Shown: positions 1-40,712 of the stretch, piece by piece
Layout: each line of letters opens with the position of its first letter
Numbering within the stretch: position 1 is the stretch's first letter
The notes under the pieces: model-generated
What the model was told of the DNA's origin: nothing
The model's database searches: none
The model's input: the letters and a program-made list of their open reading frames with translations, nothing else
Translations under genes and position numbers: made by a program
Assembly (NCBI GenBank): GCA_022768045.1
Contig: JALEND010000020.1
Location: 1 to 40,712, forward strand
Reading direction: 5' to 3'
From: Mycoplasmatota bacterium
Lineage (GTDB): Bacteria; Bacillota_I; Bacilli_A; RF39; UBA660
Length of the DNA: 40,712 bases

Positions 1-395
1 CTAATTATTTATATAAGATAATTGGTATGGATAAGTTTGATGGTTATGTTGGTTTTATTTATGCTGATGGTACCGTTTTATTTGAAAAGTTTTTTGAAGT
101 AACTAAAAATAAGACAACAGGTGAAGAAGAAAAAAGACCATGTAAACTATCAAATGCAACATATAAAATGAACATATATAATTTTGCTCAGTTTTCAAAA
201 CTAACTAAGCAAGAAATAATTGAGTATATTAAAAATATAGGTAATGAAGAATTAGAAAGGTTTTATCATAGTAAGAATTGGAGTAATAATATTAAAAAAA
301 GAGCAGAAGCATATTCTAAAAAAAGTAATTTAGATATATATAATGAGATAAGTAGCTTAATTGACAAGGGAGACTTAACAAAAAATCATATTTAA
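1..395 (+). CDS. Hypothetical protein, probably 5'-truncated by the window edge
   Basis: The frame is open upstream of the listed ATG at 27 to the window start, and no RBS precedes that ATG, so this looks like the 3' part of a longer gene. Confidence 0.55.
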   Translation, partial: NYLYKIIGMDKFDGYVGFIYADGTVLFEKFFEVTKNKTTGEEEKRPCKLSNATYKMNIYNFAQFSKLTKQEIIEYIKNIGNEELERFYHSKNWSNNIKKRAEAYSKKSNLDIYNEISSLIDKGDLTKNHI

Positions 396-425
396 CATAT
401 GTAAAATTTAATAAAATATTAAAAT

Positions 426-452
426 AAGGTGTCGTATGATACCTTGTTTTTG
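426..452 (+). terminator. Rho-independent terminator candidate
   Basis: aaggtgtc-gtat-gatacctt followed by gttttt. Confidence 0.6.
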
Positions 453-479
453 TTATAATATAAAAAGGAGATGATAAAG

Positions 480-1454
480 ATGAATATAACAATACTAGGT
501 GCAGGAGCTTATGCTTTAGGTCTTGCATTAAGATTTAATAAAAATAAAAATAAAATAATTATATGGTCAGCAGTTAAAAGTGAAATTGATACATTGACTA
601 AGACAAGAATGAATGAAAAGGCATTAAAAGGTGTTAAGATGCCTAATAATTTTATTTATACAGAAAACATAGAAAAAGCACTAGATGGAAGCGATATAGT
701 TGTAATAGCTGTTGCAACTAAGTTTTTATCTAGTGTATGTGATACAATAAAGCCTTATGTAAAAGATAAGCATATTATAATTGCTTCTAAGGGAATTGAA
801 CAAGAAACTTATAATTTTGCAAGTAATATAATTAAAGGTAAGTTAAAAACAAAGAAGTTAGCTACTATATCAGGTCCTTCTTTTGCAAAAGATATGGCAA
901 CAGATTCACTAATTGGATTATCACTTGCAACAACTAACAATAAAACAAAAGAGATGGTAATAAAAGCACTTTCATCTGACACTTTAAAAATAAGACCTAC
1001 TAAGGATTTTTTAGGTGTTGAGTTATGCGGTACAATGAAAAATGTAATAGCAGTTGCAGCAGGTATGTTAGATGGTATGAAAGCTAATGAATCTACAAAG
1101 GCAATGTTTTTAACAGAAAGTATTAATGATACAAGAAAACTAATAAAAAAATTAGGCGGTAATGAAAAAACAATAATGTCATATGCAGGGTTTGGAGATA
1201 TACTTTTAACTTGTACATCTACTTCTTCAAGAAATTATTCTTATGGTAAGCTAATAGGAAGTAATGCACCTAAAGATGAATTAGATGAATATTTAAGTAA
1301 TAATACGGTAGAAGGTGTTTATACTCTTGAATCTATATATGGTTTAATTAAAAGTAAGAAAGTTAAGATGCCATTTATAGATTTTGTTTATGATGTTGTT
1401 TTTAACTATCGTAGTTCAAGTGAAATATTAACATTTTTAAATGAAAAAGAATAG
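480..1454 (+). CDS. gpsA: NAD(P)H-dependent glycerol-3-phosphate dehydrogenase
   Basis: N-terminal ITILGAGAYALGLA Rossmann motif; IASKGIE, ATISGPSFA and ELCGTMKNVIAVAAGMLDG GpsA motifs. ATG at 480 chosen for its RBS spacing. Confidence 0.93.
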   Translation: MNITILGAGAYALGLALRFNKNKNKIIIWSAVKSEIDTLTKTRMNEKALKGVKMPNNFIYTENIEKALDGSDIVVIAVATKFLSSVCDTIKPYVKDKHIIIASKGIEQETYNFASNIIKGKLKTKKLATISGPSFAKDMATDSLIGLSLATTNNKTKEMVIKALSSDTLKIRPTKDFLGVELCGTMKNVIAVAAGMLDGMKANESTKAMFLTESINDTRKLIKKLGGNEKTIMSYAGFGDILLTCTSTSSRNYSYGKLIGSNAPKDELDEYLSNNTVEGVYTLESIYGLIKSKKVKMPFIDFVYDVVFNYRSSSEILTFLNEKE

Positions 1455-1455
1455 T

Positions 1456-1492
1456 AAGAAAGTCTCTTTTTAGAGGCTTTTCTTTTTTTGTA
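1456..1492 (+). terminator. Rho-independent terminator candidate after gpsA
   Basis: aagaaagtctct..agaggcttttctt followed by a T tract. Confidence 0.55.
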
Positions 1493-1498
1493 AGATTA

Positions 1499-1505
1499 TG
1501 TCGAA
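1499..1505 (+). promoter_or_regulatory. Candidate Spo0A binding site (0A box)
   Basis: Exact TGTCGAA about 57 bp upstream of the spoIIAA start codon, in the gpsA-spoIIAA intergenic gap. Confidence 0.55.
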
Positions 1506-1561
1506 TCTATTTTCTTTGTTTTTAATAAGTGATTAAATATATTTACTGGATGGTGATTTAT

Positions 1562-1879
1562 ATGTTTGATGCACAAATGGAATTTAGAAAAGGAATACTA
1601 TTCATTAGATTAACTGGAGAATTAAATAATAAAACAATAAATGATTTTAGAATGAAAGTTAAGGAGGTGGTTATAAGAGCAGGAATTAGATACCTTGTTT
1701 TAAATGTTAATAATTTAAATAGTGTAACAAATGAGGGAGTAAAAGAAATTAAAAGTTTGAAGAAGGTTATGAAAAAGCTTGATGGAGAGTTTTACTTGTT
1801 TGGAGGAAGTATAAAAAAATTAAAAGGGTTAGTTAATTTAGAAAATGAATTAAACGTATTTGAAAGGGTTGTGATATAG
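1562..1879 (+). CDS. spoIIAA: STAS-domain anti-sigma factor antagonist, SpoIIAA-like
   Basis: GILFIRLTGELNNKT aligns with B. subtilis SpoIIAA VLCIRLTGELDHHT; followed by sigF and spoVA genes. RBS ggtgat before ATG 1562. The canonical DSSG motif is replaced by TNEG. Confidence 0.85.
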   Translation: MFDAQMEFRKGILFIRLTGELNNKTINDFRMKVKEVVIRAGIRYLVLNVNNLNSVTNEGVKEIKSLKKVMKKLDGEFYLFGGSIKKLKGLVNLENELNVFERVVI

Positions 1880-2551
1880 TTGCAAAATGCTATAATTCCA
1901 GAAAACATAGTAGATGAAAATAAAAATTTAATTTATTCTATTTGTTATAAACATAAAAATTATTGTGATATAGATGATTTATATCAAGCTGGTTTGTTAG
2001 GCCTTATGGATGCATATAAGAACTTTGATCCTAGTAAAAATGTTAAGTTTTCTACTTATGCCTTTAATTATATTTTAGGAGAAATTACTAAGTATATAAG
2101 AGAAAATAATAATATAAAAGTAAGTAAGGATATGTTAAGGTTAGGTAAAAAAATTAATGAGTATATAGATAAGTTTTATGAATTAAAGGGCTATAAACCA
2201 TCTATTAAAGATATTAGTTTAATGCTTAATATAAAAGAATCTAAGGTTATAGAAGCACTTGATTTATGCCTTAAAGTTAAGAGTTTAGATGAGATTATAA
2301 TAAGTGATGGAAAAGACGTAACATTACTTGATGTAACACCAGATAATGATAAATTATCTTGTGATGTTATGCTTGATTTAAAAGATGCTCTTATGATCTT
2401 ATCTGATGAAGAAAGAGACTTTATAATAGATAGATTTTATAATGACTTAACACAAAGTGAGGTTGCAGAAAAACTAGGTGTTAATCAGGTATATGTATCT
2501 AGAATGGAAAAAAGGGTTTTAAAAAAGATGAAAAATAAGATGGTAGCATAA
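1880..2551 (+). CDS. sigF: RNA polymerase sporulation sigma factor, sigma-F/G-like
   Basis: Sigma70 region 2 (DDLYQAGLLGLMDAYKNFDPSKNVKFSTYAFNYILGEI) and region 4 (LSDEERDFIIDRFYNDLTQSEVAEKLGVNQVYVSRMEKRVLKKM). TTG start. Operon position supports SigF. Confidence 0.85.
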   Translation: MQNAIIPENIVDENKNLIYSICYKHKNYCDIDDLYQAGLLGLMDAYKNFDPSKNVKFSTYAFNYILGEITKYIRENNNIKVSKDMLRLGKKINEYIDKFYELKGYKPSIKDISLMLNIKESKVIEALDLCLKVKSLDEIIISDGKDVTLLDVTPDNDKLSCDVMLDLKDALMILSDEERDFIIDRFYNDLTQSEVAEKLGVNQVYVSRMEKRVLKKMKNKMVA

Positions 2552-2571
2552 AATTGCTATCATTTTTTTTA
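2539..2571 (+). terminator. Rho-independent terminator overlapping the sigF stop
   Basis: atggtagca-taaaat-tgctatcat followed by a T tract. Confidence 0.75.
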
Positions 2572-2625
2572 TAAAAAAAGTATAATTTAAAAATTTTAAC
2601 TAAAACTATTACTGGTGATAATAAT

Positions 2626-3066
2626 ATGGAAAAAGAAGAGTATAAAAAGCTCATTAGTACTATTGTTCCAAAGGAAAATAAACTAAAAAATGGATTAATA
2701 GCTTTTATAATAGGTGGATTAATAGGTTTGTTAGCTGAAATATTAGTTGTTATTTTTCAAAGTAAGTTTAATTTATCTTACAAAGAGTCAACTAGCGTTA
2801 TGATGGTTATATTAATATTTTTTGCTAGTTTATTTACCGCAATGGGTTTTTTTGATAATTTAGTTAGTTTTGCTAAAGCAGGGTTAATAGTTCCAATAAC
2901 TGGTTTTGCTCATGCAATGACATCAAGTATAATTGATTATAAAAAAGAAGGATTTGTAACTGGTATTGGTTCTAATGCATTTAAGCTATCAGGTAGTGTT
3001 ATTTTATATGGGGTTGTATCTGCTTACGTATTTGGTATAGTAAGATATTTATTTTTTGGAGGTTAG
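2626..3066 (+). CDS. spoVAC: Stage V sporulation protein AC
   Basis: GLIAFIIGGLIGLLAE... and FAKAGLIVPITGFAHAMTSS SpoVAC motifs; adjacent to spoVAD and spoVAE. Confidence 0.9.
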   Translation: MEKEEYKKLISTIVPKENKLKNGLIAFIIGGLIGLLAEILVVIFQSKFNLSYKESTSVMMVILIFFASLFTAMGFFDNLVSFAKAGLIVPITGFAHAMTSSIIDYKKEGFVTGIGSNAFKLSGSVILYGVVSAYVFGIVRYLFFGG

Positions 3067-3069
3067 AAT

Positions 3070-4065
3070 ATGACTATTAAGTTTAATAACATTTATTTAG
3101 GTGAATCATCATCAGTTGCATGTCAAGATGAATATAAGGGGAGTTTTGGAAAACTATATGACATAGTATATGATGATTATTATGCAGGTGAAAAGACTTT
3201 TGAAAGAGCAGAGGTAAAAATGATTAAGGATGTAGTTTTTTTAACTCTTAAAAAAGCTAGTAAGAAAATGGATGATATAGATGTTATAATTGGTGCAGAT
3301 TTATTAAATCAGATAGCAGCTAACTCTTATTCAGCACTTTCTTTTGATAAATCTTTTATAGGTGTTTATAGTGCTTGTGCTTCTTTTTGTGAAGAGTTAA
3401 TTGTTGCATCTTTTATTTTAAAGAATAATAAAATTAATAACGTACTAGTTAATACATCGTCTCATAACATGACCGCAGAAAGACAGTTTAGAAATCCGGT
3501 AGAGTATGGAGCTCCTAAACCTAAGAGATCTACTTATACTGCAACAGGAGCTACATCATTTTTAGTATCAGTTGAAAGATCTAATATAAAAGTGTCTAGT
3601 GCTTGTATTGGAAGTGTTGTTGATATGGGAATAGATGATGCTAATGACATGGGTTCTGTAATGGCACCTGCAGCAGCTAAAACGTTATATGATTATTTAT
3701 CAGATACTAATACAAAACCTAGTGATTATGATCTTATATTAACTGGTGATTTAGGAGTTTATGGTAAAGAGATATTAATTAAGTATATGAAAGAGTTTTA
3801 TAATATAGATGTATCTGAAAAATTAGAGGATGCAGGTAGCATTTTATATGATAGAACTTTACAGAAAAAAGTAAATGCTGGAGCATCAGGACCAGTTACA
3901 ATAGCACTAGTTACAAAGAATTATGTAATTAATAAACTAAGTAATAATGAGTTTAAAAAAGTCCTTTTAATAGCAACAGGAGCGTTAATGAGTCCTACTA
4001 TGAATAATCAAAAACTATCTATTCCATCTATTGCACACTTAGTATGTTTGGAGAATGTATTATGA
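3070..4065 (+). CDS. spoVAD: Stage V sporulation protein AD (thiolase-fold, dipicolinate uptake)
   Basis: GVYSACASFCEELIVAS, NTSSHNMTAERQFRNPVEYGAPKP and LTGDLGVYGKEI SpoVAD signatures. Confidence 0.93.
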   Translation: MTIKFNNIYLGESSSVACQDEYKGSFGKLYDIVYDDYYAGEKTFERAEVKMIKDVVFLTLKKASKKMDDIDVIIGADLLNQIAANSYSALSFDKSFIGVYSACASFCEELIVASFILKNNKINNVLVNTSSHNMTAERQFRNPVEYGAPKPKRSTYTATGATSFLVSVERSNIKVSSACIGSVVDMGIDDANDMGSVMAPAAAKTLYDYLSDTNTKPSDYDLILTGDLGVYGKEILIKYMKEFYNIDVSEKLEDAGSILYDRTLQKKVNAGASGPVTIALVTKNYVINKLSNNEFKKVLLIATGALMSPTMNNQKLSIPSIAHLVCLENVL

Positions 4066-4412
4066 TATTTTTATATTCATTTATGTTTGCAGGAACACTT
4101 TGTTTGATAGGACAAATAATACTTGATAATACTAAGTTAACCCCAGGACATGTAACAACTATGTTTGTAATTTTTGGATGCTTTTTAGACTCATTTGGAA
4201 TATATGATAAATTTATTAAATGGTTTGGTGCAGGAACACTTGTTCCAATAACTAGCTTTGGTCATTCACTTATCCATGGAGCTTTAGATAAAGCTCATGA
4301 ATCAGGTATACTTGGACTTTTAAGTGGTATGTTTAACTTAACATCAACCGGTATAGTAGCAGCAATTGTATTTGGTTTTATATTTTCACTTTTATTTAAG
4401 GCAAAAGACTAG
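4044..4412 (+). CDS. spoVAE: Stage V sporulation protein AE (SpoVAEb-like)
   Basis: Membrane protein with LTPGHVTTMFVIFG and GAGTLVPITSFGHSLIHGAL; overlaps the spoVAD end. Confidence 0.9.
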   Translation: MFGECIMIFLYSFMFAGTLCLIGQIILDNTKLTPGHVTTMFVIFGCFLDSFGIYDKFIKWFGAGTLVPITSFGHSLIHGALDKAHESGILGLLSGMFNLTSTGIVAAIVFGFIFSLLFKAKD

Positions 4413-4426
4413 AATTTTGCCTTTTT
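4398..4426 (+). terminator. Rho-independent terminator after spoVAE
   Basis: aaggcaaaa...ttttgccttttt. Confidence 0.7.
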
Positions 4427-4460
4427 ATAATGTATTATAAATATAAGAAGGAGAAGTTTT

Positions 4461-6110
4461 ATGGTAGATAAATTAAGTCCGTTAGATTATGGTATGAAAG
4501 ATTATATAAAATTTTATTTTTGTCTTAGTTTGGCAAATGGAAACTTATATAATAAGTTGATTAACCTTTATGGCAGAAAACTTGATTTTGAAAAAGAAAT
4601 ATGTATTACAGATAGTGAAGCTTTATATATAAAACAAGGTTTTAATCAAATAAAGAAGATTTATGATTATGTTGATATAGAAAATGTTGATTATCTTAAA
4701 ATATTTGATCAAAAAGTATTATATATAGAATTTATTAATTTTAGAAGAAATAATGAGAATCCTGATATGTCTGAATTTTTAAAATATGAATTGTTGAAAA
4801 AAGCAAGATATATTAAACAAACAACATATGGAAATTTAAAAAATTATTTCAAGTATTTTAAAATAAATGATATATTAAAAGCAAAAGAATACCTTGATTT
4901 TAGATATAAAAGAATGTTTGATGAGAAGTTTTTTAGTGATGGGACAAAGAGCTTTTTATATAATAATTTAAGTACTGATGAGCAAAAAATAATTATTGGC
5001 ATATATAAAGGACTTATAAAAATAAATAGTATAACAAAAGAAGAAAAAGCGGCAGGAAAAGTAGTAGATACTGATAAAGAAAATAACTTAGATGGCATAA
5101 AAGGAGAAGATAGCATGGCAAGAAAAAGAAATGATAAAAGATCTTTAATGAAAAGTCTAGATATAAAAAGTGAAAAGGAGTTGGAAGAATTGGTTGATAA
5201 ATTACCTTCAAAAAATAAAGAGATAATGTGTTATATGTATGGTATATTAATGGAAGAAAAAAGTATGGAATGGATATTAAATAAACTTGGTATATCAAAA
5301 GGAACTGTTTATAAAAAGATAAGTGAATCTAAAGAAATGTTAAAGGATATTAAAGAAGGAAAAGATATATCAAAAGAAAGTAAAGAACCTAGTAAAGTAC
5401 CGGAAAAAAACGAAGCAAATAATAATCAGGTAGTAAAAGAAGAAAAAGTTAAAAAATCAAGAGGAGCAGCTAAGAAAACACCAGAAACAATATCTGACTT
5501 AGCAAAAAAGTATGATGTTTCACAAGAATTTGTTTATAGTGTAATTTCTAATCTTTCGTCTGATAAGAAAATAAAGGTAGCTAAACTATACTTTATAGAG
5601 GGTATGCCTCAAGCAACTATTAAGGAAAGCACAAACATAAGTCCTTCTTACATATCAGTTGTTATAAAACAAGTTCATGAAAGTATTAAAAAAGAAAAAG
5701 AAAAGATGGAAAACAATAATTCAAATGATGAAAAAGAGACAATTAAAAAAGAAGAAACAAAAAAAGAAGAACATAACAAACCTAAGACTTTAGATGAAGA
5801 TAAAAATATAAATAACATTAATGATAAACTTTTATCTTACATAGCATTAAGTATTAATGATATATTATATGATGATAATGAGTTAAAGAAATTAAAGCAA
5901 GAAAAATTTATGTTATTTACAATGTTATCATTAATTAAAAAGCATAATTTTACATCATCTGAATTACAAGATACACTTTTATTATCAGAAGAAGAAATGA
6001 AATTATTATATGAGGAAGCTGCTGATTTAGGTATTAAGAAGATTAATAAATACATGGAAGATAATAAAAAAGAGATTACAAAAAGATTAATAGATAATAA
6101 AAGAAACTAG
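4461..6110 (+). CDS. Uncharacterised multi-HTH protein with sigma region 4-like segments
   Basis: LPSKNKEIMCYMYGILMEEKSMEWILNKLGISKGTVYKKISESKEML and LSSDKKIKVAKLYFIEGMPQATIKESTNISPSYISVVIKQVHESI resemble sigma-70 region 4/HTH; Lys/Glu-rich linkers. Confidence 0.6.
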   Translation: MVDKLSPLDYGMKDYIKFYFCLSLANGNLYNKLINLYGRKLDFEKEICITDSEALYIKQGFNQIKKIYDYVDIENVDYLKIFDQKVLYIEFINFRRNNENPDMSEFLKYELLKKARYIKQTTYGNLKNYFKYFKINDILKAKEYLDFRYKRMFDEKFFSDGTKSFLYNNLSTDEQKIIIGIYKGLIKINSITKEEKAAGKVVDTDKENNLDGIKGEDSMARKRNDKRSLMKSLDIKSEKELEELVDKLPSKNKEIMCYMYGILMEEKSMEWILNKLGISKGTVYKKISESKEMLKDIKEGKDISKESKEPSKVPEKNEANNNQVVKEEKVKKSRGAAKKTPETISDLAKKYDVSQEFVYSVISNLSSDKKIKVAKLYFIEGMPQATIKESTNISPSYISVVIKQVHESIKKEKEKMENNNSNDEKETIKKEETKKEEHNKPKTLDEDKNINNINDKLLSYIALSINDILYDDNELKKLKQEKFMLFTMLSLIKKHNFTSSELQDTLLLSEEEMKLLYEEAADLGIKKINKYMEDNKKEITKRLIDNKRN

Positions 6111-6125
6111 TTTTTAGTTTCTTTT
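6099..6125. terminator. Bidirectional terminator between convergent genes
   Basis: aaaagaaacta-gtttt-tagtttctttt. Confidence 0.65.
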
Positions 6126-7237
6126 ATTATACTTGATTTATAATCTTCTTTATAATCATAATCTGTAATTAAAGAGTAAAGCTTAGATGCTTTAATATCA
6201 TCTTTAAATAAACTATCATATTCTTTTTTATATTTAGTTATTATTGGAACATCTATACCATCTTTTATGCTTTTAATTATTTTTTTACCATTATGATTAA
6301 GACCAAGAACCCTAATATAATTTATTTTTGTATTATAATCTTTTTTTGTCTTACTTAAAATATGCAAAAGCATTCTTTTAATTCTGTTATAAGAATATCT
6401 TTTTGATTTTATTTTCATTATTAATTCATCTACGTTTGATACGTTAAATATTTCTTTTCTAATCTTATTTTCTATACCTTCATCAACATCTAATATTTCA
6501 TTTAAATTATCATTTGTAATTATTTCATACTTTATGTAATTAAAGTAGTCATTTAGTTTAATATCTCTTATTTTATTAAATGAAGAAGTAGGCATCGTAT
6601 TTTTTATCAAACATTTATTATTAATATTTTTTCTAATGGATGATGCGCTTGTAATATTATTTAATATTTCTTCTTCATGATATTTATTTGTTCTTTTAAT
6701 ACTAATAGGTTTAATATTACTATTTATATTATAGATTGCGCGTACATATTCTAATGCTAGTACATCATTTGGTTTATCTATCATAATAGATGATATATCA
6801 TTTAATGCTAGTGAACATGATTTAGGGTAGTTATAGCCCTCATTTAAATAATGTCTTATTTTATTTTCATATTCTTTGTTATTATTTGTAATATTTACAA
6901 CTTCTTTTAACATTTCAACGTCATTTGATTCACTACCAAATACTAGATAGTCACACTCTAATTTATTTAGTATTTCTATGGCACCTTTAGCATAATAATT
7001 AGCTGAAGATGTTGATATATTAAAAGGAAGTTCAACAACTAAATCATAACCATATTCTAGTGCAATAGATGTTTTATCCCATTTATTTAGTACACTAATA
7101 TCTCCTCTTTGGGTAAAGTTACCAATTAGTACTAAAATAAAATAGGCATCATTAAACATTTTTTTAGCTTCCTTTAAATGATATATATGACCATTATGAA
7201 ATGGATTATATTCTGCTATTATTCCTACTTTTTTCAT
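6107..7237 (-). CDS. tmcAL: Nucleotidyltransferase, TmcAL/YlbM family (tRNA(Met) cytidine acetate ligase)
   Basis: MKKVGIIAEYNPFHNGHIYHL and GNFTQRGDISVLNKWDKTSIAL are characteristic of YlbM/TmcAL. Confidence 0.88.
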   Translation of the reverse strand: MKKVGIIAEYNPFHNGHIYHLKEAKKMFNDAYFILVLIGNFTQRGDISVLNKWDKTSIALEYGYDLVVELPFNISTSSANYYAKGAIEILNKLECDYLVFGSESNDVEMLKEVVNITNNNKEYENKIRHYLNEGYNYPKSCSLALNDISSIMIDKPNDVLALEYVRAIYNINSNIKPISIKRTNKYHEEEILNNITSASSIRKNINNKCLIKNTMPTSSFNKIRDIKLNDYFNYIKYEIITNDNLNEILDVDEGIENKIRKEIFNVSNVDELIMKIKSKRYSYNRIKRMLLHILSKTKKDYNTKINYIRVLGLNHNGKKIIKSIKDGIDVPIITKYKKEYDSLFKDDIKASKLYSLITDYDYKEDYKSSIIKETKN

Positions 7238-7364
7238 GATGAGCCTCTTTTCATAAATTAAGTTTATACTACCAAAATAAAAAATACTTGTCAATTGAAC
7301 TAAATATTTAAATAAATATATGTTTGTGCTATAATATAAAAGATGAAAAAAGGAAGTGGTACTT

Positions 7365-8471
7365 ATGAAGAAAAAAGTAGTAATAGGAATGAGTGGTGGT
7401 GTTGATTCATCAGTTGCTGCAATTATGCTTCAAAAACAAGGGTATGAAGTAATTGGACTTTTTATGCGTAACTGGGATTCTTTTGCAGATGGTGAAGTAG
7501 AAGGCGCACCAACAACTGATGAGGGAATATGTCCTCAAGAAGTTGATTATAATGATGCTAAAAAAGTATGTGATAAACTTGGAATACCACTTTATCGTAA
7601 AGACTTTATAAAAGAATATTGGGATTATGTATTTACTTACTTTTTAGATGAATTAAAAAAGGGAAGAACACCTAATCCAGATATTATGTGTAATAAGTAT
7701 ATTAAGTTTGATCAGTTTGCTAAAGAAGCAGAAAAACTAGGAGCTGATTGTATTGCAACAGGACATTACTGTAGGGTAAAAGATGGACAATTAATGCGAG
7801 CTAAAGATGATAATAAAGACCAGTCATACTTTTTATCACAAGTATCTAAAGAGCAGCTTAAAAATGTTTTATTTCCGATAGGAGATATGATAAAGCCAGA
7901 TGTTAGAAAAATAGCAGAAGAATATGGTTTAGTAACTGCTAAGAAAAAAGATTCAACTGGAATATGTTTTATTGGAGAAAGAAATTTTTCTAACTTTTTA
8001 AAGAATTACTTACCAAATCAGCCAGGGGATATAGTTGATATAAAAACTGGTAAAAAAGTAGGAAATCATATAGGACTTATGCATTATACAATAGGTCAAA
8101 GAAGGGGTCTTGATATTGGTGGAACAAAAAATAGAATGTTTGTGGTTGGTAAAGATTTAAATAAAAACATTTTATATATAGAATCAGGTAATGACGAATA
8201 TTTAATTACAACATCTTGCGTCGTAGACCAAATAAACTGGACTTATGAAAAAAAAGAAGAAAAATGTACGGCAAAGTTTAGATATAGACAAAAAGACGTT
8301 GAAGTTAGCCTAGAGTGGTTAAATGATGATGAAATATTAGTTAAGTATCCACAAGGCGTTAAGTCAGTAACTCCAGGCCAAGCATGTGTATTTTATGATG
8401 GTGATATATGCTTAGGTGGTGGTATCATTAAAGAGGTAAGAAAAAACGGTGAGAAATTATGGTATTTATAA
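7365..8471 (+). CDS. mnmA: tRNA-specific 2-thiouridylase
   Basis: VVIGMSGGVDSSVAAIMLQKQGYEVIGLFMRNWD, NPDIMCNKYIKF, GHYCRV, DSTGICFIGERNF. Confidence 0.96.
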   Translation: MKKKVVIGMSGGVDSSVAAIMLQKQGYEVIGLFMRNWDSFADGEVEGAPTTDEGICPQEVDYNDAKKVCDKLGIPLYRKDFIKEYWDYVFTYFLDELKKGRTPNPDIMCNKYIKFDQFAKEAEKLGADCIATGHYCRVKDGQLMRAKDDNKDQSYFLSQVSKEQLKNVLFPIGDMIKPDVRKIAEEYGLVTAKKKDSTGICFIGERNFSNFLKNYLPNQPGDIVDIKTGKKVGNHIGLMHYTIGQRRGLDIGGTKNRMFVVGKDLNKNILYIESGNDEYLITTSCVVDQINWTYEKKEEKCTAKFRYRQKDVEVSLEWLNDDEILVKYPQGVKSVTPGQACVFYDGDICLGGGIIKEVRKNGEKLWYL

Positions 8472-8487
8472 GCCATAATTTTTTTGT
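8458..8487 (+). terminator. Terminator overlapping the mnmA stop
   Basis: aaattatgg...ccataattttttt. Confidence 0.6.
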
Positions 8488-8517
8488 TATGATATAATTA
8501 GAAAGAGGATGATAGTT

Positions 8518-9078
8518 ATGAAATTTATTAATCATTTAGGTTATAACTCAGTTGTTATATTAACCTTTTTCTTTATATCATTTGTAGCACTTATACTAAA
8601 TTATATAACTAAGGGTAAGAGCAATAATGTTTTATTTTCATCTTACAAAAGTAGTTTACTAAAACCACTTACTTATGTAAGACTAGTAACTCATATATTT
8701 GGTCACGCAGATTGGAACCATTTTATGAATAATTTTTTATACATTCTTTTAATTGGTCCTATGATAGAAGAAAAGTATGGCAGTAAGAATTTAACTATTA
8801 TGATTTTAGTAACAGCAGTTATAACTGGAATAATTAACATGATTTTTACAAACAAAAAAATTCTTGGTGCAAGTGGTATTGTATTTATGCTTATAGTTCT
8901 TTCTTCATTCGTTAATATAACAACTGGAAAGGTACCAATAACGTTAATTTTAATATGCATTTTCTATGTTGTAAACGAAATTGTTTCAGGAATATTTAAA
9001 AAGGATGACATATCACATATGGGACATTTAATTGGTGCTTTATGCGGATTTATATTTGGATTTTATGTGTTTAAGTAA
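8518..9078 (+). CDS. Rhomboid-family intramembrane serine protease
   Basis: Multi-TM protein; HADWNHFMNNFLYI, GASGIVF (catalytic Ser) and ISHMGHLIGALCGFIFGF (catalytic His). Confidence 0.82.
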   Translation: MKFINHLGYNSVVILTFFFISFVALILNYITKGKSNNVLFSSYKSSLLKPLTYVRLVTHIFGHADWNHFMNNFLYILLIGPMIEEKYGSKNLTIMILVTAVITGIINMIFTNKKILGASGIVFMLIVLSSFVNITTGKVPITLILICIFYVVNEIVSGIFKKDDISHMGHLIGALCGFIFGFYVFK

Positions 9079-9104
9079 GTTAGGAGAAAATTATCTATTG
9101 GATT

Positions 9105-9140
9105 AAAAAGCAATAAAAAGTTTTATTGTTTTTTCTTTAA
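9105..9140 (+). terminator. Rho-independent terminator candidate
   Basis: aaaaagcaataaaa-ag-ttttattgttttttctttt. Confidence 0.6.
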
Positions 9141-9198
9141 TATAGTTATGAAAATTAGTGTATATATGATATAATATTTGAAGGAAGTTGGTGTAATT

Positions 9199-9930
9199 AT
9201 GAATAAAAAGAAACTTACTATCATTATAATTAGTGTTGTAATATTTTTAGCGCTTATTTTTTCTACAGTACTTATATTTGTTAATAAAAATAAAGAAGTT
9301 AAGGTAGAAAATATTGATGCATTAAAAATTAAAGAAGAGTATGAAAGTTTAAATAATAAAAAAAGTAATAGTGGTAAAACATATCCTAAAGTAACATTAA
9401 GTGAAAATAATAAGTTTAAATATAAAAGTGCAAAAGAAATAGTTAATATTTTAAAAAGTGGTACTGGTTTAATATACTTAGGATTTCCTAAATGTCCTTG
9501 GTGTCGTAACGCAATTAACGTACTTAATTATGTTGATGTAAATGAAATTATGTATTTAGATATGACAAACCAAAGGGATGAGTATAGTATAAAGGATGGG
9601 GCATTAACAAAAACAAAAGATGGTACTAAAGAGTATTATGAGATACTTGAAATATTAGATGATATTCTTGATACTTATGAAGTATCGGATGATGCTGGAA
9701 ATAAGTTAAGTGCTAATGAAAAAAGAATATATGTACCATTAGTAATTGGTGTTAAAGATGGTAAAATAGTAGGTTATCACAAAGATACAGTTACATTAAG
9801 TGATAATCAAAGCTCATATGATTTATTAACTAAAAAACAACAAAGCGAGTTAAAGAAAATATATGATGATATAATTACAAAGGTAAATGATGATTTTTGT
9901 GATATAGAAAATAAAGATCATGGATGCTAA
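9199..9930 (+). CDS. Membrane-anchored thioredoxin-fold protein
   Basis: N-terminal TM segment; GTGLIYLGFPKCPWCRNAINVL with CPWC motif; VPLVIGVKDGKIVGYHKDTV. Confidence 0.7.
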   Translation: MNKKKLTIIIISVVIFLALIFSTVLIFVNKNKEVKVENIDALKIKEEYESLNNKKSNSGKTYPKVTLSENNKFKYKSAKEIVNILKSGTGLIYLGFPKCPWCRNAINVLNYVDVNEIMYLDMTNQRDEYSIKDGALTKTKDGTKEYYEILEILDDILDTYEVSDDAGNKLSANEKRIYVPLVIGVKDGKIVGYHKDTVTLSDNQSSYDLLTKKQQSELKKIYDDIITKVNDDFCDIENKDHGC

Positions 9931-9944
9931 AAGGAGGGTTTATT

Positions 9945-10667
9945 ATGGTAAGATCAACAAGAAGATTAGATGTTTCGTTAAGAAATTTTATTGATAGTTA
10001 TTATTTATATGAATTAGATTCTTCTTCTATGATGTATATGGTAGATGAAGGAATTATAGATGGATTAAATGATATAGAGAAAGGTAAAAAAAGAGATGTT
10101 TTAACACCTAGTGATGAAAAGAAAATAAAAGAAGATATTGATACTATAAGATTTTATAGTGATAAAATATCTAGAAGATCACTAGAATCTAGATACAAAA
10201 GAGATACTATTCGTCCAACAAGATATAGCAAGAAGAAAGTGTCTATAGATGAATTTCAAGATGTATATAAAGATATATTTAATAATATAAATGAATATAG
10301 ACAGATAGCAACTAAAAACGCTGAAAAGTTATCTTTGATATTTCCAGAACTTTTAAGTTTAAAAGAAAATAATATCATAACTGAAAATGACTTTAATATG
10401 TACGTATTAGCAAAAACAAAAAGAGATTTAAAAGATGTTTTAAATAGAATAAATAATAGTGCTAAATACATTGATCAGTCAAATGAAAAAGTATTTAGTG
10501 ATATGATAAAAATAAAAGATATAATAGATCAAAATGATTATTATTTTGATATTATGAATTCAGCTAAATACTACAATTTAGATAATAAAACGTTTGATGC
10601 TTTAGATAGGTGTAACAGAGACTATAAAATGTTAATTAATAAGAAAAATAAAATGTTAGGTATTTAA
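9945..10667 (+). CDS. Hypothetical protein, predicted helical and soluble
   Basis: Intact ORF behind aaaggagggtttatt; no recognised domain. Confidence 0.7.
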   Translation: MVRSTRRLDVSLRNFIDSYYLYELDSSSMMYMVDEGIIDGLNDIEKGKKRDVLTPSDEKKIKEDIDTIRFYSDKISRRSLESRYKRDTIRPTRYSKKKVSIDEFQDVYKDIFNNINEYRQIATKNAEKLSLIFPELLSLKENNIITENDFNMYVLAKTKRDLKDVLNRINNSAKYIDQSNEKVFSDMIKIKDIIDQNDYYFDIMNSAKYYNLDNKTFDALDRCNRDYKMLINKKNKMLGI

Positions 10668-10697
10668 AAAAATCTAGATTATTTCTAGATTTTTTTA
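10666..10697. terminator. Bidirectional terminator between convergent genes
   Basis: aaaaaatctaga-ttat-ttctagattttttt. Confidence 0.65.
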
Positions 10698-10958
10698 TAG
10701 TTTGACGTCTTTATATTTATTATATATATTTAGTATGTATAAATAAGTATCATTTGATACTTTATTTTTTATTTCATTTAACATTTTTAGTCTGTCTCCT
10801 TTATAAATTTCTCGCCAATTTTTCTTAATAAAATCATAAATTATTTTACCTTCGCCATCTTTTAAAATGATGTTATTTTTTTTAGTATAGTTTATAACAT
10901 CATCATAAGATAATTTGTCAACGTAGTTTTTTATTATCATTTCATACATTTTAATCAC
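10695..10958 (-). CDS. DUF2624-like small protein
   Basis: Small protein resembling Bacillus YqfT/DUF2624 (LSYDDVINYTKKNNIILKDGEGKIIYDFIKKN). Confidence 0.5.
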   Translation of the reverse strand: MIKMYEMIIKNYVDKLSYDDVINYTKKNNIILKDGEGKIIYDFIKKNWREIYKGDRLKMLNEIKNKVSNDTYLYILNIYNKYKDVKL

Positions 10959-11018
10959 CCTTTTATTATATGAATATTAGATATAATTTATTACATAATA
11001 ATAATGGTGATTTTTAAC

Positions 11019-13040
11019 ATGAATAATAAACTAATTAATAAAAGATTTATTTTTATAGCATCTATTTTTTTAATATTTTTAATTATAATATCTATTAAGT
11101 TATTTAATATGCAACTTTTTGATACTAAAAAAAGTATGGCATCATTAAATAAATTATCTACTAAAATAGTATATGGAGAATCAAAACCAAGAGGAAGAAT
11201 ATTAGATACTAACGGTAATATATTAGTTGATAACATAGGCATAAATAAAATAGTGTACAAAAAAGAAAATGGTATTAAAAAAGAATATGAGTTTAAAATA
11301 GCTTATATGTTAGCAGAAAAGTTATCATTAGATGAAGATAAGATAACAGATGAAATATTAAAAAAGTTTTGGATTGCAAATAATAAGGATTTAGCAGATA
11401 AAAAAATAACAGCAAAAGAATATGAGTTATATAAACAAAGAAAGTTAAAGGCAAGTAAGCTAGAAGAACTTAAAATAAAAAGGGTAACTAAAAAAGAGAT
11501 TAGTTCATATAACACTTTAGATAAGAAAGCAGCTTACATATATTACTTAATGCATAATGGTTACTCTTATGATGATAAGATTATAAAAGAAGAAATAACA
11601 GATGAAGAACTTTTCTACGTAGAAGAAAATAAAGGTAAGTTAAACGGAGTCAGTGTCGTAACAACGTGGAAAAGAGTTTATCCTTATGGTGATTTATTAA
11701 AAGGCATACTAGGAAGTGTATCAACTAGTTCAAATGGCATTCCAAAAGATAAAAAAACATATTATTTAAAAAAGGGATATTCACTAAATGATAGGGTTGG
11801 ACTTAGTTATTTAGAGTTAGAATATGAAGATGAATTAAAGGGTACAAAAGATAAGTATGAAGTTAAAAATGGTGTTAAAAAGTTAATAAAAAAAGGCCAT
11901 AGAGGTAATGATATTGTATTATCTATAGATATTAATTTGCAAAAAGAAGTAGAAGAAATATTAAAAGAGGAAATATTAAAAGCTAAAAGTGAAGCTAATA
12001 CAAATTACTATGATCATTCATCTGTTATAATAACTGATCCTAGAACTGGAAACATATTATCAGTTGCATCTAAGCAAGTTATTATGCAAAATAATGATTA
12101 TAAGGTAAATGACTATATTACAAGTACATTATCACTTAGTATATCGCCTGGTTCTGTAGTTAAGGGTGCATCAATGCTTGTTGGTTATAAAACTGGTAAT
12201 TTAAAATTTGGTGATGTTTATTATGATAAGTGTATTAAGTTTAAAAATACTCCTAAAAAGTGTTCATGGTCTAATTCTCTTGGTTCTTTAAATGATATAA
12301 CAGCTCTTAAGTTTTCTTCTAATTCATACCAATTTCAATTAGCACTTAAAGTAGCAGGTGTAAAATACTATTATAATATGCCAGTAAAAATAGATTCTTC
12401 TGCACTTGATACTTATAGAAATGTTTTTAAAAGTCTTGGACTAGGTTCAAAAACAGGTATAGATCTTCCAAATGAAAATGCAGGCTATGAAGGAAAGGAG
12501 TCTAATGCAGGATTGTTATTAAACTACGCAATAGGTCAGTATGATTCTTATACAATATATCAATTAGCAAGTTATATTAACACTATTATAAATGATGGAG
12601 ATAGACTAAAACTTAGTTTGTTAAAAGAAATTAGAAGTTATACAAATGATGATAGTATTGGCCCTGTAAAATTAAAATATGAAAAGAAAAGTATTGATAA
12701 ATTAGATCTTGATAAATCATATTTTTTAAGGGTAAAAGAAGGTTTTAAAAGTGTTATGCAAGGTTATTTAGGTAGAGGTTACATGGGTGATATAAAGGAT
12801 AGTGCAGGAAAAACTGGTACATCAGAAACTTTTTATGATTCAGATGCAGATAAAGTAGTTGATACAGAAACATATACTAAGTCATTTATAGGTTATGCGC
12901 CAGCTGATAATCCAGTAATGAGTATTGTTAGTATATCACCTCATGTAAGGGTAAAAAACAACTATTCTAACTATTCTTCTAACGTAAATAAAAGAATTGT
13001 ATCAAGAATTTGTAATAAATTCTTTGAAATTTACAAATAA
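11019..13040 (+). CDS. Class B penicillin-binding protein, transpeptidase
   Basis: N-terminal TM; ESKPRGRILDTNGNILVDN; SPGSVVKGA (SxxK); SSNS; SAGKTGTSE (KTG). Confidence 0.9.
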   Translation: MNNKLINKRFIFIASIFLIFLIIISIKLFNMQLFDTKKSMASLNKLSTKIVYGESKPRGRILDTNGNILVDNIGINKIVYKKENGIKKEYEFKIAYMLAEKLSLDEDKITDEILKKFWIANNKDLADKKITAKEYELYKQRKLKASKLEELKIKRVTKKEISSYNTLDKKAAYIYYLMHNGYSYDDKIIKEEITDEELFYVEENKGKLNGVSVVTTWKRVYPYGDLLKGILGSVSTSSNGIPKDKKTYYLKKGYSLNDRVGLSYLELEYEDELKGTKDKYEVKNGVKKLIKKGHRGNDIVLSIDINLQKEVEEILKEEILKAKSEANTNYYDHSSVIITDPRTGNILSVASKQVIMQNNDYKVNDYITSTLSLSISPGSVVKGASMLVGYKTGNLKFGDVYYDKCIKFKNTPKKCSWSNSLGSLNDITALKFSSNSYQFQLALKVAGVKYYYNMPVKIDSSALDTYRNVFKSLGLGSKTGIDLPNENAGYEGKESNAGLLLNYAIGQYDSYTIYQLASYINTIINDGDRLKLSLLKEIRSYTNDDSIGPVKLKYEKKSIDKLDLDKSYFLRVKEGFKSVMQGYLGRGYMGDIKDSAGKTGTSETFYDSDADKVVDTETYTKSFIGYAPADNPVMSIVSISPHVRVKNNYSNYSSNVNKRIVSRICNKFFEIYK

Positions 13041-13086
13041 TCTGTTATAATACCTTTAGTTAACCGAAAAAGGAGGGGAAGTAACG

Positions 13087-13260
13087 ATGGCAAAGAAAAA
13101 CGAAAACAGAAGCAATATTACTTTGAAATGCACTAAATGCGGTGAAGTAAGAATTCGTACTCAAAAAAACAGAATTAATACTCCAGAACGTTTAGAAATA
13201 AATAAGTATTGTTCTAAGTGCAGAACTCATACACCTCATAAAGAATCTAAATCAGCATAA
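13087..13260 (+). CDS. rpmG: 50S ribosomal protein L33, zinc-ribbon form
   Basis: Translated by hand: [57 protein letters not shown]. Has CxxC...CxxC; absent from the ORF track because of its length. Confidence 0.9.
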
Positions 13261-13299
13261 TTTTATAATTATGTTTAATTTTTTGAAAGGAGCAGTCTT

Positions 13300-13860
13300 A
13301 TGATTAACGTAAATGATGTTAAAAATGGTATGACTATTGAAGTTGATGGTAATATATATCAAGTTTTAGAAACTTCTCATGTAAAACCTGGTAAAGGTGC
13401 AGCATTTGCTAAGATGAAGCTTAAAAACTTAAGAACAGGTTCCATAGTAGAACAAACTTATAATAGTAGTATTAAAGTTGCTAAAGCAATTATTCAAAGA
13501 AAACCTATGCAATATTTATATAGTGCTGGTGAATCTTACAGCTTTATGGACATGAATACTTATGAACAAGTAGAATTAACTTCTAGCCAAATAGGTGATG
13601 ATGTAAAGTACTTAAAAGAAAACTTAGAAGTTAGTCTTATATATTTTGGAGATGAATTAATTGGTATAAGTTTACCTGAAAAAATAGATTATGTAATTAC
13701 TCATACAGAACAAGCTGTTAAAGGTAATACATCGTCTGGTGCACAAAAAGATGCAACTTTAGAAAATGGTATGACAATTAAAGTTCCATTATTTATTTCT
13801 GAAGGTGAATCAGTTATTATATCAACTAGTGATGGAAAATATGTATCAAGAAGCAAATAA
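13300..13860 (+). CDS. efp: Elongation factor P
   Basis: VNDVKNGMTIEVDGNIYQVLETSHVKPGKGAAFAKMKLKNLRTGSIVEQTY. Confidence 0.97.
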   Translation: MINVNDVKNGMTIEVDGNIYQVLETSHVKPGKGAAFAKMKLKNLRTGSIVEQTYNSSIKVAKAIIQRKPMQYLYSAGESYSFMDMNTYEQVELTSSQIGDDVKYLKENLEVSLIYFGDELIGISLPEKIDYVITHTEQAVKGNTSSGAQKDATLENGMTIKVPLFISEGESVIISTSDGKYVSRSK

Positions 13861-13872
13861 GCTTCTTTTTTT
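13848..13872 (+). terminator. Terminator overlapping the efp stop
   Basis: aagaagc-aaataa-gcttcttttttt. Confidence 0.7.
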
Positions 13873-13949
13873 GTTATTTAGGTATTTTAATTTATTTATA
13901 ATTGTGGTAAAATAATTTTATAGTAAAAGTAGGACGAAAGGGTGATTTG

Positions 13950-14348
13950 ATGGCTTTTAGTTTAAAGAAATTATTAAACGGTGGAGATATTTCTAGTGAT
14001 GATGAATATTATACTTTAAGTGTGGAAGAAGCAAGTAAGGAAGAGGCTGGAGAAGGTTCAAAGATGATACTTCTTGAACCTAGAGCATATTCTGAATCAC
14101 AACAAATAGCAGACTATTTAAAGAAGAGAAACACAGTAGTTGTAAATTTAAAAAGAGTTACCCCAGATCAAGGAAAAAGAATAATTGATTTTGTAAGTGG
14201 TTGTTTATATGCTATAGGTGGAACTATGCAAAAGCTAGGTGATGGTATATTCTTATGTGCCCCTAAAAACATTAATGTTCAAGGTAAAATGACTGAAGAT
14301 GATACTCAATCTAGAAGAAAAACTAAGAATATTTCAGAGGATTTTTAA
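13950..14348 (+). CDS. sepF: Cell division protein SepF
   Basis: EPRAYSESQQIADYLKKRNTVVVNLKRVTPDQGKRIIDFVSGCLYAIGGTMQKLGDGIFLCAP. Confidence 0.93.
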   Translation: MAFSLKKLLNGGDISSDDEYYTLSVEEASKEEAGEGSKMILLEPRAYSESQQIADYLKKRNTVVVNLKRVTPDQGKRIIDFVSGCLYAIGGTMQKLGDGIFLCAPKNINVQGKMTEDDTQSRRKTKNISEDF

Positions 14349-14357
14349 TTAAAAGAT

Positions 14358-14390
14358 TAAATCTAAGGTATTAAACTTTGGATTTTTTTA
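14358..14390 (+). terminator. Rho-independent terminator after sepF
   Basis: aaatctaagg-tattaaa-ctttggattttttt. Confidence 0.55.
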
Positions 14391-14447
14391 ATTTTTGATA
14401 TACTATAGTTATTAAAGATAATAATTTAAGATGAAAGGTGTAAAAAG

Positions 14448-15368
14448 ATGTATAAGAAGTTAAGTAAAAACGCAACAATAGGGGTTGTTGGTGTTTCTAA
14501 TAGTATTAAAAGAGAAAACAAGGAAAGTATTTTTTTAAAAGCTAAAAAGTTATTTGAAGATCACGGATACAAGCTAAAATTTAGTGATAATGTTTTCATA
14601 GACTATTATGGAATGGCAGGAAGTGCAAAACAAAAGGCAGAAGAATTAAATAATATGTTTAAAGATCCTAGTATAGATTTAATAATGTGCTTAGATGGAG
14701 GAGATTCTTGTAATACAATAATTGATTATTTAGATTATTAATTAATTAAGAATAATCCTAAACCAATTGTAGGATATAGTGACGTAACTGTTTTATTAGA
14801 AACAATAAATAAAATGACAGGAATAATTACGTTTCATGGACCAGCATTTTTAAGTTTTGGAGAAGATTATGGAGAAAAGTGCATGGAAAACTTTGTAAAT
14901 ACATTTGAAAAGGGTTTATTTGATGACTTTTTAAACAGTAATATAAAAGAAGTAAGAAAGGGAAATTCTAAAGGTAAACTAATTGGTACTAACTTAGAGT
15001 GTTCAATATATATAATAGGTACTAAGTATTTTCCTGATGTAAACAATAACATATTATTAGTAGAAAGATATATTACAACACCTAGTGAAACTTATAATCA
15101 TTTTTATCAATTAAAGCAAAAGGGTATTTTAGATAAAATAAGTGGTTTATTAATAGGTTATAATTATTCTTTTGAATCAGAAAAAAGTGGCAGAAAAACA
15201 GATATTAAGATGGAGGATATTGCAAAAGAAGTATCTAAAGATTATGATTTTCCTATATATAAGTGTTAAACTTTTGGTCATGAAATGGCAAACGTTGTAA
15301 TTCCGGTAGGAGCTACTGCAGAGATAATTGATAATAAGTTAAAAATAACAGAAAAAATATTCTTTTAA
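14448..15368 (+). pseudogene. LD-carboxypeptidase (LdcA/MccF, S66) frame interrupted by two in-frame TAA codons
   Basis: One uninterrupted frame apart from TAA at 14739-14741 and 15267-15269: ...MCLDGGDSCNTIIDYLDY*LIKNNPKPIVGYSDVTVLLE...PIYKC*TFGHEMANVVIPVGATAEI. S66 family motifs occur on all sides of the stops. Confidence 0.8.
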
Positions 15369-15409
15369 TATTGCAAAAAGTAATATTTATGATAAAATTA
15401 TAAGTATAA

Positions 15410-15637
15410 ATCAATTGATGAAGACGTTATAATGTGAAATTAAAAGAGAGTCTACTAGTTGGTGAGAGGTAGGTTAAGGAAGCATTATAAAAATCACTTC
15501 TGATGAGATTATTTGAAAAAAGTAGAATATTCCGCAAGCTTGCGTTAAAAGTATGAGGTGCACACAATAATTAGTGTGAATTAAGGTGGTCTCGCGGTTA
15601 TTAATCGTCCTTTACATAAAGGATGATTTTTTTATTT
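15410..15637 (+). promoter_or_regulatory. T-box leader (predicted Ile specifier) upstream of ileS
   Basis: T-box-like aaggtggtctcgcggtt at about 15583-15599; candidate AUC specifier at 15493-15495 within aaaATCActtctga; terminator atcgtccttt-acat-aaaggatgattttttt. Confidence 0.85.
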
Positions 15638-15653
15638 TAAAGGAGGAATAAAG

Positions 15654-18600
15654 ATGAGTAAATTATTTGAAGAATTATCAAAAGAAGATGCAAATAAAGT
15701 AGAGAAAAGTTTGTTAAAAAAATGGAAAGACATGGATTTATTACAAAAGACAATTGATAACAGAAAAGAAAGTTTTGTATTTTATGATGGACCAATATAT
15801 GCAAATGCAAAGCCAGGTATTCATCATGTGTTTGCAAAAACAATTAAAGATGCCTTTTGTAAGTATAAAACAATGAAAGGTTATAGAGTAGATAGAAAAA
15901 TAGGTCTTGATTGTAATGGACTTCCTATTGAGTATAACGTAGAGAAAAAATTAGGTATTAATGGTAAAAAAGACATTGAAGAAATGGGTATTGATAAATT
16001 TGTTAATGAGTGTAAAAAAAATACTGCCTTAAACATTGATGAGGTAAGAAAAGTAACTGATATGATGGGACAATTTATTGATCAAGAACATCCATATATT
16101 ACATGTGAAAATGATTATCATGAAACAGAGTGGTATTTATTTAAGGAAATGCATAAAAAAGGTGCTATTTATCATAGTAATAAGATTCTTCCATATTGTC
16201 CAAGATGTGGTACTGAACTTGCTAAGTTTGAAGTTGACCAAGGATATCAATTAGATCCTGTTAATACTGTAATTGTTCCCTTTAAATTAGTAGATAAAGA
16301 TGAGTACTTACTTGTATGGACTACAACTCCATGGACTTTACTTGATAATGTTGCAGCTTGTGTTAATCCTGATTATGAATATATAAAAGCAGAGTCTATG
16401 GGATATAAGTTTATCTTATGTAAAGATTTAGCTAACAAAGTATTAGGTGATGAGTATAAAACTTTAGAAACTTATAAAGGTACTGACTTAGTAGGTCTTA
16501 AGTATGAACAATTAATGCCTTTTGCAAGTGTAGAAGGTGGTAAGTCATTTGAGGTAATAGCAGATAATTATGTTACTTCAGAAGATGGTACTGGTATAGT
16601 ACATATTGCACCTGCTTATGGTGAAGATGATAACAGAGTATGTCGTGAAAATGGTATTGGTTGGACACAAAGTGTTGATTTAGCTGGTAAATATACTATT
16701 GGTCCATGGAAGGGTACTTTAGTAACTGATAAAGACTTAGAAATAACTATTATAAAATGGTTAAAAGAAAATGATAAATTATTTAAGAAAATAAAAATAG
16801 AACACGATTATCCTCACTGCTGGAGATGTAAGAGTCCATTAATATACTTTGCAAAACCAGCTTGGTATGTTAAAACAACTGAGTATAAAGATAAGATAAT
16901 AGAAGAAAATAATAAAATTAATTGGTATCCAGATTATGTAGGTACAAAAAGATTTGGTAACTGGCTTGATAACATGGTAGACTGGGGTATTTCAAGAAAT
17001 AGATACTGGGGATGCCCATTACCATTTTGGGTATGTGATAGCTGCGGAGAATTTGATGTAATAGGTTCACGTGATGAATTAATTAAAAGAGCAGATCAAG
17101 ATTTAAAATATGAGGAAATAGATTTACATAGACCATATGTTGATAATATTACAATGAAATGTTCTTGCGGTGGAGTTATGCATAGAGTAAAAGACGTAGC
17201 AGATGTTTGGTTTGATTCTGGAGCTATGCCTTATGCACAATGTCATTATCCATTTGAAAATAAAGACTGGTTTGATAAACACTTTCCAGCTGATTTTATT
17301 GCAGAGGGTATTGATCAAACTCGTGGATGGTTTTATGTATTATTATGCATATCAACAATAATATCTGGTAAATCATCATTTAAAAATGTTGTTGTAAATG
17401 ATATGATGCTTGATGCTCATGGTAAGAAAATGAGTAAGTCAACTGGTAACATAATTGATCCAATAGAAATTATGACTAAGTATGGAGCAGACCCAGTTAG
17501 ATGGTATATGCTTTATACATCACCTGTTTGGACTCCATTAAAATTTGATGAAAATGGTCTTAAAGAAGTTCATTCTAAGTTCTTCTCAACATTAAAAAAC
17601 ACTTATTCTTTCTTTGCGTTATATGCAAATACTGATAATGTAGATCCAAGAAGTTTTGAAGTTCCATACGAAAAAAGAGAAGAAATAGATAAATGGTTAC
17701 TTTCTAAATATAATAAATTATTAGAATATGTTACAGAATCTTATGATGAGTATGATTTAAATAAAGTAGTAAAAGCTATTACAAACTTTGTATCTGAAGA
17801 CTTATCTAACTGGTATATCAGAAGAAATAGACGTAGATTCTGGGGTAGTTCTTTAGACATAAGTAAAAAAGCTGTATATAAAACAACTTATGAAGTATTA
17901 GTTGGTTTATGTGAGATGATCGCTCCAATTGCACCTTATATATCAGATGAAATATATACTAAGTTAACTGGTGATTTATCAGTACATTTAAGTGATTTTC
18001 CAAAGACAAATAAATCATTAATAAATGAAGAAATTGAAGAAAAAATGGACTTAGTAAGAGATTTAATTTCACTTGGTAGAAATGCAAGAGAAGAAGTTAA
18101 AATAAAGGTTAGACAACCAATTAGTGAAGTATTAGTAGATGGTAAAAATAAAAACATAATTGGTGATTTAGTAGATTTAATAAAAGAAGAGTTAAATGTA
18201 AAAAAAGTAACTTACATAGATGATTTATCAGTTTACATGAACTTTGAAGTTAAACCAAACTTTAAAGTAGTTGGTAAGGTATTTGGACCTAAGATAAAAT
18301 CATATCAAAAAGAACTTTCTTCTTTAACTGATGAAGAAATAAGTAAATTACAAAATAATGAAAGTATTAAAATGACTATAGAGGGTGAAGAATTTAATAT
18401 AACACCTGATATGGTAGATATTAGAGTTTCTGCAAAAGAAGGATATGATGCTAAAAAAGAAAATAATAACTTTATCATATTAAATACTAACTTAACAGAT
18501 GAGTTAATAGGTGAAGGTATAGCAAGAGAACTTATATCTAAAGTTCAAAACTTAAGAAAACAAAAGGACTTTGATGTAGCAGATAGAATTAAGTTATATT

Positions 18601-18755
18601 ATAGTTCTAATGAAAAATTTGACTTAGTTATAAGAGATTTTGAAGAAATGATTAAAAAAGAAACACTAAGCTTAGAAATAATAAAGAAAAATGATTTAAC
18701 AGAAGAATTTGATCTTAATGGAATAAATGTTAAATTAGATGTAGAAAAGGCTTAA
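15654..18755 (+). CDS. ileS: Isoleucyl-tRNA synthetase, eukaryote-like type (IleRS2), altered HIGH motif GIHH
   Basis: YDGPIYANAKPGIHHVFAKTIKDAFCKYKTMKGYRVDRKIGLDCNGLPIEYNVEKKLGI, CWRCKSPL, WGISRNRYWGCPLPFW, GKKMSKSTGNIIDP. Length and C-terminal layout fit type 2. Confidence 0.95.
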   Translation: MSKLFEELSKEDANKVEKSLLKKWKDMDLLQKTIDNRKESFVFYDGPIYANAKPGIHHVFAKTIKDAFCKYKTMKGYRVDRKIGLDCNGLPIEYNVEKKLGINGKKDIEEMGIDKFVNECKKNTALNIDEVRKVTDMMGQFIDQEHPYITCENDYHETEWYLFKEMHKKGAIYHSNKILPYCPRCGTELAKFEVDQGYQLDPVNTVIVPFKLVDKDEYLLVWTTTPWTLLDNVAACVNPDYEYIKAESMGYKFILCKDLANKVLGDEYKTLETYKGTDLVGLKYEQLMPFASVEGGKSFEVIADNYVTSEDGTGIVHIAPAYGEDDNRVCRENGIGWTQSVDLAGKYTIGPWKGTLVTDKDLEITIIKWLKENDKLFKKIKIEHDYPHCWRCKSPLIYFAKPAWYVKTTEYKDKIIEENNKINWYPDYVGTKRFGNWLDNMVDWGISRNRYWGCPLPFWVCDSCGEFDVIGSRDELIKRADQDLKYEEIDLHRPYVDNITMKCSCGGVMHRVKDVADVWFDSGAMPYAQCHYPFENKDWFDKHFPADFIAEGIDQTRGWFYVLLCISTIISGKSSFKNVVVNDMMLDAHGKKMSKSTGNIIDPIEIMTKYGADPVRWYMLYTSPVWTPLKFDENGLKEVHSKFFSTLKNTYSFFALYANTDNVDPRSFEVPYEKREEIDKWLLSKYNKLLEYVTESYDEYDLNKVVKAITNFVSEDLSNWYIRRNRRRFWGSSLDISKKAVYKTTYEVLVGLCEMIAPIAPYISDEIYTKLTGDLSVHLSDFPKTNKSLINEEIEEKMDLVRDLISLGRNAREEVKIKVRQPISEVLVDGKNKNIIGDLVDLIKEELNVKKVTYIDDLSVYMNFEVKPNFKVVGKVFGPKIKSYQKELSSLTDEEISKLQNNESIKMTIEGEEFNITPDMVDIRVSAKEGYDAKKENNNFIILNTNLTDELIGEGIARELISKVQNLRKQKDFDVADRIKLYYSSNEKFDLVIRDFEEMIKKETLSLEIIKKNDLTEEFDLNGINVKLDVEKA

Positions 18756-18835
18756 TATAAAGTCTTTTTTCTCTTGATTAAAATTTATGTTTTATGTTAG
18801 AATAACAAATGCGTTTTTTAAAGGAGAAGTAAGAT

Positions 18836-19372
18836 ATGAAATTGAAAGTTAATTATGATTTATTAAATAAAATAGAAGAATCTAAAAAAGGAGTAAGCCT
18901 TAACAAAATATATAAGGATCGTTTACGTAATACTGCTATATGTATTCCTATGTTAACTCCATTTTATATTTTAGATCCTGATAATATAGGAAGAAATTTA
19001 ATTTATTTACTTGGGTTTGAAGGATTTTACTTTGTAACAGATTGCATAATAGATTCTATGTTTAAAGATTATAAAAAGAAAATAGCTAAAGAAGACCTTT
19101 TAGACCTAATAAGAGACTTAGAAAAATTAGGTGTATTAACTAATTATGAATTATTACAATCTTCAGAAGTTATAACTACTAATTATAAAGTTACTTTAAA
19201 CAAGCATAAGATTCCTGCTATAAAAGAAGCAAAATACATAAACGTAAATTTACGTAATGGATATAGTGAAACAATAATGCAAGAACATAATATCATGAGT
19301 AGATATTATGATATATCTGTTAAGGAAATAGAGAAGAAAAAAGTATTTAAACTTGCTAAAAACAATACTTAA
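18836..19372 (+). CDS. Hypothetical protein
   Basis: Intact ORF with aaaggagaag RBS; a central hydrophobic stretch; no recognised family. Confidence 0.65.
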   Translation: MKLKVNYDLLNKIEESKKGVSLNKIYKDRLRNTAICIPMLTPFYILDPDNIGRNLIYLLGFEGFYFVTDCIIDSMFKDYKKKIAKEDLLDLIRDLEKLGVLTNYELLQSSEVITTNYKVTLNKHKIPAIKEAKYINVNLRNGYSETIMQEHNIMSRYYDISVKEIEKKKVFKLAKNNT

Positions 19373-19379
19373 ATATAGT

Positions 19380-19415
19380 AAAAGATAAGTTATAATAATT
19401 GACTTATCTTTTTAT
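19380..19415 (+). terminator. Rho-independent terminator
   Basis: aaaagataagt...acttatctttttatt. Confidence 0.7.
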
Positions 19416-19456
19416 TTATATTAAAATTATATTTAGAATAGATGAGGTGTTTGTTA

Positions 19457-20569
19457 ATGAAAAGGATATTTAGTTGTGTTACTTTCATGTTTGTTTTATT
19501 TTTATTTAGTATAACTAGTTTGAAAGCTGCTAGTATGAGCTTTTCTCCAAGTAATTTAAAAAAGGGAAGCCAAACAAAACTTAGTATTTCTGGTTTAGAA
19601 GAAAGTGCAAGCTACAGCTTAAGTTATTCAAATGGATATAGTAGCATATTAAGTGTATCAGTTAACTATTGTGGTAGTGGAACTAGCATTAATAAATCTA
19701 ATAGTTGTCAAATAATTTATAGTACGGTAGGCTCTGGAACTGTTACAGTATCACTTATAAGAACATCTGGTGAAGGTAATGATACAGTAGCATCTGCAAA
19801 GGTTACTGTAAATGGTGGTAATAACAACATAACAACTAAACAAACTCCTAAAACTACTAAACAGACAACAAAGGCTCAAACTACTACAACGGCTGCTTTA
19901 AAAAGTACTAATGCTAATTTAAGCAAGCTAGTTGTAAAAGATCAAGATGGAGCAGTTTTATCATATACACCTGAATTTAAAAATGATGTATATGAATACA
20001 CTGTTGAAGCATTAAGTGGAGTTGAAAAGATTCAGTTAGAGCCTTCTATGGAAGATGCTAAGGCAAACTTAGTAATTAGTGATAATGTTAATGAAAAGTT
20101 AAAAGAAGGACAAACAACAAAGATAACCATTACTGTAACAGCTGAAGATGGAATAACAAAGAAAGCTTATAACATAAACGTTAATAAAGCAGCATTAAAT
20201 TCTGATGCTACTTTAAAGAGTTTAATAATATCAGAAGCTATGGATTTTAAATTACAAAATGGAGTTTATGAATATACTGTTGGGATAGAAAAAAATGTTT
20301 CTGCGTTAACTATTAAGTGTATACCTAATAGTGAGACATCAAAGTGTAGTATAACAGGTAATAGTAACTTAAAAAATAAGAGTGTAGTAAAGGTGCTAGT
20401 AACAGCAGAAGATGGTTCTAAAAAAGAATATAAAATAAACATTAGTAAAAAAAGTGATAATGTTAAAAAAATAACAATGGAAGATATAAAAGATCCTCTT
20501 ATAATAATTAGCTTATCAATAGTTGCTTTTGCGTTAATAGGAGGAATATTCTATACTGTAAAAAGATAA
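19457..20569 (+). CDS. Secreted, membrane-anchored protein with cadherin-like beta-sandwich domains
   Basis: Signal peptide; Thr/Lys/Gln-rich linker (TTKQTPKTTKQTTKAQTTTTA); two repeats of the type LSKLVVKD...YTPEFKNDVYEYTVEA...TAEDGITKKAYNINV; C-terminal TM followed by KR. Confidence 0.75.
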   Translation: MKRIFSCVTFMFVLFLFSITSLKAASMSFSPSNLKKGSQTKLSISGLEESASYSLSYSNGYSSILSVSVNYCGSGTSINKSNSCQIIYSTVGSGTVTVSLIRTSGEGNDTVASAKVTVNGGNNNITTKQTPKTTKQTTKAQTTTTAALKSTNANLSKLVVKDQDGAVLSYTPEFKNDVYEYTVEALSGVEKIQLEPSMEDAKANLVISDNVNEKLKEGQTTKITITVTAEDGITKKAYNINVNKAALNSDATLKSLIISEAMDFKLQNGVYEYTVGIEKNVSALTIKCIPNSETSKCSITGNSNLKNKSVVKVLVTAEDGSKKEYKINISKKSDNVKKITMEDIKDPLIIISLSIVAFALIGGIFYTVKR

Positions 20570-20570
20570 A

Positions 20571-20603
20571 GGTAAACATAAAAAATAAGTGTTTACTTTT
20601 TTT
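20571..20603 (+). terminator. Rho-independent terminator
   Basis: gtaaaca...tgtttactttttt. Confidence 0.6.
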
Positions 20604-20675
20604 ATTATGGTTTAGTATAAAAGCAAATAATTATTAAGCATATATTAATTACTATATGCTTTTTAAAATTCATAA

Positions 20676-20712
20676 ATAAAAAAAAGATAATTGTTTTACA
20701 ATTAATCTTTTT
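20676..20712. terminator. Terminator of the minus-strand sigK gene, possibly bidirectional
   Basis: aaaaaaaagataattgttttacaattaatctttttta inverted repeat with flanking A and T tracts. Confidence 0.6.
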
Positions 20713-21406
20713 TATTTCTTATAAATTCTCTTAGTATCTTTGTTAAAGCTCTTTTTTCAATTCTAGATACATAGCTTCTTGAAATGTTAAATTCCTTTGC
20801 AATTTCTTTTTGAGTGTATATTTTTGTATTATATAAACCATATCTTTTAATTATAATTTGTTTTTCTCTTTCAGTTAATATATTTACGTATTCATATAAT
20901 AACAAGACTTTATCTTTTAAATCTATATCACTTATATAATCAGGATCTGGTGTTTTTAAAATATCCATTATAGATATTTCATTTCCTTCTTTATCAAATC
21001 CAACAGATTCATTTATACTTATGTTTTTAGCGTTTTTCTTATCACTTCTAAAATGCATTAATATTTCATTTTCAATACATCTTGCAGCATACGTAGTTAA
21101 TTTAGCTCCATTTTTATCTGAGAATGTATCAATTGCTTTTATAAGTCCAATGGTACCTATACTAATTAAATCATCTATGTCTACTTTTTTAGAATCATAC
21201 TTTTTAACTATGTGTGCAACTAATCTTAAGTTATGTTCTATAAGTTTGTTTCTAGCTTCTTTCTCATTGTTTTTCATCTTTATTACTAATTTATTTTCCT
21301 CTTCTTTTGAAATTGGATCTGGAAATGTTTTATTTCCATAAGATGCACAACCAATTAACGCACCTTTTATTATTTCACTTATAATATTAATAAACAAAAT
21401 CATCAC
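20702..21406 (-). CDS. sigK: RNA polymerase sporulation sigma factor SigK, uninterrupted and with a pro-sequence
   Basis: ARNKLIEHNLRLVAHIVKKYD, DDLISIGTIGLIKAIDTFSDKNGAKLTTYAARCIENEILMHFRSDKK, DKEGNEISIMDIL, FNISRSYVSRIEKRALTKI. The N-terminal hydrophobic leader matches a pro-sigma-K sequence. Exact start uncertain. Confidence 0.93.
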   Translation of the reverse strand: MMILFINIISEIIKGALIGCASYGNKTFPDPISKEEENKLVIKMKNNEKEARNKLIEHNLRLVAHIVKKYDSKKVDIDDLISIGTIGLIKAIDTFSDKNGAKLTTYAARCIENEILMHFRSDKKNAKNISINESVGFDKEGNEISIMDILKTPDPDYISDIDLKDKVLLLYEYVNILTEREKQIIIKRYGLYNTKIYTQKEIAKEFNISRSYVSRIEKRALTKILREFIRNKKD

Positions 21407-21516
21407 TCCTAGTAAATTATATGACGAAATTTATATTATTTATGTTATAATAAAATAGAATAAAAAGAATATATATGTAATGTTTAACTTATTTATTAAT
21501 TGAAAGGGTTGGTTTC

Positions 21517-22722
21517 ATGTTAAGATTTAATTTTAATTTTGATTTATTTAACAGTGATTACTTTTTATATGAAAGATTTTTAGTATTTCTTTTCGCGTTA
21601 GTACCTGCTATTTTGTTAGTTGTATTTGTACTTTATACTGATAGAAAAAGCAAGGAACCTGCTAAAAACATAATATTGTGCTTATTATCTGGCTTTTTAA
21701 CCATTGCACTTGCGCAGTACTTAGAAAACTTAGTTATGCCATATTTTTCAAACAATGTAGTATTAACTTATATATGGGCGTTTTTAGAAGAAGTATCAAA
21801 GGCAGCTATTTTCTTCTTGTTTGTATTTGATAATAAGTATTATGATGACATATATGATGGGTTAGTATATATGGCTTTAATTGCGCTATCTTTTGCAGGA
21901 TTAGAAAACATAATGTACGCCTTTTCAGAAAGTACGGTAGCAAGTAGTATATCTCTTGCGTTAATGAGAGATTTTACAACAATACCACTACATGTTATAT
22001 GTGGAATCGTAATAGGGTACTTTTTATCTCTTTCATACTTTTCTAAAACAAAGAAGAAAAAGTATGTTAACATAGTTTTAGCACTTTTAGTATCATCATT
22101 TATTCATGGAACTTTTAATAACTTAATGACTTTACTTAGTACTATAAATGTTTCTGATAACGACTCTGTTAAAATGATGTTATTTGTAATGTTACCACTT
22201 CTAATAATAATGGTAGTGTTATTTATAGTTGCAATTAAGTTTATAAATAAATCTGTTAAGTTAAATGATATATTTGTAAATAACTTAGAATATGATGATA
22301 AATATGCTTATTTAATGACTTCAAAAGAATTCCTATTAAGTGGTAAGAATAAGTTAAAAGAAGAACGTTATAATAAACTTATGGGAATTAAAGATAAAAA
22401 AGATGATAATGAAGAAAATGAGATAGCAGAAGAAGCAAATGATAAAGAAGAACAATCTTTTATGCCTGAAGCTATAGTTTTAAATAGACCTAATAATAAG
22501 TTAATAGAAACAGATTACAAGAATTATGGCTTAGAAGAAGTATATGAAGAAAAAGAAAAATTAGAAGAAACAAATGATATTGATATATCAAGTATTATTG
22601 ATGAAACAATTGATAAAGATTTAGATAACATGATTATTCTTAAAACAAATAAAAGAAAGAGTAATTTAGAAAGTAAGAAAAGAAGAAAAAAATATAGGGG
22701 TAAAAACAGGAGGTTTCGATGA
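21517..22722 (+). CDS. prsW: PrsW-family intramembrane metalloprotease with an acidic C-terminal tail
   Basis: Multi-TM; FLEEVSKAAIFF, GLENIMY, FIHGTFNN motifs; long charged C-terminus. Confidence 0.85.
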   Translation: MLRFNFNFDLFNSDYFLYERFLVFLFALVPAILLVVFVLYTDRKSKEPAKNIILCLLSGFLTIALAQYLENLVMPYFSNNVVLTYIWAFLEEVSKAAIFFLFVFDNKYYDDIYDGLVYMALIALSFAGLENIMYAFSESTVASSISLALMRDFTTIPLHVICGIVIGYFLSLSYFSKTKKKKYVNIVLALLVSSFIHGTFNNLMTLLSTINVSDNDSVKMMLFVMLPLLIIMVVLFIVAIKFINKSVKLNDIFVNNLEYDDKYAYLMTSKEFLLSGKNKLKEERYNKLMGIKDKKDDNEENEIAEEANDKEEQSFMPEAIVLNRPNNKLIETDYKNYGLEEVYEEKEKLEETNDIDISSIIDETIDKDLDNMIILKTNKRKSNLESKKRRKKYRGKNRRFR

Positions 22723-23237
22723 AAATTTTCATTCCAGATATTTACCAAAAAAGTATTTTTACAATTAACTATGATAAGCTAAAGAAAAAAGGTATTAAGT
22801 GTTTATTATTTGATCTTGATAATACTATTTCACCAGCTAAAGAAGTGGTTTTATGTAAAAAGACAAAGAAACTTTTAGATAAATTGAAAAAAGATTTTAA
22901 AATAATAATATTTTCAAATAATTTTCCTAAGAGAATAGCAAAGTTTGGCATATATTATGGTGTTGATGTATCATGTGTTTGTCTAAAACCATTTAAGTAT
23001 AAATATAAGTATATATTAAAAAAATATAACTTTAAAAAAGATGAAGTAGCAGCTATAGGAGATCAATTATTAACTGATATTTTAGGTGGTAATAAAATGA
23101 AAATATTAACTATATTAGTTGATCCTATGACTTTGATAGATGAAAAAGAAACATTTTTAAATAGACAAATAGAAAAAGCTATTTTTAAGAATTTTAAGAA
23201 GAAAGATATATTAGTTAAAGGAAGATATTATGAATAA
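22719..23237 (+). CDS. yqeG: YqeG-family HAD-type phosphatase
   Basis: CLLFDLDNTISPAKE, IIFSNNFPKR, AIGDQLLTDILGGNKM; overlaps yqeH. Confidence 0.92.
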   Translation: MKIFIPDIYQKSIFTINYDKLKKKGIKCLLFDLDNTISPAKEVVLCKKTKKLLDKLKKDFKIIIFSNNFPKRIAKFGIYYGVDVSCVCLKPFKYKYKYILKKYNFKKDEVAAIGDQLLTDILGGNKMKILTILVDPMTLIDEKETFLNRQIEKAIFKNFKKKDILVKGRYYE

Positions 23238-24234
23238 AAAATGTATGGGCTGCGGAAGTGTTATGCAAGATAAAGATCCTTTAAAAGAAGGATATACAAT
23301 AAATATTTTGGATAACACCTTATGTCAAAGATGCTTTAAAATAAAGTATTATGGGACGTATTTAAAATCTAATAAGGAAACTTCCAGCTATGATGAAATT
23401 TTTAATGGTATTAAAGATAAAAAAGACTTAATATTATATTTATGTGATATTTTTACACTAGATGATTCATTAAAAAACTTAAATGAGTTTAAAGGTAAAG
23501 TACTTCTTATTATTACTAAGAAAGATTTATTACCAAAATCTGTTAAAGAAGAAAAACTTATTAATTATATAAGAAATAATTATAGTTTAAATATAGAAGA
23601 CATAGTTTTTGTAAGTAGCAAGAAGAATTATAATTTAGACTTGTTAATGAGAAAAATAAATAAGTATAAGACTAGTGATAAAGTATATTTAGTTGGTAAT
23701 ACAAATGCTGGTAAATCAACGTTATTAAATAGAATAATTAAGTCATATTCTTCTTTAGAAAAAGAAATAACAGAAAGTAATATGCCGGAGACTACGCTTG
23801 ATTTAATTGAGATAAAAATAGATGATAACTTAACAATAATTGATACTCCTGGAATAGTAAGTGATGATAATTATTTATATGACTTAGACCAAAAAAACGT
23901 AAAAAAAGTTAGTCCTAAAACAGAGGTTAAGCCAAGAACATTTCAGTTAAAGAAAAATAGTTCTTTGTTAATAGGAGATTATGCTAGAATAGATTATTTA
24001 TCTGATTGGGATAATAGTTTTACAATTTATTTATCTAATGAAATAGATGTTAGTAAAATAAATTTTAATACTAATACAAGACTTAGAAATTTAAAAAAAC
24101 ATTCGTTTGATTTAAGTGATAAAAAAGACATAGTAATAAATGGCTTATTATTTTGTAAGATAGTAAAAAAAGCTAAGGTAGATATCTATGTTAAGAAAAA
24201 CGTTAAAGTCTTTGAAAGAAATAATTTAATATAA
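23230..24234 (+). CDS. yqeH: YqeH ribosome-biogenesis GTPase, circularly permuted
   Basis: CMGCGSVMQDKDP..LCQRCFKIKYYG zinc finger; G4-like TKKDLLPKS precedes G1 GNTNAGKSTLLN and G3 DTPG. Confidence 0.93.
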   Translation: MNKKCMGCGSVMQDKDPLKEGYTINILDNTLCQRCFKIKYYGTYLKSNKETSSYDEIFNGIKDKKDLILYLCDIFTLDDSLKNLNEFKGKVLLIITKKDLLPKSVKEEKLINYIRNNYSLNIEDIVFVSSKKNYNLDLLMRKINKYKTSDKVYLVGNTNAGKSTLLNRIIKSYSSLEKEITESNMPETTLDLIEIKIDDNLTIIDTPGIVSDDNYLYDLDQKNVKKVSPKTEVKPRTFQLKKNSSLLIGDYARIDYLSDWDNSFTIYLSNEIDVSKINFNTNTRLRNLKKHSFDLSDKKDIVINGLLFCKIVKKAKVDIYVKKNVKVFERNNLI

Positions 24235-24239
24235 AAATA

Positions 24240-24268
24240 AAAAAGAACCAAAATGGTTCTTTTTTTGA
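24240..24268 (+). terminator. Rho-independent terminator after yqeH
   Basis: aaaaagaacca-aaa-tggttcttttttt. Confidence 0.75.
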
Positions 24269-24314
24269 CATAATATTTATTTAGTTTGTTTTATTATTAT
24301 TTTGGGTGATATAA

Positions 24315-24773
24315 ATGAAGAAAACTATTATATGGATTATGTTTGCTATTTTATCTGGTGCAGTGCTTGGAAAGGTAACTTTTGATAAGTATTCGTCATT
24401 AAAAGTAGATGAGGTTATAAGTTATAACACAAATACCTATATGTTAAAGTATAAAACTTATTCTAGCAAAAAGAAGATGGAAGAAGATGTTAAGAAAATA
24501 GATAGATATATCTACATAAAAGAAGGTAATGATATTACTGTTTACTTAGCAATTACAACAAGTAAAGATAATATTAAAAAAATAAAAAAGATATATGATG
24601 AAGAAAATATTAAGACAAGTATTAAAAGAGTAGATATTGAAAATGAAGAGTTTATACAAAACTTAAATGAATATGAAAAGTTACTTACAGCAGCATATAG
24701 CAAGTCATCTTTAATAACAATAGAAAATCAAATTTTATCTTGTTATGAAAAGTTGGTGGTTAATGATGAATAA
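24315..24773 (+). CDS. Hypothetical membrane-anchored protein, possibly SPOR-like
   Basis: Single N-terminal TM, then a small soluble domain (YMLKYKTYSSKKKMEEDVKKIDRYIYIKEGNDITVYLAITTSKDNIKKIKKIYDEENIKTSIKRV). Confidence 0.6.
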   Translation: MKKTIIWIMFAILSGAVLGKVTFDKYSSLKVDEVISYNTNTYMLKYKTYSSKKKMEEDVKKIDRYIYIKEGNDITVYLAITTSKDNIKKIKKIYDEENIKTSIKRVDIENEEFIQNLNEYEKLLTAAYSKSSLITIENQILSCYEKLVVNDE

Positions 24774-25458
24774 ATTATTGATAAAAGCAATTCCAAAAGA
24801 GGAAAGACCAAGAGAAAAACTTATAAGAGATGGAGCAAAAAACATTTCTTTAGAAGATTTAATTGCAATTACTTTAAAAACTGGTACGAAGGATTATTCT
24901 TCAAAGTATTTAGCAGGTAAAATATTATCTCTTGTAAAAGATGCTAGTGAACTTAAAAATCTTACGTTAAAAAAATTAATTAGTATTAATGGAATAGGTG
25001 CAGTAAAAGCAATTGATTTTTTAGCAGCTTTAGAATTAGGAAGAAGGGTATATCAAGAAACCGTAATTGATAGTTCTTTTAAATGTAATGGAGCAGTAAA
25101 GGTTTTTAATTATTTTAAACATTTATTCATATTTGAAAAACAAGAATATTTTTACTGTTTATACTTAGATAATCATAAGAATTTAATAGATAAAAAATTA
25201 CTATTTAAGGGAACTATAAACAGAAGTATAGTTCATCCAAGAGAAATATTTAAGGAGGCTTATTTAAATAGTGCATCTAGTATTATTTGTATACATAATC
25301 ATCCATCAGGTGTTATATCTCCGTCTAAAGAAGATATATTAATTACTAAAAAATTGGTATCAATTGGTAAGTTACTGGGTATACCAATAATAGACCATAT
25401 AATAATTGGTAAGGATGATTATTATAGTTTTTATGAAAATGATATATTGGAGGAGTAG
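24763..25458 (+). CDS. radC: RadC/JAB-domain protein
   Basis: ERPREKLIRDGAKNISLEDLIAITLKTGT; VHPREIFKEAYLNSASSIICIHNHPSGVISPSKEDILITKKL (HxH...D). Confidence 0.95.
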   Translation: MMNKLLIKAIPKEERPREKLIRDGAKNISLEDLIAITLKTGTKDYSSKYLAGKILSLVKDASELKNLTLKKLISINGIGAVKAIDFLAALELGRRVYQETVIDSSFKCNGAVKVFNYFKHLFIFEKQEYFYCLYLDNHKNLIDKKLLFKGTINRSIVHPREIFKEAYLNSASSIICIHNHPSGVISPSKEDILITKKLVSIGKLLGIPIIDHIIIGKDDYYSFYENDILEE

Positions 25459-25460
25459 TT

Positions 25461-26201
25461 ATGAAAAGAAAAAACTTATATGTTGTACTTCTTTGTATAT
25501 TTATATTTATCTTTTCAAATACATTATTGGTACTTGATAGAAAATATACTATTTTAGAAAACTTATTTAAAAACGTTAATAAATATATATGTTCTTATAT
25601 AGATGATAGGTTATATAAAGAAGTTAAAAGTGATAATGTTATAAATTCAAGAATAAAATACTTAGAAAAAGAAAATGATGAGCTAAAGAAAAGTGTTAAG
25701 ATAAAAGAAGAACATCCAAATACCATAACATCTAAAGTTATAAATCATGTATCTAATAGTTTTTATGATAGGGTAGAAATAAATAAAGGCCTTGACTATA
25801 AAATTAACGTAGGTGATGCTGTTATTAATTCATCTGGATTAGTTGGTTTTATTTCTAAGACTGGTAAAAAAGTTAGTGAGGCCAACTTACTTGTAAATGT
25901 TAATAATAATTTTAAAGTATCTGTTTTAATAGAAAATAGTGATAGTAATTTATATGGGTTATTAAGCTCATATGATAATAAAACAAAGCTATTTAAGATA
26001 ACTAATATAAGAGCAAAGGATAAGATAAAAATAGGAAGTAAGGTGTATTTATCAGGGTATAATAACTCAAGTTATAAAAACATATACATAGGTAAAATAA
26101 AAGATGAAAAAGTAAGTGATTATGGTCTTACTAAAACACTTTACTTAAAATCTGATGTTGATTTTAATAATTTATTTATTTTATCAGTTGAGGTATCATA
26201 A
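25461..26201 (+). CDS. mreC: Rod-shape determining protein MreC
   Basis: N-terminal TM, coiled coil (RIKYLEKENDELKKSV), VISNSFYDRVEINKGLDYKINVGDAVINSSGLVGFISKTG-type MreC core; followed by mreD. Confidence 0.9.
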   Translation: MKRKNLYVVLLCIFIFIFSNTLLVLDRKYTILENLFKNVNKYICSYIDDRLYKEVKSDNVINSRIKYLEKENDELKKSVKIKEEHPNTITSKVINHVSNSFYDRVEINKGLDYKINVGDAVINSSGLVGFISKTGKKVSEANLLVNVNNNFKVSVLIENSDSNLYGLLSSYDNKTKLFKITNIRAKDKIKIGSKVYLSGYNNSSYKNIYIGKIKDEKVSDYGLTKTLYLKSDVDFNNLFILSVEVS

Positions 26202-26669
26202 ATGATCTTAAGTATAATATCTTATTTATCCTCTTACTTTCTAACAAGTTTTTTTTCATATGCATTTAAGTATGTTATACCTTTATTTATTTTATCTACC
26301 ATAATATTAATTAATAAAGCAGGCATTAGTACTAAAAAGTCATATATATTATCATTTATATTTGGTTTTATTTATGATTTAACTTTTACATCTTTTTTTA
26401 TGTTTAATGCTTTTATATTCTTATTTTGTACTTATTTTATTAGAAAGTTAAATATAAATTCATTTATAAAATACATGATATTTTACATTTTATTTTCATT
26501 AATATATGTATTAATTATTTATGTAGATGTATTTTTTAACTCAAATACAAGTTTAATAAATAGTTTATATGTTTACTTTAACAGCTTATTTTTAAATTTA
26601 ACATACTTTATAATTACATATTTTATGTATTTCTTAATAAATAGAATAAAGAATAAAATAAAATCATAA
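26202..26669 (+). CDS. mreD: Rod-shape determining protein MreD
   Basis: Small multi-TM protein directly downstream of mreC; FGFIYDLTFTSFFMFNAFIF motif. Confidence 0.75.
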   Translation: MILSIISYLSSYFLTSFFSYAFKYVIPLFILSTIILINKAGISTKKSYILSFIFGFIYDLTFTSFFMFNAFIFLFCTYFIRKLNINSFIKYMIFYILFSLIYVLIIYVDVFFNSNTSLINSLYVYFNSLFLNLTYFIITYFMYFLINRIKNKIKS

Positions 26670-26688
26670 ATTATATGGGTGATTATCT

Positions 26689-27267
26689 ATGAAGAAGAAA
26701 AAAATAAAAAACGATATAGAAAATAAATATTCTTTTAAAAATTATTTATTTTCTTTTTTTATTAAGTCATTAATTGTTGTTATATTTTTCTTATTAGCAT
26801 CTATTTACATAAATATATCAAGTGATAACAAAAAGAAATTAAAAAACATAGTTTATAAAAATAATTTATCATTCGCTAGAATTTATGGTATGTATCAAAA
26901 ATACTTAGGAGAACTTATTCCTTTTAAAACTAATAATGAAACAAAAAAAGTATCAAGTGAAAGTTTTAAATATAACAGCGTAGAAAAAGAGGGTAACTTT
27001 TATCTTTTTAAAGTTGATACAGGTGAAAACATTAGTGCATTTAAAAGTGGTATTGTAATAGAAAAAAAGAAGGATAAAACGTATGGTAACATAGTAAAAA
27101 TTCAAGATAAACAAGGCGTTATTATAACGTATGGGAATTTAGCTAACGTATCTGTTTTTCTATATGATTATGTTTCCAAAGATGAAATAATTGGGGTATG
27201 TGAAGAAAAGGTTTATTTAATGTTTCAAAAAAATGGAAAGTATTTAAAATATGATGAGTTTATTTAG
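26689..27267 (+). CDS. spoIVFA: SpoIVFA-like protein with a degenerate M23 domain
   Basis: TM protein with GVIITYGNLANVSVFLYDYVSKDEIIGVCEE lysostaphin-like core; directly upstream of spoIVFB. Confidence 0.75.
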   Translation: MKKKKIKNDIENKYSFKNYLFSFFIKSLIVVIFFLLASIYINISSDNKKKLKNIVYKNNLSFARIYGMYQKYLGELIPFKTNNETKKVSSESFKYNSVEKEGNFYLFKVDTGENISAFKSGIVIEKKKDKTYGNIVKIQDKQGVIITYGNLANVSVFLYDYVSKDEIIGVCEEKVYLMFQKNGKYLKYDEFI

Positions 27268-28024
27268 AAAGATTAAATTATCTTATACATTATATATTTT
27301 GTTTTTTGTATCTTTAATATCAGGATTATTTAAAGATATTAGTGTTTTTTTCTTAATAATTTTTATTCATGAAATAGGTCATATAATAGCATCTATGCAT
27401 TATAAATGGAATATAAAGAAAGTAGATTTTACGTTAGCTGGAGGCTTTATAACATATGAAGATGAAGTAGATAAACCGTTTAAAGAAGAGTTTATCATAT
27501 CTGTATCAGGTTTTGTTATGCAGTGGATTTTTTTCTTTCTTATTTTTGTTTTATTTAAAAATAATGTTATAAATTATAAGTTATATTTTATGATAAAAAA
27601 GTACCATTTATCTATCTTCTTCTTTAATTTAATGCCGATAATACCTCTTGATGGGTCTAAAATACTACATACGATAATATGTTCTTTAACATACTATAAA
27701 AAAGCTCTTAAAATAAGCTTTATAGTATCAGTAATAAGTTTTATAGTACTTTTTTATTTATATTTGTCTTATTGTAAGGGTAATTTTGGTATGATAATTG
27801 TTTTCTTTTTTATAATTAAAAAAATAATTACGTATTTAAATAACATTCCATATTTATATAACAAAGTACTTTTAGAAAGGTATATTAAAAAAAGAGTTTA
27901 TAAGAAAAATAATTTTATTAAAAAGGGAATGCTAGAACATTTTAAAAGACAAAAAAATAATTTATTTTATAATGGAAAAAGGTATGTTAGTGAGTATAGT
28001 ATTTTAAAAGAAAGGTTTGACTAA
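27251..28024 (+). CDS. spoIVFB: Stage IV sporulation protein FB, M50 site-2 protease
   Basis: FIHEIGHIIASMHY (HExxH) and NLMPIIPLDGSKIL; multi-TM. Confidence 0.88.
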   Translation: MMSLFRKIKLSYTLYILFFVSLISGLFKDISVFFLIIFIHEIGHIIASMHYKWNIKKVDFTLAGGFITYEDEVDKPFKEEFIISVSGFVMQWIFFFLIFVLFKNNVINYKLYFMIKKYHLSIFFFNLMPIIPLDGSKILHTIICSLTYYKKALKISFIVSVISFIVLFYLYLSYCKGNFGMIIVFFFIIKKIITYLNNIPYLYNKVLLERYIKKRVYKKNNFIKKGMLEHFKRQKNNLFYNGKRYVSEYSILKERFD

Positions 28025-28043
28025 TGTTTAATATTATGGTAAA

Positions 28044-28150
28044 ATTGTAACGTTTGAATGAACTTCTTGTTCTTCAACCACACTTAAAAGGTTTAAAGTA
28101 AACAATTTATGTACCTTAAGGGTGAGTCTAAGTTTTTAAAGAAGGAGGAA
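28044..28150 (+). promoter_or_regulatory. Structured 5' UTR of rplU, candidate L21 leader
   Basis: About 130 nt gap with hairpins gaatgaac-ttctt-gttcttc and ttaaaaggt...accttaa upstream of the rplU RBS; position fits a ribosomal-protein leader. Confidence 0.45.
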
Positions 28151-28156
28151 TAATTT

Positions 28157-28456
28157 ATGAAAGCAGTTATTGAAACTGGTGGTAAACAATACCTAGTTGA
28201 AGAAGGTTCTGTTATCTATGTTGAAAAATTAGATTGCGAAGCTGGAAAGAAATATACTTTCGATAAGGTTGTTATGGCAGATGAAAAGATTGGTCATCCA
28301 TATGTTGAAGGTGCAACAGTAGAAGCTAAGGTAGAAAAACATGATAAACAAAAGAAGATAATAGTATATCATTATTTACCAAAGAAAAAATCTCATAAAA
28401 AACAAGGTCATCGTCAACCATATACTAAGTTAACTATTACTAAGATTAATGCTTAA
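28157..28456 (+). CDS. rplU: 50S ribosomal protein L21
   Basis: [25 protein letters not shown]...[19 protein letters not shown]. Confidence 0.97.
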
Positions 28457-28467
28457 TTGGTGATGTT

Positions 28468-28770
28468 ATGATAAAGATAAAAGTTTGTTATGAAAACGAT
28501 AAAATAAAGAACTTTAAAGTGTCTGGACATGCTAATTATGATACATATGGTAAAGACATTGTTTGTGCTTCTGTATCATCTATAGTTATTACAAGTTGTA
28601 ATATGGCGTTAACACTTGATGATAAATCTATTTCTTACGTAGAAAAAGAGGGTTTAGTAAGTGTTGATATCTTAAAAGATGATGATATTATAAACAAGGT
28701 ATTTGTAAATATGATTAACATGTTAAAAGAACTTGAAAATGATTATAAAACTAATATAAAATTTGTATAA
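28468..28770 (+). CDS. prp: Ribosomal-processing cysteine protease Prp
   Basis: [27 protein letters not shown] with His/Cys motif; located between rplU and rpmA. Confidence 0.95.
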
Positions 28771-28786
28771 AAGGAGGCGTTTGTTG

Positions 28787-29068
28787 ATGTTAAAATTATG
28801 CATTCAATTATTTGCACACGTTAAGGCTCAAGGTTCAACTAGCAACGGACGTGATAGTGAAGGTCGTAGATTAGGCGCTAAAGCAGCTGATGGTGAATTT
28901 ATAACAGCTGGATCAATAATTTATCGTCAAAGAGGTACAAAAATTTATCCAGGTACTAACGTTGGTATGGGTAAAGATCACACTTTATTTGCTAAGATTT
29001 CAGGATACGTTAAATTTGAACGTAAAGGTAGAGATAAGAAACAAGTTAGTGTTTATGAAACAAAGTAA
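28787..29068 (+). CDS. rpmA: 50S ribosomal protein L27 with a Prp-cleavable N-terminus
   Basis: [38 protein letters not shown]-terminal MLKL.IQLFA resembles the MLKLNLQFFA Prp site. Confidence 0.97.
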
Positions 29069-29069
29069 T

Positions 29070-29098
29070 ATCATCTATATGATGATATTTTTCTTTTA
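29070..29098 (+). terminator. Rho-independent terminator after rpmA
   Basis: atatcatc-tata-tgatgatatttttctttt. Confidence 0.75.
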
Positions 29099-29147
29099 TA
29101 GTTGGTATTTTTAGTGTTATGTGGTAAAATTGTCTAGAGGTGTTTTT

Positions 29148-29786
29148 ATGAAATATAACGTTGTAAAAGATGCAGATAATATTTTAAATAGTAGTTCATA
29201 CTTAGTTAAAGATCCAAGTAAGTATAAAAATAAATGGCATGATTTATTTGGCAATAAAAATCCTATATGTTTAGAACTTGGTATGGGAAGAGGATCATTT
29301 ATCATAGATATGGCTCTTAGTAATCCTAATATTAATTATATTGGTCTTGAGCTTGATAAGGGTCAGTGTGCAACAGCTGTTAAAAATATAAGCGGAAGAA
29401 GTATTAAGAATTTAAAAATGATATGTGCAAATGCTAATGATATTATAAGTTTTTTTGGAAAGGAAATTGATACAATTTATTTAACTTTTTCAGAACCATG
29501 GCCAAAAAAACAAGATGCTACTAAAAGATTTACTAATGTGTCATATCTAAAATTATATGATAGAATATTTAAAAAGAATAAACATATAATACTTAAGACT
29601 GATAATAAAATACTTTTTGCATCTGCAATTGAAAGTTTAAGTGATTACTGGTATACATTTGATGTAGTAAGTTTAGATTTACATAATGATGAAAGAAAAA
29701 TTAAAAATATTATGACTGATTTTGAAAAGCAGTATTATAAAGAAAAAAGACAAATATATTACTTTGATGCTTCTTTTAAAGGATAG
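29148..29786 (+). CDS. trmB: tRNA (guanine-N7-)-methyltransferase
   Basis: PICLELGMGRGSFI, YIGLELD, IYLTFSEPWPKKQDATKRFTN. Confidence 0.93.
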   Translation: MKYNVVKDADNILNSSSYLVKDPSKYKNKWHDLFGNKNPICLELGMGRGSFIIDMALSNPNINYIGLELDKGQCATAVKNISGRSIKNLKMICANANDIISFFGKEIDTIYLTFSEPWPKKQDATKRFTNVSYLKLYDRIFKKNKHIILKTDNKILFASAIESLSDYWYTFDVVSLDLHNDERKIKNIMTDFEKQYYKEKRQIYYFDASFKG

Positions 29787-29807
29787 TAAAGTAAAAGGTG
29801 ATAAAAA

Positions 29808-30305
29808 ATGAATAATAAAACTAAAAAAATAATTTCAATAATAGGTGCAACAGCTATTATGACAGGTGCTTTTTCATACATAACTCCAACGATTATTAAT
29901 AATGAAAAGTACGTGGATTCTGATGATAAAAACTTAAGTAATAATGACTATTTATTTATATCAGATTCTATTATATTTGATGATGATTTTAATAAAAAAG
30001 TGTTTTATGTACAAAAAAATGAAAAAGAAGAGTTTCTATCATTAAATAGTAATGTTAAAGGATATACATGTCTTGGTGTATATTCTTCTATGAGTTCTGC
30101 TGATGCCGTTTTATATAAAGTATCAAATGTTAATAATAAAATAGAATTTAAAGTACTAAGTTATGATGATTTAGAAAATAATAAATTAAATGATAATGAG
30201 AAAATATATGTTATAGATGATGCTGCACCTTCATATGTAAAAGAAAATACTTTTATACCAAGTGATAGCATTAAACAAATAGGTAGTTCTAAAGTTCTAA
30301 AGTAG
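29808..30305 (+). CDS. Hypothetical membrane-anchored protein, copy A of a tandem pair
   Basis: N-terminal TM plus VFYVQKNEK...VKGYTCLGVYSS...LSYDDLENNKLNDNEKIYVIDDAAPSYV..IPSDSIKQI, paralogous to the next ORF. Confidence 0.7.
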   Translation: MNNKTKKIISIIGATAIMTGAFSYITPTIINNEKYVDSDDKNLSNNDYLFISDSIIFDDDFNKKVFYVQKNEKEEFLSLNSNVKGYTCLGVYSSMSSADAVLYKVSNVNNKIEFKVLSYDDLENNKLNDNEKIYVIDDAAPSYVKENTFIPSDSIKQIGSSKVLK

Positions 30306-30329
30306 TCCATAAAAGGTGGACTTTTTTAG
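30303..30329 (+). terminator. Rho-independent terminator between tandem paralogs
   Basis: agtcca-taaaagg-tggacttttttag. Confidence 0.6.
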
Positions 30330-30371
30330 TCTTTAATTGTATAATAAGTAGCATTTATGAGGTGAAGTATT

Positions 30372-30878
30372 ATGAATAAGAATAAGAAGAAAACTATTTC
30401 TGTTTTACTTAGTATATCTATACTAGCTACAGTAAGTGGTACAACAGTATATGAGGTTATGAATAATAAAAATGTAAAAAGAGATGTTAATAGATTTTTT
30501 CAGTCTACTTTTTTAAGTGTTGATTATGCAGCTTTAGATGGAATTTCATATGAAGATTTTGATTATGGTAAAAAAGATTATTATGTGTTAGAAAAAAATA
30601 ACAAGCTAATTATTTCTGATAAAAAGAAAGTAGATGGGTATAAGCTTTTAGGAGAGTATAATTCTACTAACTCTTGTGAAGAAGTGTTTTACTTTGGATA
30701 TAGTACTGATGATGGAGAAACAACTTCATATCAAACGTTAAGCTACGATGACTTAGAAAAAGATGATCATAAAATATTTAATACTTTAGAAGAAAACGAA
30801 GTTGTAGTTATAGATGAAAATTCTCCTGATAATGTTAGTGCATACGTTCCAAAGTGTAGTATTAAAAAAATAAAATAA
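30372..30878 (+). CDS. Hypothetical membrane-anchored protein, copy B of a tandem pair
   Basis: N-terminal TM plus DYYVLEKNNK...VDGYKLLGEYNS...LSYDDLEKD...ENEVVVIDENSPDNV..VPKCSIKKI. Confidence 0.7.
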   Translation: MNKNKKKTISVLLSISILATVSGTTVYEVMNNKNVKRDVNRFFQSTFLSVDYAALDGISYEDFDYGKKDYYVLEKNNKLIISDKKKVDGYKLLGEYNSTNSCEEVFYFGYSTDDGETTSYQTLSYDDLEKDDHKIFNTLEENEVVVIDENSPDNVSAYVPKCSIKKIK

Positions 30879-30890
30879 GATGGTGATAAA

Positions 30891-31571
30891 ATGATTACAA
30901 ATGATAAAAGAGAATATTATATGGAAGTTGATAGAAACTATTATAATGATATAAAAACAATATATAAGTATGAGGATGCTATTTGTAGTAATAGCGTTTT
31001 TTATACTGATAGTAAGAACGTAAACATAATAGAAGGTGCTGTTATAAAAAAGGGTTGCTTAAACTACTTAATAATGAAAAAAGATGGTAACTTTTTAGAG
31101 TGCGTTATAGTTAAAAGAAAAGATAATAAATTTAATAAAAAAGGGTATGTTAAAATAGAGGATAATGGTTCGTTAGCTTATTTTATAGACTTAAATAAGA
31201 AGTACTTAATAGATGCTGATTTAGCTAAATATGAATATTTTATACCTACTAATTTATTTCATAAAATCTTTAAATTATATAAACAAAATAATGAAAAAGA
31301 TGAAAAGCTTAAATTTGGTAATGTGGTTTATATAAATGATTCTAATCAAATAGTTGTGCTTCAAAAAGAAAGATTTATATACACATGTCCTTTGGATTCG
31401 TTAGAACAATTTAGAGGTTTTAATAGATATTCTACTAGTGATGTGATAATAAATATAGGTGCTTTATCTAAAAATCAAGAAGAAGTATTATTAAAAAAAC
31501 TCGAAAATGCTTTAACTGAAGATAAACATATTCCAAAAAAGATAAAACAAGATGTAAAAAAACTAGTTTAA
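30891..31571 (+). CDS. Hypothetical protein
   Basis: Intact ORF with ggtgat RBS between the paralog pair and obgE. Confidence 0.65.
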   Translation: MITNDKREYYMEVDRNYYNDIKTIYKYEDAICSNSVFYTDSKNVNIIEGAVIKKGCLNYLIMKKDGNFLECVIVKRKDNKFNKKGYVKIEDNGSLAYFIDLNKKYLIDADLAKYEYFIPTNLFHKIFKLYKQNNEKDEKLKFGNVVYINDSNQIVVLQKERFIYTCPLDSLEQFRGFNRYSTSDVIINIGALSKNQEEVLLKKLENALTEDKHIPKKIKQDVKKLV

Positions 31572-31615
31572 ATGTTGTAAAACTGTTATACTTATAGTAA
31601 AGAGGTGATATTTAT

Positions 31616-32884
31616 ATGTTCGTTGATGAAGTTGTGATGGATGTTAAAGCAGGAAATGGTGGAGATGGATGTACTGCTTTTAGAAGAGAAAAATACATAC
31701 CAGATGGTGGGCCTTTTGGTGGTAATGGAGGACGTGGAGCTAACATAGTTTTTAAAACTGATTTAGGTCTTAAGACATTACTTGATTTAAGGTACAATAA
31801 ACTAATTAAAGCTCCTAAGGGTGCTAACGGTATGGGTAAAAATAAAAATGGTCGTGGAGCAGAAGATGTTGTTATAAAAGTACCTTTAGGTACTACTGTA
31901 AGAGATATGGAAACTGGTCTTATTATAGCAGACTTAACTAAGAAAGATGACGTTGCTATAATAGCTCATGGTGGACGTGGTGGAAGAGGTAATACTGCCT
32001 TTGCTACTGCAACTAATCCAGCTCCTAACTTTTCTGAAAACGGAGAACCAGGAGAAGAAAAGAAGATTAAAGTAGAGTTAAGGCTTTTAGCAGACGTAGG
32101 TTTTGTTGGTATGCCTTCAGTTGGTAAGTCAACTATTTTATCTTTGATTTCAGCATCTAAACCAAAGATAGCAGCATATCATTTTACTACGTTATCTCCT
32201 AATTTAGGAGTGGTTAAAACAATTGATAATAGAGTGTTTGTAGCAGCAGATTTACCAGGATTAATTAAGGGTGCATCACTAGGTGAAGGCCTTGGTGATA
32301 AGTTCTTAAAACATGTTCAAAGAACAAGGGTAATTGCACATATAATAGATATGTCAGCACAAGAGGGAAGAGACCCTATAGAAGATTATGAAATAATTAA
32401 TAAGGAATTAGAAGACTTTGATCCAAAGTTAGCTAAGAAACCTCAAGTTATAATAGCAAATAAAATGGATATAGATGGAGCTAATGAAAACTTGAAAAGA
32501 TTTAAGAAAAAATATAATTTGCCAGTATATGAAACAAGTGCAATAACTAATAAAGGACTTGATAAAGCTTTAATAGCAATTGCAGATGAATTAGATAAAA
32601 TAAAAGAAGAACCATTATTTGAAGAAGATGAGTTTGAATCTCACGTATTATATAAGTTTAAAAAGGAAAAACCATTTACCATTACAAGAGATAATGATAT
32701 ATATGTTGTAAAAGGAAAAGACGTAGAAAAATTATTTAAGATGACTAAGTTTACTGATGAAGGGGCAATTCGTTTTGCAAAGAAATTACAACATATGAGT
32801 ATTGATGAAGAGCTCCTTAAGATGGGTGCAAAATATGGTGATAAAGTACAGATAATGGACTTAATATTTGAGTTTAAAGAGTAA
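31616..32884 (+). CDS. obgE: GTPase Obg
   Basis: VMDVKAGNGGDGCTAFRREKYIPDGGPFGGNGGRGANIVF, GFVGMPSVGKSTILSLISASKPKIAAYHFTTLSPNLGVV, DLPGLIKGASLGEGLGDKFLKH. Confidence 0.97.
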   Translation: MFVDEVVMDVKAGNGGDGCTAFRREKYIPDGGPFGGNGGRGANIVFKTDLGLKTLLDLRYNKLIKAPKGANGMGKNKNGRGAEDVVIKVPLGTTVRDMETGLIIADLTKKDDVAIIAHGGRGGRGNTAFATATNPAPNFSENGEPGEEKKIKVELRLLADVGFVGMPSVGKSTILSLISASKPKIAAYHFTTLSPNLGVVKTIDNRVFVAADLPGLIKGASLGEGLGDKFLKHVQRTRVIAHIIDMSAQEGRDPIEDYEIINKELEDFDPKLAKKPQVIIANKMDIDGANENLKRFKKKYNLPVYETSAITNKGLDKALIAIADELDKIKEEPLFEEDEFESHVLYKFKKEKPFTITRDNDIYVVKGKDVEKLFKMTKFTDEGAIRFAKKLQHMSIDEELLKMGAKYGDKVQIMDLIFEFKE

Positions 32885-32918
32885 GTGAAAAAACTAGTTT
32901 AAAAGCTAGTTTTTTTCT
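32885..32918 (+). terminator. Rho-independent terminator after obgE
   Basis: aaaaaactag-tttaaaag-ctagtttttttc. Confidence 0.7.
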
Positions 32919-33000
32919 TTACAATACCTTTTAACATATCTTGTATTTTTATATTATTTATTATAAAATAAAAGTGAATATTAAAAGGAGGTTTGTTTTT

Positions 33001-34797
33001 ATGGATGATAAAGATTTTATTGATGTTTCAGATGACGTAGAAACATTATCTTTTGATGATGAAATATCAGATGAAATAGATGCTATGCTAAGTCAAATTA
33101 TGCCAGAAGAAAAGAAACCTTCTTCTAACTATGAGATATTAAAAGATGAAAAAGTTACGAATAAAAATAGTTTAGATGTATATGTACCTTCTATTAAAGA
33201 CTTTAATATAAAAAGTGAAAGAACACATAAAATAGTAAAAAAAGTTATGATTTATTCTATAATTTTCATACTATTTACATTTGAGTTTTTTATAAATAAA
33301 GCAGGTACTGAGCTTAATAATTTAAGAATATATGCAACTAATAATAATCCTATAATGATAGTTCAAAATAATAAGTATGGATTTATAGATGATAAGGGAA
33401 ATACGCTTGTTAATCCTAAGTATAGTTATGCAACAAATTATGTTAATGGTTATGCGATTATAAAAGATGCAACTAATTTACCTTTAATAATTGATAAAAC
33501 AGGTAAGGAAATAGTTAAAACAGGTACTTATTTTACTTTATATAGAGCAGGTAGTGATATTATTGCAAGTAAGTCTACTAGTGATGGTTTAAAGTATGGA
33601 ATACTTGATTCTAATTTAAATGTAAAACTTAAGTTTACGTATGATTTAATTTCATACCAAGATGATACTTATACTTTTGTAAAAGATAACGTTGTTGGTA
33701 TTTTAAATAACGACGGAAAAGAAATATATTCTTATAAGTTATCTGATACAGATGATAAAGTAATAAATGTAACAGTATCATCAGTAGATAAAAAAAGAAC
33801 TTCTTACGGGGTTGTTAAAGTTAATGGTTCATCAGTAATAATTAATATGACAACTGGTAAGGTAGCTAAAACTCCTACGTTAAATAATATTACTGTTTTA
33901 GATAATAATGTTTTTTATGAAGAAAAAGAAAACGGTAAGAAGGAGTATTATTACATAGAAAATGATAATATAATAGTTGATTCTATATCATATGTTAACT
34001 TGTCTATGAATTCTATAGAAGCGGGTGTTTTAAAGGGCATTAATAATGATTTTACGTATGAGTTTATTAGTACAGCAACAAAAGAGCAAGTAAGTAAAAA
34101 ATTATCTAATGAAGATGCTTATTTTGGAGAAAACGTATTTATATATAAAACATATGATTATAAGAAGAATAAAGTATCATTTAACCTAGTTAGAAATGGT
34201 AAAGTATTTAAGACGATATATGATATAAAAGGAATAAAACAACCATTTAAAAATGGCTTTGCAATAGTAGAATATGATGATAATAAATATGGATATTTAA
34301 ATGAAGAAGGTAACTTCTTAAATGATGTTCATTACATAGAAGCTAAATCATTTGATTCATATGGAGATGCAGTAGCTAAAATGGATACTGGTTATGGTGT
34401 TATAAATAAAAATGGTAATGAAGTTCTTAAGTTTAAGTATAGTAAAATAAAAGAGGCAAATGAAAATTATAAAAAGAATTCATACAGTGATAAAAATACG
34501 GCATATTATGCAGCAAGTATAGATAATTATTACAGCATATATGATAAAAAGGGTAAAAAAATTAATTCTAATAATTATTTAGATGTAATATTTAATGATT
34601 CTTATCCAGTACTTAAAGTATCAAGTAATGGTAATACATATATTTACATTGCAGAAAGTGATAGTAAAATAAATATAGATGATTTAAATACTAATTATAA
34701 GGCGTATAAAAATTACATAGTAATAAATAATAATTATTATAACTATGATGGTAAACTTATTTATGTTAATAAGTCTCGTAGTACGGAAGGAAGCTAA
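33001..34797 (+). CDS. Membrane-anchored WG-repeat-type protein
   Basis: TM near residues 80-95; repeats NKYGFIDDKGNTLVNPKYSYA, DNKYGYLNEEGNFLNDVHYIEAKSF, GYGVINKNGNEVLKFKYSKI. RBS aaaggagg before ATG 33001. Confidence 0.75.
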   Translation: MDDKDFIDVSDDVETLSFDDEISDEIDAMLSQIMPEEKKPSSNYEILKDEKVTNKNSLDVYVPSIKDFNIKSERTHKIVKKVMIYSIIFILFTFEFFINKAGTELNNLRIYATNNNPIMIVQNNKYGFIDDKGNTLVNPKYSYATNYVNGYAIIKDATNLPLIIDKTGKEIVKTGTYFTLYRAGSDIIASKSTSDGLKYGILDSNLNVKLKFTYDLISYQDDTYTFVKDNVVGILNNDGKEIYSYKLSDTDDKVINVTVSSVDKKRTSYGVVKVNGSSVIINMTTGKVAKTPTLNNITVLDNNVFYEEKENGKKEYYYIENDNIIVDSISYVNLSMNSIEAGVLKGINNDFTYEFISTATKEQVSKKLSNEDAYFGENVFIYKTYDYKKNKVSFNLVRNGKVFKTIYDIKGIKQPFKNGFAIVEYDDNKYGYLNEEGNFLNDVHYIEAKSFDSYGDAVAKMDTGYGVINKNGNEVLKFKYSKIKEANENYKKNSYSDKNTAYYAASIDNYYSIYDKKGKKINSNNYLDVIFNDSYPVLKVSSNGNTYIYIAESDSKINIDDLNTNYKAYKNYIVINNNYYNYDGKLIYVNKSRSTEGS

Positions 34798-34799
34798 AA

Positions 34800-34964
34800 A
34801 TGGATGAAAATTTAGAAATGTTAGATGTTTCTGATAATAAAGAAGAAAAGAAAAAAGATTACTTTATGAATTTTATTATGATATCATTAATAGTCTTAGT
34901 AGTATTATTTATAATAGTTTATTTCTTTGGTTATAATTTTTTAAAACCATATATAAAGGTGTAA
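34800..34964 (+). CDS. Small single-TM protein
   Basis: Hand translated: MDENLEMLDVSDNKEEKKKDYFMNFIMISLIVLVVLFIIVYFFGYNFLKPYIKV. Tightly packed between the WG-repeat gene and the sortase gene. Confidence 0.65.
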   Translation: MDENLEMLDVSDNKEEKKKDYFMNFIMISLIVLVVLFIIVYFFGYNFLKPYIKV

Positions 34965-34966
34965 TT

Positions 34967-35575
34967 ATGAGGAAGTTAATAAAAATAGTAGCAGATATTA
35001 TTATATTAGTATGTGTTATAGGACTTTATGTTCTAGCAGCTAAGTTTATATACACTAACTTTAGAGAAAGAAAAAGAAAAGAAATAACTGATGGAATAAT
35101 AGATAAGATAGATAAAAAAATAGATGATATTAAAAAAGAAGATAATAGTCTTCAAACAGAGGCTGATGTAAAATATAATGGAACTCATTATACTGTTCTT
35201 GGTAAATTAAATATCAAGAAGATTAATTTTTATCAACCAATATTAAAAGAAAAGACCAGTTACGCATATAATGTATCTGTTGTAAAAATAAAAGGTCCAG
35301 ACTTAAATGAAGAAGGTAATTTTGTTATAGGTGGACATAATTACATGAGAAAAGTATTCTTTATGAAGATTAATAAACTAACTAAGGGTGATGTAATAAA
35401 CATTACTGATTTAAATGGAAGAAGTATTAATTATTATGTATATGAATATAAGGTAACTTCTGCTGATGATTCTTCTTACTTAAAAGATATAGAAGATGGA
35501 GGAAAATACATTACTTTAGTTACATGTAATTATGGTGGTAAAGAAAGATACATAGTAAAAGCTAAGGCAAAATAA
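34967..35575 (+). CDS. Sortase-family transpeptidase
   Basis: N-terminal TM; NFVIGGHNYMRKVFFMKINKLTKGDVINITD; catalytic YITLVTCNYGGKERYIVKAK. Confidence 0.85.
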   Translation: MRKLIKIVADIIILVCVIGLYVLAAKFIYTNFRERKRKEITDGIIDKIDKKIDDIKKEDNSLQTEADVKYNGTHYTVLGKLNIKKINFYQPILKEKTSYAYNVSVVKIKGPDLNEEGNFVIGGHNYMRKVFFMKINKLTKGDVINITDLNGRSINYYVYEYKVTSADDSSYLKDIEDGGKYITLVTCNYGGKERYIVKAKAK

Positions 35576-35602
35576 AAAAACGTTTTATAACGTTTTTTTT
35601 GG
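35573..35602. terminator. Bidirectional terminator
   Basis: aaaaaaacgtt-ttat-aacgtttttttt between convergent genes. Confidence 0.65.
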
Positions 35603-35857
35603 TAGTTCATAAATGTTTTTAGTCTTTTTAGGTGCAATTATTATTCTACATGGTTTAACTTCTTTATAAACCTTTATTATATTGTCATTTTTATCAGTAG
35701 CAACAACATCTATTTTATCTAACATAAAGAATGTATGAATAGATTTACAATTTCTAAATAAAAGACAGTAATTAATGTTTTTTTTAAACATTAAACCAAA
35801 TAATCTATCTTTAAAACTTTTAGCTTCCTTTACCTTTAAATTATTAAAATTTAGCAT
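35585..35857 (-). CDS. DUF192-family protein
   Basis: KVKEAKSFKDRLFGLMFKKNINYCLLFRNCKSIHTFFMLDKIDVVATDKNDNIIKVYKEVKPCRII matches the DUF192 pattern. Confidence 0.8.
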   Translation of the reverse strand: MLNFNNLKVKEAKSFKDRLFGLMFKKNINYCLLFRNCKSIHTFFMLDKIDVVATDKNDNIIKVYKEVKPCRIIIAPKKTKNIYELPKKTL

Positions 35858-35961
35858 ACTATCACCATACTCATATTATCATATTAATTTTAAAAAGTTA
35901 AGTATTTAAATATCATTAGTTCTGTATATAAAAATAAATTGCGATAACTATAGTATAGTGA

Positions 35962-35988
35962 TTGACAAATTGTTAAAAAAAATATAAA
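35962..35988 (+). promoter_or_regulatory. Candidate sigma-A-type promoter for the pilin-like gene
   Basis: ttgaca followed by an AT-rich spacer and tataaa-like hexamers; position approximate. Confidence 0.35.
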
Positions 35989-36023
35989 CTATAAGTATAT
36001 AAAATAAAGTAGGGTGATTTTAA

Positions 36024-36218
36024 ATGAATAAATTAAATAATAGAGGTCAAGCTTTAGTAGAGTATGTATTAATTATTACACTTATTGTTGTTGTTGCTAT
36101 AAGTGCTGTTAAAATATTTGGAGGTCGTTTAAAAGATTCTATTACTAAGACCTCATGTGAGCTAATTGGTGAAAAGTATCAAGAAGGTAGTAAAGCAGGA
36201 GAAGGAACATGTAAATAG
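36024..36218 (+). CDS. Flp/type IVb pilin-like small protein
   Basis: MNKLNNRG|QALVEYVLIITLIVVVAISAVKIFGG: Gly cleavage position, Glu+5 and Tyr+6, hydrophobic helix. Confidence 0.75.
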   Translation: MNKLNNRGQALVEYVLIITLIVVVAISAVKIFGGRLKDSITKTSCELIGEKYQEGSKAGEGTCK

Positions 36219-36255
36219 GCCATCTAGGTCTTTTTTTGTACAAAGGAGGAAATAT

Positions 36256-36939
36256 ATGTCTAAAATATTAAAATCAAGTGGTAGAGGTAGTTTAATTGTT
36301 TTATCAGGACCATCTGGTTGTGGTAAACAGTCTGTATGTGAAAGATTAAATGAGTATAATAATAATTTTTGGGTATCGGTATCTTGTACTACTAGAAAGC
36401 CTAGATTAGGTGATGAAGATGGTATTACGTACTATTTTATAAGTGAAGAAGAATTTAAAAAGAAAATAGATAATGATGAATTCTTAGAGTATAATTATTA
36501 TAACGGAAATTATTATGGAACGCTAAAAGCTAATATAGAAAAATATTTAGAAGAGGGTGTAGATGTTATATTAGAAGTAGATGTTAATGGTGCTCTTTCT
36601 ATTAAACATAAGATAAAAGAAGCTATATTTATCTTCTTAATGCCACCTACTATGAAGGATTTAATATTAAGACTTAAAAAAAGAGGTTCTGAATCTAATG
36701 ATAAAATAATTTCAAGATTTAAAACTGCATATAATGAAATAAATGAAGTATCTAAGTATAATTATGTTATTGTAAATGATGAAGTAGATAATGCTGCTAG
36801 AAAGATGAATTCTATAATAGAAGCACAAAAATGCATGGTAGATAGAATAGAAGAAGTATATTTAGATAACCCAGAAGAAGAAATTCATGAGTTATTAATA
36901 GATAATAAAGAGTTTATAAATAAAGATACTATTATTTAA
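36256..36939 (+). CDS. gmk: Guanylate kinase
   Basis: LIVLSGPSGCGKQSVCERL, VSVSCTTRKPRLGDEDGITYYFISEEEF, LEYNYYNGNYYGTLK. ATG 36256 preceded by aaaggagg. Confidence 0.95.
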   Translation: MSKILKSSGRGSLIVLSGPSGCGKQSVCERLNEYNNNFWVSVSCTTRKPRLGDEDGITYYFISEEEFKKKIDNDEFLEYNYYNGNYYGTLKANIEKYLEEGVDVILEVDVNGALSIKHKIKEAIFIFLMPPTMKDLILRLKKRGSESNDKIISRFKTAYNEINEVSKYNYVIVNDEVDNAARKMNSIIEAQKCMVDRIEEVYLDNPEEEIHELLIDNKEFINKDTII

Positions 36940-36966
36940 AAAGTAATGTTACATTACTTTTTTTGT
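36940..36966 (+). terminator. Rho-independent terminator after gmk
   Basis: aaagtaatg-tta-cattacttttttt. Confidence 0.7.
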
Positions 36967-37018
36967 TTTTTTAAAATAAAAAAATGTTATAATAATAAAG
37001 AATAGGAGATGATATATT

Positions 37019-39346
37019 ATGAAGTATGAAGGCCTTACTAAATCTGAGGTAAAAAAAAGAATAGATAGTGGTAAAGTTAACTATGATACTACAACTCCTA
37101 GCAAAAGCATAAAACAAATATTATTAGAAAATACAGTTACATTATTTAACTTTATTAACATAGTACTTGGTGTTGCAATAGTACTTGTTGGATCATATAA
37201 GAATTTACTTTTTTTAGGTGTTGTTATATGTAATACATTAATTAGTTCAATACAAGAAATACGAGCTAAAAAAATGGTAGATAAATTATCTGTTATATCA
37301 TCTTCAAAAGCTAGCGTAATAAGAAATGGTAAAAAAGAAAAGATACACATAAATGATATAGTAGTAGATGATATTATTCTTTATGAGTTAGGTAATCAAG
37401 TTGTTGTTGATTCTGTTATACTAGAAGGGACATGTGAAGCTGATGAATCATTTATAACTGGTGAATCTAAAATGATTATTAAGAAAAAAGGTGACATGTT
37501 ATTATCTGGTAGTTTTATAGTAAGTGGTAATGTTACATCAAAAGTTGTTCACGTTGGATTAGATAATTATACTTCAATAATATCACGTGATGCTAAGAAG
37601 ATAAAAAAAGATATATCATCAGAGATAATGCGTTCTTTAAAGAAGATAGTAAAATATGTATCTATTGCACTTGTTCCAATTGGTGTTTTATTATTACTTA
37701 GACAATTTTCAATAGATGATAATACCACTCAAAACGCCGTTACAACGGTTGTTGCGGCTTTAATAGCCATGATACCAGAAGGCCTTATTTTATTAGTATC
37801 AACTGTACTTGCTATAAGTGTTTTAAAATTATCTAAGTATAATGTTTTAGTACAAGATTTATATGCCGTTGAAACGTTAGCTAGAGTAGATACACTTTGT
37901 CTTGATAAGACTGGAACACTTACTGAAGGTAAGATGGAAGTAAAAGAAATTATTCCAGTTAACGATAATAAGATATCCGAAATAGATGAAATATTAAACT
38001 TAGTTGCAGCATCATCAAGTGATAATAACTCTACTATTAATGCAATTAAAGAAAAATTTAATATGGGTACTAATATTAAATACATAGATAAAATACCTTT
38101 TTCTTCTGATAGAAAATATTCTGGTGTTATATTAAAAGATAAATCATATATAATAGGAGCTCCTGAGTTTGTGTTAAAAAACCATTATAAAAAATATAAA
38201 GAAATAATAGAAGAAGGATCATTAAATAATAGAGTACTTGCCTTAATAGAAACTGATGTTGTAAAGAATTATGAAATAAAAGGTAAAATAAAAGTACTTG
38301 GTTTTATTTTTATAAGAGATAAGATAAGAAAGACTGCTTATGATACGATAAAGTATTTTAAAGAGAATGACGTTGATTTAAAAATAATTTCTGGTGATAG
38401 CAAAGAAACAGTTTCATCTATTGCATCAAGACTAGATATTAATATTAAAGGTACTATTGATGCATCTTTAATATCAAAGGACATGGACGTAAATAAAATA
38501 GTAGAAGAAAACACTATTTTTGGACGTGTTAAGCCAGAACAGAAAAAATTATTTATTAGTGCTTTAAAAAGAAATGGACATGTTGTTGCAATGACTGGTG
38601 ATGGTGTTAATGACGTATTAGCACTTAAAGAAGCAGATTGTGGTGTTGCAATGAATAGTGGAGCAGATGCAGCAAGAAACATATCAGAAATTGTTCTTCT
38701 TGATTCTAATTTTGATTCCATGCCTAAAATAGTAATGGAAGGAAGAAGAACAATAAATAACGTTGAAAGATCAGCTACATTATTTTTATCAAAAACTATA
38801 TACGCATCACTTCTTGCTTTATTATTCTTATTTATAAATTATGCATATCCTTTCATACCTATACAAATGACTTTAATAAATAGTTTAACTATAGGTATAC
38901 CGGCCTTTATACTTGCATTAGAACCAAATAAATCAAGAATTAAGGGTAAGTTTTTAGTAAATGTAATAAGTAAGGCTATTCCAAGTGGTATTACAACTGT
39001 TGTAAATATTTTGCTCTTAGTTTTACTAGCAAGTTTATTAAAGCTTCCTACTGAGCAAACATCAACATGTGCAGTTATTATAACGGCATATACAGCACTT
39101 CTTCTTATATATAGAATAAGTAAGCCACTTAACTTTCTTAGAACGTCTTTGTTAGTATTATTAACTTCTATATTTGTATTAGCTTTTATCATTCCAGCAG
39201 GAAGAGAAATATTTTCACTTAAGATTTTAAGTGTTAATTCATTATTAGTATTAATACCATTAATGTATTTATCAACTAGGTTATTTAAAATACTTTCAAC
39301 AATGATTGGTTATGTAATTGATAAAAAGAAGAAGTGGTTTATGTAA
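37019..39346 (+). CDS. Cation-translocating P-type ATPase (HAD-IC family)
   Basis: FITGES, MIPEGLILLVSTVLAI, CLDKTGTLTEGKM, MTGDGVNDVLALKEADCGVAM. Confidence 0.95.
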   Translation: MKYEGLTKSEVKKRIDSGKVNYDTTTPSKSIKQILLENTVTLFNFINIVLGVAIVLVGSYKNLLFLGVVICNTLISSIQEIRAKKMVDKLSVISSSKASVIRNGKKEKIHINDIVVDDIILYELGNQVVVDSVILEGTCEADESFITGESKMIIKKKGDMLLSGSFIVSGNVTSKVVHVGLDNYTSIISRDAKKIKKDISSEIMRSLKKIVKYVSIALVPIGVLLLLRQFSIDDNTTQNAVTTVVAALIAMIPEGLILLVSTVLAISVLKLSKYNVLVQDLYAVETLARVDTLCLDKTGTLTEGKMEVKEIIPVNDNKISEIDEILNLVAASSSDNNSTINAIKEKFNMGTNIKYIDKIPFSSDRKYSGVILKDKSYIIGAPEFVLKNHYKKYKEIIEEGSLNNRVLALIETDVVKNYEIKGKIKVLGFIFIRDKIRKTAYDTIKYFKENDVDLKIISGDSKETVSSIASRLDINIKGTIDASLISKDMDVNKIVEENTIFGRVKPEQKKLFISALKRNGHVVAMTGDGVNDVLALKEADCGVAMNSGADAARNISEIVLLDSNFDSMPKIVMEGRRTINNVERSATLFLSKTIYASLLALLFLFINYAYPFIPIQMTLINSLTIGIPAFILALEPNKSRIKGKFLVNVISKAIPSGITTVVNILLLVLLASLLKLPTEQTSTCAVIITAYTALLLIYRISKPLNFLRTSLLVLLTSIFVLAFIIPAGREIFSLKILSVNSLLVLIPLMYLSTRLFKILSTMIGYVIDKKKKWFM

Positions 39347-39349
39347 AAA

Positions 39350-39386
39350 AATAAAAGGAAATTTGTAAATTAAATTTCCTTTTGTT
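39350..39386 (+). terminator. Rho-independent terminator
   Basis: aaaaggaaattt-gtaaatt-aaatttccttttgttat. Confidence 0.7.
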
Positions 39387-39415
39387 ATACTATTTATTAA
39401 AAGAAGGAACTAAAT

Positions 39416-40712
39416 ATGGAAAACTATGAATTATATACTAAAGATTATATTAAAAAGACTATAAAAATAAATCATGCTGATATAAAAAAGATATTTTCTT
39501 TATCTAATGAAAAACTAGATTTATTAATAAAAGAAGAAAATATAAATGAGTATTTATATGTATTAGCATTGTACATTATTCAAAATAAAATGTTATACCC
39601 ATTATATTTAGATAAGGCAACATATATAAAAGATAAATTATTTTATATACAAAAGATAGATGAAATAGTAAGAAATAACATAAGTGAAAAAGAAAAATTA
39701 GCTAACGATAAACATCCTAACTATAAATATAATTACAAAATAGATACTGAATTATTAGAATATATTTTAAGTGGTATAAACAAAAATTATAATAGTTTTC
39801 AAAAAGTAATTTACTATTATTTTGCATGCTGTAATATATTTAACACTGATTCAAAACTAAATTATTTATCACAAATAAATCCATATCTTGCAGGAAAATA
39901 TAGACTTCCGTTTGATAATTTATATAGAATAAACTTAGATAATAATGATGTGGCTTGTTTTGAAATAGTAGAAATAATTAAAGCACTAGCTAAAAATGAA
40001 GGCATGATAGTTTTAGATGATAACATATCTAATTATGGTACAAGACATCATGTTACATTTGAAGGAGTACTTGATAAAACATATATAAAACTTGATCCAT
40101 TAAATAATGTTAAACCATATAATGACATGATAGGAGTTAAGAAGAATATGCCATATAATGGAATATATGTTAAGAAAGAACAAACGTTAGACTCTGTAAT
40201 ACAAAATGTGTATGAAGATGTACAAAAAAGGTTTTTAAAAACTAATAATAAAAGGTTTACAAACAAAAATATAAATGATGTTTTAATAGATATTAATAGA
40301 ATAAACATAGATAAAGATGTTAAAAAATCTATTAAAGATATTATACTTATGATTAATAATTTTAAAACTAAAAAGATAGAGTATTATACAGAGATAATAA
40401 GAAATAAACAAAGTATATTTAATAAGACAAATGGCAATGTAAAAGTAAGTGTTATTTTAATAAATGATGATAAGTATACGTTTAGTGCAATTTTATCTAC
40501 TAATTCTAATTTTTATATAAAAATAGATGAAGATAAAATTTCATTAATAAATAAAGAAGAATTAGTAAAACAAATAGAAAATGATAATATAATTATCTCT
40601 AGAAATAGATCTTCTAATAAAGAAAAAATGTATAATTTTATTGATGGTATAGATAAAAATATACAAGTAAAAAATAACTTAAGAGCATGTAATAACTTAT
40701 TTCCTAAGTTAC
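39416..40712 (+). CDS. Uncharacterised protein with a transglutaminase-like Cys/His/Asp pattern, truncated by the window end
   Basis: Open from ATG 39416 to the window end. DVACFEIVEIIKALAKNEGM...TRHHVTFEGVLDKTYIKLDPLNN resembles a transglutaminase core. Absent from the ORF track because it has no stop in the window. Confidence 0.6.
   Translation, partial: MENYELYTKDYIKKTIKINHADIKKIFSLSNEKLDLLIKEENINEYLYVLALYIIQNKMLYPLYLDKATYIKDKLFYIQKIDEIVRNNISEKEKLANDKHPNYKYNYKIDTELLEYILSGINKNYNSFQKVIYYYFACCNIFNTDSKLNYLSQINPYLAGKYRLPFDNLYRINLDNNDVACFEIVEIIKALAKNEGMIVLDDNISNYGTRHHVTFEGVLDKTYIKLDPLNNVKPYNDMIGVKKNMPYNGIYVKKEQTLDSVIQNVYEDVQKRFLKTNNKRFTNKNINDVLIDINRINIDKDVKKSIKDIILMINNFKTKKIEYYTEIIRNKQSIFNKTNGNVKVSVILINDDKYTFSAILSTNSNFYIKIDEDKISLINKEELVKQIENDNIIISRNRSSNKEKMYNFIDGIDKNIQVKNNLRACNNLFPKL

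What the first reader, a model, noticed from the sequence alone, without database searches (positions are those of the whole stretch)
15801..15840. IleRS with a swapped HIGH signature: GIHH instead of HXGH
The class I signature (for example HYGH in type 2 IleRS) aligns here with ANAKPGIHHVFAKTIKD; codons ggt att cat cat at 15816-15827 give G-I-H-H. KMSKS is intact. A GXHH variant in type 2 IleRS has been described as conferring mupirocin hyper-resistance. This enzyme therefore predicts intrinsic strong mupirocin resistance and altered ATP-site geometry.
Basis: partly seen in the sequence, partly recalled or inferred. Interest (0 to 1): 0.72.

Follow-up and report, generated by a model that had tools for sequence, protein, structure and literature searches.

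The report
Mosaic IleRS with swapped HIGH motif
This uncultured gut bacterium's only detected isoleucine-tRNA enzyme carries a reversed form of a near-universal active-site motif that is already known to make such enzymes almost immune to mupirocin, and its whole catalytic core appears to have been spliced in from another genus, a kind of core swapping that seems common across its bacterial family.

Summary
ileS (15654-18755, + strand, 1033 aa) reads ANAKPGIHHVFAKTIKD at the class I signature, with GIHH encoded at 15816-15827 and KMSKS at 17427-17441. It is a type 2 IleRS: the best solved structures by sequence and by fold are Priestia megaterium IleRS2, among them its engineered GVHH mutant. 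It is the only IleRS found in the host genome and sits behind an isoleucine T-box. The enzyme is therefore probably hyper-resistant, but untested here. New here: (1) GXHH IleRS2 is the sole IleRS in about 113 of 136 sampled genomes of its family, often in the sepF-divIVA-T-box slot that IleRS1 fills in relatives. (2) This gene is a mosaic: start and anticodon-binding tail are native to the genus, but about 15,770-17,520 (HIGH through KMSKS) comes from another genus (p 4e-39; both half-trees conflict with AU rejection). (3) Across 89 family members, head and tail relationships are nearly uncorrelated (0.18, against 0.77-0.92 in other IleRS2 groups), with the break at residues 600-660. (4) Many relatives also carry KMHKS, seen only with GXHH.

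The parts
15406..15615 (+). T-box leader (RF00230) controlling ileS; isoleucine specifier codon AUC at 15493-15495, tRNA-end-pairing bulge UGGU near 15588
   Evidence: Rfam gathering hit, 104.2 bits; specifier read from the alignment to the model (inference); sequence nearer own genus than donor genera (83 vs 64% best at 15420-15539)
15654..18755 (+). ileS, type 2 isoleucyl-tRNA synthetase, 1033 aa, sole IleRS found in the genome
15816..15827 (+). swapped class I signature GIHH (residues 55-58) in place of HXGH
17427..17441 (+). KMSKS second signature (residues 592-596), canonical here
15771..17527 (+). foreign catalytic-core segment (about residues 40-625, HIGH through KMSKS), closest to genera g54/g134/g64 rather than the host's genus
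   Evidence: two-breakpoint likelihood: 262/301 donor-type sites inside vs 50/176 outside, Fisher p 4e-39; N-half tree 100/100, own-genus grouping rejected p-AU 0.0002
17528..18755 (+). native tail: anticodon-binding and C-terminal domains (first long helix 633-660 in the model)
   Evidence: groups with own genus 97/99, donor grouping rejected p-AU 0.0014; model
13947..14348 (+). sepF, marks the sepF-(divIVA)-T-box-ileS slot
   Evidence: 88.6% identical to SepF of same-genus G003; slot shared with IleRS1 relatives

Best explanation
This is the host's only detected, housekeeping type 2 IleRS, in which the first and third residues of the HIGH motif are exchanged (GIHH). The histidine at position 3 provides the contact normally made by the first histidine, so activation still works. 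The same histidine should clash with mupirocin, making the enzyme and probably the cell intrinsically hyper-resistant. An AUC-specifier T-box matches expression to uncharged tRNA-Ile. The gene came to sit in the ancestral sepF-divIVA-T-box-ileS slot of this family by replacing IleRS1, and the window copy has since had its catalytic core, from just before HIGH to just after KMSKS, replaced by homologous recombination with the core of another genus, keeping its native 5' end and anticodon-binding tail. Shown by sequence: motif, type, no second IleRS found, T-box, slot, mosaic structure. Inferred: mupirocin Ki, catalytic roles, direction of the recombination, selective cause.
For: Motif and type. 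Fold: AlphaFold2 model pLDDT 87; best PDB matches are four P. megaterium IleRS2 entries incl. the hyper-resistant mutant (TM 0.82-0.83), IleRS1 lower (0.65-0.67). Mechanism and hyper-resistance of G/AXHH IleRS2: PMC10485003. Sole IleRS: 7 hits in the genome resolve to this gene plus Val-, Leu- and MetRS; no sampled relative has IleRS1 alongside IleRS2. Slot: SepF upstream in 45 main-type loci, 15 IleRS1-type loci and 2 minor-clade loci. Lineage: one GXHH clade with Acetoanaerobium noterae (GIHH, 53%) as nearest outgroup. Mosaic: ObgE 80-86% to own genus vs 57-60% to G073/G153/G083, but IleRS head nearest those three; half-trees and AU tests; breakpoints. Family-wide decoupling; KMSKS/KMHKS changes 7 on the head tree vs 22 on the tail tree.
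Against: No biochemistry or growth data exist for this host, which is an uncultured MAG. The genome is 90.8% complete, so a second IleRS cannot be strictly excluded. The published 200-800-fold effects were measured in other IleRS2s, at most about 40% identical where compared here. The ValRS control for head/tail decoupling is noisy: its two tail halves correlate only 0.05-0.27. SepF/DivIVA markers correlate only weakly with the tail (0.29-0.35), so the tail is not shown to be purely vertical.
Confidence: 0.83

Rival explanations
1. The whole ileS gene, not just its core, was transferred from another genus, and the tail resemblance to the host genus is a rate effect.
For: The whole-gene tree places the window with L150/L151/L152, and the gene is 76% identical to L150 overall.
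Against: Tail tree puts the window inside its own genus (97/99) and rejects the donor grouping (p-AU 0.0014). Mean DNA identity favours the donors over the host genus before about 17.5 kb and the host genus over the donors after it. The T-box and first 40 codons also look native.
Confidence: 0.06
2. The mosaic is a metagenome assembly chimera.
For: The source is a fragmented MAG (80 contigs); an interrupted leuS and S66 gene show that the consensus may hold errors.
Against: The two parental types differ by about a quarter or more in DNA, too far apart for ordinary assembly joins. Both ends of the insert return to native-type sequence. The same head/tail break at residues 600-660 appears across 89 family members from many separate genomes.
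Confidence: 0.05
3. GXHH is retained by descent and has nothing to do with mupirocin in this habitat; the actual pressure is another IleRS inhibitor or none.
For: The swap is fixed through the whole clade and shared with the outgroup Acetoanaerobium, so it predates this lineage. Nothing seen here links rumen or gut hosts to mupirocin producers.
Against: Does not contradict hyper-resistance as a property; in all published IleRS2 tests the swap raises Ki.
Confidence: 0.5
4. The upstream S66 (MccF-like) gene and ileS form an antibiotic-resistance operon.
For: An S66 peptidase gene lies directly upstream of the T-box.
Against: That gene is interrupted by two TAA codons and lies outside the T-box; the similar-sized gene between T-box and ileS in relatives is a Na/Ca exchanger, which also occurs before IleRS1 genes.
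Confidence: 0.02

Closest known systems
G/AXHH (non-canonical signature) IleRS2, e.g. Deinococcus radiodurans ALHH and Streptomyces griseus IleRS2 (PMC10485003)
   Same: Type 2 IleRS, first and third signature residues exchanged, bacterial housekeeping enzyme
   Different: Different branch (Bacilli family, nearest outgroup found is clostridial); core exchanged by recombination; relatives also alter KMSKS to KMHKS
Priestia megaterium IleRS2 and its GVHH mutant (PDB 8c8v, 8c8w)
   Same: Closest solved structures by sequence and fold
   Different: Natural enzyme has canonical HVGH and is a second IleRS beside IleRS1; about 40% identity
MupA/MupB plasmid IleRS2
   Same: Type 2 IleRS; MupA plasmid copies 41.5% identical
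   Different: MupA copy examined has canonical HTGH (L252); plasmid-borne accessory gene, whereas this one is chromosomal and sole; scores far below the MupA/MupB model cut-offs (887/881 vs 1900)
Chimeric GluRS2 (PMC3927822)
   Same: Catalytic and anticodon-binding domains with different histories
   Different: That is a second GluRS with a separate specificity; here the sole IleRS exchanges cores between close relatives, apparently repeatedly

Membership tests
Type 2 isoleucyl-tRNA synthetase (IleRS2) | closer to IleRS2 than IleRS1 in sequence and tree | tested here: met
   Best structures are IleRS2 (911 vs 372 bits for P. megaterium IleRS1); separated from IleRS1 by a 100% branch
Type 2 isoleucyl-tRNA synthetase (IleRS2) | IleRS2-type fold including C-terminal tRNA-binding region | tested here: met
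   Model TM 0.82-0.83 over about 1040 columns to IleRS2, 0.65-0.67 to IleRS1
Mupirocin hyper-resistant G/AXHH IleRS2 | Gly or Ala at position 1 and His at position 3 of the signature | tested here: met
   GIHH, residues 55-58
Mupirocin hyper-resistant G/AXHH IleRS2 | mupirocin Ki in the high-micromolar to millimolar range with retained activity | not testable with these tools
   Needs purified enzyme; inferred from PMC10485003
Housekeeping (sole) IleRS | no second IleRS in the genome | tested here: met
   Only Val-, Leu- and MetRS besides; genome 90.8% complete
Housekeeping (sole) IleRS | isoleucine T-box control | tested here: met
   RF00230 at 15406-15615; AUC specifier read from the alignment
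MupA/MupB | above curated NCBIfam cut-off | tested here: not met
   887 and 881 bits vs 1900
Chimeric aminoacyl-tRNA synthetase (GluRS2-like) | catalytic and anticodon-binding domains of different ancestry | tested here: met
   Conflicting half-trees with AU rejections

The most novel reading that the evidence does not exclude
In this large family of reduced-genome gut Bacilli the sole IleRS is modular in nature: the swapped-signature catalytic core (HIGH to KMSKS) is exchanged between genera as a cassette with boundaries near residue 40 and at the start of the anticodon-binding domain, while tails evolve separately. Heads therefore circulate like resistance alleles, some with a second signature change (KMHKS) that is tolerated only once HIGH is swapped.
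Probability: 0.5. Interest if true: 0.68.

Novelty: new variant of a known kind. Interest (0 to 1): 0.5.

Why it matters
If the known GXHH effect carries over, most of a large family of so far little-cultured gut and rumen Bacilli is intrinsically resistant to mupirocin at the target, which predicts that mupirocin could be used to enrich them. The family is also a natural experiment in active-site evolution: one essential enzyme shows a swapped HIGH motif, recurrent S/H changes in KMSKS confined to the swapped background, and catalytic cores that move between genera while the tRNA-reading tail stays. That makes the interdependence of core, tail and tRNA directly testable with natural chimeras.

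Tried and rejected
S66/MccF plus ileS resistance operon: rejected, because the 315-aa gene between T-box and ileS in relatives is a Na/Ca exchanger and the S66 gene in the window is broken. Alternative genetic code to explain in-frame stops: the metS TAG proved to be the stop before the start codon, leaving one TAG in leuS and two TAA in the S66 gene, so MAG error or pseudogene is likelier. Plasmid origin: no plasmid record closer than the A. noterae record at 53%, which at 2.63 Mb looks like a chromosome. Papers naming KMHKS with a tRNA synthetase: none in the held library. The test 'window plus genus without G015' in the tail tree is rejected (p 0.027) only because G015 nests inside that clade; with G015 the clade is in the best tree at 97/99. 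Genomes whose ValRS-like frame is the shorter (about 807-826 aa) variant were left out of the ValRS control.

Full report
WHAT IS THERE. The window carries ileS at 15654-18755 (+), an unbroken 1033-codon frame. Bases 15816-15827 read ggt att cat cat, giving G-I-H-H where class I synthetases have H-X-G-H; the alignment to P. megaterium IleRS2 leaves no doubt about register. KMSKS is at 17427-17441. A T-box leader lies at 15406-15615 (104 bits, gathering 93) with AUC in the specifier position. Upstream is sepF (13947-14348); between it and the T-box lies an S66 peptidase gene broken by two TAA codons.

WHAT IT IS. The protein passes TIGR00392 ileS and is type 2: 911 bits to P. megaterium IleRS2 against 372 to its IleRS1; trees separate it from IleRS1 on a 100% branch. 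An AlphaFold2 model (pLDDT 87) finds four P. megaterium IleRS2 entries first (TM 0.82-0.83), among them the engineered GVHH hyper-resistant mutant, with IleRS1 at 0.65-0.67. The host genome (1.07 Mb MAG, 90.8% complete) yields no other IleRS, only Val-, Leu- and MetRS.

WHAT IS KNOWN. PMC10485003 described G/AXHH in 86 of 379 surveyed IleRSs, all IleRS2. ALHH D. radiodurans IleRS2 has Ki 6.6 mM, 8.1 uM when made HVGH; GVHH raises Ki in T. thermophilus and P. megaterium IleRS2 from 0.20 to 35 and 1.08 to 460 uM; the third His takes the position of the first and would clash with mupirocin; IleRS1 does not tolerate the swap.

HOW WIDESPREAD. Of 145 genomes sampled across the window's family (nearly all different genera), 136 have a match; by identity about 113 carry this IleRS2, 20 an IleRS1, 3 only a third type. 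No genome has IleRS1 beside IleRS2. All 89 distinct full-length members examined are GXHH (GIHH 44, GLHH 28, GVHH 17). IleRS2s of other families in the class are HXGH, apart from one short match of the third type with GMHH. The nearest non-family sequence found is Acetoanaerobium noterae (Clostridia), 53%, GIHH. All three IleRS types occur in the same sepF-divIVA-ileS slot, often with a T-box, in different members of the family, so the replacement of one IleRS by another seems to have happened in place. The host family is probably the RF39/UBA660 group; that name is from general knowledge and record titles (Erysipelotrichaceae, Bacilli, Tenericutes), not a test.

THE WINDOW GENE IS A MOSAIC. 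ObgE from the same window is 80-86% identical to genomes of the host genus and 57-60% to G073, G153 and G083; SepF is 88.6% identical to same-genus G003. Yet residues about 100-600 of IleRS are 81-90% identical to G073 and G153 and 50-66% to typical members of the host genus, while beyond residue 600 this reverses. A two-breakpoint fit on DNA sites that separate the two groups puts the foreign stretch at about 15,771-17,527: 262 of 301 sites donor-type inside, 50 of 176 outside (p 4e-39). The N-half tree joins the window to the donor genera (100/100) and rejects its own genus (p-AU 0.0002); the C-half tree joins it to its own genus (97/99) and rejects the donors (p-AU 0.0014). The T-box and first 40 codons are nearer the host genus. 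The foreign stretch thus begins just before HIGH and ends shortly after KMSKS, before the first long helix of the anticodon-binding domain (633-660 in the model). Same-genus G015 also has a non-genus head, from a different group.

THE SAME PATTERN IN THE FAMILY. Over 89 members, pairwise identities of the two halves of the head correlate at 0.86 and of the tail at 0.65, but head with tail only at 0.18. In actinobacterial IleRS2s the head-tail figure is 0.77-0.88, in other Bacilli IleRS2s 0.92, in IleRS1 of this family 0.40 with noisy tails. A sliding scan shows the change of allegiance at residues 600-660, with a weaker one before residue 60. ValRS in the same genomes gives 0.45-0.47 where IleRS2 gives -0.28 to -0.02, though the ValRS tail is noisy. 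Repeated exchange of catalytic cores is the simplest reading. Caveat: pairwise correlations are not independent observations, and no proteome-wide species tree was built.

SECOND SIGNATURE. 35 of 89 members have KMHKS in place of KMSKS; none of the HXGH enzymes examined do. The S/H state needs 7 changes on the head tree and 22 on the tail tree, so it travels with the head. If changes fell evenly along branches, all 8 of the whole-gene tree falling in the GXHH clade would have probability 0.004; a rough figure. The window's KMSKS arrived with the foreign core; nearly all other members of its genus that were checked have KMHKS.

VERDICT. The finding is real and its interpretation is right, but the principle is published. 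The new content is the family-wide fixation with in-place replacement, the mosaic core in this gene and apparently across the family, and the KMHKS association. Mupirocin resistance of this enzyme remains a prediction.

Noticed in passing
window 14448-15368 (+): S66 LD-carboxypeptidase/MccF-like gene interrupted by in-frame TAA at 14739-14741 and 15267-15269, between sepF and the T-box; pseudogene or consensus error.
   Followed up: partly
L144 3456-3458 (G000:C73, leuS): One in-frame TAG in LeuRS at a position that looks like a conserved Tyr (TTDPE*YKWTQW); probably a MAG error, but an essential gene.
   Followed up: partly
L214, L244 (G110, G393): A third IleRS type in the family (34% identity, KFSKS/KFSKT) has KIHH, with Lys at the first signature position, beyond the G/A reported; siblings have GIHH, GMHH or HVGH.
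   Followed up: partly
L226 (G124) and L024: IleRS1 with HIGT and an IleRS2 with HHGT: the fourth signature His is replaced by Thr; may be real or a sequence error.
   Followed up: no
L135, L136, L139, L146, L148, L190, L220 and others: A Na/Ca exchanger gene often sits directly before ileS, downstream of the T-box where one was seen; found before both IleRS1 (2) and IleRS2 (17) genes, suggesting co-control by uncharged tRNA-Ile.
   Followed up: partly
G005:C6:12437-17589 and G013:C13:15586-20763: Two adjacent extra ValRS-like class I synthetase frames (about 807-810 and 833-835 aa) beside a normal ValRS; other genera (G024, G026, G031, G027) carry a frame of about 807-826 aa.
   Followed up: no
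G134:C15 and G134:C63: One genome has both a GXHH-lineage IleRS2 fragment and the third-type IleRS (GIHH/KFSKS); co-residence or contamination (listed 4%).
   Followed up: no
window 1880-2551, 3070-4065, 20702-21406: Sporulation genes (SigF/SigG-like sigma, SpoVAD-like, SigK) in a genome of about 1.1 Mb.
   Followed up: no
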